Shown here piece by piece: positions 1 to 64,000 of a stretch of DNA of 64,000 nucleotides. How positions within the stretch are numbered: the stretch's first letter is position 1; each line of letters opens with the position of its first letter. Origin of the DNA: Olivibacter sp. SDN3 (lineage in GTDB: Bacteria; Bacteroidota; Bacteroidia; Sphingobacteriales; Sphingobacteriaceae); the NCBI RefSeq assembly GCF_014334135.1, contig NZ_CP060497.1:5208001-5272000 (forward strand), given 5' to 3'. Made by a program: the position numbers and the translations under genes. A model generated the notes under the pieces. That model searched no databases and was not told where the DNA came from. It worked only from the letters and a program-made list of their open reading frames with translations.

Positions 1-83
1 GATTCATCTATCACTGGTGCCATTTTCTTATCGCAAGCCAGAATTATACATGCGGTAATAAGTAATAAAAGTTTGTTTTTCAT
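1..83 (-). CDS. Lipoprotein, N-terminal fragment (cut by window edge)
   Basis: Reading the minus strand from the ATG at 83-81 gives about 27 residues beginning MKNKLLLLITACIILAC, a lysine-rich start, a hydrophobic stretch and a lipobox-like IILAC with the acceptor Cys at residue 17. This is a signal peptidase II type signal, so the product is probably a lipoprotein of the outer or inner membrane. The frame stays open to the window edge and the rest of the protein is not visible, so no function can be given. The gene is divergent from the next gene at 239; the 155 bp between them show no clear site. Confidence 0.6.
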   Translation of the reverse strand, partial: MKNKLLLLITACIILACDKKMAPVIDE

Positions 84-238
84 AATGTAAGTTTCTTGGT
101 TTATGATTCTTTATTCCAAAAATAACCACAAATAGATGAGGAAGTTGTTAATACAATTCAAACAAAACGTTAACAGGCAATTAATTCAAAGAACAGCTGA
201 GCACAATAAGATATTTAAAAATCACATTTTCGGAACCG

Positions 239-811
239 ATGATCTGTATGATCAGAAAATTTAACATAATGGTAATATATCAGCACTATCGTATAATCGT
301 TTGTTTATTGTGGCTACTGCTATCGGCAGTTATCACTTTCGCTCAAGGCTATCGTCAATTAACAGAAAAAGATTTCCGTGGAACACCAGATAACAAAAAC
401 CCCTATCTATCCAACACCAAATTACGCATCGGCTACCGTTCTTCCACCGTACAGAAAGAAAACATCTTTCAGATAAAGTTTGAAGTATATTTAGATATCA
501 ACCAAAATGAATCATGGATAAAATTCGACAAAATTAACGATCAACGCACATTAACAGCTTTATTGAAACATGAACAAGGGCACTTCAAGTTAGGTGCCTT
601 GATGCAAAAAGAGCTTACCCAGAAATTAAACAATAAGAAATATACCAAACATTATAAACAGGAGGCCGCTACAATATTTGATCGTATTTCACAAAAATAC
701 GAGTTATTACAGCTCCAGTATGACCAAGAAACCCAACATATGATGGACCGCAATCAACAACGGCTATGGGATAAAAAATTAGACAGTTTGCTGTTTAAAA
801 CACTGCATTAA
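239..811 (+). CDS. Secreted HEQGH-motif protein, DUF922-like
   Basis: 190 residues. A hydrophobic segment at about 18-35 followed by Ala-Gln (VITFAQG) looks like a signal peptide, so the mature protein should be periplasmic or surface exposed. The motif HEQGH at residues 111-115, in the context LLKHEQGHFKLGA, resembles the HExxH-like zinc site of DUF922 proteins, a family predicted to be zinc proteases but poorly studied. The C-terminal half is rich in Lys, Gln and Glu and probably helical. In-frame ATGs at residues 4 and 11 are also possible starts; no strong ribosome binding site decides among them. The gene stands alone, 70 bp before the next gene. Family assignment is by motif only; protease activity is not shown. 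Confidence 0.6.
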   Translation: MICMIRKFNIMVIYQHYRIIVCLLWLLLSAVITFAQGYRQLTEKDFRGTPDNKNPYLSNTKLRIGYRSSTVQKENIFQIKFEVYLDINQNESWIKFDKINDQRTLTALLKHEQGHFKLGALMQKELTQKLNNKKYTKHYKQEAATIFDRISQKYELLQLQYDQETQHMMDRNQQRLWDKKLDSLLFKTLH

Positions 812-881
812 ATTCTCGACAACGAACTTTCATAAATAATATTAAGTTTTATAAATTTACAGTTTCAAACAAAGCTAGGAT

Positions 882-1622
882 ATGAAAAATATAATATTAA
901 TGCTAACCTCATGTTTGGCTACGCTTAGTGCCTTCAGTCAAACAGACTATAAGATTGAAAATATTACCATCAAACCTATTGAACATGCTACATTTGAAAT
1001 AAACTGGAAGGGTAAAACGTTTCTTTTTGACCCTAGCGTACCTGCAGAAAAATTACGTGATATACCTCCACCCCAGTTAATTTTCATCACCGATATACAT
1101 GGTGATCATCTCAATTTAACTACGTTGAAAGGTCTGAACCTTGATAAAGCTACCATAGTGGCATCACAGGCAGTAGCAGACTCTCTTCCCGCCGAGCTCT
1201 TAAACAAAACCCACGTACTCAACAACGGGCAAAGTATTAAGCTTGCAGACATTAACATTGAAGCCATACCTATGTACAATCTTCCAGAATCCGACAGCGC
1301 CTATCACGTCAAAGGTAGGGGAAACGGTTACGTATTAACTTTAGATAATCGTCGCATATATATAAGCGGAGATACGGAAGACACTCCTGAAATGCGTGAT
1401 CTGGAGAATATATGGATGGCTTTTATATGCATGAACCAGCCCTACACAATGAGTGTAGAGCAAGCTGCAGAAGCAGTGTTGGACTTCAGGCCGAAAATTG
1501 TCTTTCCATACCATTATCGTGGACAAGACGGAAAAAGCGATGTTAATCAATTTAAACAGTTAGTCAACCAAACAGATAGCACAATTACCGTCTACACACA
1601 CGATTGGTATAATGGTCAGTAA
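882..1622 (+). CDS. Secreted metallo-beta-lactamase-fold hydrolase (UlaG-like)
   Basis: 246 residues with a signal peptide at 1-19 (ending SAFS). The metal-binding motif of the metallo-beta-lactamase superfamily is present as TDIHGDHLN (His73, Asp75, His76), with later ligands in YISGDTEDTP and in FPYHYRG near the C-terminus. The short linear arrangement and the ISGDT motif match the COG2220 / UlaG-like branch of zinc-dependent hydrolases rather than true beta-lactamases. The first His of the usual HxHxDH is replaced (DIHGDH reads D-x-H-x-D-H). The substrate is unknown. It is transcribed alone, followed by about 115 bp before the fecR gene. Confidence in the fold is high, in any specific reaction low. 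Confidence 0.8.
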   Translation: MKNIILMLTSCLATLSAFSQTDYKIENITIKPIEHATFEINWKGKTFLFDPSVPAEKLRDIPPPQLIFITDIHGDHLNLTTLKGLNLDKATIVASQAVADSLPAELLNKTHVLNNGQSIKLADINIEAIPMYNLPESDSAYHVKGRGNGYVLTLDNRRIYISGDTEDTPEMRDLENIWMAFICMNQPYTMSVEQAAEAVLDFRPKIVFPYHYRGQDGKSDVNQFKQLVNQTDSTITVYTHDWYNGQ

Positions 1623-1691
1623 GGGAATAGCAATGCATGATATCGTCTGACAATTGATATCATGAGGTAGCATACTTTACGGAAAAAAATA

Positions 1692-1734
1692 AAAGAGGAG
1701 GGGTCTTTTTGCTTCTGCAAATTGTCTCCTCTTT
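1692..1734 (+). promoter_or_regulatory. Stem-loop immediately before the fecR start
   Basis: AAAGAGGAG (1692-1700) is perfectly complementary to CTCCTCTTT (1726-1734), giving a 9-bp stem. The enclosed 25 nt contain a second small hairpin, TTTGC-TTCT-GCAAA. The 3' arm ends two bases before the ATG at 1737, so folding would place the initiation region beside or inside the structure. It could control translation or end transcription early. No long U tract follows. Function is inferred only. Confidence 0.45.
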
Positions 1735-1736
1735 AT

Positions 1737-2906
1737 ATGAACCGAAAAGAAATTGACCAATTTTTAACTAAAGTTGCCGCAAATGAGCACTCTGACAAAG
1801 ATCTTGAACGCTTTAGGAAATGGTTGTCGTATACACCAAAACCGGAAGCCAATGATGCCTTAAATCGTTATATTGAGGTCGTTCAATTGACTGAAACTGT
1901 CGATACCGATAGACTATCACGCATTTCCCAAGAAATTGAACAGAAGTTGGATTGGAAACAGAAAAATGCAGCCAGACATCTGCCTCTGTTCATTAAAATC
2001 GCTGCTAGCGTACTGTTGATTATCTCAGGATATTATATCTTCCAGAATCAGTCTATCAATACCCAGAATACACAAAGTCATCTGTCTATACACCCAGGGA
2101 AAGAGCAAGCCACACTTATACTTGCCGATGGTTCAAAAATTGACCTTAATAAAGCCGCCGACGGCACTATTCAAGGCTCAACAAAGGAAGGAATCACTGG
2201 TTTCAGCAAAAAAGCAGGCCTCTTAAGTTATGAAGTTTCTAGACAATCTTCGGAAAAAAGACAGGTTCATACACTAGCGGTACCCCGCGGAGGTCAGTAC
2301 AAATTATTGTTGCCTGATGGTACTAAAATATGGTTGAATGCAGCTAGCACTTTATCTTTTCCAACAAGTTTTGCTGCCGACAAGCGCGAAGTTTTCTTAG
2401 ATGGCGAAGCCTATCTAGAAGTTGCACAGCATCCAACAGCTCCTTTTACCGTTAAAACTACCAAAGGCGAAGTTAACGTTTTAGGAACACATTTTAACAT
2501 TAGAGCATATGGTAGCGAGGAAAAGGCGACCACCACACTATTGGAAGGGTCTGTAAAAGTTTCAAATAAGTACCAAAGTGCACTATTGAAACCTGGGGAT
2601 CAAGCCACTCATAAGGAAAAAGAGGACATCATCCTACAGCAAGTTGAAACCACCTATGCCACTGCCTGGAAGAACGGCTATTTTATGTTCAATCAGCAGC
2701 CTATCACTGAGGTTATGGAACAGATTGCCCTTTGGTATGATATTGAGGTTTTTTACCGAGGAGAGAAACCAGTGAATAAAATATGGGGAACCACTTCACG
2801 ATCTGATAGTTTCAATGATGTTTTGAAGACATTACAAGCCTTGGGCAGTGTACAATTTAAAATAGAAGGGAGGAAAGTTTATGTAGAGAAAACAAACTTT
2901 AAGTAA
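1737..2906 (+). CDS. FecR-type anti-sigma factor of locus 1
   Basis: About 389 residues from the ATG at 1737; a TTG five codons upstream is also open but lies inside the stem-loop. The N-terminal cytoplasmic part (1-80) is the anti-sigma region, one transmembrane helix lies at about 81-102 (LPLFIKIAASVLLIISGYY), then a periplasmic FecR domain (about 175-275, with VPRGGQYKLLLPDGTKIWLN) and a C-terminal DUF4974 domain (about 315-385). FecR proteins relay a signal from the N-terminal domain of a SusC-type receptor to an ECF sigma factor; the adjacent susC has that domain. The gene lacks the usual sigma gene directly upstream: what precedes it is an unrelated hydrolase. The likely partner is the lone sigma gene at 10560, inferred from position only. 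Confidence 0.9.
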   Translation: MNRKEIDQFLTKVAANEHSDKDLERFRKWLSYTPKPEANDALNRYIEVVQLTETVDTDRLSRISQEIEQKLDWKQKNAARHLPLFIKIAASVLLIISGYYIFQNQSINTQNTQSHLSIHPGKEQATLILADGSKIDLNKAADGTIQGSTKEGITGFSKKAGLLSYEVSRQSSEKRQVHTLAVPRGGQYKLLLPDGTKIWLNAASTLSFPTSFAADKREVFLDGEAYLEVAQHPTAPFTVKTTKGEVNVLGTHFNIRAYGSEEKATTTLLEGSVKVSNKYQSALLKPGDQATHKEKEDIILQQVETTYATAWKNGYFMFNQQPITEVMEQIALWYDIEVFYRGEKPVNKIWGTTSRSDSFNDVLKTLQALGSVQFKIEGRKVYVEKTNFK

Positions 2907-2910
2907 ATAT

Positions 2911-2983
2911 CTAAGCCTCACTATAGATCTAGATGATCAGGCTTAGTCATTCAAAAAATATAGTAAAGCTAACCAAACAAACC
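2911..2983 (+). promoter_or_regulatory. susC leader: hairpin plus CTAACCA tract
   Basis: Between fecR and susC, CTAAGCCT (2911-2918) pairs with AGGCTTAG (2939-2946). It is followed by CTAACCAAACAAACC (2969-2983), about 26 nt before the susC ATG. The same order, a hairpin then a C/T-TAACCAA-like tract, precedes the second susC and the second sigma gene, which suggests a shared cis element for translation or attenuation. No T-run follows the stem, so it is not a standard terminator. Confidence 0.4.
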
Positions 2984-3009
2984 ATACTCATACACCAATA
3001 TGTAAATCT

Positions 3010-6000
3010 ATGAATTTACCTAATATTCTTACGCTATTAAAAAATAGCATTATATGTTATCGGCATGAACGAATGGTGATAAAAATGGTAATGTTAATAC
3101 TACTCACCTTTATCATACAGGCAAATGCTAAAAGTAGTGCTCAAACCATCACCATCCATAAGCCACTGATAACTGCTGAGCAATTTTTTCTTGAAATACA
3201 GAAACAAAGCCCTTACCACGTACTTTGTGATGCAACCGTATTGAAACAAATACCTGCACGTAAAGTTGATTTTGAAGACACACCTATTCTTGAGGCATTA
3301 AACGCTTATTTGGGAGATACACCGTATGGCCATCAACTGAATAGTAATAATACCATTATCATTAAAGAAAAACCATCACCTATAAAGCTTAACAATAAGC
3401 AACCTATTCAACAAGCCATAACAGGTAGGGTGTTAGACGATGCAGGAGAACCTCTGGTAGGGGTAACTGTTCGGGTAGATAACGGTCAAACAGTCACCAC
3501 TAATCAGCAGGGAGATTTCAGTATTACGATCAGCAATAACAGTAAGACCTTAACGTTTAGCTATCTTGGATACAAAGCACAACAAGTTTCAATCAATGGA
3601 AGAAGTGTAATCAATATAACACTTGACTTTGAGTCGTCTGATTTGGAAGAAGTGATTGTCGTAGGTTATGGCACCCAACTCCGCAAGGACGTTGTAGGTG
3701 CCGTTGATCAAGTTAGTTCAAGAGCGCTGGAAGGCCGGCCTGTAACCAACGTGACGCAAGCGTTACAGGGCGCCTCTCCAAGTTTAGTCATCCAGCAGCC
3801 AAATTCTGAGCCAGGTGGCGGGCTAAATCTCAATATTCGAGGAATCAGTACGTTAGGCAATAACAGTCCGCTCGTTGTGATAGACGGCATCGTTGGCGGT
3901 GATATTAATCTTTTGAATCCCGCTGATATTGCATCGGTGTCGGTATTAAAAGATGCAGGAAGCGCTGCCATTTACGGGTCTAGGGCAAACAACGGCGTTG
4001 TACTAATCACAACTAAACAAGGTAATAAGGACGGAAGAAACGTCCTAACTTACAACGGGCTGGCAGGGATCAATACTCCAAAAATGTTTTTCAACCCCGT
4101 TAGAGGTTATGAAAACGCTATTCTTCGTAACCAGTCGGCACTAAATGCCGGACTGCAGCCTGTATTCAGCCCTGAACAAATCAGAACATTTCAAAATGAT
4201 GGAGACGAAGAATGGTTCGTGAATAGCATCATTCAAAATGCTTGGCAACAGAATCATAACCTCAGTCTATCCGGAGGAAGTAGTAATTCTACGTATCACG
4301 TTTCCGCCGGCTTATTTGACCAGCGTAGTAATTTTGTAGGACCAGATTATGGGGCCAGACGCTACAATTTCCGCATCAATCTCAGTAACGACTATGGTCG
4401 TCTGAATTTATCTACACAGCTGGCTTACGCCCGTAATGACAATAAAGATCATTCGGGGTCTACACAAACACTGATGGTTGATGCCGCTAGAGTACCTGTT
4501 ATCTATCCCATTAAAGATGAACAAGGCCGCTATTTAACTAATGACGTATTATCAGAATTTAATCCTTTGGGTATACTTGAGCAAGGAGGATTCAGACAAT
4601 ATACAGACGACAACCTGTTTGGGAATATCCAAGCCACATTTCAGGTAAATGACTTTCTGAAATTAAGAGGTGTTTTTGGCGGTAGCCTAAAAGCAAACAA
4701 TCAATACGCCCGCACGATGCAAGTAGACTACTACCCATCAGGGGTCTCGGGCCCTGATCGCAATACGAACGATATTGCCTACAAAAGCTTGGAACTAAAC
4801 ACACAATTTATAGCAGAGTTTAGCAAACAGTTCCAACAACATAGTGTAAATGCTTTAGTTGGCGTATCAAATGAAAATTTCGGCAGCAGGCAATCCGCTA
4901 TATTCCGTCGTTATACAGATAATGAACTAGGGACACCCATTTCCGAAACCGTAATTAGTACCGATTCGGAAAATTCCAATCAGACCGCGACGGAAAATAG
5001 TTTGAACTCACTTTTTGGACGGGCCTCTTACTCTTATCTAGACCGCTATTACGCAGAATTCAATTTCCGTTACGACGGCTCTTCGAAATTCAGCAAAACC
5101 AACCGATGGGGATTTTTCCCATCGCTGTCAGCAGGTTATCGTTTAAGTAATGAATCATTTATGGAAGCCTATAGGGAACAATTTGGAGACATCAAATTAA
5201 GAGCATCTTATGGTATAGTAGGTAATCAGAACGTAGGTAATTTTCAATACCAAACCACCTATTTTACCTTTGAGAATGCTTACGGGTTCAACAATATAGG
5301 CGTTAGTGGCACAGGTTATAACTTTGCCAATCCCGATCTGCGCTGGGAAAGAGCTGCGACCTTTAACTTTGGTGCTGATTTAAGTTTCCTAAACAACAAG
5401 TTAACCGTATCGGCCGACTATTTCAGTAAAGTGACCCGTGATATTTTAGTCCCTCCACAAGTGCCTTTGGTTTTTGGCACAGGACTCCCAGATTTTAATG
5501 CCGGTAGAGTACGTAATCAGGGCTGGGAGCTTACTGTTTCCTATAACCACCAAGGTGAAAAGTTTGGTCATTTTATTACGGCAAACGTGGGTGACTCAAA
5601 AAATAAGGTGCTTTATTTTGAAGGAAATGAACGCCTAACAGGCGTTGAAGAACTCCAAATCTTGTTAAAAGAAGGCTTCCCTTTTAATTCCTATGTAGGT
5701 TTAAAAAGAGACGGTTACTTTCAGAATATTGACGAAATTGCCAATGCCGCGACCCCTCCCGGTCTCAATGTACAACCTGGCGATAATCGCTATGTAGATG
5801 TAAATGGCGACGGCGTTATCGACAATAATGACCTATTCGTATTTGGCAACCCATTTCCGCGCCTAAATTATGGTTTACAGTACAATGTCACTTTTAAGGG
5901 TTTTGACCTTAATGTGCTCCTACAGGGTGTAGGCAAGCGAACGATGATGGTACGGGGCGAATTGGTAGAACCTTTTCATTTCAACTACGGATTGACAATG

Positions 6001-6375
6001 TATGAACATCAACTGGATTATTGGACTCCCGTCAATCCAGACGCTCGTTACCCACAGCTTTCAGCGAACAACAGCAACTCAAACATTAATAATTTTCGCA
6101 GAGGATCTGATATGTACTTGTATAATGCTGCTTATCTCCGATTAAAAAACCTCCAGGTGGGCTATACGTTGCCCCAGGATGTGTCGAGAAAATTGGGTAT
6201 GCAAAAACTAAGAGCTTACCTGTCCGGACAAAATCTTTTCACGCTGTCTGGAATGAAGTTTCTCGATCCGGAAATCACCGAATTTAACAGCAGCATGGAC
6301 AATAGCGGCGCAAACAGTGGTCGTGCCTATCCTACCCTAATCTATTATGGTTTCGGTCTTGACATCACCTTTTAA
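3010..6375 (+). CDS. susC: SusC/RagA-type TonB-dependent receptor (locus 1)
   Basis: 1121 residues. A membrane signal at about 22-42 ends near ANAKSSAQ. It is followed by an STN (secretin/TonB N-terminal) domain at about 46-119, the signalling domain that contacts FecR; a carboxypeptidase-like regulatory domain at about 135-208; the SusC hallmark EEVIVVGYGTQ at 213-223; a plug domain to about 330; and a large beta-barrel ending in aromatic IYYGFGLDITF. SusC proteins form the outer-membrane channel beneath the SusD lid and take up oligosaccharides using TonB energy. Since the same operon holds a GH76 mannanase, alpha-1,6-linked manno-oligosaccharides are the likely cargo (inference). susD follows after 42 bp. 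Length and motifs are normal for the family. Confidence 0.97.
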   Translation: MNLPNILTLLKNSIICYRHERMVIKMVMLILLTFIIQANAKSSAQTITIHKPLITAEQFFLEIQKQSPYHVLCDATVLKQIPARKVDFEDTPILEALNAYLGDTPYGHQLNSNNTIIIKEKPSPIKLNNKQPIQQAITGRVLDDAGEPLVGVTVRVDNGQTVTTNQQGDFSITISNNSKTLTFSYLGYKAQQVSINGRSVINITLDFESSDLEEVIVVGYGTQLRKDVVGAVDQVSSRALEGRPVTNVTQALQGASPSLVIQQPNSEPGGGLNLNIRGISTLGNNSPLVVIDGIVGGDINLLNPADIASVSVLKDAGSAAIYGSRANNGVVLITTKQGNKDGRNVLTYNGLAGINTPKMFFNPVRGYENAILRNQSALNAGLQPVFSPEQIRTFQNDGDEEWFVNSIIQNAWQQNHNLSLSGGSSNSTYHVSAGLFDQRSNFVGPDYGARRYNFRINLSNDYGRLNLSTQLAYARNDNKDHSGSTQTLMVDAARVPVIYPIKDEQGRYLTNDVLSEFNPLGILEQGGFRQYTDDNLFGNIQATFQVNDFLKLRGVFGGSLKANNQYARTMQVDYYPSGVSGPDRNTNDIAYKSLELNTQFIAEFSKQFQQHSVNALVGVSNENFGSRQSAIFRRYTDNELGTPISETVISTDSENSNQTATENSLNSLFGRASYSYLDRYYAEFNFRYDGSSKFSKTNRWGFFPSLSAGYRLSNESFMEAYREQFGDIKLRASYGIVGNQNVGNFQYQTTYFTFENAYGFNNIGVSGTGYNFANPDLRWERAATFNFGADLSFLNNKLTVSADYFSKVTRDILVPPQVPLVFGTGLPDFNAGRVRNQGWELTVSYNHQGEKFGHFITANVGDSKNKVLYFEGNERLTGVEELQILLKEGFPFNSYVGLKRDGYFQNIDEIANAATPPGLNVQPGDNRYVDVNGDGVIDNNDLFVFGNPFPRLNYGLQYNVTFKGFDLNVLLQGVGKRTMMVRGELVEPFHFNYGLTMYEHQLDYWTPVNPDARYPQLSANNSNSNINNFRRGSDMYLYNAAYLRLKNLQVGYTLPQDVSRKLGMQKLRAYLSGQNLFTLSGMKFLDPEITEFNSSMDNSGANSGRAYPTLIYYGFGLDITF

Positions 6376-6417
6376 TGTTTATTTACCCATCATGAACGTA
6401 CACCAAAAAGAAGAACA

Positions 6418-8058
6418 ATGAAAGTGACAAAAACATATAAAACCGGAATAACGGCTCTTCTATTGCTTGCGGCTTTATCCGGATGCAAAAAGCTCGATTT
6501 GCTACCCGAAAATAGTTTTACAGAGCTTAACTACTGGACCTCAGAAGCCAAAGTCAATAGCATCCTAAATACTGCATATTCTCAGATGAGCAACAGCGAT
6601 TACTTTTTCTCAAATGAAGGGTTGTCTGACAATGCTTTTAGTGGTAGAGGTGATTTTAACGGTTCCACGTCTATTGCCGCAGGCACCTATGATCCTGCTT
6701 TAGGTCGGATAAAATCAGAATGGCAATTCCACTATGAAGGGATTAAAACCTGCAACCTGATAATTGAAAATATTGATCAGGTTCCTATGGATGAAGGCAT
6801 AAAAAATAGAATGCGGGCAGAAGCACGATTCATTCGTGCGCTGAAACATTTCCAATTGATGACTTGGTTCGGAGATATCCCTTTACTGAGAACGGACCCT
6901 ACACGAGAGGAAGCCTTGGAGGTAAGCAGAAGCCCTAAAGCGGAGGCATTAGATTTTATATTAGGGGAGTTGGAGGAGATAGTCCCGATGTTACCAACGA
7001 ATACGTCGTATGCGGACGCGGATAAAGGTCGGATTACCAGAGGGGCGGTCATTGCCCTTAAAGCAAGAGTTTATCTCTATGAAAACCGCTGGCAAGATGT
7101 GGCAACCACCTGTGAGCGGCTTATTCAGACCGATGAAAATGGAAGTTATCAACTTTTTCCGAACTACGAAGGGTTATTTTTGCCACAAAATCAAAATAAT
7201 AGTGAGGTCATTTTAGACATTCAATATGTGCCGGAATTTCGCGTTTGGACAAATATGTTTGATCTGGCACCCATATCGGTAGGCGCACGTTTAAACAATC
7301 TGGCACCAACCCAAGAATTGGTAGATAGCTATCGGATGCTCAATGGCAAGGCCATCAATGAAAATGAATCCGGGTATAATGAAGATGACCCCTATACTAA
7401 CCGGGATCCGAGAATGGCGTTCACCATCGTCCACCATCTTCACGAATGGAGAAGGCCTGATGGTTCTACCCAGACTATTTATACCAAACCAGGCAGCACC
7501 CCGACAGGAGCCAATTCATCCGATGAATACGCACCAGGTACCGTCAGCTCACCCACGGGTTATTACCTACGTAAATATTATGACCCTACACACGGCCCCA
7601 ATTTCAGGGCCGGATTGAATCTCATATTAATACGTTATGCTGATATCCTATTGATGTACGCAGAAGCAAGAAATGAGCTTGCTCAACTTAACCAGGACGA
7701 ATGGGATCAAAGTATCAGAGCGCTTCGTACGAGATCAGGTTTCACCGCCGAGGAAGCGCTCGCCTACCAACCGAATTGGACCCAAGAAGATATCCGTCAG
7801 ATCATCCGTAACGAGCGACGAGTTGAACTGGCTATGGAAGGCCTTCGGATTTTCGATATCCGTCGTTGGCAAACAGCCGAAGAAGTTTTAAACGGATGGG
7901 TACATGGTGCAAAGTTTGGCCCAACAAATGAAGACAATGGTTACATCAGAGCCAATTTCCGAACATTCGATCCCAATAGACATTATCTGTGGCCAATTCC
8001 ACGTGATGAGCGCAATTTGAACAATAATTTGACGCAAAACCCAGGATGGGAAAATTAA
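6418..8058 (+). CDS. susD: SusD/RagB-type glycan-binding lipoprotein (locus 1)
   Basis: 546 residues, with a lipoprotein signal ending LSGC (Cys23). The mature start LDLLPENSF resembles the LDxxP start typical of SusD proteins. N-terminal SusD-like and C-terminal RagB/SusD domains are recognisable, with the helical pattern MRAEARFIRALKHF and the late conserved segments YADILLMYAEARNELA and NERRVELAMEGLRIFDIRR. The protein sits on the cell surface and forms the substrate-capturing lid over the SusC channel. It lies 42 bp after susC and 28 bp before the susE-like gene, in one operon. Carbohydrate specificity cannot be read from sequence; the neighbouring GH76 suggests mannan. Confidence 0.97.
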   Translation: MKVTKTYKTGITALLLLAALSGCKKLDLLPENSFTELNYWTSEAKVNSILNTAYSQMSNSDYFFSNEGLSDNAFSGRGDFNGSTSIAAGTYDPALGRIKSEWQFHYEGIKTCNLIIENIDQVPMDEGIKNRMRAEARFIRALKHFQLMTWFGDIPLLRTDPTREEALEVSRSPKAEALDFILGELEEIVPMLPTNTSYADADKGRITRGAVIALKARVYLYENRWQDVATTCERLIQTDENGSYQLFPNYEGLFLPQNQNNSEVILDIQYVPEFRVWTNMFDLAPISVGARLNNLAPTQELVDSYRMLNGKAINENESGYNEDDPYTNRDPRMAFTIVHHLHEWRRPDGSTQTIYTKPGSTPTGANSSDEYAPGTVSSPTGYYLRKYYDPTHGPNFRAGLNLILIRYADILLMYAEARNELAQLNQDEWDQSIRALRTRSGFTAEEALAYQPNWTQEDIRQIIRNERRVELAMEGLRIFDIRRWQTAEEVLNGWVHGAKFGPTNEDNGYIRANFRTFDPNRHYLWPIPRDERNLNNNLTQNPGWEN

Positions 8059-8086
8059 CAATGTAAAATTTCAACCAATATAAGAT

Positions 8087-9217
8087 ATGAACCTATTTAT
8101 AAAACATCCGGCATACCTTTTAGCGATCTTAGCATTGCTTTTGACAGCCTGCAGTAAGGAAAAAAGCTTAAATACTGAAGTAAGTGAAGTAACAACACTC
8201 TTTGCTCCAAAAAATGATGCCTTTATTAAGCTTGGGCAAGGGAGTATTCAATTTGAGTGGGAAATGGCCCGTGCTGCAGATAATGGTTTGGTAATATACG
8301 AAGTGCTTTTTGATAGAGAAGATGGGGATTTCTCTGAGCCCTTATATAGTTCTCCTTCCGAAGGGAATGGTATGCAGCGAATACTCACGCTCGATCATGG
8401 TGTTATCAATCGTATTGCTGAAACCGCCGGCATTGGCCCCCTTGAAACAGGCGCTATTAAATGGAGCGTAGTATCCTCCAAAGGCGTCAATGTGCAGGCA
8501 CCCGTAGCCGTTCACACATTGGTTATAGAGCGTCCAGCGGGATTTACCTCGGTTCCCACTGAACTTTACCTCACCGGATCTGCCGCAGAAGGAGGAGGAA
8601 ATCTGGATAACGCTCCCGAATTCAAACAAATATCCAACGGCATATACGAAATATACACAAAATTAGGAGATGGAACTTACCAATTTATCGATGCCCAAAA
8701 TGAAAATGCCAACAGTTATTTTATTGACAATACAGGCATTATTCAGGCGGGGGGAGAAAACAGCCATGCAGGAGAGCACGTTTACCGTATCCGATTAAAC
8801 TTTAACAACGCAACCTCCTCTATGACAGAAATCACGAATGTCAGTTTATGGTTTGCTCCAGACGATAGATTTTGGTTCGACTTACCATATACACAAAATG
8901 GAACTTGGGAAATTAAAGGTGCAGACATTATATTTAAGCAAGAAGATTGGGGGCGAGACGAACGATATAAATTTAGATTCATGGTAAAAAATGCGACTGG
9001 AGAAGATTCCGAAGAATGGTATGGTAGTAGTAATGCTGATAATAGCAGACCTACAAGTAGTACGCCTGCGTCTTACTGGCACATGGTATTGGTAGACAAT
9101 GACAGGTGGCAAAATTGCTTTAAGTTTGACGGTGACGTCGATAATAGCAAAGCAGATATTAAGATAGACTTCAATTCAAGCGTAGAAGAGTACACACACC
9201 AGGTTACCAGTCAATAA
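8087..9217 (+). CDS. SusE/SusF-family surface glycan-binding lipoprotein
   Basis: 376 residues with a lipoprotein signal ending LLTAC (Cys22). The N-terminal third (about 35-145) has the SusE-type Ig-like pattern, for example FAPKNDAFIKLG, IQFEWEMA and AIKWSVV. The rest contains LYLTGSAAEGG, NGIYEIYTKLGDGTYQFID and a second, similar beta-sandwich with YKFRFMV and WYGSS, as in SusE/SusF starch-binding-module-like domains. These lipoproteins help hold polysaccharide at the cell surface. The gene lies between susD (28 bp) and the GH76 gene (28 bp), an arrangement common in Bacteroidota mannan loci. The family call rests on pattern and position; the ligand is inferred as mannan. Confidence 0.85.
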   Translation: MNLFIKHPAYLLAILALLLTACSKEKSLNTEVSEVTTLFAPKNDAFIKLGQGSIQFEWEMARAADNGLVIYEVLFDREDGDFSEPLYSSPSEGNGMQRILTLDHGVINRIAETAGIGPLETGAIKWSVVSSKGVNVQAPVAVHTLVIERPAGFTSVPTELYLTGSAAEGGGNLDNAPEFKQISNGIYEIYTKLGDGTYQFIDAQNENANSYFIDNTGIIQAGGENSHAGEHVYRIRLNFNNATSSMTEITNVSLWFAPDDRFWFDLPYTQNGTWEIKGADIIFKQEDWGRDERYKFRFMVKNATGEDSEEWYGSSNADNSRPTSSTPASYWHMVLVDNDRWQNCFKFDGDVDNSKADIKIDFNSSVEEYTHQVTSQ

Positions 9218-9245
9218 ATTAATCGTTTTACTTAATCATTCAATT

Positions 9246-10403
9246 ATGACACATACTAGGAAACCAGTCAACCTACTAATCAACTATTTGGTGTTTATAT
9301 TAGTGCTATTTTACAGCTGTAAAGAGGAAGCTATTATATTGTATCCGCCAGATGACACGGTTAATCCGGAGGTTGTATACCCTTGGGAAGAAATAGCTGA
9401 TTCATTGCAGCAAACAACCAATGAGATTTACCGCTCAACTGATGGAAGGTACTACAAGCAGAATGAAGAAAATAATACCTTTCATTATTGGTGGAATGCC
9501 CATATGTTAGACGTTTTAGTTGATGGATATCAGCGTACGGAAAATGAAAATTACATCCAACGCATGCGAGCTTTATTAGATGGAATGAAAGAGACGAACG
9601 ATAACACATACCCTAATCATTTTTATGATGATATGGAATGGTTGGCTCTATCGTCTTTGAGAGCTTATCAAGTAAGTAATGACGAAGCTTTTCTACAAGC
9701 CACTAGTATTTTGTGGGATGACATCCAAACAGGATTAAACGACTATCAAGGTGGTGGGATAGCCTGGAAAAAGGATCAGCTGGACTATAAAAACACACCC
9801 GCCAATGCACCTGCCATCATTCTTGCCTGTAGGCTCTATACGGATTTAAACAACGAGCAGGATTTAACCTTAGCACAAACATTATATGAATGGCTTAAGA
9901 GTACGTTGGTAGATCCGGCCAACGGTATTGTGTGGGATGGCATCAACCGTAACGGTGATGGAGAAATTGACAAAAATTGGCTGTTTACCTATAATCAAGG
10001 TGTATTTATTGGTGCTGCCCACGAATTATATAAGGTCACGGGTGATCGCACCTATCTCAATGATGCCGTACGCACAGCAAACACTGCTATCAGTCATCCT
10101 GATATTACAGTTGGCGGTATTCTTAAAAATGAAAATCAAGGGGACGGAGGCCTTTTTAAGGGAATTATGATCCGCTACCTTGCTTTATTGGCAGAGGAGC
10201 AAACACTTACTGATGCCGACAGAATAAGATTTCAGGATTTTATCAAATTTAATGCTGAAACAGCTTATACAAAAGCACTGTCAAGGCCCGCATTGCTCTT
10301 CGGCCCAAATTGGGAAGCACAACCAGACGAAACGGTCGATCTATCAACACAATTAAGTGGTGTGATGCTTATTGAGGCGGCAGCTCGACTTTCAGCACAA
10401 TAA
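9246..10403 (+). CDS. GH76 endo-alpha-1,6-mannanase lipoprotein
   Basis: 385 residues with a lipoprotein signal (Cys25 in VLFYSCKEE), so probably surface anchored. The GH76 fold is marked by HFYDDMEWLAL, whose adjacent Asp128-Asp129 match the catalytic Asp pair of the family, by GGGIAWKKDQLDYKNTPANAPA, by FTYNQGVFIGAAHELY and by GDGGLFKGIMIRYLALL. GH76 enzymes cut internal alpha-1,6-mannosidic bonds of the yeast cell-wall mannan backbone. As the last gene of the susC-susD-susE operon, it would generate oligomannosides for import through SusCD. A strong terminator follows 15 bp after its stop. The length is normal and both catalytic residues are present. Confidence 0.93.
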   Translation: MTHTRKPVNLLINYLVFILVLFYSCKEEAIILYPPDDTVNPEVVYPWEEIADSLQQTTNEIYRSTDGRYYKQNEENNTFHYWWNAHMLDVLVDGYQRTENENYIQRMRALLDGMKETNDNTYPNHFYDDMEWLALSSLRAYQVSNDEAFLQATSILWDDIQTGLNDYQGGGIAWKKDQLDYKNTPANAPAIILACRLYTDLNNEQDLTLAQTLYEWLKSTLVDPANGIVWDGINRNGDGEIDKNWLFTYNQGVFIGAAHELYKVTGDRTYLNDAVRTANTAISHPDITVGGILKNENQGDGGLFKGIMIRYLALLAEEQTLTDADRIRFQDFIKFNAETAYTKALSRPALLFGPNWEAQPDETVDLSTQLSGVMLIEAAARLSAQ

Positions 10404-10418
10404 AAGTCGGTATTCGCG

Positions 10419-10474
10419 AGCTATTCATTATCCGGAAACTTTAGCCAAGCTTCCGGATAATGAATAGCTTTTTT
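10419..10474 (+). terminator. Strong intrinsic terminator after the GH76 gene
   Basis: Two perfect 19-nt arms (10419-10437 and 10451-10469; 5' arm AGCTATTCATTATCCGGAA) enclose a 13-nt loop and run into a stretch of six T (10469-10474). It lies 15 bp after the GH76 stop and 86 bp before the sigma gene, so it closes the locus 1 operon and separates it from the sigma gene. Confidence 0.95.
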
Positions 10475-10504
10475 ATCAGAAGTGTTATAAATTTTATACT
10501 AAAA

Positions 10505-10536
10505 TTAGTAAATATCAATTTTTACTCTTAGGTTTG
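10505..10536 (+). promoter_or_regulatory. Candidate promoter of the lone ECF sigma gene
   Basis: TAGGTTTG at 10529-10536 fits the Bacteroidota -7 consensus TAnnTTTG. A weak -33 box, TTAG (10505-10508), lies 20 bp upstream. The start codon is 23 bp downstream of the box. It shows that the sigma gene has its own promoter after the terminator. Confidence 0.45.
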
Positions 10537-10559
10537 AGTAACCATAGCCTATATTATCA

Positions 10560-11141
10560 ATGAAAGCAATAGTGTTTGAACGAGGTTTACTAAATCGGAT
10601 TAGTAAAGATGATCGTGAGGCTTTCCGTGTGTTGTATCAACAGTACATTCCCTTGGTATATCATTTCAGCTATAGTATATTGAAAGATAGTGACGCCTCT
10701 GAAGAAATTGTTCAATGTGTATTTGTTAACGTATGGGAAAAGCGTGTTATATTAAACCGCATCGATAATATAAAAGCCTACTTATTTCGTGTTACAAAAA
10801 ACCTTATTCTAAATGATCTCAAAAAACAGCAAATAATTAAAAAGTCAGTTACTCATTTAACGGTGGAAAATAGCGGTGAAGAGAATCCGGAAGATCAATT
10901 TATATATAAAGAAAGTATGCTTTTAGCGGAAGAAGCAATTTCCAAGCTTTCTCCCAAAAGAAAGTTAATTGTAGAACTCCGTACAAAACAAAACTTAAGT
11001 CTGGATGAAATTGCTGATCAATTGCAAATATCAAAGAATGTAGTGAAGAAGCAATTTTATAAAGGTACAGCCTTCATAAAAGATTACCTGATCAAAAGAG
11101 GAAGGTTAACCTTGTTATGGTTTATCATGCATTGGTTTTAG
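10560..11141 (+). CDS. FecI-type ECF sigma factor without adjacent anti-sigma gene
   Basis: 193 residues. Region 2 (about 20-90) includes FRVLYQQYIPLVYHFSYSI, the acidic ILKDSDASEEIVQCVFVNVW and IKAYLFRVTKNLILNDLKK. Region 4 (about 125-180) includes the helix-turn-helix LSLDEIADQLQISKNVVKKQ. It should direct RNA polymerase to a small regulon. Unlike most FecI-type genes of this phylum it has no fecR behind it; the next gene is on the other strand. The unpaired fecR at 1737 begins the operon just upstream, so the two probably form a split pair (inference). The last 11 residues, LTLLWFIMHWF, are strongly hydrophobic, a feature shared with the second sigma factor here. Confidence 0.92.
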   Translation: MKAIVFERGLLNRISKDDREAFRVLYQQYIPLVYHFSYSILKDSDASEEIVQCVFVNVWEKRVILNRIDNIKAYLFRVTKNLILNDLKKQQIIKKSVTHLTVENSGEENPEDQFIYKESMLLAEEAISKLSPKRKLIVELRTKQNLSLDEIADQLQISKNVVKKQFYKGTAFIKDYLIKRGRLTLLWFIMHWF

Positions 11142-11146
11142 TCCAT

Positions 11147-11216
11147 AAAAAAGAAAGGTTCTCAACCGGGGAGGTCGAGAACCTTTACTAACCAATTATA
11201 AACCTAAATTATGAAT
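11147..11216 (-). ncRNA. Candidate small RNA, copy 1
   Basis: On the minus strand, a transcript starting near 11215 would carry a conserved core, the reverse complement of 11187-11213, then a hairpin: AAAGGTTCTC (plus 11177-11186) pairs with GAGAACCTTT (11154-11163). Four more pairs, GACC with GGTT, close a TCCCC loop. Six T (11147-11152) follow, as in an intrinsic terminator. A -7/-33 promoter lies just upstream. Copy 2 at 12363 has the same core and loop but a different stem that is still paired, which supports a structured RNA. Alternative: this is only the 3' end and terminator of the DinB-like gene transcript, whose stop is at 11277. No coding frame of note is present. Confidence 0.55.
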
Positions 11217-11220
11217 GATA

Positions 11221-11252
11221 CAAATATAGTGTACCCCATACACATCCACAAA
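11221..11252 (-). promoter_or_regulatory. Promoter with spacer dyad for small RNA copy 1
   Basis: Minus-strand -7 box TATATTTG (plus 11221-11228) and -33 box TTTG (plus 11249-11252) are 20 bp apart, a close fit to the Bacteroidota consensus. The spacer holds the perfect dyad GTGTA-CCCCA-TACAC (11229-11243), a plausible repressor site. Confidence 0.55.
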
Positions 11253-11276
11253 AAATTAACATAATTTAACAAGCTA

Positions 11277-11801
11277 TTATCGTTCCCAAAAAGGGGGAGG
11301 TTCAATACCTAAAGACCGAAGATACACGTAACCTTGTCCACGATGATGGATTTCGTTATCAATAAAATAAAGGCAATGCCCATACACAATTCCGTCAAAT
11401 TGTCCAAAGGCAATATCTTTTTGCTGAAAACGGCCGGGTTGTAGTTCTTGCCAAATACGGTTTATATAAGCAGTACTCCAGTCCCATAATTTTAAAACAT
11501 CTTCTTTAGTTGTTGGAGACCCCGATAGTCCGGACGCTTGTATCTCGTTTTTTAACTCCTTCCATTCTCCTGTAACTACCCCATGGGCACCCGGAGCTCC
11601 CATCTGTAAGAGTTCTTGTGCCAGCTTACCGAAAGGGCGCATGCCTCCAACGCTATAAGCAAACAGTTCTTTCTCAGGAAATGTATCAATGACCTTACGA
11701 GTCAATGAACGGTGTCCTTGCCAATGTTCCAGTAACTGCGCCGGGGTCAGCACTGCATCCGCTGCCTGCTCTAGATTTTCTTCGAATGTTTTGTTTTCCA
11801 T
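11277..11801 (-). CDS. DinB-like four-helix metal-binding protein
   Basis: 174 residues from the ATG at 11801, preferred over an in-frame ATG 12 codons upstream because family members begin close to MENKTFEENL and an A-rich AATAATAAA leader precedes it. The C-terminal segment NEIHHRGQGYVYLRSLGIEPPPFWER is typical of DinB-family proteins, and HWQGHRSLTRKVIDTFPE is the matching N-terminal helix; the His residues would bind a metal. DinB-fold proteins include thiol transferases (BshC/YfiT-like relatives) and many without a known role. It stands alone on the minus strand. The function is unknown beyond the fold. Confidence 0.8.
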   Translation of the reverse strand: MENKTFEENLEQAADAVLTPAQLLEHWQGHRSLTRKVIDTFPEKELFAYSVGGMRPFGKLAQELLQMGAPGAHGVVTGEWKELKNEIQASGLSGSPTTKEDVLKLWDWSTAYINRIWQELQPGRFQQKDIAFGQFDGIVYGHCLYFIDNEIHHRGQGYVYLRSLGIEPPPFWER

Positions 11802-11889
11802 TTTATTATTCTTTTGGTTTATGAAACAAAAGAACACCTACTACTGACAGCGTTATGTCAGTGGTAAATAAAAGAATTTACGTATTGTC

Positions 11890-12117
11890 TTATTTTTTAT
11901 CAACTGCATGCGCCAACCCTTCTATAACAGCGTCGGCAACATCTATATTAATCGTTTCATTATCCGCAACTAGCCACTCACCCTGCTCTTTCACCATCAA
12001 AAAAGGATCAATGCCCGGGTACTGTATACGCCAAGCGGTTGAATCTTTATAATCCTCAGGATATGCGTGAATATCAATAAAAGTTTTTGTGCCTGGTTCT
12101 CTCACTGTAATTACCAT
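11890..12117 (-). CDS. Small uncharacterised protein
   Basis: 75 residues with no signal peptide or membrane segment. A good ribosome binding site, AGGAGGAAAAATC, lies directly before the ATG, which supports a real gene. The sequence mixes beta-strand-like stretches (VITVREPGTKTFIDIHAYP, WRIQYPGIDPFLMVKE) with an acidic C-terminal helix (INIDVADAVIEGLAHAV). I do not recognise a family. It lies 88 bp upstream of the DinB-like gene on the same strand and might be cotranscribed with it. Confidence 0.6.
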   Translation of the reverse strand: MVITVREPGTKTFIDIHAYPEDYKDSTAWRIQYPGIDPFLMVKEQGEWLVADNETINIDVADAVIEGLAHAVDKK

Positions 12118-12362
12118 GATTTTTCCTCCTACAATCTATTTTCTACGTTATAGATACAACAAGTATTTATACAAATTGATTAAAAATTCTGTTTTTATTA
12201 GTTTCTACTTATTTTTATAATACCTATTTAAGATGATTGAATTACTAAAACACACGTTGAACAGTATTGTTCCAATATATGAGGAAGAATAGAACGTTGT
12301 AAAAGATACTTTTCAGATAACAAATAGTCTGTCAAGCAACATCTGCTTCAATTGGTGCTTAC
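12118..12362. other. AT-rich intergenic stretch
   Basis: About 245 bp between the small minus-strand gene and the second RNA-like unit. I see no open frame of note, no hairpin with a T-run and no repeat. The 5' leader and promoter of the 12117 gene should lie at its left end. Confidence 0.5.
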
Positions 12363-12430
12363 AAAAAAGCCTTCGACCGGGGAGATCAAAGGCTTTCGCT
12401 AACTAACCAATTATAAACCTAAATTATGAT
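12363..12430 (-). ncRNA. Candidate small RNA, copy 2
   Basis: This is the second minus-strand unit. The core (reverse complement of 12402-12427) is identical to copy 1 from CATAATTTAGG through GGTTAGT. The hairpin AAAGCCTT (plus 12389-12396) with AAGGCTTT (12366-12373) is extended by TGATC with GGTCG around the same TCCCC loop and ends in six T (12363-12368). The outer stem differs from copy 1 at several positions on both arms yet still pairs. It lies 49 bp beyond the fdhA stop, so it may also end fdhA transcription, but its own promoter suggests independent synthesis of an RNA of about 68 nt. Confidence 0.55.
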
Positions 12431-12434
12431 GACA

Positions 12435-12466
12435 CAAAGATAGTGTATATAACACACTATTGCAAT
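12435..12466 (-). promoter_or_regulatory. Promoter with spacer dyad for small RNA copy 2
   Basis: Minus-strand -7 box TATCTTTG (plus 12435-12442) and -33-like ATTG (plus 12463-12466) are again 20 bp apart. The spacer carries the inverted repeat ATAGTGT (12440-12446) / ACACTAT (12454-12460), in the same place as the GTGTA/TACAC dyad of copy 1. Confidence 0.5.
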
Positions 12467-12478
12467 ATTTTTTCCTTT

Positions 12479-13669
12479 TTAATTGGCAATCATACTATGT
12501 GGATCTATCACAAACTTTTTAGCTGCACCCTTATCGAAATCCTGATATCCTTTTGCGGCGTCATTAAGTGAAATTACCTGCACATTTACTGCTTTGGCGA
12601 TTTCAATCCTGTCGTACAGAATAGTATTCATCAGCGATCGATGGTATTTCATCACCGGACACTGCCCTGTGTGCAAAGAATGTGACTTTGCCCACCCCAG
12701 ACCAATCCGGATACGCAGACTTCCTTTTTTCGCCGCGTCATCCGAGGCTCCCGGATCACCGGTTACATATAAACCCGGAATACCTAACTGCCCACCTGCA
12801 CGAGTGACTTCCATAATGGAATTAAGCACCGTTGCCGGCCGCTCTACTTTACTATCCTGACCATGTCCCCTCGCTTCAAAACCTACGCAATCTATTGCAC
12901 AGTCTACTTCGGGCAACCCGATAATTGCTTCAATCTGGTCAGCTAAGCTTCCATCCCCCTTAAGATCGATAACTTCGCAACCAAAACTTTTAGCTTGTTT
13001 TAAGCGTTCATCAATCATGTCTCCAACAATCACTACAGCTGCTCCTAATAAATGACAAGACGCAGCGCAAGCTAAGCCTACTAGCCCGGCACCAGCAACG
13101 TAAACAATACTACCGGGGGCTACACCAGCGGTAACCGCTCCATGAAAACCGGTAGGAAAAATATCCGATAACAAGGTCAAATCCTTAATCTTTGACATCG
13201 CCTGATCCTTATCTGGAAATTTCAACAAATTAAAATCAGCATAAGGTACCATCACATACTCGGCTTGACCTCCTACCCATCCACCCATATCTACATAACC
13301 ATAGGCGGCTCCGGGCCTTTCGGGGTTGACGTTTAGACAGATTCCCGTTTGACCAGCTTTGCAATTCCGGCACCTGCCGCAAGCTATATTGAAAGGAACA
13401 GACACCAAATCGCCTAACTTTATAAATTCGACATCTCGACCTGCTTCTATTACCACGCCTGTAATTTCATGTCCCAATATCAAGCCCGATTCCGCTGTCG
13501 TTCGCCCCCTTACCATATGCTGATCACTTCCACATATATTCGTGGACACAATTTTTAAGATAACTCCATGATCGCATTTTCTGTTACCTAAAGCGAGTTT
13601 AGGATAGTCGATCTCACGTACTTCTACCACTCCCGGCTTCACATACGACACACCATGATTCTTACACAT
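12479..13669 (-). CDS. fdhA: Glutathione-independent formaldehyde dehydrogenase
   Basis: 396 residues, a zinc-dependent medium-chain dehydrogenase. The sequence follows Pseudomonas putida formaldehyde dehydrogenase closely by memory: VSTNICGSDQHMVRGRTTA, VSVPFNIACGRCRNCKAG, AYGYVDMGGWVGGQAEYV, IDCVGFEARGHG, IGLGWAKSHSLHTGQCPVMK and KKFVIDPH near the end. Catalytic zinc ligands are Cys46, His67 and Glu68; structural zinc Cys97, Cys100, Cys103 and Cys111; a Rossmann motif VAGAGLVGLA binds NAD, which in this enzyme stays tightly bound. It oxidises formaldehyde or other aldehydes without glutathione, and can dismutate them. It lies 19 bp after the GlcG-like gene in one unit. The divergent AraC regulator may control it. 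Confidence 0.92.
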   Translation of the reverse strand: MCKNHGVSYVKPGVVEVREIDYPKLALGNRKCDHGVILKIVSTNICGSDQHMVRGRTTAESGLILGHEITGVVIEAGRDVEFIKLGDLVSVPFNIACGRCRNCKAGQTGICLNVNPERPGAAYGYVDMGGWVGGQAEYVMVPYADFNLLKFPDKDQAMSKIKDLTLLSDIFPTGFHGAVTAGVAPGSIVYVAGAGLVGLACAASCHLLGAAVVIVGDMIDERLKQAKSFGCEVIDLKGDGSLADQIEAIIGLPEVDCAIDCVGFEARGHGQDSKVERPATVLNSIMEVTRAGGQLGIPGLYVTGDPGASDDAAKKGSLRIRIGLGWAKSHSLHTGQCPVMKYHRSLMNTILYDRIEIAKAVNVQVISLNDAAKGYQDFDKGAAKKFVIDPHSMIAN

Positions 13670-13688
13670 ATAAAAATGTTATTAATGG

Positions 13689-14093
13689 TTAACTTATCGC
13701 TTCTACTCCCGCCTGTGCAACAATGTGATCGTTCTCTACCGTATCACCAGAAACACCTATTGCTCCGATAATTTCGCCTTCCTCATTCTTTATTGGCAAC
13801 CCCCCGGGAAAAGTAATTAGTCCACCATTAGAATGCTCTATATTATATAAAGCGCCACCCGGTTGTGATAATTTTCCTATCTCGCCGGTTGCCATATCAA
13901 AATATCTAGCTGTTCGCGCCTTTTTCTGCGCAATATCTATGGAACCCAGCCAAGCGTTATCCATATGCGCAAACGCAATTAAATTCCCTCCTGCATCTAC
14001 TACGGCGATATTCATTAATGTATTTGTCTCTTTCGCTTTGTTGTGCGCTGCTGTTATAATTGTTTCTGCCTGTTTTAATGTGATGTTTTTCAT
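13689..14093 (-). CDS. GlcG/HbpS-family protein
   Basis: 134 residues, a complete single-domain member of the GlcG/HbpS family (PF03928): [36 protein letters not shown] and [20 protein letters not shown] are characteristic. Family members bind haem or small ligands, and several lie beside dehydrogenases or glycolate genes; the biochemical role is generally unclear. A clear AGAGGAG lies before the ATG. It is the first gene of the unit, 19 bp before fdhA, so the two products probably act together in aldehyde or alcohol metabolism (inference). There is no signal peptide, so it is cytoplasmic. Confidence 0.9.
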
Positions 14094-14155
14094 AATCTCC
14101 TCTAGTTTATTTTGTTATAGAACAATTATATAAATGTTATGTCTATATCAATGTC

Positions 14156-14191
14156 ACGATCATCCATAGTGATAGAACGATCATCCATAGT
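14156..14191. promoter_or_regulatory. Paired direct repeats, likely AraC-type operator
   Basis: ACGATCATCCATAGT occurs exactly at 14156-14170 and again at 14177-14191. The start-to-start distance is 21 bp, two helical turns, as expected for tandem half-sites bound on one DNA face by an AraC-family dimer. The repeats lie between the GlcG/fdhA unit and the divergent AraC gene. Confidence 0.7.
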
Positions 14192-14212
14192 TGTTTAGAA
14201 CACAGAAGATTT

Positions 14213-14231
14213 ACATATTTGGCAAATATGT
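14213..14231. promoter_or_regulatory. 19-bp palindrome before the AraC gene
   Basis: ACATATTTGGCAAATATGT is a perfect palindrome around a central G, 47 bp before the AraC start. It contains CATATTTG, one mismatch from the -7 consensus TAnnTTTG, so a protein bound here could block transcription of the regulator. The binding protein is unknown. Confidence 0.45.
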
Positions 14232-14278
14232 TACAAACCTTCACTTGAAATAGCTGTTTCTTAAAGAAGATTAATACC

Positions 14279-15187
14279 ATGACTAATAACCATATATGCC
14301 ATATTGAACAAATAAATCTTAGTGATAGTAAACACTTGGACTCACTGGTGGAACATCGTCGCGTTTTCACCCTGCAGCAGTGCGAATTAAATATTTTTGA
14401 AACCTTTCACCGTTGCCATGATGTGGCGCTTTCCTATCAGGGCTTGGTGATTTCGAGTATGATGCGAGGAAAAAAAATAATGACTTTGGCAGGGCAAAAA
14501 GCATTCGACTTTATGCCCGGAGAAAGTATTATTATTCCGGAAGGAGTCACCATGAAAGTAGATTTTCCTGATGCAGACGAAAGACATCCTGTACAATGTG
14601 CTACTTTAGCATTAGATTGGGATATGGTTAATAAAAACATTGAATTTCTCAATGAATACTACCCTAATTCGGCAGCTCCCCATGAATGGAAATTAAATTT
14701 CAACCACTATCACTTTACTAATAATAAGGAACTAGCTGCCAGTCTTAATCGATTGATAAAAATCAGTATGGAAGAGGATAAAGCTAAAGATGCCCTCGCA
14801 GATCTCGCTTTGAAATACTTATTATTACGGGTTATACAAACACAAAATTTGGTAGCTCTTGAAGAAAATAAAATTCAGGGTCATCGCCTCACTCCTGCCA
14901 TCCGATATATAAATGAGCACCTGACCGAAAAAATAACAATTGAAAAGTTGGCTAAAGAATCCTGCATGAGTAGATCAGCTTTTTTTGAGATATTCAAGCA
15001 AGAATTGGGTCTTTCCCCCACCGACTATATCATCCGGGAACGCATGGAACTAGCCAAACGTCTTATGGCAGATGAATCGCTGAGTATTAGCGACATCTGT
15101 TATCGTTCAGGATTCAATAATCCAAATTATTTTATCCGCTTATTTAAAAGATCGGAAGGATTTACCCCAAATATCTATCGAAAATAA
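14279..15187 (+). CDS. AraC-family transcriptional regulator
   Basis: 302 residues. The N-terminal part (about 15-190) resembles the AraC_N ligand-sensing region (HDVALSYQGLVISSMMRGKK, DFMPGESIIIPEGVTMKV). The C-terminal part (about 205-300) has two helix-turn-helix units: ITIEKLAKESCMSRSAFFEIFK and LSISDICYRSGFNNPNYFIRLFK. It is divergent from the GlcG/fdhA unit with tandem 15-bp repeats between, so it is most likely their regulator, responding perhaps to an aldehyde or alcohol (inference). A role in autoregulation is also possible. The start at 14279 fits the family length. Confidence 0.9.
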   Translation: MTNNHICHIEQINLSDSKHLDSLVEHRRVFTLQQCELNIFETFHRCHDVALSYQGLVISSMMRGKKIMTLAGQKAFDFMPGESIIIPEGVTMKVDFPDADERHPVQCATLALDWDMVNKNIEFLNEYYPNSAAPHEWKLNFNHYHFTNNKELAASLNRLIKISMEEDKAKDALADLALKYLLLRVIQTQNLVALEENKIQGHRLTPAIRYINEHLTEKITIEKLAKESCMSRSAFFEIFKQELGLSPTDYIIRERMELAKRLMADESLSISDICYRSGFNNPNYFIRLFKRSEGFTPNIYRK

Positions 15188-15397
15188 AGTGTACATATAT
15201 TTCCCATTTATGTAAGCGTGCTATGTCTCCAACAAACCGAATCATAATAAAGTTAAATTAAACACCTTATTGTTTCTGATGTGTTTGTCCAACTGTTGCA
15301 TAAACAGACAACATCTAGCTACCCCACAACACCCAAGGACTTATCACTCAATTTTCTATTTGGATGACACACCATAGATAAGTGAGATAACGAGGAT

Positions 15398-15429
15398 ATT
15401 GTATATATAAGTCAAAATCTTTAAGTTTG
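15398..15429 (+). promoter_or_regulatory. Promoter of the locus 2 sigma gene
   Basis: ATTG (15398-15401), then 20 bp, then TAAGTTTG (15422-15429), an exact match to the TAnnTTTG -7 box. Transcription should begin near 15436, inside the left arm of the palindrome that follows. Confidence 0.6.
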
Positions 15430-15467
15430 TTTAAGAAAGAAATTATGTTATAATTTCTTTCTTAAAC
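15429..15467 (+). promoter_or_regulatory. 18-bp perfect inverted repeat overlapping the promoter
   Basis: The left arm at 15429-15446 (GTTTAAGAAAGAAATTAT) is perfectly complementary to the right arm at 15450-15467, with a loop of only 3 nt. It begins at the last base of the -7 box and ends 11 bp before the sigma ATG. As DNA it could be an operator at the start site; as RNA a hairpin of about 12 bp would remain at the 5' end of the message, next to the start codon. No T-run follows, so it is not an intrinsic terminator. It is followed by CAATTACCTAA and the start codon. Confidence 0.6.
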
Positions 15468-15478
15468 CAATTACCTAA

Positions 15479-16069
15479 ATGATGACAGCCAGGGGAGCTA
15501 TAGCAGCTTATTTAATTGAGGAACTTCAATCAGGAAGCGAGATCGCTTTTAGGAAGATATACGACCAATTGCATCCAAAAATTTACCGCTTTATCTTTTC
15601 GCTATTAAAAGACAACAATCAAAGTGAGGAGATATTACAGGAAACATTTATCAATTTATGGCTCAACAAACATAAAATTGATACTCAGCTTCCCCTCTAC
15701 CCTTACCTATATTTAACGGCACGACGATTGACCATAGATGCTTTTCGCAAAGCGAGCAACGAACACCGCTTAAAAGAACGGCTACAGTTTTTACAGGGCG
15801 TAAGCGCCAATGATACAGAGGACAAGATCATGGCCGCCGATTTACAAAGAATTACCGACGAACTTATCGACAGCCTACCCCGGCAACAAAAGATCGTTTT
15901 CCAGCTCAGCCGGATAGATGGTTTATCGTACGATGAAATTGCTGAGAAACTACACTTGTCGCGCAATACCGTACGCAATCATCTCGTCTGTGCGCTGAAA
16001 ACTTTGAAAACACATTTTGTTAAGCACGACATCACCTACTTTTTTGTTATTTTTTTCTTACTGCACTAG
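15479..16069 (+). CDS. FecI-type ECF sigma factor of locus 2
   Basis: 196 residues. Region 2 (about 22-90) contains FRKIYDQLHPKIYRFIFSLLKD, QSEEILQETFINLWLNK and YLYLTARRLTIDAFRK. Region 4 (about 125-185) contains LPRQQKIVFQLSRIDGLSYDE and the recognition helix LHLSRNTVRNHLVCALK. It should activate the susCD operon downstream when released by the FecR protein encoded 69 bp later. Two in-frame ATGs stand together at the start. The C-terminus ITYFFVIFFLLH is a hydrophobic tail that could touch the membrane or the FecR helix. Confidence 0.95.
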   Translation: MMTARGAIAAYLIEELQSGSEIAFRKIYDQLHPKIYRFIFSLLKDNNQSEEILQETFINLWLNKHKIDTQLPLYPYLYLTARRLTIDAFRKASNEHRLKERLQFLQGVSANDTEDKIMAADLQRITDELIDSLPRQQKIVFQLSRIDGLSYDEIAEKLHLSRNTVRNHLVCALKTLKTHFVKHDITYFFVIFFLLH

Positions 16070-16138
16070 TTCTGTTGCTACTTTCATCCGTTTCTATATA
16101 AAGGGCTGTAGAAATATGGTTCCCATAAAAGACCAATT

Positions 16139-17344
16139 ATGAAAGACCGTTCAGACCAATTATATACATTGTTGTGTGCTTACATGACAGAAAAGATCAC
16201 CGAAGCCGAATTCGAGCAACTTATTCAACTTATGCAAGAAAACCAGGGCGATATCGATGAAAGCACTTTGGCTTCGGCAATCGATAGGGCCTGGAAATGC
16301 TATGACCAAGATCAGCCCATTAGGATAAACGCCGATAAGGTTTATAGTAAGATTTTGGCTGACGATCGTATTAAGCCAAGTGTTTCCAAACAACGGAAAA
16401 AAAACAAGTACATATTCTGGATGCCAACGATAGGTGCCGCGGCATTAATTTGTATTGGTATATTTTTATTTATACAGCATAGCTCAAGGCAACCGCTGGA
16501 TTCTGACATATCAAGCTTATCCAAAAATATCGACAGCAATTCGATACAACCGGGTAATAACAAAGCTACTCTCATTTTAGCAGATGGCAAAGCAGTAGCG
16601 CTTGAATCTATGGAAGAAGGAATGCTATCTTTTCAAGCAGGTGAAAATATCAAAAAAGAGGGTAATCAACTGATATATATGAACACCGACCAGCAAAATG
16701 GAAATGAGCAAGAAAGGTTAAACACCATCCATACTCCTGCCGGTGGCGAATTTGCCCTCACCTTACCCGACGGCACAAAAGTTTGGCTAAATGCACAATC
16801 TTCCCTTACCTATCCTACGAGCTTTAGCTCGCATCAAAAAAATCGTGCGGTAAAATTAGTTGGCGAAGCCTATTTTGACGTGGCGAAAAATAAGGACCGA
16901 CCCTTCATCGTGGAAGCCAACGGTACTGCGATCAAAGTATTGGGCACGCAGTTTAACGTCAATGCCTATTTGGATGAAAAAACCATTAAAACTACCCTGA
17001 TAGAAGGATCTGTTCTGGTGAAATCAAAAAAATTAAAACCTGGTCAGCAAGCCATCAGTTTTTCTGAAACAGAAAACCTATTGGTGCATGATATCGATGT
17101 ACAAGAAGCTACAGCATGGCGCAATGGCTATTTCTTTTTTGATGATGAAGATATTAAAACCGTCATGAATACGATTGCCAGGTGGTATGATATAACAGTT
17201 GAATACCAAGGCGATCTGAACGGTAAAACCTTTGGGGGCACCATTTCGCGATATGAAGATTTTCACAAATTATTACAAGTCATAGAACTGACAGAATCTG
17301 TACATTTCCAAACTAAAGGAAGGAGGGTTATGGTATCACCTTAA
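16139..17344 (+). CDS. FecR-type anti-sigma factor of locus 2
   Basis: 401 residues. The cytoplasmic anti-sigma part (1-90) is followed by one membrane helix at about 91-112 (FWMPTIGAAALICIGIFLF), a periplasmic FecR domain (about 195-290, with TPAGGEFALTLPDGTKVWLN and LVGEAYFDVAKNK) and a C-terminal DUF4974 domain (about 325-400, with INTIARWYDITVEYQG-like sequence). It holds the sigma factor until the N-terminal signalling domain of the adjacent SusC reports substrate. It lies in the standard sigma-fecR-susC-susD order, 69 bp after sigma and 249 bp before susC. Confidence 0.95.
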   Translation: MKDRSDQLYTLLCAYMTEKITEAEFEQLIQLMQENQGDIDESTLASAIDRAWKCYDQDQPIRINADKVYSKILADDRIKPSVSKQRKKNKYIFWMPTIGAAALICIGIFLFIQHSSRQPLDSDISSLSKNIDSNSIQPGNNKATLILADGKAVALESMEEGMLSFQAGENIKKEGNQLIYMNTDQQNGNEQERLNTIHTPAGGEFALTLPDGTKVWLNAQSSLTYPTSFSSHQKNRAVKLVGEAYFDVAKNKDRPFIVEANGTAIKVLGTQFNVNAYLDEKTIKTTLIEGSVLVKSKKLKPGQQAISFSETENLLVHDIDVQEATAWRNGYFFFDDEDIKTVMNTIARWYDITVEYQGDLNGKTFGGTISRYEDFHKLLQVIELTESVHFQTKGRRVMVSP

Positions 17345-17503
17345 ACCCAATTTCCGCGTTAGGGATTCAAGCGACCACGAAGTAGCATGACTGCCGTTAA
17401 GAGATAAGAATTACACAAATAAACGGATGTGGAGGAGTTTTTTATTGTTTTTATGAGCTAATGCGGATTTTGGGTTAAAACAAAAAAGGTGTTTTAGCAG
17501 AAA

Positions 17504-17593
17504 GGTCAGGAACGTTGGAGCCGTCCCTGACCGACCTCGCAAAAAAATGCCCGGATTAATAAATGTAACATCCATTTTATAAACCCAATTCAA
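17504..17593 (+). promoter_or_regulatory. susC leader of locus 2: hairpin and TATAAACC core
   Basis: GGTCAGG (17504-17510) pairs with CCTGACC (17526-17532). Further on, CCATTTTATAAACCCAATT (17572-17590) lies 3 bp before the ATG. The latter resembles CCAATTATAAACCTAAATT on the plus strand of the two RNA-like units at 11.2 and 12.4 kb. The leader is probably a control element for susC translation, and a possible pairing target of those RNAs. Confidence 0.45.
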
Positions 17594-20500
17594 ATGTATA
17601 AAAAAAATACTGCACTTTCCTGTAGACAGGAAAGAAGCGCCCTATTTAAAGCTATACTTGTTATGAAATTGGCATTGATTGTTTTAATGGTAAGCCTTTT
17701 TGAATTACATGCCACTACCTATGCCCAGCAAGTAAGTATGAAAAAAAAGGATGCATCACTCGTTGCCATATTTAAAGAAATTCAGAAACAGAGTGGTTAT
17801 CATATTTTCTATGATACAAAACTGGTTAAAAACAGCCAACCTGTTACACTAGATCTCCATCAGGCTTCCATACAAGAAGCCATGAACGAAAGCCTGAACA
17901 ATCAAGAGCTCACCTATGATATTGTAGATAAAAATATTATCATAAAAAAGGCTAGTAAAAACACTTTCTCTACACAGGAAAGAACTATTACGGGAAGCGT
18001 GTTAGATGCCAACAATCAGCCTTTAGAGGGAGTAACTGTTCGGCTAAAAGACACCCGAATACAGGCTAGCACTAACGACGCTGGTAGCTACACAATTAGG
18101 TTTTCAACTCAACCGGCTATTCTTGTTTTCAGTCTAATAGGTTATGGTACCATAGAACGCACGGTGCAAACAGAAAATCAGGTCGATGTTATCTTGCTTG
18201 AACAGGCCGCCGACTTAGAGGAGGTTGTCGTAGTTGGCTATGGGACGCAAAAACGAACCACGATAACGGGAGCTGTATCATCCGTCAGTGCACAAGAAAT
18301 ACAAGACGTTCCTGCACCGAGTTTTGATGCCGCTATTGTAGGCAAAATGCCCGGCGTACAGGTTTCACAAACCACTGGAGCGCCAGGTGGAGGGATTGCC
18401 GTAAAAGTAAGGGGGATTGGCTCTATAGGCGCAGGCAACGAACCATTATATGTGATAGATGGTTTTCCAATCACCGCCAACTACAACCAAAGCGACAATC
18501 CACTTAACTCTATCAATCCGAACGACATTCAATCAATTGAAGTGTTAAAAGACGCGTCATCAACGGCAATTTATGGATCTCGGGGGAGTAATGGCGTTGT
18601 TATGATTACTACCAAGAGTGGTCAATCAGGAAAAATGAAAATCGATCTAGATGCCTATTCGGGTATACAGCAGGTAACTAAATACATGGACCTCATGAAT
18701 GCACAGGAATTTGCCGAATATATCGTTGATTCAAGAAATAACGCATGGGTGGATATAGGTGGTGATATCAATGCACCGAATGAAGAAAGAGATGCCATAT
18801 ACCAAATTTTGCCTGCCTTACAAAATCCACAGGCACTGGGTGTCGGTACAGATTGGCAACGCGAAGTGTTACGTACAGCTCCTACACACAACTTACAGCT
18901 CACCTTTTCGGGTGGCAATGAAAACATCAACTACATGACCAGTGCCGGTTATTTCAAACAAGACGGTATCATTCTAAACTCTGATTTTGAACGTTATGCC
19001 TTTCGGGTAAACTTAGATGCGAATACTTCCCAAAAATTCCGGATAGGTTTAAATTTAAGTCCTACCTATACGGTAAGTAATCCCGTATCCGCAGAGGGCC
19101 ATTTTGGCAGTGGGGCCGTAGTGCTGACCTCCTTAATGATGGCTCCCCATCTACCGGTGTATAATCCTGATGGAAGCTATACCTCTGCCATCACTTTGGG
19201 CAACGGTTTTAGCAGCCTGGAAAATCCTGTAAAGGTAGCAAGAGAACGGGTAAGTCACCGTACGCAGTTAAGGCTGTTGGGAACATTATTTGGGGAGTAC
19301 GCTTTTACGGAATCATTAAAATACAAACTACTGGTAGGCACAGACCTACAAAATTCCAAACATAACATTTTCCATCCTTCTACCGTCGGGCAGGACGGCA
19401 ATCCACCACCCGTGATCCCGCGAGCCGAGCACCGCGCACAGGATTCCTACAATTGGCTGATGGAACATACCTTAAGTTACGCTAAAAGTTTTAATGACCA
19501 TCATATTGATGCCGTTGCCGGATTTACCGCTCAAAAGGCACGTTCGGACAGTTCCAGTATTGCGGCTACCAATTTCCCGAACGATCTGGTGCAAACCATT
19601 AATGCGGGTGTAGTATCATCAGCCTCTACTACGGCTATCGAATGGTCGTTGCTTTCTTACCTTGCACGGATCAATTATGACTATGCGGGCAAGTATCTAT
19701 TCACTGCTACCGTAAGAAGGGACGGCTCCTCACGTTTTGGGGCAAACAACCGTTGGGGAGTTTTCCCGTCCTTTTCCGGAGGTTGGCGATTAACCGAAGA
19801 GCGGTTCATGGACAATATAAATTTTATTCAAGAACTGAAATTACGTGCCAGTTATGGCTTTACCGGTAATAATTTTATTGGTAACTATGATCATATCGGT
19901 TTACTAAATATGCAAAACTATGTTTTTGGAGGCGGTGGTGGCGCCATTGTAAACGGTATAGCACCAAATACCATTAGTAATGCCAACCTCAGCTGGGAAA
20001 AAAACCAACAGTTAGATGTGGGGCTTGAGGTAGGCTTACTGGGAGGGCGTTTATTTTTTGTGGCAGACTACTACCGCAAAATAACTTCTGATCTATTACT
20101 GAACGTACCCGTACCATCATTAACAGGATACACTGTTGCCCGTCAGAACATTGGCAGGGTAAGGAATCAAGGGTGGGAATTTGGCCTTAACACCCAGAAC
20201 CTCACGGGCAATCTAAAGTGGAGTACCGATCTCAACCTATCCTTTAACCGCAACACCGTACTTGCTCTCGGCCCCAGCGGAGAGCCTATTTTCGGCAATT
20301 ATGACCAGATTACCAACAGCCATATTACGGAGGTAGGCAAGCCCATGGGTAGTTTTTACGGGTATGAAGTCATTGGCATCTTTCAAAACCAACAGGAAAT
20401 AGCCGATAATCCAAGCTTTGCCGACTCACAACCCGGGCATTTTCGTTTTGCTGATATCAACGGAGACGGACAGCTAAGTATCGACGACCGTACCATATTG

Positions 20501-21034
20501 GGCAACCCACAACCTGACTACATTTTCGGTATTACCAATACCTTTTCTTACAAAGGTGTGGAATTGAGTTTTTTGATTCAGGGCGTACAGGGAAATGAAA
20601 TCATGCACCTCGGCAGACGTTTTTATGCCAATTTCGCCGGCACAGCCAATGGTTTAAAGGAAATGAATAACCGCTGGCGCTCCGAAGCAAACCCCGGAGA
20701 CGGTTTCACACCGCGGGCAAATCGGGATCTATCGCGTTACAGCAGCAGCAATGCCAGCGCCAACATATCCTCTACCCATATAGAAGATGGCTCCTTTATT
20801 CGTTTAAGGAATATTTCTCTGGCTTATAATATTCCAGACCGGCTTACACAAAAACTAGCATTGCGGAATATCAGGGTATATGCGCAAGCGCAAAACCTCT
20901 TTACCATTACCAACTATACCGGCTACAACCCAGAAGTAAGCGTAAGTGGAATCAACGCACTCTTGCCGGGGGTGGATTATGGCGGGTACCCCATATCCAA
21001 AGTGTTTACCCTCGGATTAAATGTAGGCTTTTAG
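17594..21034 (+). CDS. susC: SusC/RagA-type TonB-dependent receptor (locus 2)
   Basis: 1146 residues. The signal sequence at about 18-44 ends ATTYAQQ. An STN signalling domain spans about 47-118 (IFKEIQKQSGYHIFYDTKL), then a carboxypeptidase-like regulatory domain at about 130-208, the EEVVVVGYGTQKRTTITGA hallmark, a plug domain (about 215-330) and the beta-barrel, ending FTLGLNVGF. It is the outer-membrane channel of the SusCD pair, powered by TonB. The STN domain links it to FecR and sigma upstream. susD follows after 8 bp. The cargo is unknown; the adjacent BNR_4 enzyme suggests a uronic-acid or rhamnose-containing glycan. Confidence 0.97.
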   Translation: MYKKNTALSCRQERSALFKAILVMKLALIVLMVSLFELHATTYAQQVSMKKKDASLVAIFKEIQKQSGYHIFYDTKLVKNSQPVTLDLHQASIQEAMNESLNNQELTYDIVDKNIIIKKASKNTFSTQERTITGSVLDANNQPLEGVTVRLKDTRIQASTNDAGSYTIRFSTQPAILVFSLIGYGTIERTVQTENQVDVILLEQAADLEEVVVVGYGTQKRTTITGAVSSVSAQEIQDVPAPSFDAAIVGKMPGVQVSQTTGAPGGGIAVKVRGIGSIGAGNEPLYVIDGFPITANYNQSDNPLNSINPNDIQSIEVLKDASSTAIYGSRGSNGVVMITTKSGQSGKMKIDLDAYSGIQQVTKYMDLMNAQEFAEYIVDSRNNAWVDIGGDINAPNEERDAIYQILPALQNPQALGVGTDWQREVLRTAPTHNLQLTFSGGNENINYMTSAGYFKQDGIILNSDFERYAFRVNLDANTSQKFRIGLNLSPTYTVSNPVSAEGHFGSGAVVLTSLMMAPHLPVYNPDGSYTSAITLGNGFSSLENPVKVARERVSHRTQLRLLGTLFGEYAFTESLKYKLLVGTDLQNSKHNIFHPSTVGQDGNPPPVIPRAEHRAQDSYNWLMEHTLSYAKSFNDHHIDAVAGFTAQKARSDSSSIAATNFPNDLVQTINAGVVSSASTTAIEWSLLSYLARINYDYAGKYLFTATVRRDGSSRFGANNRWGVFPSFSGGWRLTEERFMDNINFIQELKLRASYGFTGNNFIGNYDHIGLLNMQNYVFGGGGGAIVNGIAPNTISNANLSWEKNQQLDVGLEVGLLGGRLFFVADYYRKITSDLLLNVPVPSLTGYTVARQNIGRVRNQGWEFGLNTQNLTGNLKWSTDLNLSFNRNTVLALGPSGEPIFGNYDQITNSHITEVGKPMGSFYGYEVIGIFQNQQEIADNPSFADSQPGHFRFADINGDGQLSIDDRTILGNPQPDYIFGITNTFSYKGVELSFLIQGVQGNEIMHLGRRFYANFAGTANGLKEMNNRWRSEANPGDGFTPRANRDLSRYSSSNASANISSTHIEDGSFIRLRNISLAYNIPDRLTQKLALRNIRVYAQAQNLFTITNYTGYNPEVSVSGINALLPGVDYGGYPISKVFTLGLNVGF

Positions 21035-21042
21035 AAAAAAAT

Positions 21043-22482
21043 ATGATGAGAAAGATATTAATATATAGTATACTGTTAATCGCTTTATTTAGCGGTTGTC
21101 AGAAAGATTTTCTGAATCTCGCTCCGATCTCCGATACCAATACAGAGAATTTTTACCGCAATGAGGAGGATATGCTGAACGCGGTGAATGCCGCCTATGC
21201 CTCACTACGTACTGGAGGACAATATAACGCCGCCATGTATACCGTTGGCGAGGTAGCCTCTGATAATACCGAGATATTGGATGCACAGGCAGGTATAGAT
21301 AACAGTCAGATCGATGCGTTCACCACCTTAACCAATAACGGTATCCTCAACAATATGTGGAACCATCATTACGAAGGCATTTTACGCTGCAATGCGGTAA
21401 TCGATCGTATTCCTGCCATAGAGATGGATGAGACACTCAAGAACCGTTATGTAGCCGAATGTTTTTTTTTAAGGGCGCTTATGTATTTTAACATGGTTCG
21501 AACTTTTGGAGACATCCCTTTGGTAACAAGAGAAATAACCGATGTACAGGAAGGTTATGACTACACCCGTGACCCCAGCGCAGAAGTATATGCACAAATT
21601 GTTGCGGACCTCAACTTTGCCATTGAAAATTTACCTGTTACATATGCCGCCGCCGATATCGGCAGAGCAACCTCCGGCGCAGCAAGAGGCCTATTAACAA
21701 AAGTTTATCTCACCCAGCAGAACTGGCAGGAGGCCGCCAACCAAGCAAAAGCAGTGATGGATTTAGGTGTATACGATTTAATGCCATCGTATGCCGCTGT
21801 ATTTGCTATTCCAAACAAGAACAACGTCGAATCCTTATTTGAAGTTCAATATATAAAGGGTGGCTTCGGACTCGGCAGCCCTTTTAATAATGCCTTTGCT
21901 CCCCGTCTATCTGGCCAGATTGTTACGACCATAGGTGCCGGAGGAGGGCAAAATCATCCCACAGCTGAAATGGCTAGCATTTATGAAACAGGAGATCAAA
22001 GACGTGCCGCCTCCATGGCGGATGGGTACCAGGATGGCGATCAATTTGTAGCCATCCGGTATGTGACCAAATATTTAGATCCCGCCTTGTTTGCCGCTGG
22101 TGATGCCGATAACAATTGGCCTATATTGCGTTATGCGGATATACTATTAATGCGGGCCGAAGCGTTAAATGAACTCGGATATGCGCCCGATGGCGAAGCT
22201 TTTGAAATATTAAACCGTATACGGCAACGTGCAGGTCTCGCAGCTATAACAAGCGCTATACTTCCCGATCAGAGCAGCTTCAGGGAGGTACTGGCCCACG
22301 AAAGACGTGTGGAGCTTGCTTTTGAAAACCATCGTTGGTTCGATCTGGTAAGGACCGGTCGGGCATTGGAGACGCTTCGTGCCCAAGGTAAATCCATACA
22401 GGAGCACCAACTCGTTTTTCCTATACCGCAAGTACAAATAGATATTAACCCTGATCAGATCAGACAAAACCCCGGATACTAA
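21043..22482 (+). CDS. susD: SusD/RagB-type glycan-binding lipoprotein (locus 2)
   Basis: 479 residues with a lipoprotein signal ending LFSGC (Cys19) and the mature start QKDFLNLAPIS, typical of SusD proteins. Conserved SusD segments are AECFFLRALMYFNMVRTFGD, PILRYADILLMRAEALNELG and LAHERRVELAFENHRWFDLVR. It is the surface lid of the SusC channel. It begins 8 bp after susC, and its stop codon overlaps the start of the next gene (TAATG at 22480-22484), so translation of the BNR_4 gene is probably coupled. There is no SusE/F-like gene in this locus. Confidence 0.97.
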   Translation: MMRKILIYSILLIALFSGCQKDFLNLAPISDTNTENFYRNEEDMLNAVNAAYASLRTGGQYNAAMYTVGEVASDNTEILDAQAGIDNSQIDAFTTLTNNGILNNMWNHHYEGILRCNAVIDRIPAIEMDETLKNRYVAECFFLRALMYFNMVRTFGDIPLVTREITDVQEGYDYTRDPSAEVYAQIVADLNFAIENLPVTYAAADIGRATSGAARGLLTKVYLTQQNWQEAANQAKAVMDLGVYDLMPSYAAVFAIPNKNNVESLFEVQYIKGGFGLGSPFNNAFAPRLSGQIVTTIGAGGGQNHPTAEMASIYETGDQRRAASMADGYQDGDQFVAIRYVTKYLDPALFAAGDADNNWPILRYADILLMRAEALNELGYAPDGEAFEILNRIRQRAGLAAITSAILPDQSSFREVLAHERRVELAFENHRWFDLVRTGRALETLRAQGKSIQEHQLVFPIPQVQIDINPDQIRQNPGY

Positions 22483-23960
22483 TGAAAACATATCATTTAA
22501 GCAAAACCATAACAACGCTCAACGTTTTACTCTTCCTATCCGTTTATTATTGCTTTGGGCAAAAAGCGGTTCACCCCGACGCACAATATGCGGTAGGTGA
22601 GCTTATTCAAAAAAAAGCCAATGGCTTCAAAGGTATCTGGTACATGAATCAGCCCTCCAACGATGAATACGCATATAAATACAGTGGGGGGCTGGGCACC
22701 TATCCAGCCAATCATCGCCCATTTGCCATCTACTCAGAGGATTCCAAAAAGACGTTCTTCTGCTTTGGTGGAACGGACGAAGCAAACACAACCCTTTACC
22801 ACAATGTATCCTATTATGACCATAAAAAGGGCCGGATAGCCAATCCAACGATTTTATTGGATAAAAAAACGACCGATGCGCATGACAACCCGGTGATTTC
22901 TTTAGATAATGAAGGTTATATCTGGATTTTTTCTACCTCACATGGCACATCCAGGCCATCCTATATATCGAAGTCGAAGAAACCATACAATATCAAAAAA
23001 TTTGAGCTTGTACAGGCTACAGAAATAGATAGCGGGCAAACAAAGGCCTTTAACAATTTTTCTTATTTTCAGGTCTATCATCTTGCTGATCAAGGCTTCA
23101 TCGCGTTGTTCACCAAGTATAACAATAAGGGCCAGCGAGTGATCGGTTTCAATACCAGTGCGGATGGAGTAGACTGGAACCAATGGCAGGTGCTTGCACA
23201 TATTGAAGAAGGGCATTATCAGATCAGTGCCGAGCAAAATGGCAAAATAGGTGTGGCATTCGATTACCACCCAAAAGGTAAAGGTTTAAATTATCGAACA
23301 AACCTCTATTATCTGGAAACATCGGATTTCGGCAAAACCTGGAAGACAGCCTCGGGCGAAATGGTTAATCTTCCCTTGACAGACAAGCAAAACCCTGCCT
23401 TGATCAATGACTATGCTGCGGATAAGCTTAACAGCTACCTGCTTGACATCGATTTTGATGCTTCGGGCAAACCGCTTATTTTAACAATTACCAGTAAAGG
23501 GTATGAGGCCGGGCCGCAAAATGCTCCAAGAAACTGGACATTATCCCAATTTATCGATGGACAATGGGCTAACCATGTTGTCACCCAATCAGACAGCAAT
23601 TATGATATGGGATCCATCTATCCGGAAAAAGACGGGAGCATCAGCATTATAGGTCCCACCCAAAACGGGCCACAGGCATTCAATCCTGGTGGAGAAATAG
23701 CCAAATGGACCAGCAAAGATGAAGGTAAAACCTGGTCGTTAGCACAGCAAGTTACAAAAAACAGTGAAATGAACCACAGTTATGTACGCCAACCGCGTCA
23801 TGCCCAACCCGAATTTTATGGTATTTGGGCGGATGGACATGCCCGCAAACCATCTATATCACACCTCTATTATTTGAATGAAGTCGGCGAGGTGTTTCAA
23901 TTGCCAAGAGAAAGTAAAAAGAAATTTATCCGCATATCCCCTCAACCAAATACACCATGA
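22482..23960 (+). CDS. BNR_4-family secreted polysaccharide enzyme
   Basis: 492 residues with a signal peptide (about 1-26, ending YYCFGQ). The body is a seven-bladed propeller of the BNR_4 type (PF15892): HDNPVISLDNEGYIWIFSTS, HGTSRPSYISKSK, Asp-box-like SADGVDWNQW, SDFGKTW and SKDEGKTWSL, and HSYVRQPRHAQPEFYGIWADG near the end. BNR_4 includes PL24/PL25-type ulvan lyases and GH145-type rhamnosidase relatives, so the substrate is likely a rhamnose- or uronic-acid-containing glycan; lyase or hydrolase cannot be decided here. It overlaps susD (TAATG) and the permease gene (ATGA at 23957-23960), so the three are translationally coupled. Confidence 0.75.
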   Translation: MKTYHLSKTITTLNVLLFLSVYYCFGQKAVHPDAQYAVGELIQKKANGFKGIWYMNQPSNDEYAYKYSGGLGTYPANHRPFAIYSEDSKKTFFCFGGTDEANTTLYHNVSYYDHKKGRIANPTILLDKKTTDAHDNPVISLDNEGYIWIFSTSHGTSRPSYISKSKKPYNIKKFELVQATEIDSGQTKAFNNFSYFQVYHLADQGFIALFTKYNNKGQRVIGFNTSADGVDWNQWQVLAHIEEGHYQISAEQNGKIGVAFDYHPKGKGLNYRTNLYYLETSDFGKTWKTASGEMVNLPLTDKQNPALINDYAADKLNSYLLDIDFDASGKPLILTITSKGYEAGPQNAPRNWTLSQFIDGQWANHVVTQSDSNYDMGSIYPEKDGSISIIGPTQNGPQAFNPGGEIAKWTSKDEGKTWSLAQQVTKNSEMNHSYVRQPRHAQPEFYGIWADGHARKPSISHLYYLNEVGEVFQLPRESKKKFIRISPQPNTP

Positions 23961-25645
23961 CTTGGAGCCCGTCATTGAACCCGACCTCTTCTATGTTCTG
24001 GTCAGTTATATTGGCCCTGCTACCGATACTGGCTATTTTTTGGGCATTGATCATACGTAAAATGCCTGGACACCTGGCCAGCATGTTGGCCATGGCCGTA
24101 GCGTTTATTGTCGCTTGCACGGTATACCACATGCCTTTTAAATTGGCCGTCTTTTCTACGACTTACGGTATCATTTATGGTCTTTTCCCTGTATGTTGGA
24201 TTGTCGTGAATGCCTTATTTCTGTTTAACATCATCGTAAAAAGTGGACAATTTGAGTTGATCAAACAATTCATTTCAGGCATCACTACAGATCAGCGATT
24301 GCAGGTATTATTAATTGCCTTTTCGTTCGGAGCCTTTTTGGAAGGTACTGCAGGCTATGGCGCTCCGGTGGTTATTACCGCAGCCATGCTGGCAGGTCTG
24401 GGATTTAAACCGCTATATGCAGCAGGCATTTGCCTGATAGCCAACACAGCACCTGTAGCCTATGGTGCTGTGGGTATACCTATTATCGTGTTATCCCAGA
24501 TCTCCGGATTACCCGAAATGGCTGTTTCACAAATGGTAGGTAGAACACTTCCGCTATTATCATTGCTGTTACCTTTTTATTTAATTGCCATCATGGCCGG
24601 ACCTAAACAGATCAAAAGTGTATTTCCGGCCTTATTCGTATCAGGTATTTCATTTGCTGTTCTACAATGGTTTTCGTCCAATTACTTAGGGCCTACCTTA
24701 CCCGATATTATCGCCGGAATAGGTTCATTAGTAGCTCTTTTATTATTCTTGAAATACTGGAAACCAAAGAAAAGCTGGAAGACAGCGGGTAACCAAACCG
24801 TTTTCGCTTCTCCGGTTAATAGAACTCCAAAATCTTTAGTATTCAAGGCCTTTAGTCCGTTTTTACTACTCACCTTATTCATCATGTTATGGGGTGTTCC
24901 AGCGGTGAGGGAACACCTTGACCAATTGGGAAGTTTAGCGGCAGCTATGCCCGGCATCCATCATGTACTGCAAGACCCTCAAGGACAACCGGTAGCCAAA
25001 ATTATTCAGTTTAACTACCTTTCCACACCCGGAACTGCCATTTTATTTGCTTCGCTACTCGCATTGCCCATAATCAAGCTATCATTCCGGAAAGCTATTT
25101 TCATTTACCTGGCCACCTTACGACAGCTAAAATACGCCCTCCTGACCATCAGCTTCATTATGGGATTTGCCTATTTGTTGAATGATTCAGGCATCACCCT
25201 AACCTTAGCGATGGCCATGGCTAATACAGGAGTCTTGTTTCCTTTTTTTGCCCCTATTTTGGGTTGGTTCGGTGTCTTTATTACCGGTTCTGACACGTCT
25301 TCAAATGCCTTATTCGGAAAATTGCAGTACGAAACTGCCCAAAAGATTGGGATCAATCCACTCATCACCGTTGCGGCCAATGCGTCGGGAGGCGTTGTAG
25401 GCAAGATGATATCGCCACAGTCCATCGCCGTCGCAGCCGCAGGAGGAGGTTTGATCGGGCAAGAATTTCAATTGTTACGATTCACGCTAAAGCATAGTTT
25501 TATTCTCTTACTCCTTATCTGCCTGATCGTATTATTGCAAGCCTATGTTTTTGATTTTATTATCCCAAATGCGTCTTCAATGCTTTCAACACATCAAGGT
25601 CAAAACATCAGAGATCTCGCAGATATCCAGACATTGCTCAAATAA
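23957..25645 (+). CDS. lctP: L-lactate permease (LctP/LldP family)
   Basis: 562 residues, about 12-14 membrane helices. Family motifs are GAFLEGTAGYGAPVVITAAML, NTAPVAYGAVGIPI, FITGSDTSSNALFGKLQ and NASGGVVGKMISPQSIAVA. LctP proteins import L- or D-lactate, glycolate or similar 2-hydroxy acids with protons across the inner membrane. Its ATG overlaps the BNR_4 stop by 4 bp, so it belongs to the SusCD operon, which is unusual: such operons normally carry sugar transporters. A link is that L-rhamnose breakdown can yield lactaldehyde and lactate; an acidic breakdown product of the glycan is another possible cargo. Both are inference. The length is normal for the family. Confidence 0.9.
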   Translation: MTWSPSLNPTSSMFWSVILALLPILAIFWALIIRKMPGHLASMLAMAVAFIVACTVYHMPFKLAVFSTTYGIIYGLFPVCWIVVNALFLFNIIVKSGQFELIKQFISGITTDQRLQVLLIAFSFGAFLEGTAGYGAPVVITAAMLAGLGFKPLYAAGICLIANTAPVAYGAVGIPIIVLSQISGLPEMAVSQMVGRTLPLLSLLLPFYLIAIMAGPKQIKSVFPALFVSGISFAVLQWFSSNYLGPTLPDIIAGIGSLVALLLFLKYWKPKKSWKTAGNQTVFASPVNRTPKSLVFKAFSPFLLLTLFIMLWGVPAVREHLDQLGSLAAAMPGIHHVLQDPQGQPVAKIIQFNYLSTPGTAILFASLLALPIIKLSFRKAIFIYLATLRQLKYALLTISFIMGFAYLLNDSGITLTLAMAMANTGVLFPFFAPILGWFGVFITGSDTSSNALFGKLQYETAQKIGINPLITVAANASGGVVGKMISPQSIAVAAAGGGLIGQEFQLLRFTLKHSFILLLLICLIVLLQAYVFDFIIPNASSMLSTHQGQNIRDLADIQTLLK

Positions 25646-25731
25646 ATTGAAAACACTGTAGCATTAACGTCATTCGTTTCGTTTAGACAATGCCATATAT
25701 AAAATGCAGCAAAAAATAAACAATAGTAAAC

Positions 25732-26367
25732 ATGAAACACATCAACAAACTCCTTTTTTTAATTTTTGGTACTATCATTCTATTAACTGCCTGTAACAAG
25801 AATGATGATTTTGATCGTATAGCAGAAGAACAGGCACGTCAGGACTCCATCGAAAATGCTCGTAGAAAAAAATTAATCGAAGAGCAAGCACCGTTGCTTA
25901 AAGCGTATGTAGAAGATCCTCAAAATGAATTTAATAATCCCGTATTAGATACTACAACCGGTATTTGGTTTGAAGTACTTCAACCCGGACAACAAGATTC
26001 TTATACTTATAAATTAGGAGCTAATGGTTTAATTGCACCAAACATAGAAGTTAAATACAAAGGGCAATTACTTAACGGAACGGTATTTGACGAAACAGAC
26101 GAAACATCAACAAACGAAACACTAAAAATCAGTTTAGCCCAGGTTATTCTAGCGTGGCAATTTGCCTTCCTACCCCAGAGTATAGATCATAACGGCCAGA
26201 GTTTCCCAGTCAATGGTTTGTCTCAACATGGATTAAAAAAAGAATCGAAAATTCGCTTCGTTACACCATCCCCTTGGGGTTATGATACTGATGCAAGAGA
26301 TAAAATTCCTGCAAATTCTCCCCTGGTTTTTGAGATAGAGGTTGTAGACATCGGCGATTCAATGTAA
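25732..26367 (+). CDS. FKBP-type peptidyl-prolyl isomerase lipoprotein
   Basis: 211 residues with a lipoprotein signal ending LLTAC (Cys21). A charged helical linker (about 25-60, rich in Glu/Arg/Lys) precedes an FKBP_C domain (about 95-208) with VKYKGQLLNGTVFDET, LAWQFAF, HGLKKESKIRFVTPSPWGYD and PANSPLVFEIEVVDI. These match the conserved YxGxLxxGxxFD start, the active-site Trp and the closing strand. It should help protein folding at the cell envelope. It lies 86 bp after lctP on the same strand; cotranscription is possible, but its general role suggests independence. Confidence 0.88.
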   Translation: MKHINKLLFLIFGTIILLTACNKNDDFDRIAEEQARQDSIENARRKKLIEEQAPLLKAYVEDPQNEFNNPVLDTTTGIWFEVLQPGQQDSYTYKLGANGLIAPNIEVKYKGQLLNGTVFDETDETSTNETLKISLAQVILAWQFAFLPQSIDHNGQSFPVNGLSQHGLKKESKIRFVTPSPWGYDTDARDKIPANSPLVFEIEVVDIGDSM

Positions 26368-26403
26368 ACAATGGTTATTTCAGTGTTAATACATTAGACT
26401 CCC

Positions 26404-26454
26404 TTCCAAAACGGTTTTTTAAGGTTAAATAGCTAGAAGGGAACCGTTTTGGAA
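26404..26454 (+). terminator. Inverted repeat, probable terminator after FKBP gene
   Basis: TTCCAAAACGGTT (26404-26416) is perfectly complementary to AACCGTTTTGGAA (26442-26454), with a 25-nt loop, 37 bp after the FKBP stop. Only a short CTTTAA follows, so terminator strength is uncertain. It may act for both directions between the convergent genes. Confidence 0.45.
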
Positions 26455-26541
26455 CTTTAATGAATGTTTTTAGAGCTAATGTTTTCCAACAACAGACCGA
26501 ATGAACTATGTACGTAATAAAGGTTTATCACAACATATCGA

Positions 26542-27090
26542 CTAAGTTTCTGCCTTCAACGATGCCGCAACCCGCTTAATGAACAGATAATTGGCAGACC
26601 CTCCTATTACTGCACCCACAATCGGCACCAACCTACTTGTCGTTTTAGCTCCCATGTTTAACATCAATTTCTCTGCAACTTCCTCCATCGCTTTTTTGGT
26701 AACGGTTATACCTGTATTGCCCTTCAATGAATCGGTCAGCATAGCGAAAAATTCATCAAATCGCATTTGATAATTTCCCGTTTTGCTATAAGTCACAGCA
26801 AGATTAACCCTAAATTGCTGCGCAATAACATTCGCCATATCCAACGGCACACCCACAGCGATAGTGGAAATCCCCCCTACCCCTGTTATAACACCTGAAC
26901 CAGCAGCCAAAAAGGCACACTGATTAATAAATTTATCGAGCCCTAACTGATCAACTCCTTTTTTTATACCCAGTTGATCAATTTTATCAAATATGTGTCG
27001 AAAAATATCGACTGAAAACTGATGGGCGCCGGTATTGAATCTTCCTTTTATCTTTTTAAAACTGATATGGGGTAACTTTAATTTACGCAT
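26542..27090 (-). CDS. EcsC-family-like protein
   Basis: About 182 residues from the ATG at 27090, which has AGAGG 7 bp upstream; an in-frame ATG six codons earlier overlaps that site. The hydrophobic region GSGVITGVGGISTIAVGVPLDM and the C-terminal VPIVGAVIGGSANYLFIKRVA resemble EcsC-type proteins, whose glycine-rich hydrophobic segments may associate with the membrane. The biochemical role of this family is not established. It is convergent with the FKBP gene and followed by no recognisable partner. Confidence 0.6.
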   Translation of the reverse strand: MRKLKLPHISFKKIKGRFNTGAHQFSVDIFRHIFDKIDQLGIKKGVDQLGLDKFINQCAFLAAGSGVITGVGGISTIAVGVPLDMANVIAQQFRVNLAVTYSKTGNYQMRFDEFFAMLTDSLKGNTGITVTKKAMEEVAEKLMLNMGAKTTSRLVPIVGAVIGGSANYLFIKRVAASLKAET

Positions 27091-27280
27091 ACATATGCCT
27101 CTAAACACTAACCTTCTTTTACAAACTTAGCTAAATTGCCTTTTATATGCAATATAATCGCGTTGCATATACAAGTGATTTATCGGTCTCTCCTCTGCCA
27201 TTGAATATTTATTTTATAGAGGAAATTTACTTAAAAACTCCCAAGGGGCAAAACACATAGCGATCTCAGAAAAAACGTTG

Positions 27281-27664
27281 TTATGGATTACCTTTTTTAA
27301 AACGCATACCGCATGCCTCAATGCAAGGAGGACTTAAAGTTAACGTTTTACCTACTAGCTCATACCAATAAAGCGTAGTTTGCTCATCCGTTGAATTGGT
27401 AATCTCCATATAACTGTCGCCTTTTATGCTAAAGGCCACCATATCCCCAAAAAAGTTACTTTTTATAGTTCCGTCTTCATTAAAAATAATATACTTATCG
27501 GTGTTTTTGGAAACTGGCTGCCATCTACCACTACCATCACCCGGATCGGCTAACTCTTCCGTTAATTGCCACCTCCCGTAAATACTGGTCGGTGCGGTAG
27601 CTTCTTTACTACATTTATAAAAAATAAAGGCCAAAAACAATAGGTAAAGTGTTGATTTATACAT
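27281..27664 (-). CDS. Small lipocalin-like lipoprotein
   Basis: 127 residues from the ATG at 27664; the longer frame would need a TTG start. A hydrophobic leader (1-17) ends at Cys18 in a loose lipobox, FIFYKC. The mature part, YGRWQLTEELADPGDGSG, YIIFNEDGTIKSN, DSYMEITN and LYWYELVGKTLTLSPPC, has the alternating strand pattern of the lipocalin-like proteins common in Bacteroidota. The ligand and role are unknown. It lies alone between the EcsC-like and DUF6122 genes. Confidence 0.65.
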   Translation of the reverse strand: MYKSTLYLLFLAFIFYKCSKEATAPTSIYGRWQLTEELADPGDGSGRWQPVSKNTDKYIIFNEDGTIKSNFFGDMVAFSIKGDSYMEITNSTDEQTTLYWYELVGKTLTLSPPCIEACGMRFKKGNP

Positions 27665-27730
27665 AATTGATTTATTTGTTTCAATTAACGGAATTAAGGC
27701 CAAATTCGCTACAATATCGATCTAAGTTAG

Positions 27731-28057
27731 CTAACGCGACCATAAGCAGTCTTGAAAGTCAGTTAGCATATGAAAAAGCAAGCCGGTCGCTACAATACGT
27801 GTTTTAGCGAAAAATAAGCCTATAATATATATGCCAATCGCCGGATAGCTATGCAGTAAATGGAACCCTACACTGCACCTATTCGGATCAAATATCGGAT
27901 CAGCCAGCAAATGGTCTAGGTCGACCAACATGGTAGCTATCATAACTAACCAAGCTTTTTTCCACTCTTTTCTAAAAAACAACCAAGCGATTAAGCCGGG
28001 AAAAAGGAAATGCAAACTATAATGTACAGGCGCTTGCAATATATTCAGTATTTGCAT
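27731..28057 (-). CDS. DUF6122-family membrane protein
   Basis: 108 residues from the ATG at 28057 (the longer frame starts with TTG). Three or four membrane helices are apparent (HYSLHFLFPGLIAWLFF, AWLVMIATMLVDLDHLLADP, AIGIYIIGLFFA). The motif DLDHLLADPIFDPNRCSVGFHLLHS, rich in His and Asp, resembles metal-binding membrane hydrolases of the YdjM/DUF457 type, and HMLTDFQDC lies at the C-terminus. The family function is unknown. It precedes the lipocalin-like gene on the same strand by 66 bp. Confidence 0.7.
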   Translation of the reverse strand: MQILNILQAPVHYSLHFLFPGLIAWLFFRKEWKKAWLVMIATMLVDLDHLLADPIFDPNRCSVGFHLLHSYPAIGIYIIGLFFAKTRIVATGLLFHMLTDFQDCLWSR

Positions 28058-28126
28058 ATTTATTATTTTCCCAGACAATTTAACGAAAAGCGTACAATAT
28101 TTACGACATTATTCTTTATCGCATAG

Positions 28127-28723
28127 TTAGTTCGGGCGAAATACAGAAAGAAAATGATAGGCCATTACGCGTTTGGATGCACCCAAGAAGCCATTTTTAT
28201 CAGTAAACAACAGAGGCGCATTTTCTAAAAAAGCATAATAATCCATGTTCATTAACGCCAAGTAGGCTGTCAACCAGCACAAAACGAGGTGTAATTCACG
28301 ATTATTTGTCTTAAACATCTTAATAGCAGCTGTAAGATAATGTAATCCTGTTTGCCTAAGCTCCTCATTATTTGACAAGAGATGATCGACCGCGCTTAAC
28401 AAACGATCAATTAGTAGCAGCCTTCCATGTGTGGATGCACAATCATACCTCATTGGACCATATTGGAAAGGTTCCTTACCTCCATTTATCAGAAATTTAA
28501 GTGTTGTGAAATTTAACGATAGCGCTTCCCGCTTTTTCCCGATATTATCCCACACCCGTGCTGTATTGATAGCAAGTAAGACCCTGTTTACACCAGCGGT
28601 CTGTAAGGGCGAATTTGTAGTGAAGGTATATGTTTGATCTTTAATAGGTGCCTGACTTGTTTTAATGGCCAAATTTACTGCATCCGCTATTAAATCTTTG
28701 TCAAAAAGATTCGAAATAATCAT
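28127..28723 (-). CDS. Uncharacterised cytoplasmic protein
   Basis: 198 residues, no signal peptide or membrane helix, largely alpha-helical by pattern (LLLIDRLLSAVDHLLSNNEELRQTGLHYL, LHLVLCWLTAYLALMNM). I recognise no domain. It is well separated from neighbours and opens at an ATG after a spaced AT-rich leader. It may be a helical-repeat or immunity-type orphan, but nothing in the context supports a specific role. Confidence 0.6.
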   Translation of the reverse strand: MIISNLFDKDLIADAVNLAIKTSQAPIKDQTYTFTTNSPLQTAGVNRVLLAINTARVWDNIGKKREALSLNFTTLKFLINGGKEPFQYGPMRYDCASTHGRLLLIDRLLSAVDHLLSNNEELRQTGLHYLTAAIKMFKTNNRELHLVLCWLTAYLALMNMDYYAFLENAPLLFTDKNGFLGASKRVMAYHFLSVFRPN

Positions 28724-28869
28724 TATATGGTATATTCTTTGTTAATTTTATAGCTTGTCTTATCTGTTATATTCAATAAAAAAGACTAGTGAGGTAAACA
28801 GGAAGTTGATGAAATTGTTCGATGAACAAATAAAAAGAGTTCAAATTCAATAGGAAAATATCTATAGGT

Positions 28870-29478
28870 ATGTTAACAATCTTCCTCAAACGGTCAACTT
28901 ATATCGTGTTTTTTGCTTTCACAAGCTTTATCCAGGCGTGCGGCCGTCAAACTTCCGTATCAGATGATTTTGAGTATGCGGTTATCCAGACGATTAATGC
29001 CTTTGGGGATAAAAATGAGCATACATTAAATAAATTAATTCATAAAGACGTGGGCTTAGCGGTTATTTTTAGAAATGGCGTGTTTGACCATTACCTTTTA
29101 ACCGATAGCATTAATTTTAATCAACCGGTGCCAGACTATTTACCTTATCCAACGATCAAAAAACAGGTTCCGGCACTAAACTACTCAGACCTACCTATCT
29201 TTTCCTGTGACAGTCTGCAATGGAATAAGCATGGCTTATTTAGTGACACTGCACAATCTGATGGAAAGCTGTTGCAAACAGCTTTAAACTTGATAGCATA
29301 TCGTGGAGACACCATTGAGAAACAGGAAATAGAGTCGATGAAGGCCTTGAAAAATAACAGTAGGAGGATTATCTTAGCGGCAGATCGAGACGAGGAGTTA
29401 ATTTTCACATTAACCTTGATTAGTGGTAAGTGGTATCTAACTGGAATTGATCGTGCAGCTACGGATTGTAGCGCATAA
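28870..29478 (+). CDS. Uncharacterised lipoprotein
   Basis: 202 residues with a lipoprotein signal ending FIQAC (Cys24). The mature part contains acidic and aromatic segments (DDFEYAVIQTINAFGDKNE, FRNGVFDHYLLTDSINF) and a beta-rich C-terminal stretch (RIILAADRDEELIFTLTLISGKWYLTGIDR) that recalls NTF2-like folds. No family is recognised with confidence. It is divergent from the 28127 gene and convergent with the DUF1801 gene. Confidence 0.6.
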   Translation: MLTIFLKRSTYIVFFAFTSFIQACGRQTSVSDDFEYAVIQTINAFGDKNEHTLNKLIHKDVGLAVIFRNGVFDHYLLTDSINFNQPVPDYLPYPTIKKQVPALNYSDLPIFSCDSLQWNKHGLFSDTAQSDGKLLQTALNLIAYRGDTIEKQEIESMKALKNNSRRIILAADRDEELIFTLTLISGKWYLTGIDRAATDCSA

Positions 29479-29507
29479 TGTGCCGACAAGCGTCAATCGT
29501 CTCGATT

Positions 29508-29924
29508 TTACTTTTTATGTATCAAAATCGAATAATGAATCATTTTCATTAAAATATTCGTATTAATATCTTTTAGTCTTTTAATATAAATGCAGTTCTT
29601 ACCCATCTTATACTTTCCTAACTGCTGTAATAACTCTTCGCGGTTTTCGTAGTCATCGCATGACAGGTAAATAGAGATAGCCTTACTACGGGGAGAAAAA
29701 CCAACCAGCGGAGCATCCCCCTCCCTTCCGCTAGCGTATTTATAATGGTAACTACCGAACCCGATAATAGATGTACCCCATATCCTTGGTTCAACCAGCA
29801 ATTGCCTGCTGATAAGATCGATAATCTGATAGCTATCCTCTCTCTTTTCGGTATCACTGATTTTTTCAATAAATTCGTTGACACTTAGCTCAGCTTCTAC
29901 TGTTTTATTCTTAGCCATAACCAT
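29508..29924 (-). CDS. DUF1801 (YdhG-like) protein
   Basis: 138 residues. The order VNEFIEKI, R-x-DSYQIIDLI, WGTSIIGFGSYHYKYASG, DAPLVGFSPRSKAISIYL and LGKYKMGKNCIYIKRLKDIN is typical of DUF1801 proteins, small cytosolic proteins with an alpha/beta YdhG-like fold whose role is unknown. A second in-frame ATG lies two codons in. It stands alone between the lipoprotein gene and the divergent P-type ATPase gene. Confidence 0.85.
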   Translation of the reverse strand: MVMAKNKTVEAELSVNEFIEKISDTEKREDSYQIIDLISRQLLVEPRIWGTSIIGFGSYHYKYASGREGDAPLVGFSPRSKAISIYLSCDDYENREELLQQLGKYKMGKNCIYIKRLKDINTNILMKMIHYSILIHKK

Positions 29925-30060
29925 TCATGTTTTCAATCCATCAAAAGTAACAGACTTTTAACAATTTCGGGCCCCTCCAATTAAAATTACATTAGAATTT
30001 AAGACCTGAGTTGTTTGTTCTATATTCTCTAGTTATTTTTAAAGTACTAAGGAATTAAAA

Positions 30061-32769
30061 ATGACAAATAATAATACGCACCCAGTTCATCAATGGTTTG
30101 CTTTAGATATAGAAGAAGTTATCGCTGACATCGACACGAATTCGGTGCAAGGGCTATCGGAGCCAGAAGCTTCAAGCCGTTTAGAAAAATTTGGCCCAAA
30201 TAAACTTCCAGAAAGAAAACAAGAACATCCAATCATTCGTTTTCTTAAACATTTTCATGATGTACTGATTTACGTTCTTTTTGCCGCTGCTATTATTACA
30301 GCGGTTTTGGGACATTATATTGACACCATTGTCATTGTTATCGTCGCTATAGTTAATGCCTGTATTGGATATTTTCAAGAAAACAAGGCAGAAAAAGCCC
30401 TGGAAAACATCAAAAAGATGTTATCACTTAAGGCAAAGGTCATCCGGGACAATGAACGAACAGAAATTCTTGCTACCGATCTTACTTTAGGCGACATCGT
30501 ACTTTTAAGTCCTGGAGATAAAGTACCCGCCGACCTTAGACTTATCAGAGCCGATAACCTCAAAATCGAAGAATCACCGCTTACCGGTGAATCTGTCCCT
30601 TCCGAAAAGATAACAACGACACTAAATGCGGAAACTGTATTGGGCGACCAGAAAAATATGGCATTCACCAGCACCACGGTGAGCAGTGGTACAGGGATAG
30701 GTATTGTCGTCGCTATCGGAAAAGACACCGAAATAGGCAAGATTAATGAGATGATGACGAGCGTGGAAGAACTTACCACACCACTACTCAGGCAAACAGC
30801 TAAGTTTGGACAGACAGTCTCTTTTTTCACAGTATTTGTGGCTCTTGCGACTTTTCTCTTCGGGTATTTCTTAAGAAATTATGATACGGACGAACTGCTT
30901 ATGTCTGTAATTGGACTGGCTGTAGCTGCAATCCCGGAAGGATTACCAGCAATTCTTTCCATCATATTGGCGATAGGCGTACAGAATATGGCCAAGAGAC
31001 AAGCTATTATCCGCAACTTGCCCTCGGTGGAAACACTGGGTTCTGTTTCGGTGATCTGCTCAGACAAAACTGGAACATTGACTAAAAATGAAATGACGGT
31101 ACAGTCTTTGGCCATTTACGATACTGACTTTACAGTAAGCGGCATTGGCTATTCTCCGGAAGGAAAAATTCTGAGCGATTTAACTGAGGTTGATGCGACA
31201 ACAACTCCAGACTTAGAACGGCTGGTACATTGTTTTTATATTTGTAATGAAGCAACCCTCGGGAAAGACGAACGGGATAATTGGACGGTAAAAGGCGATC
31301 CGACCGAAGGCGCACTAATTACCTTATACCATAAAGCAAATACCCATACTCCAAAATATGAAAGACTTTCCACCGTTCCTTTTGATTCCGAATATAAGTA
31401 TATGGCTACCCTAATAGCGGTAGAAGGAATGAATAAAAAGTTCATATACATTAAAGGTGCTCCAGATCGCCTGCTGGATATGTCGGATAGAGAGCAGCGT
31501 AGCGAAGCCACACAGCCTTTTAACCGGAACTATTGGCAGGATAAGATTTCTGAATTTGCACATGAAGGACAACGCGTAATTGGTGCTGCCTATAAGATAG
31601 TCGATCCAGACACCACACAGATTGACCATGAGGATGTTCAGAAAAATGTCGTGTTTCTAGGATTAGCTGGCATCATCGATCCCCCAAGAGAAGAAGCTAT
31701 TGATGCTATAAAAATATGCAAAGAGGCTGGCATTACCGTAAAAATGATTACCGGAGACCACGTAGAAACCGCAAAGGCAATTGGCAAAACCATGGGTATT
31801 GGCGACGGAGCGCATGCCCTCGAGGGCAAGGATCTCGAGCAAATGGACGATGAAGCGCTCAAAAAAGCGGCATTACAATATAACATCTTTGCCCGGACGA
31901 GCCCTGAACATAAACTTCGCCTAGTGAACGCTTTACAGGCAAGTAACCTTATTTGTGCAATGACCGGTGACGGCGTAAATGATGCACCCGCTTTAAAGAA
32001 AGCAAACGTCGGCATTGCTATGGGAATCAAAGGCACTGAGGTTACAAAAGATGCCTCAGAAATGGTATTAGCTGACGACAACTTCAGTACAATTGTATCT
32101 GCTGTAAAAGAAGGTCGCAGGGTTTACGACAATTTAAAGAAAACCATTTTGTTCGTACTACCGACCAACGGCGCCGAAAGTTTTCTGATCATGGCTAGCA
32201 TTATATTCGGAACCATGATGCCGCTCATACCTGTACAGATCCTTTGGGTTAATATGGTAACCTCTGTAACGGTATCCCTGGCATTAGCTTTTGAAAATAT
32301 AGAAAAAGGCACGATGAAAAGATCTCCTCGCCCCGTAAACACCCCACTGCTCAGCAATTATTTCATCTGGCGCATATTATTGGTATCAGTCCTTATCGGC
32401 GGAGGTACGCTATGGTTAAGTGTCATCCTGCTGAATAAAGGGTTTAGCGAAGATCTTGTTCGCACGATTACGCTGCAAACCATTGTCATAACCCAATTGT
32501 TCCACCTGTTCAATTGTAGAAGCATTAGAGGTTTCGCCATCAATCGTTGGTTTTTCACTAATAAAGCATTATATATAGTTGGCATATTGTTATTTATTTT
32601 CCAATTTTTTATAACGTATTCGCCCTTTATGAATCGGATATTTGGAACAGTACCCTTGGCAGTTTCAGACTGGGTATATCCTTATATTCTAGGAATTGCA
32701 GTTTTTATCATTATCGAAATAGAGAAAACGATTATGCGAAAGTTAAGCGCACCTTCATCGGGGAACTGA
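30061..32769 (+). CDS. P2-type cation-transporting ATPase
   Basis: 902 residues with the full P-type ATPase layout: cation ATPase N-terminal region (about 10-75), actuator with [10 protein letters not shown], the helix-4 motif PEGLPAILS, phosphorylation site DKTGTLT (Asp335), the nucleotide domain with KGAPDRLL, hinge [20 protein letters not shown], and a six-helix C-terminal domain. PEGLPA in helix 4 fits SERCA/PMR1-like calcium or related divalent-cation pumps rather than heavy-metal or Kdp pumps. It should expel a cation across the inner membrane. The ion is inferred only from motif class. A Usp gene and a DUF5690 gene follow on the same strand, 181 bp and more downstream. Confidence 0.93.
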
Positions 32770-32950
32770 ACCAGTCGTTTACACAGTCGCAGCGTTTATC
32801 CATCTTGTTTTTATCGGTGTTCGTGAATGTCAAGCATTTTATCTAAGTTTGTTATAGCGTGCAATAAAAAATCTATTTGAAAGCAGTATTTCACTCCATT
32901 GGAAAATGGCTGAATAAATAAATGGTAAGATTTATATTAATATTTATCAC

Positions 32951-33781
32951 ATGAAAACACTCTTGGCTACAACAGATTTTTCTGAAAATTCCAAAGGAGG
33001 AATTCGCCTATCCATATATTTGGCGCAATTAACTGATTTTAAACTACGGTTTATATACGTTTCTCCGTTAATTGCCAAGATTAGCAAACCTCCGAAAAAA
33101 GATAAGGCCGTTTATGATGACCTAATTGAAAAATTAAAACAATTTGTGGCCGAAGTTTATAAGGAGATGAAGATAGCACCATTTCAGGAAGAAGATTACG
33201 TTGTTATAGAAGGAGCAAAAGCAGACAGTTCCCTTTTGCATTATTGCGAGGAGCAAGAAGACATCTCCTATATCTGTATCAGTACCATCGGCGCCAGTGG
33301 TCTTGGGAAATTTTTGGGAACCATTGCGAGCCATTTAATCTCAAAATCTCCGATTCCCATTTTAATTGCACCTGCCAACTACCAACCTCAACCGATAAAT
33401 TTACTCTTATATGCTACTGATCTTAAGAATTATTCAGATGAAATTAAACAAGTAGTCGCTTTTGCCAAACCACTCCAAGCAAAGGTAGAAGCCTTGCATC
33501 TGGTGTCCCTACAAGCCCAAGCCCCTGACGAAGAGACTATCAAAATGCTGCAAGAAACCGTAAATTATAAAGTGGATTTTCAGATCAAAGAAAAAGATAT
33601 TGTATCACCAATGATTGATCACTTGAAGAAACAAATAGCATTACAAAAGCCGTCTATGTTGATTTTATTTACAGACCAGCACCGCTCCCTCTTTCAAAAG
33701 ATTTTCTTGTCCAGTCTGTCAGAAGACCTCACTTTTCAGCCGACCATCCCAATGCTTATCTTCAATAAATATTTGGAATAA
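32951..33781 (+). CDS. Universal stress protein (tandem Usp-like)
   Basis: 276 residues with two Usp-type units. The first (1-145) begins MKTLLATTDFSENSKGGIRL and contains YICISTIGASGLGKFLGTIASHLISKSPIPILI, a G-x2-G-x9-GS/T-like nucleotide-binding loop. The second (about 150-276) is more divergent (NLLLYATDL ... LILFTDQHRSLFQKIFLSSLSEDL). Usp proteins act under stress, often binding ATP. The stop is only 3 bp before the DUF5690 start, so the two genes form an operon. A TAAGTTTG -7-like box at 32844-32851 lies about 100 bp upstream and could be its promoter. Confidence 0.88.
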   Translation: MKTLLATTDFSENSKGGIRLSIYLAQLTDFKLRFIYVSPLIAKISKPPKKDKAVYDDLIEKLKQFVAEVYKEMKIAPFQEEDYVVIEGAKADSSLLHYCEEQEDISYICISTIGASGLGKFLGTIASHLISKSPIPILIAPANYQPQPINLLLYATDLKNYSDEIKQVVAFAKPLQAKVEALHLVSLQAQAPDEETIKMLQETVNYKVDFQIKEKDIVSPMIDHLKKQIALQKPSMLILFTDQHRSLFQKIFLSSLSEDLTFQPTIPMLIFNKYLE

Positions 33782-33784
33782 ACG

Positions 33785-35041
33785 ATGCTTAGAAGCAAAT
33801 GGCAAACCAGTATTTATGCGGCCGTGATTGTGTTTCTTGCCTATACCATGATTTTTGGCTTTCGTAAATCTTTCACTGTTGCTACATTTGACGGCATTAC
33901 AGTTGCTGGTTACAGCTATAAAACCATATTGGTTATCAGCCAAGTGATAGGCTATATGCTTGCCAAGTTTTATGGCGTAAAGTATATTTCTGAACTGAAG
34001 CGTACCGGCAGGGGCACCATCATACTAATACTAACTGGTATTGCTTGGCTTAGCTGGTTATGCTTCGCCATTGTACCACTACCTTATAATATTGTTTTTC
34101 TTTTTGTAAATGGTTTTCCATTAGGTATGTTATGGGGAGTTGTGTTCTCATATATCGAAGGGCGTAGAGGAACAGACTTTATTGGTGCGGCTCTTGCCGT
34201 TAGTTTTATTTTTGCTTCAGGATTTGCTCGTTCTGCGGGTGGTTGGCTAATGTTAAAGTTTCACCTATCTCAATTTTGGGTACCTTTTTATACGGGACTT
34301 TTATTTGCTGTTCCCCTTATTACCTTTGTTTATCTGATGGAAAAAATTCCTCCACCAGACGCTGACGACATTACTGACAGAACGGAACGTAAACCCATGA
34401 GTGCCGCCCAACGTAAGACTTTTCTACGATCTTTTTATCCCGGTCTTACCGCTTGTATTATCATTTATACATTTGCCACCATTTTCAGAGACATACGTGA
34501 TAATTTTGGTGCCGAGATGTGGAAAGAATTGGGATATTTTGACCAGCCAGCGATTTTCTCCAAAACAGAAACACCAATAACGCTTATCATTCTAATCATT
34601 ATAGGTAGTATGGTAATGATTCGAAATAACTATCGAGCACTGATCGTTACGCATTTCTTAATAGCTATTGGTTTCCTGTTGGCTGGATTAGCAACTGTAG
34701 CCTATTTATACACTTACCTATCACCTTTATGGTGGATGATCTATACCGGTTTAGGTTTATATATGGTTTACATTCCATTCAATGCTATTTTCTTTGAACG
34801 ATTGATTGCCACTTTTAAATATACAGGAAACGTAGGCTTCTTAATCTACCTGGCTGACTCATTTGGATACACTGGCAGTGTAGGCGTGTTGTTCTCAAAA
34901 GAGATTTTTCATCTTCAACTTAACTGGGTAACTTTTTTTTCCAATAGTATTCTGATATTATCCACCTTCGGTATTTTATTAACAGCATTTTCTGCTTGGT
35001 ATTTTAGAAATAAATACCAGAACATGTCAAAACTTTCTTAG
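33785..35041 (+). CDS. DUF5690-family membrane protein
   Basis: 418 residues with about 11-12 membrane helices, from MLRSKWQTSIYAAVIVFLAYTMIFGFRKSFTVATFDG onwards. The conserved features LAYTMIFGFRKSFT, FATIFRDIRDNFGAEMW and IYLADSFGYTGSVGVL match DUF5690, which has a major-facilitator-like layout and no known substrate. It starts 3 bp after the Usp gene, suggesting linked expression. A transporter role is inferred from topology only. Confidence 0.85.
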   Translation: MLRSKWQTSIYAAVIVFLAYTMIFGFRKSFTVATFDGITVAGYSYKTILVISQVIGYMLAKFYGVKYISELKRTGRGTIILILTGIAWLSWLCFAIVPLPYNIVFLFVNGFPLGMLWGVVFSYIEGRRGTDFIGAALAVSFIFASGFARSAGGWLMLKFHLSQFWVPFYTGLLFAVPLITFVYLMEKIPPPDADDITDRTERKPMSAAQRKTFLRSFYPGLTACIIIYTFATIFRDIRDNFGAEMWKELGYFDQPAIFSKTETPITLIILIIIGSMVMIRNNYRALIVTHFLIAIGFLLAGLATVAYLYTYLSPLWWMIYTGLGLYMVYIPFNAIFFERLIATFKYTGNVGFLIYLADSFGYTGSVGVLFSKEIFHLQLNWVTFFSNSILILSTFGILLTAFSAWYFRNKYQNMSKLS

Positions 35042-35254
35042 TTTTATTTCGTCCAATATTTTCCCTGCACCGTATTGTCGATGTTCACGCCTATCTCTCG
35101 GTTATTTTTATGATAACTCCTACTGCGTCCGCAATAAAAACCTTGAACTATTCTTAATGATCAGAGAGATGGCATCTATTAAGCCATGCATACCGGTGAA
35201 AAATACTATTTTTATTCTTCAAGAAACATTTTAAAAGAAAAAGCGGAGAGAAAT

Positions 35255-35821
35255 ATGTTGAAATCCTTGTTATACCTAACCATATTTGTATTAGCGATGT
35301 CGTGCCAAAATAACACTACAGAACATGCTTCGTCCACAGATGATTCTATACGTAGAGCGACTTATATACAAGACAAAAAAGATTCAATCAAAAGAATAAG
35401 AAAATATATACTTGATAGTATTGGTGTTTCCTATAAAGAAGCAGGATTCAAGAATTATTGTGATGCGCTTTTACAAGACGAATACCTTTATCTAGCAGCA
35501 ACGTGTATCGCTGAAGAGGAAGAACAATTTGATGAGTACGCCCGTATGGATCTCGAGTCGTCTACATATCAAAAGTTTCGCAGCCAATGGCTAAAAGAAA
35601 ATGATTTAGACAGTTCTAAGTTTGAACGTGATAGAGAAACTGAATTGGCTGACCTTGAAAGTTTCTGTAGAAAACAGATTGTTCTCCACTTAAATGATCT
35701 TAAGCCAAAAATTATACAACTGATCAAAACAAACGGAACAGACCTCGATTATAATTTTTTAATCAATTATTTCAAAAACAACACTAAAACAACCACACCA
35801 ATAAGTAAAGGAGAAACGTAA
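35255..35821 (+). CDS. Uncharacterised lipoprotein, charged helical
   Basis: 188 residues from the ATG at 35255, preferred because GGAGAG lies just upstream and because it gives a clean lipoprotein signal, MLKSLLYLTIFVLAMSC (Cys17). An ATG 23 codons upstream lacks this. The mature part is hydrophilic, rich in Asp, Glu and Lys with coiled segments (LLQDEYLYLAATCIAEEEEQ, ETELADLESFCRKQIVLHL). I recognise no family. It lies between the DUF5690 gene and copA. Confidence 0.6.
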   Translation: MLKSLLYLTIFVLAMSCQNNTTEHASSTDDSIRRATYIQDKKDSIKRIRKYILDSIGVSYKEAGFKNYCDALLQDEYLYLAATCIAEEEEQFDEYARMDLESSTYQKFRSQWLKENDLDSSKFERDRETELADLESFCRKQIVLHLNDLKPKIIQLIKTNGTDLDYNFLINYFKNNTKTTTPISKGET

Positions 35822-35901
35822 AAAAACAGAACCGTTCAACAGTTCCATAAATATTATAACGAATACCCTAAATTATATGACGACAAAAGCTTAAGTTACA
35901 G

Positions 35902-35909
35902 TACCTTTG
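35902..35909 (+). promoter_or_regulatory. -7 promoter box for copA
   Basis: TACCTTTG fits TAnnTTTG exactly and lies 33 bp before the copA ATG at 35943. No good -33 box is seen. The same octamer precedes the beta-barrel gene at 38678. Confidence 0.4.
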
Positions 35910-35942
35910 TATAGTATCCTTATATGTGAAAATTTAGGCTTT

Positions 35943-38474
35943 ATGATACATACTTATCAAATAACAGGAATGAGCTGTGATGGCTGTCGTATTAAAGTTG
36001 AAAATGCATTAAATAGGATACCAGAAATTTCTGCTGTGGTTACGTTGGTCCCGCCCGAAGCAAAAATTACCATGAAACAACACGTTTCCCTGCAAAAGTT
36101 ACAACACGTTTTATCTGAGGCAGGTGATTACACTATAACAAATATCGAGACGCATCCCTCGCACCATGAAAAAAGCTCCCATAAGAAAGAGCAATCACAT
36201 AAAAAACAAGAGGGACCTGTCAACAATAGTTCAAAGAAAACTGACGGTAAATACTATTGTCCGATGCACTGTGAAGGAGAAAAAACATATGATAAACCGG
36301 GAAACTGCCCAGTTTGCGGTATGCATTTAGTGCAACAACCTTCAGTACAAAAAGACGCTTCATATACTTGCCCCATGCATCCGGAAATCATGCGAGATCA
36401 ACCTGGTGCATGTCCGATTTGTGGGATGGACTTGGTACCCATTCACGGAGAGGAAGAAGATGATAAAAACTATAGCTTATTAACTCGAAAATTTAAAATT
36501 GCTGCCATTTTCACCGTTCCCATTTTCATTATCGCTATGTCAGAGATGATCCATGGTAACCCTTTATTTAATATAATGGACCTCTACTATTGGAACTGGG
36601 TGCAATTGATTCTTTCTTTACCTGTAATTTTTTATGCAACTTGGATGTTTTTTGAGCGGGCGTGGCATTCAATCGTAAGCTGGAATCTCAATATGTTTAC
36701 ACTTATTGGAATGGGAGCTGGCATGGCGTGGCTCTTTAGTATGATTGCCTTGTTTTTCCCCAATATATTTCCTGACCAATTTAAAACGCATCATGGTACA
36801 GTATACGTCTATTTTGAAGCTGCTACTGTCATACTCACATTAGTACTGCTTGGTCAACTCTTAGAAGCACGTGCACACGGAAAAACCAATAGTGCTATAA
36901 AAGAACTATTGAAGTTGGCTCCAAATAAAGCCACTAAAATTATTAATGGTGAAGAAAGGGAAGTAACTGTTGATGACATACAGGAAAACGATTTGCTACG
37001 GGTAAAACCCGGCGAAAAAATACCCGTCGATGGTAGTATTAAGGAAGGTTCAGCTAATATTGACGAGTCGATGATTACGGGCGAACCCATTCCTATTGAT
37101 AAAAAAGCGGGTGATAAAGTTAGCTCTGGTACTATTAACGGTAATAAATCATTCATCATGATTGCCGAAAAAGTCGGATCGGAAACCCTCCTCTCCCGGA
37201 TCATCGAGATGGTGAATGTTGCCAGTCGCTCTAAGGCACCCATTCAAAAGCTGGCCGATAAAATTTCGGGGTACTTTGTGCCTATTGTTGTATTGATCGC
37301 TCTCCTAACATTTATAATATGGGGAGTATACGGGCCAGACCCCTCCTACGTATATGCATTTGTAAACGCTATCGCCGTATTGATAATAGCTTGTCCCTGT
37401 GCCCTAGGACTGGCCACTCCCATGTCTGTGATGGTTGGTGTAGGAAAAGGAGCGCAGGCTGGTGTACTTATAAAAAATGCCACATCTCTGGAAAAAATGA
37501 ATACTGTGGATGTCATTGTTATTGACAAAACAGGTACGATTACAGAGGGAAAACCTTCTGTAGAAAAAGTAATAAGTGTAGATGCAAATTTTTCGGAAAA
37601 TGACATTTTACAACGTATTGTTTCCTTGAACAACCATAGTGAACATCCCCTGTCGCAGGCTACGGTGCGCTACGGTAAGGAAAGAAATATCGTTCTAAAA
37701 CCTGTTGCTAATTTTGAAGCTGTTATCGGGAAAGGAGTAACAGGCACATTAGAAGATACGGCACTTGCTTTAGGAAATGAACAATTAATGACACAAGTAA
37801 AGGCTAAATTGTTGCCGAACCTTCGTAAACAGGTCGAAGAGGAACAAAAAGCCGGTAAAACCGTTTCCTATTTTGCCATTGAAAACCAAGCTGTTGGTTT
37901 TATCGTCATTTCAGATAAAATCAAGCAATCAAGCAAAAGTGCTATAGAAAGATTACAGCAAGAAGGTTTAAAAGTATTCATGTTTACCGGAGATAATGAA
38001 GACACCGCCAAATCGGTAACTAAAACTCTAAATCTGGATGGGTATAAAGCTCAGATGCTCCCGGAAGATAAGCTAAATGAGATTATACGTCTACAGGAAA
38101 CAGGAAAAAAAGTAGCTATGGCTGGAGACGGTATAAACGATGCTCCAGCATTATCTCAAGCCGATGTGGGCATCGCTATGGGCACAGGAACAGATGTAGC
38201 TATTGAAAGCGCTGCAATAACCCTAGTAAAAGGAAATCTTATCGGTATTGTCAAAGCACGATTATTGAGCACTAAAGTGATGCGTAATATAAAAGAAAAT
38301 CTGTTCTTTGCACTTGCCTATAACGTATTGGGTATTCCGATAGCTGCCGGCATCCTGTATCCATCGTTTGGACTCTTACTTTCTCCCATGATCGCTGCAT
38401 TAGCTATGAGTTTCAGCTCCGTATCGGTTATAATCAATTCCTTACGTCTCAGAGAGACCAAGTTGGAAGACTGA
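35943..38474 (+). CDS. copA: Copper-translocating P1B-type ATPase
   Basis: 843 residues from the ATG at 35943, whose product starts directly with the HMA domain (MIHTYQITGMSCDGC, Cys12 and Cys15); the 12 codons upstream are not needed. A His/Lys-rich linker (HPSHHEKSSHKKEQSHKKQ) is followed by two heavy-metal-binding units of the CPMH...PVCGMxLV type. The first is atypical (CPMHCEG), the second canonical (YTCPMHPEIM ... CPICGMDLVP). Then come eight membrane helices with CPCALGLATPMS in the sixth, the phosphorylation motif DKTGTITEGKP and GDGINDAPALSQADVGIAMGTG. It pumps copper out of the cytoplasm. A terminator follows the stop. Confidence 0.95.
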   Translation: MIHTYQITGMSCDGCRIKVENALNRIPEISAVVTLVPPEAKITMKQHVSLQKLQHVLSEAGDYTITNIETHPSHHEKSSHKKEQSHKKQEGPVNNSSKKTDGKYYCPMHCEGEKTYDKPGNCPVCGMHLVQQPSVQKDASYTCPMHPEIMRDQPGACPICGMDLVPIHGEEEDDKNYSLLTRKFKIAAIFTVPIFIIAMSEMIHGNPLFNIMDLYYWNWVQLILSLPVIFYATWMFFERAWHSIVSWNLNMFTLIGMGAGMAWLFSMIALFFPNIFPDQFKTHHGTVYVYFEAATVILTLVLLGQLLEARAHGKTNSAIKELLKLAPNKATKIINGEEREVTVDDIQENDLLRVKPGEKIPVDGSIKEGSANIDESMITGEPIPIDKKAGDKVSSGTINGNKSFIMIAEKVGSETLLSRIIEMVNVASRSKAPIQKLADKISGYFVPIVVLIALLTFIIWGVYGPDPSYVYAFVNAIAVLIIACPCALGLATPMSVMVGVGKGAQAGVLIKNATSLEKMNTVDVIVIDKTGTITEGKPSVEKVISVDANFSENDILQRIVSLNNHSEHPLSQATVRYGKERNIVLKPVANFEAVIGKGVTGTLEDTALALGNEQLMTQVKAKLLPNLRKQVEEEQKAGKTVSYFAIENQAVGFIVISDKIKQSSKSAIERLQQEGLKVFMFTGDNEDTAKSVTKTLNLDGYKAQMLPEDKLNEIIRLQETGKKVAMAGDGINDAPALSQADVGIAMGTGTDVAIESAAITLVKGNLIGIVKARLLSTKVMRNIKENLFFALAYNVLGIPIAAGILYPSFGLLLSPMIAALAMSFSSVSVIINSLRLRETKLED

Positions 38475-38476
38475 CT

Positions 38477-38503
38477 ATCTCCATTCTCATTGGAGATTTT
38501 TTT
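38477..38503 (+). terminator. Intrinsic terminator after copA
   Basis: ATCTCCA (38477-38483) pairs with TGGAGAT (38491-38497) around a 7-nt loop and runs into seven T (38497-38503), 3 bp after the copA stop. Confidence 0.85.
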
Positions 38504-38565
38504 GTATTTACCATGCAACATTGTGTAAAAGGCGGCATCTCTTAATTATAATGATTAAGGACAAC

Positions 38566-38620
38566 GTTTACCTAGAAAAAAGCTGTGTTTACCGAGAAGT
38601 CTACCAAGTTTACCTAAACC
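38566..38620 (+). promoter_or_regulatory. Three 21-bp-spaced GTTTACC repeats, LytTR-like operator
   Basis: GTTTACCTAGAA (38566), GTTTACCGAGAA (38587) and GTTTACCTAAAC (38608) start exactly 21 bp apart. A weaker GTCTACCAAG (38599) lies between the last two. Direct repeats of about 9 bp on a 21-bp pitch are the usual target of LytTR-type response regulators. They end about 27 bp before a TACCTTTG box. No LytTR gene lies in the window. Confidence 0.65.
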
Positions 38621-38646
38621 GTATTCTGTAGATGTTTTGCTAGCAA

Positions 38647-38654
38647 TACCTTTG
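38647..38654 (+). promoter_or_regulatory. -7 promoter box of the beta-barrel gene
   Basis: TACCTTTG fits TAnnTTTG exactly, 23 bp before the ATG at 38678 and 39 bp after the start of the last GTTTACC repeat. Confidence 0.45.
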
Positions 38655-38677
38655 AGCTATAAACAAACATATAAATC

Positions 38678-41152
38678 ATGAAAGCCATTCATACAATAAG
38701 CCCTACCATTTGCTCAAAACATCCTTTAATTACCGGTTTCTGTTGCCTGTTCAGTATTCTACTTTTCTTCATCAGTCCTACAGTTGCACAGGAAACAACA
38801 GCAACCATTAACGGAACAGTAAAAGACGAAACGTCACATCCAATAGATTTCGCCACCGTTTCCTTATTAAAGGCAACCGACTCCTCCTATATCCGTTCAG
38901 CATATGCAGATGAGAAGGGTTTATATTCCCTTTCTGCAGAAAAAGAAGGCAAGTATATCCTGATGGCTTCTATGATGGGATACCGTAAAAATTATCAAAA
39001 CATTGAGGTTGCTAAAGAACAAAAACAAGTAGCTGCACCAGATTTGGTCTTAAGCATGGAAGCACAGTCTCTCGGTGAAGTTACCGTAACCGCTCAACTT
39101 CCTCCTGTTGAACGGAAAGATGGTGCACTGGTTGTCAACGTCGAGAATTCCGCCTTAGCGGCTGGCAACACCGCATTGGATATTTTACAACGGTCGCCCG
39201 GGGTAACGGTTGACCGAGATGGAAACATTAGCTTAATGGGTAGGCAAGGGGTAATTGTGATGATCGATGGTAAACAAACTTATCTCTCCGCCGAGCAACT
39301 AGCCAATTTACTCCGTTCCATGGATGGCAGCAATATACAATCAATCGAACTAAACACCAACCCATCGGCCAAATACGATGCGGCAGGTACAGCTGGCATC
39401 ATTAATATTAAACTCAAAAAAAACAAAATGGAAGGTACCAATGGTACCGTCAACCTCAGTGGTGGCTACGGACAAACGCATAAAAGCAACCAGTCCTTAC
39501 AAGTCAATCATAAAACAGGCAAGGTCAATCTTTTCGCTTCTTACGGATACACCAACAACCGTTTCATTAGAGATCTAGATCTTTATAGAACAATCGGTCA
39601 GGAATCGGGAGTAAGAGTATTTGATCAGGCTTTACACTGGGATAATCGAAGAGCTAGCCATAACGCACGTATGGGTATCGATTATCAAACCAGTGAACGA
39701 AATACGATCAGCGCGCTGGCTTCTGGTTTTTTCCTGGATGGTAAAGACGATCTGCAAAGCGCAAATCTCATCTCGGGCTTAAACGGACCGATTGATTCCT
39801 CTTTGATAACCGATAATAGTGGAACTAACCGGTACAATAACCTATCGTTTAATTTAAACAATACCTTTAACATTGATACTAATGGTAGAAAGCTAGCTGC
39901 TGAAATTGACATATCACGCTTCAACGACAAAACAGTACACTATTATGATAACTATTTTTACAATGCAGCGGGCAATGAATTACGCGATCCGGAATTTATC
40001 TTAAACGATATGCCCTCTATTATCGACATACAAACCGCTAAAATAGATTATACCCATCCGTTCAATAAGGATAGTAAATTAGAGGTAGGTGGAAAATACG
40101 GAAGCGTAAAAAGTGACAACGACATGGCTTTCTTGATATTGAATAACGGGAATTGGGAAAACAACACGGGCATGTCTAATCATTTTATATACACAGAAAG
40201 AGTTTCGGCAGCATATGCCATTTATAGCCAGCAGATAAATAACACCGAGATTAAAGCTGGGTTACGTATGGAACATACTTACTCTGATGGAAATTCCATC
40301 ACATTAAATACACGTAATAAAAGAGATTATACCAATCTTTTTCCCAATTTATCGATCAATCAAAAACTAACAGATAATCATCAATTGGGTATATCGTATA
40401 GCAGAAGGATTAATCGTCCAAACTACGGTAACCTGAATCCATTTTTATACTATGTTGACCCATACAGTTACCAACAGGGAAACCCTTTCTTGAATCCTTC
40501 TTTCACAAACGCCTACGAGTTAACATACACCCTATTCAAGCATTATAACATCACAGCTGGATATCAGCAAACGAATGATATGGTGGGAGAAGTGATGTAT
40601 CAAAATGACGAAACCAATGTATTGCTAATCACGCAGGAAAACATAGCAAAAGAGCGGGTTTACTCTTTAAATCTAAATATCCCAATATCGGTAGGCAAAG
40701 TATGGAGCAGCAACACCAACATTCATAACTTTTATATGGGTTATAAGGCCGATATAGCTAATGCCCCCATCGACTTCGGTAAATTTGCAGTCCAGGTAAA
40801 CAGTAATCATACCTTTAATATTACGGAAAGCCTCAAACTGGAGGCAACCGCACAATATCAGTCTCCTTTACGTTGGAGTATTTATCAGATTGGCACATCA
40901 TGGGGAATAGATCTTGGTATTAACAAATCATTTTGGGACAAGCGTGCACAGATCAAACTGGCTGTTACCGACATCTTCAATACCAGGCCCAATGACGTAC
41001 ATACAGACTATAATAATCTGAATGTCCGGATCTTCAACCAGTATGAAAGCAGAGTGGGCCGCATTACCTTTACTTATAACTTTGGAAATCAAAAATTAAA
41101 GACCTCTCAACGCGATTTGGATAGTAGTGAAAAAAACAGGGTAGGTAAGTAA
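38678..41152 (+). CDS. TonB-type outer-membrane beta-barrel protein
   Basis: 824 residues. A signal sequence ends near PTVAQETTA (about residue 38). A carboxypeptidase-like regulatory domain follows at about 42-125 (INGTVKDETSHPIDFATVSLL), a TonB plug at about 140-235 (DILQRSPGVTVDRDGNISLMGRQGVIVMIDGK), and an outer-membrane beta-barrel of the OMP_b-brl_3 type to the end (KLTDNHQLGISYSRRINRPNYGNLNPF is a family signature). These receptors lack a SusD partner; their cargo is mostly unknown and may include peptides or metal complexes. It lies between copA and the DUF423 gene, but its own promoter and repeats suggest separate control by a LytTR regulator. Confidence 0.9.
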   Translation: MKAIHTISPTICSKHPLITGFCCLFSILLFFISPTVAQETTATINGTVKDETSHPIDFATVSLLKATDSSYIRSAYADEKGLYSLSAEKEGKYILMASMMGYRKNYQNIEVAKEQKQVAAPDLVLSMEAQSLGEVTVTAQLPPVERKDGALVVNVENSALAAGNTALDILQRSPGVTVDRDGNISLMGRQGVIVMIDGKQTYLSAEQLANLLRSMDGSNIQSIELNTNPSAKYDAAGTAGIINIKLKKNKMEGTNGTVNLSGGYGQTHKSNQSLQVNHKTGKVNLFASYGYTNNRFIRDLDLYRTIGQESGVRVFDQALHWDNRRASHNARMGIDYQTSERNTISALASGFFLDGKDDLQSANLISGLNGPIDSSLITDNSGTNRYNNLSFNLNNTFNIDTNGRKLAAEIDISRFNDKTVHYYDNYFYNAAGNELRDPEFILNDMPSIIDIQTAKIDYTHPFNKDSKLEVGGKYGSVKSDNDMAFLILNNGNWENNTGMSNHFIYTERVSAAYAIYSQQINNTEIKAGLRMEHTYSDGNSITLNTRNKRDYTNLFPNLSINQKLTDNHQLGISYSRRINRPNYGNLNPFLYYVDPYSYQQGNPFLNPSFTNAYELTYTLFKHYNITAGYQQTNDMVGEVMYQNDETNVLLITQENIAKERVYSLNLNIPISVGKVWSSNTNIHNFYMGYKADIANAPIDFGKFAVQVNSNHTFNITESLKLEATAQYQSPLRWSIYQIGTSWGIDLGINKSFWDKRAQIKLAVTDIFNTRPNDVHTDYNNLNVRIFNQYESRVGRITFTYNFGNQKLKTSQRDLDSSEKNRVGK

Positions 41153-41180
41153 ACCACCTTGAGGTGTGCGTGGTGTTTTT
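41153..41180 (+). terminator. Probable terminator after the beta-barrel gene
   Basis: ACCAC (41153-41157) pairs with GTGGT (41170-41174), with an inner CACC/GGTG alternative, followed by GTTTTTC. It begins just after the stop codon. Confidence 0.5.
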
Positions 41181-41196
41181 CTCAAAGTTTGTTTTT

Positions 41197-41571
41197 TTAG
41201 CTTATAACGACTTGGTATAACAGCAAAAACCACGCCCCTACCAACAGCAGTCCGCCAAGTGGCGTGACCGGCCCTAAAAACCTGAGCTTCTTGCCGAAGG
41301 CTGAGCTTAAACATAAACCGTAGATACTGAAAGAAAACAAGATTGTACCTAGAATAAACAAAATCGTAGTTACCTGAACCAATTCGGTTGACGCATCAAC
41401 GATATGGCCAAATAACAATAATACAATGGCATGGTACATCTGGTACCTGACCCCCGTTTCAAAACTTTGCTGCTGTTCCACAGTGAACTTTTTTTTTAAG
41501 GCATGCGCACCAAAGGCGCCAAGAATAACGGCAAGCAAGCCAAAGGCTGCCCCAAAAATCTGTGCTATCAT
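41197..41571 (-). CDS. DUF423 inner-membrane protein (YgdD-like)
   Basis: 124 residues with four membrane helices. The family signature GLLAVILGAFGAHALKKKF with SFETGVRYQMYHAIVLLLFG, then LFSFSIYGLC and FLGPVTPLGGLLLVGAWF, identifies DUF423. Homologues such as YgdD are small inner-membrane proteins without a firm role. It is convergent with the beta-barrel gene and divergent from the DedA gene, so it is transcribed alone. Confidence 0.92.
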   Translation of the reverse strand: MIAQIFGAAFGLLAVILGAFGAHALKKKFTVEQQQSFETGVRYQMYHAIVLLLFGHIVDASTELVQVTTILFILGTILFSFSIYGLCLSSAFGKKLRFLGPVTPLGGLLLVGAWFLLLYQVVIS

Positions 41572-41711
41572 ATTTCTATTTTTAAATCTTAAAATTAGCG
41601 AATCTTATTATCTTTAACGGTATAAAAAAATCTAAGCCTTGAAAAATACGCTTATAGGTTCAATGCGGCCATAAATATACTTTTTCCTGGTTATGATATA
41701 ACACATTGGAT

Positions 41712-42323
41712 ATGCTGGATGCCAAATCCTTAATAGATTACGGAGGACTAATTTTAATTGTGCTGTCTGTTTATGCACAAACCGGATTCTTCTTCTGTTT
41801 CTTTGTACCTAGCGGTGGACTGATGTTTACTGCCGGAATATTAATCGCAAGCGGTCATTATAACTATAATATATGGTTTGTTTGCCTGTTACTGACCTTA
41901 GCCGCGGCAGCAGGTAATGCTACAGGTTATTGGTTTGGCAACCGTACAGCTCACCTATTGCTTAAGCGGAAAAATTCGCGGTTCTTTAAGAAGCACTATC
42001 TGTTATCTGCAGAGAATTTCTATCACAAATATGGTGCCGTAGCCTTAATAGTGGGATTATTTCTACCAATTATACGAACTTTCGCTCCAATTGTATCGGG
42101 GATGATCAGACTGAATTTTTACCGCTTCCTGTTATTTACAAGCATTGGCTCAATCACTTATGTCTTTAGTTTCGTATTAGCGGGGTATCTTACCGGTAAG
42201 ATGCCTTTTCTAAAACCTTATCTAACCTATTTTGTTGTACTTTTTCTATTGTTGGTTACAACGCCGATCATTATTCGTATTATACGGACCTTGAAGCAAG
42301 GTGTTAATGATCACAAGAACTGA
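41712..42323 (+). CDS. DedA-family membrane protein
   Basis: 203 residues from the ATG at 41712; a TTG two codons earlier is less likely. The SNARE-associated/DedA domain shows FFCFFVPSGGLMFTAGIL, GNATGYWFGNRTA, FYHKYGAVALIVGLFLPIIRTFAPIVSGM (with the conserved FxRxFxPxxxG-like core) and five or so membrane segments. DedA proteins are lipid or small-ion transporters needed for membrane homeostasis. The typical acidic and basic membrane residues (for example Arg in PIIRTF) are present. It lies 20 bp before the DHFR-like gene. Confidence 0.9.
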   Translation: MLDAKSLIDYGGLILIVLSVYAQTGFFFCFFVPSGGLMFTAGILIASGHYNYNIWFVCLLLTLAAAAGNATGYWFGNRTAHLLLKRKNSRFFKKHYLLSAENFYHKYGAVALIVGLFLPIIRTFAPIVSGMIRLNFYRFLLFTSIGSITYVFSFVLAGYLTGKMPFLKPYLTYFVVLFLLLVTTPIIIRIIRTLKQGVNDHKN

Positions 42324-42342
42324 ACGATATAATTAATTAAAA

Positions 42343-42882
42343 ATGGCTGAGTTAACTTATTATGTTGCTAGTACGGTCGATCATTTTATTGCAGGACCTA
42401 ACGGAGAGGCAGACGCTTCGCTTTTCTTTTACGAAGGGGATCACGTGTCTGACTTTTTATCTTTTATACAGAAGTGTGCCGGGGTATTGATGGGATCCAA
42501 TACTTATGAATTTGGCTTTCAGTTCGGCTTATCGCCCGGAGAGCCATCTTACAAAGGGGTAAAACACTATATTTTCTCCAGCTCACTTAGCTTTGAATCT
42601 AATGACGATGTACAACTTATCAGTGGAAATGCTATCGATTATGTTAAAGAACTTAAAGCCAACACCGAAGGAACTTTATGGCTGTGCGGAGGCGGAGGAC
42701 TTGCTGGAAGCTTATTGGACGCTGGCTTGCTCGACAAGCTCATTCTAAAGGTCAATCCGATTATCATCCAGCAGGGAATCCCTCTTTTTGGCGCTAGTGA
42801 GAGAAAAATTAAATTGACGTTACTCGATCTAAAGCATTATCAGAACGGTATAATACTTCCAACGTATAAGATCGACTATTAA
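42343..42882 (+). CDS. RibD C-terminal / DHFR-like reductase
   Basis: 179 residues of the RibD_C fold: ELTYYVASTVDHFIAGPNGE at the start, VLMGSNTYEFG, VKHYIFSSSL, LWLCGGGGLAGSLLDAGLLDKLILKVNP and PLFG. These proteins resemble dihydrofolate reductase and bind NADPH, but most solitary ones have no known substrate. The Gly-rich GGGG loop is the nucleotide-binding site. It lies 20 bp after the DedA gene and may share its transcript. Confidence 0.88.
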   Translation: MAELTYYVASTVDHFIAGPNGEADASLFFYEGDHVSDFLSFIQKCAGVLMGSNTYEFGFQFGLSPGEPSYKGVKHYIFSSSLSFESNDDVQLISGNAIDYVKELKANTEGTLWLCGGGGLAGSLLDAGLLDKLILKVNPIIIQQGIPLFGASERKIKLTLLDLKHYQNGIILPTYKIDY

Positions 42883-42919
42883 TAGCAAAGGGCGTCAAAA
42901 TTTTAAACGCATTCAAGTC

Positions 42920-43924
42920 TTAATAGTTATCCTGCAAGGCTTCTTTCAGAATCGTAAATGATTGTAACCTTTTTTCTTGATCATAGATGTAGGAAGTAAC
43001 CATCAGTTCATCGATATCGTGCTTAGCAATGAAGGTCGATAACTTCTCTTTAAGCGTATGGCTACTGCCGGCAAATGTACAGGCTGTCATTTTATTGACA
43101 GCATACTGAATTTCAGCGTTCCAATAAGGATTCAGGGAAGGGACAGGTGCTTGTAAAGGCTGTCGTACATCCGTTAATATCCCAATAAACATACGGTATA
43201 AACTGGTAGATAAAAAGTCTGCCTCTTCGTCTGTTTCTGCGGCAATTACGTTTACGCAGGCCATTACGTAAGGTTCCTTTAACTGTTCAGACGGCTGGAA
43301 GGTCTGTTTATATATTTTTACCGCAGCATCAAATTGCGCCGGAGCAAAATGTGAAGCAAACGCATAGGGCAAGCCTAATTTTGCGGCCAGATGTGCACTG
43401 TCTGTACTTGATCCCAGTATCCAAATCGGAATATCCAATCCTTCTCCCGGAAAAGCCCGCACTTTGCTATCAACGTTTTCGCTATCTAGAAACTGACGGA
43501 GCTCTTGCACATCGTCTGGAAACTGGTATGCAGCGTGCATATTATTTCGCCGTATAGCCATGGCTGTTAATTGATCAGTCCCCGGAGCTCTACCTAAACC
43601 TAAGTCAATACGACCGGGATAAAGTGTTTCTAAAGTACCAAATTGCTCAGCAACGATTAATGGCGTATGATTAGGCAACATGATCCCTCCGGAACCTACC
43701 CGAAGATGTTTGGTATTTCCGGCAACATGACCTATCAAAATGGCAGTAGCTGAGCTGGCAATATGTTCCATATTATGATGTTCCGCCAGCCAAACACGTT
43801 TATAACCTAAAGCTTCAATATGTTGGGCAACTGCTACAGTTTGGTCAATCGCTTTCCGCGCATCGCCTCCAGCTGTCACAACAGCCAACTCAAGTGCCGA
43901 AAGGGGGATCTGCTTTTTTTTCAT
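42920..43924 (-). CDS. Luciferase-like flavin-dependent oxidoreductase (LLM class)
   Basis: 334 residues from the ATG at 43924 ([16 protein letters not shown]), which matches the usual family start; an open stretch of 29 codons upstream is atypical. Family marks are [58 protein letters not shown] and [29 protein letters not shown]. It is a TIM-barrel enzyme using FMNH2 or F420-like flavin with an unknown substrate, in the MsnO8-type branch. It is convergent with the DHFR-like gene. Confidence 0.9.
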
Positions 43925-44262
43925 TCGAATAATTTGTCTTTTAACGGTAATGAAGCTTGCATGAACAATTCTTTTATGCCCTTTTTGAGCGGCGGCCCAT
44001 GCAGGCTTCAAAGCACAAAATTAAACTTCCAGCTCATCATCGAAGAATAACATCGTAATGGTACCGTCATAAATAAAACAATTCCTGAAATAGTTACAAC
44101 ACTTTCCATAAATATATAAAAAACGCATCTGGGATTGGGGCGTCCTGTAAACAGGTACGCATTTTAATTCGAAAATATTAGCATAAATTACCTTTTACAA
44201 AATCATCTTACGCACAAACAATTTGATTCATAATTTTATTTAAATAGTAAAAAATCAAAATT
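43925..44262. other. Divergent intergenic region (LLM gene / Endo H-like gene)
   Basis: About 340 bp. It contains the promoters of both divergent genes, though no clear TAnnTTTG box is seen. A hairpin lies at 44140-44160 (GCGT-CCTGT-AA-ACAGG-T-ACGC) with AT-rich sequence after it; it could be an operator or an RNA structure in the leader of the plus-strand gene. No gene-like open frame is present. Confidence 0.4.
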
Positions 44263-45219
44263 ATGGACAAAAAATTATTTAATTTCAAGTGCTGGCCAAT
44301 ATTATCTTTATTGGCTATCGCTATTGCTTGTGAAAAAGGAGGGCAACTCCATCCCGTTGATAACGAAAACGATCCAGCAAACAAAGAAGGGCCTAAAAGT
44401 GTGGTTTATATCGAGGTAAACAACCATAACCTGCTTAATGCAGGTTCTTATACCTTAGCACAAAGCGGTAAACAATTATTTGATATAGCAATTGTATTTG
44501 CTTCAAATATAAACTACGATGCTGATCAGGAAAAGGCTGTTCTTCATCACAATGAAAATGTCACTCAAGTACTGGAAAATAGGAATGTTATTATAAAACC
44601 TTTGCAAGACAAAGGTATAAAAGTTCTCTTATCCATTCTCGGAAATCATCAAGGTGTTGGAATAGCTAATTTTACCAGTAGAAGTGCAGCACACAATTTT
44701 GCTTTACAACTGGCAGATGCTGTAAATGCTTATGATTTAGATGGAATCGACTTTGATGACGAGTATGCTAGATACGGTGAAAACGGGCAACCTGCTGCAA
44801 ATGACAGCTCCTTCGTCATGCTAGTAGAAGAATTACGTCAGTTAATCCCCGATAAAATCATTTCCTTATATGACATTGGCCCAGCAGCGTCCAACACGGA
44901 ATGGCAGGGCAAAAGAGCGGGCGACTATATCAACTATAGTTGGCAGGCCTATTACGGCAACTATGGAGCACCCAATATTGCTGGTTTAACGGATAAGAAT
45001 AATTTGGGGCCTGCGGCGGTATGGATTCACCAACAACCATCAAGCGAAGCAAGCGCTGCTGCCCTTGCACAACGAACAATAGATGAAGAATATGGAATTT
45101 TCCTCTATTACGATTTACCACAAACGAATTCGTCTGCTTACCTCTCGTCCATTACCAATGTATTATATGGTGAAGGTACAGAGATGAGCGGAGATTCCTA
45201 TCCCTGGCCAATACCCTAG
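44263..45219 (+). CDS. GH18 endo-beta-N-acetylglucosaminidase, Endo H-like lipoprotein
   Basis: 318 residues with a lipoprotein signal ending AIAC (Cys23), so probably surface anchored. The GH18 catalytic motif DGIDFDDEY (Asp160, Asp163, Asp165, Glu167 as proton donor) in the context LDGIDFDDEYARYG matches Streptomyces Endo H (LDGVDFDDEYAEYG by memory). SFVMLVEELRQLIPDKIISLYDIGPAAS and NYSWQAYYGNYGAP also follow it closely. Endo H-type enzymes cut the chitobiose core of high-mannose N-glycans. No SusCD lies beside it, but the window also encodes two GH76 mannanases, which supports attack on yeast mannoprotein. Its terminator lies within the convergent gene. Confidence 0.92.
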   Translation: MDKKLFNFKCWPILSLLAIAIACEKGGQLHPVDNENDPANKEGPKSVVYIEVNNHNLLNAGSYTLAQSGKQLFDIAIVFASNINYDADQEKAVLHHNENVTQVLENRNVIIKPLQDKGIKVLLSILGNHQGVGIANFTSRSAAHNFALQLADAVNAYDLDGIDFDDEYARYGENGQPAANDSSFVMLVEELRQLIPDKIISLYDIGPAASNTEWQGKRAGDYINYSWQAYYGNYGAPNIAGLTDKNNLGPAAVWIHQQPSSEASAAALAQRTIDEEYGIFLYYDLPQTNSSAYLSSITNVLYGEGTEMSGDSYPWPIP

Positions 45220-45222
45220 TAC

Positions 45223-46368
45223 TTATTGCACGGAGCATTCCCGATGAATTATTGGGATACGGAACTGTTCAAAAAGTTCCGTATCCCAATTTTTAAGCTG
45301 TAACGCATTCTTCGGTATCGTATAATATTGACCTATTAATTGTAATCCACCAGCTGTTTTCTCCATAGCAATCTTTAGAAAACCGTATCGATCATCGCAA
45401 TAATTTTCTAACTGCACGCCATCGAAAACTGGGTCATCATCTTCCGCTAAATTATCGTCCGTTTGTGCTATTCGATGCAAATCGGCATATCCCCCTGCTC
45501 CTGCTACAATAAAAGGTACTGTTGTACCATCAGGATATTGCTTACTAAAACGCTGATAATTATGCACATGCCCACTAAAAACAATATCCGGTCTGACATC
45601 GGCCTCTAAAAAAGACGTTTCGAGAAATTGAATCATATTTTTACTGGAGCCGTGATTCGTGTCGGCGCTGTAAGGCGCATGATGTAAACATACAATCAAT
45701 GCTTTGTTGGGTCTTTCTTTATTAGCCTCTTTTAAGCGATCTATAAACCAGCTCTTTTGTTCTTCCGGGATATATCCAAACTTCGGTATATTAGAATAAA
45801 GAGCGATGAAATTGGCCAAAGGGGTTTTTAATACCCAAAAGACATGCGGCTGTATCATACTTTTTCTCGTGCTTCCTCCTGAAAACGCAATCTCCCGCGG
45901 CTTCGTATCACAAAACACTTTTCTAAATGCGTATAGACTTTCGTACGGTCGTTCGGTTATGGGATTTATATCGGCATCATGATTACCCGCTAATGCAAAA
46001 ATAGGTGCCGGATATATTTCGTAAGGCACAAAAAATTGTCTGGGATATTCCTGCACTTCTCCATGGTTATAGACAACATCACCCAAGTGGAAAAGAAAGG
46101 AGGGCACAGCACCTTTTTCACTACCATTATTTATTTGTAAAGCCAACTCATTGGCCACAAGTTGTTGAAAATCAGAATGTCTAAGGCTACCGGTATCACC
46201 AACCATATGAAACAGCATCCTGCTATCAATCGCCTGCACGTTTCCAGTCACCTGACTGATATCCAACTCGTATGGATAACTTCCGCTAGGTGTCGGCGCC
46301 TCTAAAAAATGCGACACATCCTGAGGAACTTCTTTTAAAAACAGGGGTTTATTTCGTACATCTATCAT
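45223..46368 (-). CDS. Calcineurin-like metallophosphoesterase
   Basis: 381 residues. All metal-binding motifs are visible: MVGDTGS, HLGDVVYNHG, LAGNHDAD, LHHAPYS and SGHVHNYQRF. This places it in the purple-acid-phosphatase-like/calcineurin-like group that binds two metals. There is no clear signal peptide, so it is probably cytoplasmic. The C-terminal coding region (45251-45294) also holds the terminator of the convergent GH18 gene; the two stop codons are only 3 bp apart. The substrate is unknown. Confidence 0.9.
   Translation of the reverse strand: MIDVRNKPLFLKEVPQDVSHFLEAPTPSGSYPYELDISQVTGNVQAIDSRMLFHMVGDTGSLRHSDFQQLVANELALQINNGSEKGAVPSFLFHLGDVVYNHGEVQEYPRQFFVPYEIYPAPIFALAGNHDADINPITERPYESLYAFRKVFCDTKPREIAFSGGSTRKSMIQPHVFWVLKTPLANFIALYSNIPKFGYIPEEQKSWFIDRLKEANKERPNKALIVCLHHAPYSADTNHGSSKNMIQFLETSFLEADVRPDIVFSGHVHNYQRFSKQYPDGTTVPFIVAGAGGYADLHRIAQTDDNLAEDDDPVFDGVQLENYCDDRYGFLKIAMEKTAGGLQLIGQYYTIPKNALQLKNWDTELFEQFRIPIIHRECSVQ
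45251..45294 (+). terminator. Terminator of the GH18 gene inside the convergent coding region
   Basis: Two perfect 16-nt arms, ATTGGGATACGGAACT (45251-45266) and its complement (45275-45290), enclose GTTCAAAA. T residues follow (45290-45294). It lies 32 bp past the GH18 stop and is fully inside the last codons of the metallophosphoesterase gene on the other strand. The T tract is on the plus-strand side only. Confidence 0.8.
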
Positions 46369-46603
46369 CCTTTATCCATTTAGCTGTGAACATTGCTATA
46401 GGGCACCCACTATTGAACGGAAGTGCTTTCAAATTTTCGACCTTTACGCCAAAAATAAGCGAATATATTTTTCTAAATGTTATCTAAATGTTAATTTACA
46501 ATTAACAAACACCATATTTATCCTTTTGTCAACATAGTCTTCACGCCACTAACAAACAGTATTCCTTTTTGAATGTTGTACCAAGGAAGATAAAAATTGT
46601 CAT

Positions 46604-47359
46604 ATGAGAGCTATCTGGACCGGAGCCATTGGATTTGGACTGGTAAATATACCAATTAAAATATTCAGCGCAACAACAGCCAGCAGGCCTGATCTAGACA
46701 TGTTGGACCGAAAAGATCAATCACGGATACGCTATAAACGTATCAATGAAAATACAGGAAAAGAAGTTGACTGGGACAATATCGTGAAAGGCTATTTTCT
46801 CAAAGATAAGTATATTGTTCTGGAAGACGCTGATTTTGAGGAAGCGAGTCCGGAAAAAAATAAATTGATCAATTTACAATCGTTCGTGAAAAGCACTGAA
46901 ATTGACAGTATCTATTACGATACTCCTTATTATCTAGAACCTCAAAAGGGAGGTGAAAAAGCCTATCGCCTACTACTTCGTGCACTTCTGAAAACGAAAA
47001 CAGTGGGTTTATCCACTTTTGTCATGCGCTCTACTGATAATTTGGCTGTCATAAAACCCCAGGGTAATATGCTATTGTTGAATAAACTTCGTTTTCATGA
47101 AGAAGTTAAAGCTGTTGATGACTTAAAACTTCCTGGTAATCTTAAAATCAAGAACGAAGAAATAGATATGGCAGTGGAACTGATTAAACGTCATACGGCC
47201 CCTCTAGAGATGCAAAAATATAAAGATGAATATAGTAAGGACTTAATGAAAATTATTCGTGCAAAAGCGAAGGGCAAACATCCTACCATCCGTAAAATAA
47301 AAATTGAGAATACCAAAAGTGCAGATCTACTGAACAAACTAAAAGCTAGTTTAGCTTAA
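46604..47359 (+). CDS. ku: Ku protein, non-homologous end joining
   Basis: 251 residues of the prokaryotic Ku core: MRAIWTGAIGFGLVNIPIKIFSATT, IRYKRINENTGKEVDWDNIVKGY, LEPQKGGEKAYRLLLRALLKT and LNKLRFHEEVKA are family signatures. Ku forms a ring on DNA ends and recruits LigD. Its gene ends tail to tail with ligD on the other strand; the two share TTAGCTTAA (47351-47359), so both stop codons lie within the same 9 bp. The basic C-terminal tail (AKGKHPTIRKIKIENTKS) is normal for the family. Confidence 0.95.
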   Translation: MRAIWTGAIGFGLVNIPIKIFSATTASRPDLDMLDRKDQSRIRYKRINENTGKEVDWDNIVKGYFLKDKYIVLEDADFEEASPEKNKLINLQSFVKSTEIDSIYYDTPYYLEPQKGGEKAYRLLLRALLKTKTVGLSTFVMRSTDNLAVIKPQGNMLLLNKLRFHEEVKAVDDLKLPGNLKIKNEEIDMAVELIKRHTAPLEMQKYKDEYSKDLMKIIRAKAKGKHPTIRKIKIENTKSADLLNKLKASLA

Positions 47360-49852
47360 TTTATTCAGTGCGGTTTTAAGATTAACAGACTGGTTAAAAA
47401 TAGCTTGCCATGGATTTTCATTGGTTACCCGTTTAGGCATGTTATGTAAGGTAAATTTTCTTATGTCCAAGTCAGACGAAACCTCTTCCCAATGCAAAGG
47501 TGCAGATACTGGGGCCTCCGGTTTTGGTCTAACGGAATATGGGCAGACGATCGTTTGCCCTTTCCTGTTCTGCAAATAGTCAAGATAAATTTTTCCTTTA
47601 CGTTTTGATGGACTGCGCTCCAAACTGGTACCATCAGCATGTTGTTCATGAACCAATTCTGCCAATAATTGAATAAAGTTTTTTGCAATCGTATAATCAT
47701 ACTTTGCACCAAGATGTATAAATATATGTAAACCGGTTGATCCAGACGTTTTGATGTACGATTTTACTTCAACCGAATCTAGCACACCCTTTGCCGTTAA
47801 AGCAACTTGTATTACTTTGGTAAAATCTACTCCATTTGGATCAATATCAAGCACGGCAAATACCGGCTGCTCCTGTTTACGGTAAGTGCTCATCCAAGGG
47901 TTGATCTCAATACAGCCCAAATTCACCATCCACAATAAGCTGGCTACATCATTACAAACAAGGTAATCAATTTCTTTTTCAACACTTTCAGCATATATCG
48001 GTGTTGTTTTTATCCATGTGGGAATCTGATCGATCTCCAAATCTTTCTGAAAGAAGCCAGACTTATTTATTCCATTAGGAAAACGATGCAGCGACAAAGG
48101 TCGGTCTTTAATGTATGGCAGAATATAAGTGGCCATTTGCTCATAATAATCTACCAGATCACCTTTGCTAATGGAATCTTTCGGCCAGTATAATTTTTGC
48201 TGATTGGTTAAAATCAGTGTTTTACGACCGAATTTACGGGTTATATCGTTTTCTCTTCCTGTTATTGGTTTTTCCTGTTTCACCATTTCCTTCTTTTTAT
48301 CCGGACGCAAACCTTTATACACTGGATGTCGCAAGCGTCCGTCTGCCGTCCATTCACTATAATATACTTCACATATGATTTTTGGTTTTATCCAAGTAAC
48401 TTTTTTTTCCTTCTGAACGGTAATATTTTTATTAAAAGGTTTCTTTTTGACTTCTATTTGTTTCATTTCCTTATAGAGCTCCTGAAGAATAACATCTTTA
48501 AACCCTGTACCACAATTACCTATATAAATCAATTGCTTTTCTTCATAAACCGCTAACACCAATGCTCCAAAATAACTCCTACTCCCTTCCGGTGACGTAA
48601 AGCCTACAATAATTGCCTCTTGTGAACTTCTTATCTTCAGCTTCCGCCAAAGGGATGAACGCTTGCCGGATAGATATCGGCTATCTATTTTTTTTGCGAT
48701 AATACCCTCCCAATTCATATGTTTTGCTTTTGCTATCATTTTTTCAGACTTCTCTAGCGAATAAGGTAATAAAGCAATTTGGGGATGACGCACTTTGTCT
48801 AGAAGAAGAACCAAAAGTTCCTTACGATCCGCTAAGGGAAGTTCGCGGAGGTCATAGCCATTAAGTGCCAATAAATCAAAAATATAGTATTTTAGCGTGT
48901 AATCAATTTCTTCTGCATGCTGTTGTAGGGTTTGAAAAACATGGTCACCATTTTCATCTTCGGCAACTACTTCACCATCTAATACAGCCATGTGTTTAAC
49001 TTCTTTTAAAGCTTGGACAATGGAAGGGAATTTTTTATTGTAATTTATGCCGTTTCGCGTACGAAGAATAACTGCTTTATCTATTATTGACATAATCCTG
49101 TACCCATCCAGCTTCTGTTCGTATAACCAATCGGGGTCTTCCAACAAATTTTCCTGAAGCGTTGCCAACATAGGTCCGTCCAGTTTTTGCAAATTAATCA
49201 GCGCCGTTCCCTGATCAGGTATTGGACTTTTTTTTCGCTTCTTTCCAGTCTTTTGATCAGATTTTTCAGTGTGCTCTTTTTTAAAAGCAATGCCCTCTTC
49301 CTTTATTTCCTTCGGAACCAAGTCTTCCAAATTAAACTTATCGCTAACCGCATATTTGTCATGGTGTTTAATCAGTAGCCAGGCATTATCATCACTGTTT
49401 TGCATTTTAACGAGAGCAAATTCTCCTTTCAGTATTTTGCCTTTCAGTGTAATTTTGATATTGCCCTCTTCCAGAGAACGAAGTAAGGCCTTTTCTCCCA
49501 CGCCATTCTCTTCGGTACTGTTATAAGTACCTCTATCCAAAACATATACGGTACCCGCGCCATAGTTACCTTTAGGTATCGCTCCTTCAAACCTAATATA
49601 ATCGTAGGGATGGTCTTCTACCATCATCGCTAAACGTTTATCAGACGGGTTGAGTGATGGTCCTTTAGGTACCGCCCAACTCTTAAGCACTCCCTTCATT
49701 TCCAAGCGGAAATCGTAATGTAACCGGGAAGCATGGTGCCGCTGCAAAACAAAACGTAGACGCTTACCCTGGCGTTTTCCGGCACCGGCTTTTGGTTCCA
49801 AACTACTATTAAAATTTCTCTTTTTCTGATATGTTTTTAAAGTTACCGACAT
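47351..49852 (-). CDS. ligD: DNA ligase D (phosphoesterase-ligase-polymerase)
   Basis: 833 residues with three domains in the order phosphoesterase, ligase, polymerase. The N-terminal 3'-phosphoesterase (about 30-160) has FVLQRHHASRLHYDFRLEM and GAIPKGNYGAGTVYV. A Lys-rich linker (about 190-215) follows, then the ATP-dependent ligase with nucleotidyl Lys247 in EQKLDGYRIM, and a primase-like polymerase (about 550-833) with AVLDIDPNG and IKTSGSTGLHIFIHLG. LigD repairs double-strand breaks with Ku, trimming, filling and sealing ends. It ends in a 9-bp overlap with ku. The start at 49852 fits. Confidence 0.96.
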   Translation of the reverse strand: MSVTLKTYQKKRNFNSSLEPKAGAGKRQGKRLRFVLQRHHASRLHYDFRLEMKGVLKSWAVPKGPSLNPSDKRLAMMVEDHPYDYIRFEGAIPKGNYGAGTVYVLDRGTYNSTEENGVGEKALLRSLEEGNIKITLKGKILKGEFALVKMQNSDDNAWLLIKHHDKYAVSDKFNLEDLVPKEIKEEGIAFKKEHTEKSDQKTGKKRKKSPIPDQGTALINLQKLDGPMLATLQENLLEDPDWLYEQKLDGYRIMSIIDKAVILRTRNGINYNKKFPSIVQALKEVKHMAVLDGEVVAEDENGDHVFQTLQQHAEEIDYTLKYYIFDLLALNGYDLRELPLADRKELLVLLLDKVRHPQIALLPYSLEKSEKMIAKAKHMNWEGIIAKKIDSRYLSGKRSSLWRKLKIRSSQEAIIVGFTSPEGSRSYFGALVLAVYEEKQLIYIGNCGTGFKDVILQELYKEMKQIEVKKKPFNKNITVQKEKKVTWIKPKIICEVYYSEWTADGRLRHPVYKGLRPDKKKEMVKQEKPITGRENDITRKFGRKTLILTNQQKLYWPKDSISKGDLVDYYEQMATYILPYIKDRPLSLHRFPNGINKSGFFQKDLEIDQIPTWIKTTPIYAESVEKEIDYLVCNDVASLLWMVNLGCIEINPWMSTYRKQEQPVFAVLDIDPNGVDFTKVIQVALTAKGVLDSVEVKSYIKTSGSTGLHIFIHLGAKYDYTIAKNFIQLLAELVHEQHADGTSLERSPSKRKGKIYLDYLQNRKGQTIVCPYSVRPKPEAPVSAPLHWEEVSSDLDIRKFTLHNMPKRVTNENPWQAIFNQSVNLKTALNKLS

Positions 49853-49947
49853 ATAATGGCTCTCTGCTGATCGACCGTTCCCTTACAAACAATGAAAACA
49901 GGGATTGGTTTATAAATGTGATGAAGTTTACCGTTCACTGTCGCAAT

Positions 49948-51144
49948 CTATATTGCAATTCCAGCTAGTCGGGCATACATCTCCACCATAGCAGCCTGCG
50001 TAAGTACCCATTTTTTTTCTTCTTTCTCTTGTCCACTCCAATCTTTGTTAAAAAGTCCATCTTCCTCCCGCATATGGTTCCATGCATAAGTAAGATTTTC
50101 TTTAAATACCGAAATATATGTCTTATTTTGGTCAACATTATACAGTTCTACAAAACCTCTTAACATCACGGCGATAAACCACACATCACTTTTTTTCAAT
50201 AGCCTAAATTGTTGACCGTCCTCGGTTTCGAACGACGAAAAAAAGTATTGGTAACTCGATTGAGCAATATTTTGTGCTTCCGTTAAATAATGATTTTCGC
50301 CTGTAAGTTGGTAAAGCAGTGCCGCAGCCTGCAGCATTTGCCCACTGTTGTAAGGAAATTTCGCTTTTCCGATTTTTCCGTCGAGACTTACATTGTCAAA
50401 ATATAAATAGTCCGAATTATCCTGTAACTGTTGCTGCGTCCATTCGTATAATTCCTTTCCATGAGAAAAATAAACACTATCGCCTGTTACTTGAAATAGC
50501 TTCAGTGCCAGTACAGCTGCTGGCGCATTGGAGCAAGTGTTTTTTGACGTTTTTTTCTGCTCACACCAATAAATGCCACCACCAAGCTTATCGTCCATCC
50601 CGCTCATTACAAAATCCCATATCACTTTCGCCTTGTCTAGGTATTTTTGTTCTTCGGTATGCGCATAAAGCTCCGTAAAATCTATCCCTAGCCAGATATT
50701 ATCATCATAAAAACGGTCAGAAGCTGGAGCTGTACCGATATATGAAGCATATCCCGCTGGCGCTCTTTTATTATCAAAATAATGTTCTAAGCCTGGCAAA
50801 ATAGTTTCATCCAATAAAACGTGGTATCTTTTTTGGCCTGTAGTCTGAAGCAGCACATTAACCGCCGAGAACGTACCTGAATAAGGCCACAAATAAGCAT
50901 ATTTGTTTGGTTCTTCTCCTTGTTCGTCGGTTGCTAGATAACTCGCTTTATATGCTTCGTCAAAGGGATAATTTTCGCGCAGTAAGGAAATATCCTTTAC
51001 CCCATAATGCTTATAAATAGCATCTAGGGTAGTCTGAGCCCGATGTAGATCTGTTTGATTTGTTTCTTCATGCTCTACGGCGTTACAACTACTTATCAAT
51101 AAAAAGCCTAACAGCAATGTTAATGTAATGGATAGTCGGTTCAT
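49948..51144 (-). CDS. Second GH76-family lipoprotein
   Basis: 398 residues with a lipoprotein signal ending LLISSC (Cys20). GH76 features: RFYDDNIWLGIDFTELY with the Asp147-Asp148 pair, GGGIYWCEQKKTSKNTCSNAPAA, FPYNSGQMLQAAALLYQLTG and VWFIAVMLRGFVELY. The pattern is the same as the locus 1 GH76 but the sequence is clearly different, so it is a paralogue from a distinct subgroup. It may cut mannan side products or a related alpha-mannoside. It is transcribed alone, 95 bp before the ligD start region, and no SusCD lies nearby. Confidence 0.9.
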   Translation of the reverse strand: MNRLSITLTLLLGFLLISSCNAVEHEETNQTDLHRAQTTLDAIYKHYGVKDISLLRENYPFDEAYKASYLATDEQGEEPNKYAYLWPYSGTFSAVNVLLQTTGQKRYHVLLDETILPGLEHYFDNKRAPAGYASYIGTAPASDRFYDDNIWLGIDFTELYAHTEEQKYLDKAKVIWDFVMSGMDDKLGGGIYWCEQKKTSKNTCSNAPAAVLALKLFQVTGDSVYFSHGKELYEWTQQQLQDNSDYLYFDNVSLDGKIGKAKFPYNSGQMLQAAALLYQLTGENHYLTEAQNIAQSSYQYFFSSFETEDGQQFRLLKKSDVWFIAVMLRGFVELYNVDQNKTYISVFKENLTYAWNHMREEDGLFNKDWSGQEKEEKKWVLTQAAMVEMYARLAGIAI

Positions 51145-51370
51145 TGGTTATTAATTTTTATATTAAAATTTAGCTTATATTTAAAGCTAAAACATTTCAG
51201 CATTTTCAACAATAAAACATCCTTTAAACCACAAACATGACAAAATATTGACAAATGAATGCTTCACCCAAAAATATCCATTTTTCGTTTACTATATTTA
51301 TCCGTTTTATTATCAGCATCACTTATCTTAGTATACTTTTTTGCACATCCACTAGTAAATCAAGTATAGT

Positions 51371-51763
51371 ATGATAGACAAATTAGCGCTAATCGAGATA
51401 AAAAACTATAAAATCTTATCTACACGAAGTAAAGGGAAGAATGTATATTATATCCCCGGAGGTAAGAGAGAAAGTGGTGAATCAGATACCGAGGCATTAA
51501 TTCGTGAAATTCGGGAGGAACTAACCATACAATTAATCCCATCTTCTATCTGCTTTTTTGGAGAATTCCGAGCGCAAGCGCACGGTCATCCTGAAGGAAC
51601 ATTTGTTAACATGCGCTGTTATACTGGCTCCTATGAAGGCAAACTACAGGCTGCCACTGAAATAGAAGAAGTCGTATGGCTTAGTTATGACAACAGATAC
51701 CAAGTTTCTCCTGTAGATCAGATTATATTTGATCATTTAAAAGCAAAAGAGCTTTTACATTAG
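51371..51763 (+). CDS. Nudix hydrolase
   Basis: 130 residues. The Nudix box is GGKRESGESDTEALIREIREEL (G-x5-E-x7-R-E-x2-E-E), preceded by VYYIPGG. Nudix enzymes hydrolyse nucleoside diphosphates linked to other groups; the substrate cannot be told. It begins a plus-strand run with the GNAT gene 38 bp and the phosphotriesterase-like gene 536 bp downstream. Confidence 0.9.
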   Translation: MIDKLALIEIKNYKILSTRSKGKNVYYIPGGKRESGESDTEALIREIREELTIQLIPSSICFFGEFRAQAHGHPEGTFVNMRCYTGSYEGKLQAATEIEEVVWLSYDNRYQVSPVDQIIFDHLKAKELLH

Positions 51764-51801
51764 AAATAAAAATCAGTGTCGTTTACATTTAATAGCGGGA
51801 T

Positions 51802-52293
51802 ATGGCATACCGAATCTATATAGAAAAATTTAATGCCGGAGATTTCGATGCATACTATTCACTGGTAAGCAACCTAGAAGTAATGGCTATGATTACCGAA
51901 AGAGCCATTACCTTAGACGAAGCTAAAAAAGACTATAACCACTTATTGGAAAACAACGATGTACATGACGTATTTGGAAATTTTAAAGTCTATGAATATT
52001 CGAGTAACCATTTTATAGGCTTAGCTAAGCTCGAAGTTAAGGCTAAATACGATCACGAAGCAGAATTAGGATATATGATCCTACCTGAATTCTGGGGCAT
52101 GGGATATGGGAAGGAAATAGCTTCTTTTATGCTAGATAAGGCAAGCAAGCAGCCTACATTAAAGAAAGTATCTGCTGTTATTGATCCAAAGAATACGGCC
52201 TCGAAAAAGATATTATTGAACCATAATTTTACCACTGAAAAGGTAGGTGAAATTGAAGGACTTCCGGGCGAGATCCTGAGCAAAGTGTTATAA
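51802..52293 (+). CDS. GNAT-family N-acetyltransferase
   Basis: 163 residues. The acetyl-CoA site is in ELGYMILPEFWGMGYGKEIASFMLDKA (the R/Q-x-x-G-x-G/A loop as GMGYGK). The C-terminal VSAVIDPKNTASKKILLNHNFTTEKV is the usual last motif (N-x2-S-x-x-x-L-x-x-x-G/N-F). It resembles RimJ/RimL-type acetyltransferases; the acceptor is unknown. It is followed by the next gene after 5 bp. Confidence 0.9.
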   Translation: MAYRIYIEKFNAGDFDAYYSLVSNLEVMAMITERAITLDEAKKDYNHLLENNDVHDVFGNFKVYEYSSNHFIGLAKLEVKAKYDHEAELGYMILPEFWGMGYGKEIASFMLDKASKQPTLKKVSAVIDPKNTASKKILLNHNFTTEKVGEIEGLPGEILSKVL

Positions 52294-52298
52294 ATGTT

Positions 52299-53330
52299 AT
52301 GAACAGAAAAAAATTTATCCATTCCGGACTACTGTTAGCCGCTCCTATGCTCTTCCCCGTTAAAAACCTGGAGAAGAATACTTTTTCCAACAGTTTCCTC
52401 ATGACCGTAAATGGGCCAATTTCACTAGATAAAGCAGGCCTCACTTTGCCTCATGAACATGTATTAGTTGATTTTATAGGAGCCGACAAAGTCAATGTCA
52501 ACCGCTATAATCGCGACGATGTATTTGAAACAGCCCTTCCCTATTTAAAGCAAGCTAAAACTTTAGGATGCCATACATTGGTTGAATGCACGCCTGCATG
52601 GTTAGGCAGAGACGTACGTTTACTGCAGAAATTGGCAATAGCCAGCAACCTACATATTATTACCAACACGGGTTATTATGGTGCCTCACAGGAAAAATAT
52701 TTACCTTCAAACACCTATACCGACTCCGCAGAAAAGCTGGCTTCATACTGGACAGGAGAATGGGAAGATGGTATTGACGGCACGGATATTAAACCAGGCT
52801 TTATAAAATCAGGAGTCGACTCCCATCCTCTGACAAAGACTCAACGTAAACTCATCGAAGCCGCAGCGCTTACCCATCTAAATACAGGTTTGACCATTGG
52901 CATACATACCGGCAGTGGAAAAGCAGCTTTGGAGGAAATGAACATCATCAAAAGTATGGGCGTGCGTCCAAGCGCTTGGATTTGGATACATGCCCAAAAT
53001 GAATCAAACAGATCAACTCATTTACAGGTAGCCGAAGCGGGCGGCTGGGTCTCCTTTGATGGTTTAACTGCGCAGTCTGTTGGCATATATACGCAATTCT
53101 TAAAAGACATGAAAGCCCATCAGCTGCTAAATAAAGCTTTAATTTCTCACGATGCGGGGTGGTATCATGTGGGAGAACCAAAAGGTGGTAATTTTAGACC
53201 ATATGATACTGTTTTTAAAATACTTATACCTATTCTACGAAAGGAAGGGTTCAGCAAAGAAGATATCGATCTTCTCTTCCATTCTAACCCCATCAATGCT
53301 TTAGCTATAGCAGACAGAAAAAAAATATAG
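52299..53330 (+). CDS. Phosphotriesterase-like amidohydrolase
   Basis: 343 residues. Metal ligands are all visible: LPHEHVLVD (His52, His54), the bridging carboxylated Lys170 in KPGFIKSG, His203 in IGIHTGSG, a His in WIHAQNES and Asp in SHDAGW. It has the TIM-barrel of the PTE/PTE-like lactonase family. A hydrophobic N-terminus with basic residues (MNRKKFIHSGLLLAAPMLFP) is probably an export signal. Lactones or phosphotriesters are both possible substrates. It starts 5 bp after the GNAT gene and precedes rpiB by 84 bp. Confidence 0.9.
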   Translation: MNRKKFIHSGLLLAAPMLFPVKNLEKNTFSNSFLMTVNGPISLDKAGLTLPHEHVLVDFIGADKVNVNRYNRDDVFETALPYLKQAKTLGCHTLVECTPAWLGRDVRLLQKLAIASNLHIITNTGYYGASQEKYLPSNTYTDSAEKLASYWTGEWEDGIDGTDIKPGFIKSGVDSHPLTKTQRKLIEAAALTHLNTGLTIGIHTGSGKAALEEMNIIKSMGVRPSAWIWIHAQNESNRSTHLQVAEAGGWVSFDGLTAQSVGIYTQFLKDMKAHQLLNKALISHDAGWYHVGEPKGGNFRPYDTVFKILIPILRKEGFSKEDIDLLFHSNPINALAIADRKKI

Positions 53331-53414
53331 CTCTTCATTAACAATATCCCATGTAAATAAAAGTTAATATCATATTCCTTATCTTTAAACAATTATTCGT
53401 TAAGTAAATAAATA

Positions 53415-53876
53415 ATGATAACATTAGGTATAGCAGCCGATCACGCTGGTTTTGATCAGAAACAGCTGCTCATCAAAGATTTAGCTGATCAGCATTTCCA
53501 TGTAATCGACTATGGGGCCAAAATATACGATCCAGGAGATGATTATCCAGACATTATCATGCCCTTAGCTTTTGCTATTTCACGTAAAGAAGTGGACAGA
53601 GGTATTGCCGTCTGCGGAAGTGGCGTCGGCGTATCAATAGCAGCCAATAAAATAAAAGGAGTAAGGGCTGCTTTAATAACCGAGACGTATTCCGCACATC
53701 AAGGAGTGGAGCATGACGATATGAATCTCTTATGTTTAGGAGGTAGAGTATTAGGATATGCCCTGATCTGGGAACTGGTTACTACATATTTAAACGCACA
53801 GTACCATGGTGATGAACGCTTTCAACGCCGCTTAAACAAAGTACTTGCCTTAGAAGAAAAGTTCGGAAGCCCCTAA
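53415..53876 (+). CDS. rpiB: Ribose-5-phosphate isomerase B / LacAB-type isomerase
   Basis: 153 residues. The family motif is AADHAGFDQKQ at the start, and the active-site Cys is in GIAVCGSGVGVSIAANK. HDDMNLLCLGGRVLG is the other conserved segment. RpiB interconverts ribose 5-phosphate and ribulose 5-phosphate; the related LacAB and allose isomerases look similar. The context (84 bp after a phosphotriesterase-like gene) does not decide among them. Confidence 0.93.
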   Translation: MITLGIAADHAGFDQKQLLIKDLADQHFHVIDYGAKIYDPGDDYPDIIMPLAFAISRKEVDRGIAVCGSGVGVSIAANKIKGVRAALITETYSAHQGVEHDDMNLLCLGGRVLGYALIWELVTTYLNAQYHGDERFQRRLNKVLALEEKFGSP

Positions 53877-53893
53877 CAAAAAATAAGTATCTT

Positions 53894-54748
53894 TTATAAT
53901 AATTCCTTCGATCTACGCTCTACTTCTTTTAATAATAGTGGAAACGCAGGATAGGTCATGTCATGGCCATATCCTTCCAGTTCAATTATTTGTGTAGATT
54001 GGTGTCCAGAAAGTTTCATCATTCGCGCCATATAAGCATTTTCTTCATACCTTCCCAAGAGTTCCAATTCGCGCCCTCCAGTAATCAATAGAAGTGGTGG
54101 TGCGTCGGCTCTTACGTGGAATAGCGGCGCATATTGATCGACTGTAGGCTGAATCTCTTCAATTCCCTGTTCATTCCGAATAGTGAAATGGGTAATAGTT
54201 TGCCCACTAAATGGGATTAGACCCGCTATGCGATTGGCGTCAATACCATACTTTTTTAAATAATGTTTGTCTAGCGTTAGCATCATACCTAAATAACCGC
54301 CTGCGGAATGCCCAGAGACAAAAATCAATCGATCGTCTCCGCCATATTCTTTAATATTTTCAAAAACCCACGCAACCGCAGCTGATGCATCCTCAATGAT
54401 ATCCTTACCCTTAGCTTGAGGGGATAGTCTATAACCTACACCAATAATGGCATGTCCTTTCTCTAGTAACACTTTAGGAATTTCTTTATCACCGCCAGTT
54501 AATCCCCCCCCGTGAAACCACACTATTGTGGAAAACCCCTTTTTATTTGTGGGATAGTAAAAATCGAGCTTACACCTCTCCTGCCGATATTTATCCTCCG
54601 ACAGGTCTTCTTCCTTGTAATAAGAAATATCCTCTACCCGCTCATACCTTAACTCTTGAGAAAAAGAGCTAAAAGATGAAGAAACCAGTAACAATAAGAT
54701 TACCGCAAAGGGAATATTGATAGCTTTTAATCGATTTAATGCCTGCAT
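53894..54748 (-). CDS. Secreted alpha/beta-hydrolase (esterase)
   Basis: 284 residues with a signal peptide (about 1-31, ending SSFSSFSQ). The oxyanion motif HGGGLTGGDK, the nucleophile elbow SGHSAGGYLG and the late catalytic His in GYGHDMTYP mark a BD-FAE/alpha/beta-hydrolase-3 type esterase. It may remove acyl groups from small or glycan substrates. It is convergent with rpiB and has no partner on the same strand nearby other than the VOC gene 88 bp upstream. Confidence 0.88.
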   Translation of the reverse strand: MQALNRLKAINIPFAVILLLLVSSSFSSFSQELRYERVEDISYYKEEDLSEDKYRQERCKLDFYYPTNKKGFSTIVWFHGGGLTGGDKEIPKVLLEKGHAIIGVGYRLSPQAKGKDIIEDASAAVAWVFENIKEYGGDDRLIFVSGHSAGGYLGMMLTLDKHYLKKYGIDANRIAGLIPFSGQTITHFTIRNEQGIEEIQPTVDQYAPLFHVRADAPPLLLITGGRELELLGRYEENAYMARMMKLSGHQSTQIIELEGYGHDMTYPAFPLLLKEVERRSKELL

Positions 54749-54836
54749 TCCTCAAAGTTAATATTATGGCATTAAAAACTATAATAATCGGTCATAAAAC
54801 TTCAGTCATGCAAAAGGCTTTCTTTGCTATAATGCC

Positions 54837-55211
54837 TTAACCCAAAACCGAAAAAATATTGCCGGCCGGATCTTTGAACCACGCAATTGTAGGGCCTCCT
54901 CCTCCCCTACAAATACCCTTTTCATCTGTTGCTATCTCCCCATCATATCTTTCGAATGTTACTCCTTTTTTCGTGAGCTCATCTACTGTTTCCTCTACAT
55001 CGTTTACTGGAAAGTTGAGTATCGTGTAAGTTGCTGGTACATGGTCTTCTTTAGGATATACAATAATAGGATTACTGTCTTGAATATGTAATTCGAGTAT
55101 TCCCATCGCCCCTTCACGAACGTCCAACCCCAGCACTTCCTCGTAAAATTTTCTAGCTTTTTCCGTATCGTCCACAGAAAAACCACTTAAGGCCTTTGTA
55201 TGTTTGAACAT
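54837..55211 (-). CDS. VOC (glyoxalase-fold) protein
   Basis: 124 residues with the two-repeat vicinal-oxygen-chelate pattern: [21 protein letters not shown] in the first and [22 protein letters not shown] ... [15 protein letters not shown] in the second. Such proteins bind metals or small molecules; the substrate is unknown. It precedes the esterase gene on the same strand. Confidence 0.9.
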
Positions 55212-55296
55212 AATTTTTTCTTTTAGTACAACAACATATCAATTATTAATAATATACAGAATTGGAAGACATTAGTTTGTAAGAAAAAATCTTCTG

Positions 55297-55440
55297 TTAG
55301 AAAAACTTGTCATCACAAAGCTTTTTCCTTAAACTTGATACGTTTTCATCAATAAAGTAAGAAGTTCTATGAAAACCGATAATTAGTGTATAATCACGAA
55401 CGCCTTTAAAGCTACCATAGTGAATAAATGCTTTTTTCAT
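55297..55440 (-). CDS. Candidate small protein, 47 residues
   Basis: A minus-strand frame from ATG at 55440 to TAA at 55297, starting MKKAFIHYGSFKGVRDY and rich in basic and aromatic residues. It lies 11 bp after the stop of the small membrane frame at 55452, as if in one transcript. No family is recognised and the call rests on the open frame only. Confidence 0.3.
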   Translation of the reverse strand: MKKAFIHYGSFKGVRDYTLIIGFHRTSYFIDENVSSLRKKLCDDKFF

Positions 55441-55451
55441 TTGCGTTTACT

Positions 55452-55592
55452 TTAATGCACTCCGGCTTCTGCCTCTTTTGGCAGAGATGATATACCGTTT
55501 ATGTAATATGCATATGCCAGTGAAACCAACATAAACAAAAAAACTAAAAATGTGAAAAGCAGCAACTCATCTAGGTTTATGTTAATAATCAA
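55452..55592 (-). CDS. Candidate small single-helix membrane protein, 46 residues
   Basis: The minus-strand frame reads LDELLLFTFLVFLFMLVSL followed by AYAYYINGISSLPKEAEAGVH and a TAA at 55452. It has one hydrophobic helix of about 20 residues and an acidic tail. The only start before the helix is a TTG at 55592, directly after an in-frame stop, so the start is weak. It lies opposite and just before pxpB. Confidence 0.3.
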   Translation of the reverse strand: MIININLDELLLFTFLVFLFMLVSLAYAYYINGISSLPKEAEAGVH

Positions 55593-55610
55593 CTATTTAA
55601 AACTGTCGTC

Positions 55611-56351
55611 ATGTTAATACCTAAACAGATAAATGAAGGTTTTTCTATTTATTCATTATGTGAATATGCACTTACGGTATCATTTGGTGAAACAATCAGC
55701 GATCACGCATCTTACCGTATTAACAGACTGCGCAAACTGTTGGAACAACAACCTTTTACTGGCTTTCGTTCGGCGGTACCGGCCTATACAAGCTTAAGTG
55801 CCTTTTTTGATCCAATCGAGGTACATCAGTCAACTTTAATTGGTCACAGCTGTTTCGAAAAGGTTTCTAATTACATTACAGATCTTGAAAGCACACCACA
55901 TAAAGGTACTGAGCAAAACAACCGGGAGATAACCATTCCTGTTTGTTACGAAGGAGACTTTGGCCCCGATCTTAATGAAGTCGCCGCAGTACATCACATG
56001 GATGTTCAAGAGGTGATTCATCTGCACACTGAAGCAATTTATAACGTACATATGATTGGTTTTGTGCCTGGATTCGCCTACCTTGGTGGTTTACCCAAAG
56101 CGCTCGCAACCCCCCGAAAAAAAAGTCCCCGGGTTCAAATACCTTCGGGATCTATCGGTATAGCGGGAGTACAAACAGGTATTTATTCTTTAGATACACC
56201 CGGTGGCTGGCAGATCATTGGAAGAACACCCCTTGTGATGTTTGATGCTCAACGTAAAGCCCCCTCCTTACTTTCATCCGGCGACCGGGTAACTTTTGAG
56301 CGCATAAGTGCTGAAGAATTTGAGTTTCACGCCAAACGTTCAAAGCCGTAA
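55611..56351 (+). CDS. pxpB: 5-Oxoprolinase subunit PxpB
   Basis: 246 residues of the KipI/PxpB type: ALTVSFGETISDHASYRINRL near the start, VPAYTSLSAFFDP, VIHLHTEAIYNVHMIGFVPGFAYLGGLP and SGSIGIAGVQTGIYSLDTPGGWQIIGRTP. PxpB with PxpC and PxpA hydrolyses 5-oxoproline (pyroglutamate) to glutamate using ATP. It is the first gene of a four-gene operon, 8 bp before pxpC. The ATG at 55611 fits family length. Confidence 0.93.
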   Translation: MLIPKQINEGFSIYSLCEYALTVSFGETISDHASYRINRLRKLLEQQPFTGFRSAVPAYTSLSAFFDPIEVHQSTLIGHSCFEKVSNYITDLESTPHKGTEQNNREITIPVCYEGDFGPDLNEVAAVHHMDVQEVIHLHTEAIYNVHMIGFVPGFAYLGGLPKALATPRKKSPRVQIPSGSIGIAGVQTGIYSLDTPGGWQIIGRTPLVMFDAQRKAPSLLSSGDRVTFERISAEEFEFHAKRSKP

Positions 56352-56359
56352 TCATCGCT

Positions 56360-57352
56360 ATGAAAATACGTTTAATCAAATCCGGAATGCTAACCACCAT
56401 ACAAGACACGGGGCGCTTTACTCATCTTTCTCAAGGTGTACCCCATTCTGGTGCCATGGATTCCCTATCGGCACGAATAGCAAATCTTGCTGTTGGCAAT
56501 ACCGATAGAGAGGCAGTGATAGAATTCACTTATGCCCAAGCATCTTTTCAAGCAGAGACAGCTCTTTTGGTAGCCTACGCCGGAGACGGTGCACTTTTAA
56601 AAATAGGGCAACAAATATTGCCCAGAGAAAGACCGTTGTTTATACCATCTGGAGCGATCATAAGTCTCAAAGCCACCCCTCACGGAGCAAGAACATATCT
56701 TTCTATTGCTGGTGGGTGGGACATTCCAGACATTATGGATAGTAAGAGTACGTATATAACCGCTTCATTGGGTGGATTTCAGGGTAGAGCATTAGAAAGC
56801 GGAGACATCCTCTGCAACAAGGAACTGTTCACAGCAGTTTCAAGAAAAATACTCCACAATCTAAGCGGCGACCATTTAAATTTCCCTCACTGGAAGCTGT
56901 CGCGACAGTCCTTCTTACTTAACAAAAAAAATACGGTACGAATAGTACCCGGCAGGGAGTTTACTTGGTTTCATGGAGAATCGGTAGTAGATTTTCTATC
57001 GAAACCCTACACTTTGGGCCTCAACAGCAACCGTATGGGATACCGTTTAAAAGGGCCTACCCTTCGTCGTTTCGTGAATAAAGAAATTCTTTCTACTGCA
57101 GTGGCACCGGGCACTATACAAATAACAGGAGATGGTTCTACGGTGTTGTTAATGGCAGATTGTCAAACAACTGGAGGTTATCCACGCATCGCACAAGTTG
57201 CAGCGGTAGACATGCCTATTTGCGGACAGCTCAAACCCAACGATCTTATTTATTTCAGTGAAATTAGTCGAAATGATGCAGAAAAGTTATATATTCAACG
57301 AGAGCAACAGTTACAGAAAGTAGCCCTTGCTTTAAAATATAAGTTTTCTTAG
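56360..57352 (+). CDS. pxpC: 5-Oxoprolinase subunit PxpC
   Basis: 330 residues of the KipA/PxpC biotin-dependent-carboxyltransferase type: MLTTIQDTGRFTHLSQGVPHSGAMD, GGWDIPDIMDSKSTYITASLGG, RIVPGREFTW, LNSNRMGYRLKGP and DGSTVLLMADCQTTGGYPRIAQV. It forms the catalytic complex with PxpA and PxpB. It starts 8 bp after pxpB; pxpA follows 19 bp later. Confidence 0.93.
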   Translation: MKIRLIKSGMLTTIQDTGRFTHLSQGVPHSGAMDSLSARIANLAVGNTDREAVIEFTYAQASFQAETALLVAYAGDGALLKIGQQILPRERPLFIPSGAIISLKATPHGARTYLSIAGGWDIPDIMDSKSTYITASLGGFQGRALESGDILCNKELFTAVSRKILHNLSGDHLNFPHWKLSRQSFLLNKKNTVRIVPGREFTWFHGESVVDFLSKPYTLGLNSNRMGYRLKGPTLRRFVNKEILSTAVAPGTIQITGDGSTVLLMADCQTTGGYPRIAQVAAVDMPICGQLKPNDLIYFSEISRNDAEKLYIQREQQLQKVALALKYKFS

Positions 57353-57371
57353 TTTTCTTTATCATTTAAAT

Positions 57372-58133
57372 ATGCTGTCGATCGATTTAAATGCTGATAT
57401 AGGTGAAGCATTTGGTAATTACCGTATACCAAATGACCACTTGCTATTAGACTACATTAGCTCAGCAAATATTGCCTGTGGCTTTCACGCAGGTGATCCT
57501 CAAATTATGCAGGAAACAGTAGCTGCTGCCAAGTACAAAGGCGTAGCGATAGGGGCTCATCCAGGTTTGCCAGACCTACAAGGCTTCGGAAGGCGAGAAA
57601 TAAAAATAGCTGCAAGCGAAGCTTATCAGCTCATTGTATATCAAATTGGGGCTCTTTACGGTTTCATAAAAGCGTCCGGAGCTAAACTTCATCATGTCAA
57701 ACCACACGGTGCACTCTATAATATGGCCGCAAGAGATGCTGTGCTGGCAGAAGCCATTGCGCAGGCCGTGTATGACTTCGACAAGTCATTAACAATCTAT
57801 GGACTTGCGGGAAGCGAAATGATTACGGCTGCGAAAAAGAAAGGACTAAAAACTGCTGCCGAAGTTTTTGCCGATAGAACCTATCAGGATAACGGTCTTT
57901 TAACACCCCGAACAGAACAAAATGCGCTGATAACAGATGAAAAAAAAGCCATCGATCAAGTAATCCTATTAGTAAAAAATCAACAAGTAGCAACGATCAA
58001 CGATCGCTTGATACCTATACAGGCCGAAACACTTTGCTTACATAGTGACAACCTCAATGCGTTTTTATTTGCTCAATACATTGTTAATCGATTAAAAGAA
58101 GAAGGAGTCAGCATTCAAGCACCATATACATGA
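57372..58133 (+). CDS. pxpA: 5-Oxoprolinase subunit PxpA (LamB/YcsF family)
   Basis: 253 residues: LNADIGEAFGNYRIPND, SSANIACGFHAGDPQIMQETV, GVAIGAHPGLPDLQGFGRR, HHVKPHGALYNMAARD and EVFADRTYQDNGLLTPR are YcsF/PxpA motifs. It is the third gene of the operon. Its stop overlaps the start of the transporter gene by 4 bp (ATGA at 58130-58133), so translation is coupled. Confidence 0.94.
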   Translation: MLSIDLNADIGEAFGNYRIPNDHLLLDYISSANIACGFHAGDPQIMQETVAAAKYKGVAIGAHPGLPDLQGFGRREIKIAASEAYQLIVYQIGALYGFIKASGAKLHHVKPHGALYNMAARDAVLAEAIAQAVYDFDKSLTIYGLAGSEMITAAKKKGLKTAAEVFADRTYQDNGLLTPRTEQNALITDEKKAIDQVILLVKNQQVATINDRLIPIQAETLCLHSDNLNAFLFAQYIVNRLKEEGVSIQAPYT

Positions 58134-59311
58134 TGAAAAAATACAACTGGAGTGTACTATTAGGTGCTGCTTTTTTAATGGCCACATCTGCAATAGGTCC
58201 AGGTTTTTTAACGCAAACCGCTGTTTTCACCGTCCAATTGGGTGCCAGTTTCGGTTTTGTCATTTTACTATCCATTTTACTAGACGCTATTGCGCAACTA
58301 AATATTTGGCGTATTATTACGGTAGCCAAAATGCCTGCCCAACAGATTGCCAACAAAGTACTGCCGGGCTTAGGTTATCTACTCTCTTTTTTGGTCTTCG
58401 TTGGAGGTCTTGCTTTTAACATTGGAAATCTGGCGGGAGCCGGATTGGGTTTAAATGTTTTATTCGGATGGGACGTACAACATGGTGCGCTGTTGAGCGC
58501 CGTACTTGCCATCGGAATTTTTATCTATAAAGAGGCAAGCAAAATGATGGACTTATTCGCTAAGCTTCTCGGGGGGGTAATGATATTATTAACTTGTTAT
58601 ATCGCCATTAAAAGTCAACCTCCTATCGGAGAAGCTATCGCGAGAACAATAGCACCTACACAATTTAGTTTCACGGCAGTATTAACCATTGTGGGGGGTA
58701 CAGTAGGTGGCTACATTACATTTGCCGGTGCTCATAGGTTACTTGACGCTAATCTCACCGGCAAGCAAAACTTACCTGCTGTCAATAGGGGCGCGGTTAG
58801 TGCCATTGGCATCGCCTCACTCATGCGTATATTGCTATTTATTGCAGCATTAGGTGTTATTAGCGCCGGTAATACTTTAGACTCTGAGAACCCTCCCGCC
58901 TCCATATTTATGCTCGCCAGTGGTCATCTGGGATATAAATTATTCGGGCTCGTTATGTGGTCGGCAGCCATTACATCAGTGGTTGGTTCTGCTTACACTT
59001 CCATATCATTTATACGAAGTTTTCATCCGGCTATTGAACGGTTAAAACGTTATATGACTATTTTTTTCATTCTTGCTGCAGCGAGTTTATACGCAATCAT
59101 TGGTCATCCTATAAAAACATTGATAGCAGTTGGTGCACTAAACGGTCTCATTCTTCCAATATCATTAGGTATTATCTTAGTAGCCGCTTACCGTTCAAAG
59201 ATTATCAACAGTTATAAACAACCTCTTTGGCTCACCATCACTGGCGGCGCTGTGGTTATTATAATGACATGGATGGGTTACGGGACAATCGTACAGCTCT
59301 TTAACTGGTAA
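58130..59311 (+). CDS. YcsG-like Nramp-fold transporter (candidate 5-oxoproline importer)
   Basis: 393 residues with about 11 membrane helices in the Nramp layout. It follows the pxp genes as ycsG follows ycsF in Bacillus subtilis. The first-helix metal-binding motif of true Nramp proteins, DPGN, is here GPGF (SAIGPGFLTQT), and the helix-6 MPH motif is absent (IVGGTVGGYITFAGAH), so metal transport is unlikely. Overlap with pxpA suggests it imports 5-oxoproline or glutamate-related compounds (inference). A second in-frame ATG immediately follows the first. Confidence 0.85.
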   Translation: MMKKYNWSVLLGAAFLMATSAIGPGFLTQTAVFTVQLGASFGFVILLSILLDAIAQLNIWRIITVAKMPAQQIANKVLPGLGYLLSFLVFVGGLAFNIGNLAGAGLGLNVLFGWDVQHGALLSAVLAIGIFIYKEASKMMDLFAKLLGGVMILLTCYIAIKSQPPIGEAIARTIAPTQFSFTAVLTIVGGTVGGYITFAGAHRLLDANLTGKQNLPAVNRGAVSAIGIASLMRILLFIAALGVISAGNTLDSENPPASIFMLASGHLGYKLFGLVMWSAAITSVVGSAYTSISFIRSFHPAIERLKRYMTIFFILAAASLYAIIGHPIKTLIAVGALNGLILPISLGIILVAAYRSKIINSYKQPLWLTITGGAVVIIMTWMGYGTIVQLFNW

Positions 59312-59374
59312 CTTCGCAATGTACTGTCTTTCTTTTAGTTCCTATAATTGCTTTTTCATCACATGCCATTCCGA

Positions 59375-59410
59375 ATCGTCTAAACTTATTATCGATGCTT
59401 GTTAGACGAT
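59375..59410. repeat. Inverted repeat between convergent genes
   Basis: ATCGTCTAA (59375-59383) is perfectly complementary to TTAGACGAT (59402-59410), with an 18-nt loop, between the ends of the transporter gene and the ASCH gene. No T tract follows on either strand. Confidence 0.4.
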
Positions 59411-59470
59411 GACAGGGCAACAACTCATTATCAACTGTAAAGAGGCAAAAACTTCGTGTTTTCCGGAAAA

Positions 59471-60046
59471 TTACCTTTGCTGATTTAGAAAAAAATCGCC
59501 CAGTGGCGAAAGTGTATAACCCGTTTCATGGCTAATCGTCAACCCCAAATTTTTCAATTTTCGAATATTTATCTTTATCCATTCTTTACTTCTCCCCGTT
59601 TTTAGCGCCAAATCTACAGCCCTTAACTTAGGATTTTTTTTTATAGCTTGTAGTATTTCGGTAGTCCAATAACCACTTTTACTATAACTATCGAGCCTAT
59701 CGACTTTACTTTTTAGCAATTCCAACTCTTCATCCGACAATTGCTCCTTCTCTCGCATGCGTATACGGGGGTCCGTTCCGGCATATTTAACAGAAATTTT
59801 ATAAAGTTTTCCGGTGCCGTTACCCAACGACTTGAGGAGTGTCGCTACTTGTTCAAATCCCGCTTGGATGGCGTCTTCCGGCGAAATAGAACCTGGGTTT
59901 ATCTCTTCCACATCAACAATTGCAACCAAACCAATAGCCGTTTTGATCACTGTCTCCTTCTTTATCGAAGCTTTCTTCCACTTGCGAAATGCCAATGAGA
60001 TGTTTCCTGACTTGATACCTTCCAGTATCCGCTGCTTAAACAACAT
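59471..60046 (-). CDS. ASCH-domain protein with winged-helix tail
   Basis: 191 residues. The N-terminal part (MLFKQRILEGIKSGNISLAFRKWKKASIK ... GLVAIVDVEEI ... SPEDAIQAGFEQVATL) resembles ASCH domains, PUA-like RNA- or base-binding modules. The C-terminal part (about 125-191, TTEILQAIKKNPKLRAVDLALKTGRSKEWIKINIRKLKNLGLTI) looks like a winged helix that could bind DNA. A regulator or nucleic-acid-modifying role is possible but unproven. It lies on the minus strand 12 bp from a lipoprotein gene upstream. Confidence 0.7.
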   Translation of the reverse strand: MLFKQRILEGIKSGNISLAFRKWKKASIKKETVIKTAIGLVAIVDVEEINPGSISPEDAIQAGFEQVATLLKSLGNGTGKLYKISVKYAGTDPRIRMREKEQLSDEELELLKSKVDRLDSYSKSGYWTTEILQAIKKNPKLRAVDLALKTGRSKEWIKINIRKLKNLGLTISHETGYTLSPLGDFFLNQQR

Positions 60047-60058
60047 GAATAACCTTAA

Positions 60059-60511
60059 TTAACGGACCTTATTCCGTTCCCTAAAACAAATGAATGTGTT
60101 TTTTAAACTAAAACGCATCCCTTCATATATTTTCAAACCTGCTAGGCTGTCTATATCCAGTGATACAAGTTTTTCGATATCTTCCTCGCTTACATCGTAA
60201 TAGACACCGGTATAGCTATCGTACGGATTTTCAATAATACTTACCGAATCGGCTTGGTCTACGAAGGAGATCAGTTTATTTCCTTGCTGAAAATGTCGAA
60301 AATTACCATTTAGATAAATCTGCGGACGTCCATCATTATAATAGATATTTATTAAATTATCGGTATCATCCTCAGTTTTTATGGTCCAGGGCACATTTTC
60401 AGATACCTCCCTACAAATGGGAATAGGGTCTTGCATGGTTGAATCCCTACAAGCACAGAAAAAAATAGGCAACATAACCATCATCAATAAAGTTTGCGCA
60501 TATTCCTTCAT
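60059..60511 (-). CDS. Uncharacterised lipoprotein
   Basis: 150 residues from the ATG at 60511; the longer frame needs a TTG start. The signal MKEYAQTLLMMVMLPIFFCAC ends at Cys21 in a loose lipobox. The mature part has short strands (IYYNDGRPQIYLNGNFRHF, SVSIIENPYDSYTGVYYDV) and no recognised domain. It lies 12 bp before the ASCH gene, so the two are likely one transcript. Confidence 0.6.
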   Translation of the reverse strand: MKEYAQTLLMMVMLPIFFCACRDSTMQDPIPICREVSENVPWTIKTEDDTDNLINIYYNDGRPQIYLNGNFRHFQQGNKLISFVDQADSVSIIENPYDSYTGVYYDVSEEDIEKLVSLDIDSLAGLKIYEGMRFSLKNTFICFRERNKVR

Positions 60512-60864
60512 GAATTTGCTATATTTAGCTGTAAACAAATTTAGTTAGATCAAACTTAGATAATTTACCACCCATAAACAAATTGTTTACGCTTATTAAC
60601 CGACCAACAGATCCTTCACAACACTAAAACTGTACTTTATACCATACTACTTTCATATGTAAATATATTCAATCAAAATTAACTCCAATATAACTCCAGT
60701 AAATACAGTTGAAAATTGGATTCATACTGGACTCATCTGGAATTATAAACCTATAAAACACCTACTTGGTCTTCCATCAATTCAAATGAAACACACTGAT
60801 TTAATGAATAAGAAATAATGAAGGTTTCCAAAGAGGTTTAGCTTCCCGGATATACAAAAATAGG
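60512..60864. other. AT-rich intergenic region
   Basis: About 350 bp between two minus-strand genes. It contains two similar stretches, AACTCCAATATAACTCCAGTAA near 60680-60701 as a short direct repeat, and AATTATAAACCTA (60741-60753), a partial match to the conserved core of the RNA-like units but without hairpin or promoter. No open frame of note. Confidence 0.4.
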
Positions 60865-62223
60865 CTAATTACCTCGTGCTAGCTCCGAATTGTGTTTGAT
60901 TCGTAACGCAGCTGCCGCAGCAAACAACATGAAGAACCCCGCTAGTACTAAGGCATAGATAGCGTGTCCGCCAAAAGCATATTTAACCAGGTATCCACCG
61001 AAAAGACCGTTTACAATTTGCGGAAAGGTGATGAAAAAATTAAAAATCCCCATATATACACCCATTTTCCTTGCGGGCAAAGTCGCTGATAGCATGGCAT
61101 AAGGCATTGACAATATACTCCCCCACGCCATTCCAATACCAAGCATAGGTAACAATAGTAGATAAGGATCTTTTATAAAATATATTGCTATCAATCCAAT
61201 GCCCCCAAAACATAACGAAATAGCATGAGTGGTTTTCTGCCCAAATCGCTTAGCCATCGCTGGTAGCGTCAATGCATACAGCGCTGATATCACATTATAG
61301 ACGCCGAAAAGTACACCAACCCAGTTGCCCGCATCGGCAAATGCAGTGGACGAAGAATCGCCGGATTCGACATTATACACATGTGTGGCGATAGCAGGTG
61401 TTGTAAAAACCCACATGGAAAACAGCGCAAACCAGGAAAAAAACTGCACGAGTCCGAGTTGCTTCATCGTTTTTGGCATTTGCTTAAAATCAGCGACAAT
61501 ATCACGCAGGCCTTTATTTTTTTCCTGATCAGCAGGTATTTCCCTACTTTCCGTAAAAGAAGACAACTCCTCCGGAGTGTACTCCGGAGTACGGATTACC
61601 GTCCAAAGGATAGTTAAAATAAGAACCAGCGCACCTATATAGAAAGAAAATATCACGTTGTCGGGCACATGCCCGGGTGCTGCTATTTTGGAAACATCCA
61701 GCCATTCTGCCAACACATAGGGTAACCAAGATCCGACGACTGCGCCTATACCGATCAAAAATGTCTGAATAGAAAATCCCTGACTACGTTGACCATTAGG
61801 TAGATTATCAGCTATCAAGGCTCGAAAGGGTTCCATAGTCACATTAATGGATGCATCCATGATCATTAATAATCCCGCTCCTATAAACAAAGGGGGTAAA
61901 ATTGTTGTAAGGATGGCGGCATTAGGCATAAGCACCAGCGCTAAAGCTGTGAACAATGCTCCCACTAAAAAAAAGGGTCTGCGACGCCCGATCCTTGTCC
62001 AGGTTTTATCACTGTAATGTCCAATAATGGGTTGAACAATCATACCGGTTAATGGAGCTGCCAACCAGAATAACGACAAGTGTTCCACATCTGCTCCGAA
62101 AGTCTGTAAAATACGGGAGGCATTACCGCTCTGTAAGGCGAAGCCTATCTGAATTCCGAGGAAACCGAAACTCATATTAATCAGCTGTCCGGTACTTAAA
62201 AAAGGTTTCGATTTTTTGGTCAT
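60865..62223 (-). CDS. MFS sugar transporter (SLC45/maltose-type)
   Basis: 452 residues from the ATG at 62223 (MTKKSKPFLSTGQLINMSFGF); an upstream ATG five codons earlier is possible. Twelve membrane helices are apparent with LSLFWLAAPLTGMIVQPIIGHYSDKTWTRIGRRRPFFLVGA, the DxxG-R-RR loop between helices 2 and 3. This resembles proton-sugar symporters of the SLC45/GPH type near maltose phosphorylase genes in Bacteroidota. It follows the GH65 gene by 52 bp on the same strand. Confidence 0.88.
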   Translation of the reverse strand: MTKKSKPFLSTGQLINMSFGFLGIQIGFALQSGNASRILQTFGADVEHLSLFWLAAPLTGMIVQPIIGHYSDKTWTRIGRRRPFFLVGALFTALALVLMPNAAILTTILPPLFIGAGLLMIMDASINVTMEPFRALIADNLPNGQRSQGFSIQTFLIGIGAVVGSWLPYVLAEWLDVSKIAAPGHVPDNVIFSFYIGALVLILTILWTVIRTPEYTPEELSSFTESREIPADQEKNKGLRDIVADFKQMPKTMKQLGLVQFFSWFALFSMWVFTTPAIATHVYNVESGDSSSTAFADAGNWVGVLFGVYNVISALYALTLPAMAKRFGQKTTHAISLCFGGIGLIAIYFIKDPYLLLLPMLGIGMAWGSILSMPYAMLSATLPARKMGVYMGIFNFFITFPQIVNGLFGGYLVKYAFGGHAIYALVLAGFFMLFAAAAALRIKHNSELARGN

Positions 62224-62275
62224 AATTGATCGTAACACCTAATGTACAAATATTTTAGAAAAAAATACCTTTTAT

Positions 62276-64000
62276 TTAAACTATCTGCTGGCATCCTACC
62301 AATTCACCTTTAAAAGTACCGTAAGCAGGAACTTTCACATGCTTATTATGAACCAATACATCTCTTTCTTCACTCGATTGGTTGGTGATCGAAATTTCGT
62401 GCTTTGAAACCTTAACCTGAAATATGGTATTTCTGAAACGTATCCTGAAGGTATATGATTGCCAACCTTCTGGAATGAAAGGTTTAAAGTGAAGGGTGTT
62501 TTCTCTCACCCGAAGACCTGCAAAACCTTCGACAATGCTCATCCAGCTTCCTGCCATAGAAGTTATATGTAGGCCGTCTTCCGTATCGTTGTTATAGTCG
62601 TCGAGATCTAATCTGGCCGTTCGCAAATAAAACTCGTACGCACGCTTCTCATCACCTAGTTTAGCGGCAAGAATCGCATGTACACACGGAGACAGGGAAC
62701 TCTCGTGGACTGTACGCGCTTCATAAAAATCGTAATTCCTGCGAATAACCTCATCGCTATATCGCTCTTCAAAAAAATACAATCCTTGCAATACATCTGC
62801 TTGTTTAATAAAGCATGAGCGCAGAATGCGATCCCAACTCCACTTCTGATTCAACGGTCGCTCTGATAATGGTAGGTTTTTAACCAAAATCTGTTCTTTA
62901 TCCAGGTATCCATCCTGTTGCAAAAATATCCCCAGCTTTTGATCTTCTGGATAATACATATTTTCTTCGATAGCTTTCCAACAGCTCAGTTCATCTTCGC
63001 GGAAATCCAACTTTTTCGCGATATCCTCATATCTGTCCGGATTCGATTCCTTCACATAGATTATGGCTTCCCGTGCATATTTTAGACACCACACAGCAAT
63101 GGTATTGGTATACCAATTATTGTTGACATTATTTTCATATTCATTTGGTCCGGTTATACCCAATAACATGTATTGCTGTTTGGCTGCACTCCAGCTTACA
63201 CGTTGCGCCCAGAAACGCGCGATACCTACCAATACCTCCAAGCCATATTGTTCCAAATACGAATGCTCACCTGTATATCGAATATAATTGTAAATAGCAA
63301 AGGCTATTGCTCCATTCCGATGCAACTCCTCAAAGGTGATCTCCCACTCGTTATGGCACTCCGTCCCATCGATGGTTACCATTGGGTATAGCGCGGCACC
63401 ATTTGAAAAACCAAGCATGCGAGCATTTTCATAAGCCTTCTCCAGATGTTTATATCGGTAAATCAATAGATTTCTTGCCACTTGCTGATTAGCTGTAGCT
63501 AAATAAAATGGTAAACAATATGCTTCCGTATCCCAGTAGGTCACACCGCCATATTTTTCTCCAGTGAATCCTTTAGGGCCTATATTTAGCCGGGCATCCT
63601 CTCCCGTGTAAGTCTGGTAAAGTTGAAAAATATTAAATCGGATTGCTTGTTGAGCAGCGATATCTCCTTCAATCAACACGTCACTTTCTTCCCACTTATT
63701 CTTCCAAGCCGCTGCCTGCTCGATCTTCAGCTGATCATATCCCTTTTTAACGATTTTTTGCAAAATCTGCTGTGCATGATTCTCCATCAACTCTTTTGGA
63801 TAATTTTCTGACGACAAATTAACTGCATATTTATAAATACGCAGCGTTTGCTCCGGTTCAAGTATAACGTCGACCTCCTGTGCAACAAATTTTTCGTCTA
63901 GTATCTGCTTTTCTTTCGCCACGATGATTTCGCCGTCAATCTGCATAGCGTATTGCATCGCTGTAGTCAACCAAAAGCCGGTTCTTTTGGTTTCCATGGT
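62276..64000 (-). CDS. GH65 glycoside phosphorylase, probably maltose phosphorylase (partial)
   Basis: At least 574 residues visible; the frame is open to the window edge, so the N-terminus is missing. The (alpha/alpha)6 catalytic domain shows TYWDTEAYCLPFYLATAN, YRYKHLEKAYENARMLGFSNGAALYPM, GITGPNEYENNVNNNWYTN (catalytic acid Glu) and HESSLSPCVHAILAAKLGD. GH65 enzymes split alpha-glucosidic disaccharides with phosphate. GPNEYxNNVNNNWYTN with the transporter suggests maltose; trehalose or kojibiose are alternatives. A beta-phosphoglucomutase gene would be expected outside the window. Confidence 0.92.
   Translation of the reverse strand, partial: TMETKRTGFWLTTAMQYAMQIDGEIIVAKEKQILDEKFVAQEVDVILEPEQTLRIYKYAVNLSSENYPKELMENHAQQILQKIVKKGYDQLKIEQAAAWKNKWEESDVLIEGDIAAQQAIRFNIFQLYQTYTGEDARLNIGPKGFTGEKYGGVTYWDTEAYCLPFYLATANQQVARNLLIYRYKHLEKAYENARMLGFSNGAALYPMVTIDGTECHNEWEITFEELHRNGAIAFAIYNYIRYTGEHSYLEQYGLEVLVGIARFWAQRVSWSAAKQQYMLLGITGPNEYENNVNNNWYTNTIAVWCLKYAREAIIYVKESNPDRYEDIAKKLDFREDELSCWKAIEENMYYPEDQKLGIFLQQDGYLDKEQILVKNLPLSERPLNQKWSWDRILRSCFIKQADVLQGLYFFEERYSDEVIRRNYDFYEARTVHESSLSPCVHAILAAKLGDEKRAYEFYLRTARLDLDDYNNDTEDGLHITSMAGSWMSIVEGFAGLRVRENTLHFKPFIPEGWQSYTFRIRFRNTIFQVKVSKHEISITNQSSEERDVLVHNKHVKVPAYGTFKGELVGCQQIV

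Follow-up and report, generated by a model that had tools for sequence, protein, structure and literature searches.

What are the two short, similar units that lie on the minus strand close behind a DinB-family gene and an fdhA-like gene in Olivibacter sp. SDN3: small RNA genes, terminators of the genes next to them, or remnants of a mobile element? The stretch of DNA analyzed here (the window) is 64,000 nt long and comes from a genome of 6.12 Mb in one contig. An earlier reading of the window, here called the original prediction, had described the units as paralogous RNA-gene-like sequences that are under selection and expressed from their own promoters. The analysis presented below leads us to regard both units as members of a family of trans-acting sRNAs, dispersed over the genome in many copies, that repress susC-type genes at their translation starts. 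We consider this reading likely, with a probability of roughly 0.7; expression and repression are inferred, without experimental data. The gene structure, the copy number, the conservation, the covariation of the hairpin and a seed complementarity limited to susC-type starts are shown by computation.

Structure of the two units

Both units have the same order of elements from 5' to 3': a −33 element with TTG, a 20-bp spacer, a TAnnTTTG box, about 5 nt, an invariant core, a hairpin and a T run (Table 1). The core reads CTAACCAATTATAAACCTAAATTATGA on the plus strand in both units, and the expected number of such shared 27-nt cores by chance is 0 (100 shuffles). The TAnnTTTG box occupies positions −12 to −5 in Bacteroidota (PMC9723704), and the transcription starts are therefore predicted at 11216 and 12430, which would put the core at the extreme 5' end of transcripts that have not been observed. 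The predicted RNAs of both units fold in the hairpin only and leave the core, i.e., the first ~28 nt, unpaired. A simple terminator scan of the region detected unit 1 alone, and did no better than on shuffles of the region.

The original prediction held in most respects. There are two paralogous units on the minus strand, their outer and inner stems differ and still pair in both, and they share the same loop and an exact 20-bp spacing between the −33 and −7 boxes, which was counted by hand. The shared core is 27 nt long rather than about 26, and the starts that had been given (about 11215 and 12429) are 1 nt off those predicted here.

Table 1. Features of the two units, their neighbors and their predicted targets in the window.
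Feature	Coordinates	Strand	Details
sRNA gene, copy 1	11147..11216	minus	predicted transcript ~70 nt; covariance model match 91.8 bits, E 1.2e-17
sRNA gene, copy 2	12363..12430	minus	predicted transcript ~68 nt; covariance model match 82 bits, E 1.5e-15
Core (seed), copy 1	11188..11214	minus	invariant 27 nt, UCAUAAUUUAGGUUUAUAAUUGGUUAG
Core (seed), copy 2	12403..12429	minus	identical to copy 1
Terminator hairpin, copy 1	11154..11186	minus	14 bp, UCCCC loop; -21.8 kcal/mol, z -4.2
Terminator hairpin, copy 2	12365..12397	minus	14 bp, UCCCC loop; -18.7 kcal/mol, z -2.8
T run, copy 1	11147-11152	minus	
T run, copy 2	12363-12368	minus	
-7 box, copy 1	11221..11228	minus	TATATTTG (consensus TAnnTTTG)
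-7 box, copy 2	12435..12442	minus	TATCTTTG (consensus TAnnTTTG)
-33 element, copy 1	11249..11255	minus	TTTTTTG; 20 bp from -7 box
-33 element, copy 2	12463..12469	minus	AATATTG; 20 bp from -7 box
Promoter dyad, copy 1	11228..11244		AGTGT-N7-ACACT-like, 9/10 match; putative operator
Promoter dyad, copy 2	12442..12458		AGTGT-N7-ACACT, 10/10 match; putative operator
DinB-family gene	11277-11837	minus	same strand, upstream of unit 1
fdhA-like gene	12479-13669	minus	same strand, upstream of unit 2
Best predicted target site	15464..15484	plus	AAACCAATTACCTAAATGATG; leader and start codon of ECF sigma gene (15479-16069); -18.7 kcal/mol
SusE-type lipoprotein gene	8087..9217	plus	predicted target, -16.4 kcal/mol
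FecR-type anti-sigma gene	16139..17344	plus	predicted target, -15.6 kcal/mol
SusC-type TonB-dependent transporter gene	3010..6375	plus	predicted target at start, -14.8 kcal/mol

A dispersed family in Sphingobacteriaceae

Two copies alone are no proof of an RNA; it is the 15 copies in this genome, together with several hundred in its relatives, that point to an RNA gene. The genome contains 12 exact copies of a 24-nt motif and three near copies, while a reversed-pattern control gave 0. All 15 are intergenic, each has a hairpin on the same side, and none overlaps an ORF of 90 codons or more. The core is present in 183 of the 251 Sphingobacteriaceae genomes sampled, with up to 31 copies per genome (control, 0), and the named records that carry it belong to Sphingobacterium, Parapedobacter, Mucilaginibacter and Olivibacter. 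None was found in ~385 genomes of other Bacteroidota families, within a phylum sample of 395 genomes. One large genus, g14, is almost devoid of family members, and a relaxed search there for a diverged core returned nothing at up to three mismatches. At locus L004, two tandem copies with near-identical promoters lie 247 bp apart (L004:1498-1564 and 1745-1815), a recent local duplication.

Rfam has no match in the window at the gathering score, a search of plasmids for the core gave no real match, and the only match in a phage collection was a Tenacibaculum phage leader without a hairpin. No publication on such RNAs in Sphingobacteriaceae was found in the open-access literature searched. We think it probable that the units belong to a previously unlisted sRNA family of about 70 nt, multicopy and specific to Sphingobacteriaceae, a conclusion inferred from sequence alone and without transcript data.

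The original prediction had proposed a covariance-model search of this genome and other Sphingobacteriaceae, with further copies carrying compensatory changes as the expected outcome. Such copies exist. A covariance model built from 28 members recovers both units and further members, including some with other loops and longer 5' parts. Among the 28 distinct members, 10 of the 14 stem pairs show double changes, standard pairs occupy 97.7% of the cells of the stem, and the covariation score is 0.466 versus 0.229 when shuffled (0/500) and no more than 0.157 when the register is slid. This supports a selected RNA that has its own promoter, although the transcripts remain unobserved. The use of paired substitution as an argument against plain terminators has to be qualified, since any family of intrinsic terminators would show covariation in its hairpins. 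The main weight therefore falls on the core, which is invariant and keeps its register with the promoter: in ~60 of the 172 members collected, the TAnnTTTG box has the same position relative to it.

Complementarity of the seed to susC starts

What the original prediction overlooked is the nature of the core as an antisense seed for the start regions of susC-type genes. Read as its complement, the core looks like the leader of an mRNA with a start codon, AUGA being the final four letters. At the starts of the 56 SusC/RagA genes collected in this genome, the median energy of the duplex with the core is −12.45 kcal/mol, versus −8.55 kcal/mol at the starts of 354 other genes that have a gap upstream (MWU, p 8e-14). 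The corresponding AUC is 0.81, compared to a mean of 0.55 and a maximum of 0.685 for 200 dinucleotide-shuffled seeds. Only near the start codon is there a signal (about −50 to +20, in windows that cover about −30 to +3), and farther up- or downstream, the energies fall to about −8 to −9.7. Two heptamers that are exact complements of seed segments, AACCAAT and TAACCTA, are 14-fold and 75-fold commoner, respectively, in SusC leaders than in other genes. The starts of SusD genes, the second genes of the operons, showed no enrichment as targets. In two further Sphingobacteriaceae genomes, the seed fits SusC starts with z scores of −3.5 and −4.3.

These energies ignore the accessibility of the target and take the furthest upstream ATG as the start, and the ranking of targets covered the 56 SusC genes, a 0.68-Mb sample and the window, not the whole genome. 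No better than −12 kcal/mol is reached by 46% of the SusC genes, and a perfect match to the seed occurs in no target examined. The SusC leaders of G085, a genome of g14, fit the seed (z −4.3) even though that genus is nearly without the family, and the leader consensus is therefore independent of this sRNA. A diverged sRNA could conceivably stand in for the family in that genus.

Within the window, the four genes with the best predicted pairing out of 53 are all PUL-type, encoding an ECF sigma factor, SusE, FecR and SusC (Table 1). Independently, the covariance model gave a match over the leader of the ECF sigma gene, on the minus strand (15429-15487, 30 bits, E 2.4e-4). This leader has a perfect hairpin followed by AAACCAATTACCTAAATGATGA, a mirror image of the layout of the sRNA genes, and one possibility is that the sRNA genes arose when such a leader was copied in inverted orientation. 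A PUL comprising SusC, SusD, SusE and a GH76-family gene (3010-10403) is located a short way upstream of copy 1; an ECF sigma gene lies between the two. The GH76 family includes alpha-mannanases.

Relation to FopS and other sRNAs

The FopS RNAs of Bacteroides thetaiotaomicron are 14 paralogous sRNAs of 65–70 nt for which experiments have shown pairing with susC starts and a block of translation (PMC11697453). The present family resembles FopS in being multicopy (15 copies here) and about 65–70 nt long (68–70 nt predicted here), in its TAnnTTTG-type promoter, in having a 5' seed that starts near UUUUCAUA and a short hairpin terminator, and in the start region of susC-type first genes of PUL operons as its predicted target. 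Its units are also found on viral contigs, and FopS units retrieved from viral contigs and five genomes have the same layout as those of Sphingobacteriaceae.

However, the FopS seed R1', TTTTCATAGTATTAGATTTAAGGTTAAC, is not the core of the Sphingobacteriaceae units. At up to three mismatches, R1' is found 0 times in this genome and in the other sampled Sphingobacteriaceae and occurs only in families f31 and f32, from which the Sphingobacteriaceae core is absent. The two seeds can be aligned (10 of 5000 shuffles do as well), and the resemblance might reflect either homology or convergence on similar leaders. In the two further Sphingobacteriaceae genomes, the FopS seed fits with z scores of −1.9 and −1.9, weaker than their own seed (−3.5 and −4.3), whereas a genome that carries FopS shows the opposite order (−5.1 for the FopS seed and −2.1 for that of Sphingobacteriaceae). 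FopS is also associated with RbpB, an RRM_1 protein of a type that is missing from this genus. Further points of difference are the promoter dyad and the tRNA-like leaders seen in parts of the Sphingobacteriaceae family. The family probably works like FopS without being a member of it, although this is argued by analogy and repression is inferred.

Other known RNAs share single features. GibS of B. thetaiotaomicron carries the R1 seed that it has in common with FopS and likewise pairs with translation starts (PMC11697453), but it is single copy and has another promoter and other targets. The DonS-type cis-antisense RNAs of Bacteroides PULs also exert antisense control of susC-type genes, but lie opposite their susC, whereas the Sphingobacteriaceae copies are intergenic and away from susC starts. 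3'ETS-leuZ of E. coli is an sRNA made from a tRNA 3' trailer, comparable to some viral copies found behind a tRNA gene and to many Mucilaginibacter copies behind a tRNA-like element; the copies in the window, however, have their own promoter and no tRNA.

Proposed mechanism and significance

According to the model that we favor, RNA polymerase with the housekeeping sigma factor would start at the TAnnTTTG promoter, and the hairpin and T run would end the RNA after ~68–70 nt, both steps being inferred from the sequence. Among the first genes of polysaccharide-utilization operons, in those of SusC type and some others, the seed would pair with the final ~22 nt of the leader and with the start codon (UCAU with AUGA), a complementarity that is shown statistically. 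By analogy with FopS, pairing is presumed to block ribosome entry and silence the operon. The many copies with one seed may raise the dose, and the AGTGT-N7-ACACT dyad over the promoters may place them under a shared regulator.

Hfq (PF17209) was detected in 0 of 13 genomes examined, with positive controls, which sets the family apart from Hfq-dependent sRNAs. Neither G000 nor four genomes of its genus gave a match to PF00076 (RRM protein), although some other genera of the family do have such proteins. RbpB, the partner of FopS, therefore cannot serve here and, with Hfq also missing, the chaperone is unknown.

SusC systems decide the diet of these bacteria, and their tuning by sRNAs is known from one Bacteroides family, FopS. 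If the present reading is correct, a different seed with the same role in another family, in up to 31 copies per genome and fitted to the susC leaders of that family, would turn this into a general and testable way for Bacteroidota to control their nutrition. PULs of Sphingobacterium, Mucilaginibacter and their relatives could then be silenced with a ready tool, and the question arises of which RNA chaperone serves where Hfq and RbpB are both missing. A bolder reading is that anti-start-codon sRNAs for susC operons are general in Bacteroidota, with a seed in each family-level clade that is co-adapted to its own leaders, expressed without Hfq and here without RbpB, carried in some copies by phages and released in some lineages from tRNA or tRNA-like precursors. 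Taken jointly, we hold these propositions to be slightly more probably wrong than right.

Alternative explanations

The units might be ordinary intrinsic terminators of the same-strand genes upstream of them, with the spacer kept by descent. Both do start ~50–60 nt past the stop codon of such a gene, 9 of the 15 genomic copies are located behind a gene on their own strand (10 of 15 if unit 2 is counted, the gene before which exceeds the locus used), and the hairpins make good terminators. However, about one-third of the copies are not behind a same-strand gene, the upstream genes differ, and a terminator has no need of an invariant 27-nt core in register with TAnnTTTG (~60 members). Alternatively, the core could be a mobile or integration element, such as a phage attachment site or a small insertion, rather than an RNA seed, which would suit its presence on 28 viral contigs, several times right behind tRNA genes. 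Against this, the chromosomal copies have promoter, core and hairpin in common but not their flanks, the hairpin covaries, the core is complementary to susC starts, and the viral copies have their own hairpin and T run. Both explanations were rejected as very improbable on the evidence of core register, upstream genes, flanks, covariation and susC complementarity.

It is harder to dismiss the possibility that the RNAs are real but that the main role of the core is to bind a protein or to serve as a sponge, the susC complementarity being secondary, for instance because the genes originated from a leader duplicated in inverted orientation. Read in reverse complement, the gene does look like a leader (hairpin, AACCAATT..CCTAAATTATGA), the ECF sigma leader in the window has its hairpin and AAACCAATTACCTAAATGATGA in the same order and scores with the model, and an invariant seed of 27 nt is longer than pairing alone requires. 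We nevertheless think this unlikely, given the specificity of the signal for position and against shuffled seeds, the swap between clades with FopS and the demonstrated role of FopS. Repression of susC-type starts by a trans-acting sRNA remains the preferred reading.

The promoter dyad

A perfect AGTGT-N7-ACACT dyad abuts the −7 box in 23 of the 60 members with an adjacent promoter. At up to two mismatches, this genome has the dyad at eight sRNA promoters and in only two other places. One of these (L446:1500-1530), whose dyad belongs to a longer palindrome, is upstream of what we take to be an ExbB/TolQ-like gene and the other (L442:1500-1525) upstream of what we take to be an NDH-2-like gene, both from reading the sequences without a family search. 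A shared transcription factor acting at the dyad is a possibility that we infer from sequence alone.

tRNA-like and viral copies

In Mucilaginibacter and related genomes, a conserved tRNA-like element is found directly 5' of the core (L019, L022, L023, L028, L045, L064 and ~25 further loci in alignment A2). It has an acceptor stem (TGTAGGA/TCCTACA) with double changes, a D-arm, an anticodon-like loop CCTCCTTGTCNC, a long variable arm and a T-arm. Neither ARAGORN nor Rfam at the gathering score calls a tRNA in these elements, yet the acceptor pairs covary; they were not accepted as true tRNAs and are left as tRNA-like. They could be a processing module that releases the sRNA, although this is only a possibility. 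At four other loci (L027, L144, L158 and L105), mini tRNA-like elements with acceptor, D- and T-arms but no anticodon arm occupy the same position.

The 28 viral contigs that carry the core, with its own hairpin and T run, come from IMG/VR (L258-L285). In several cases, the viral copy lies ~14–16 nt behind a phage tRNA gene; viral examples are L266:3061-3167 and L278:5202-5310.
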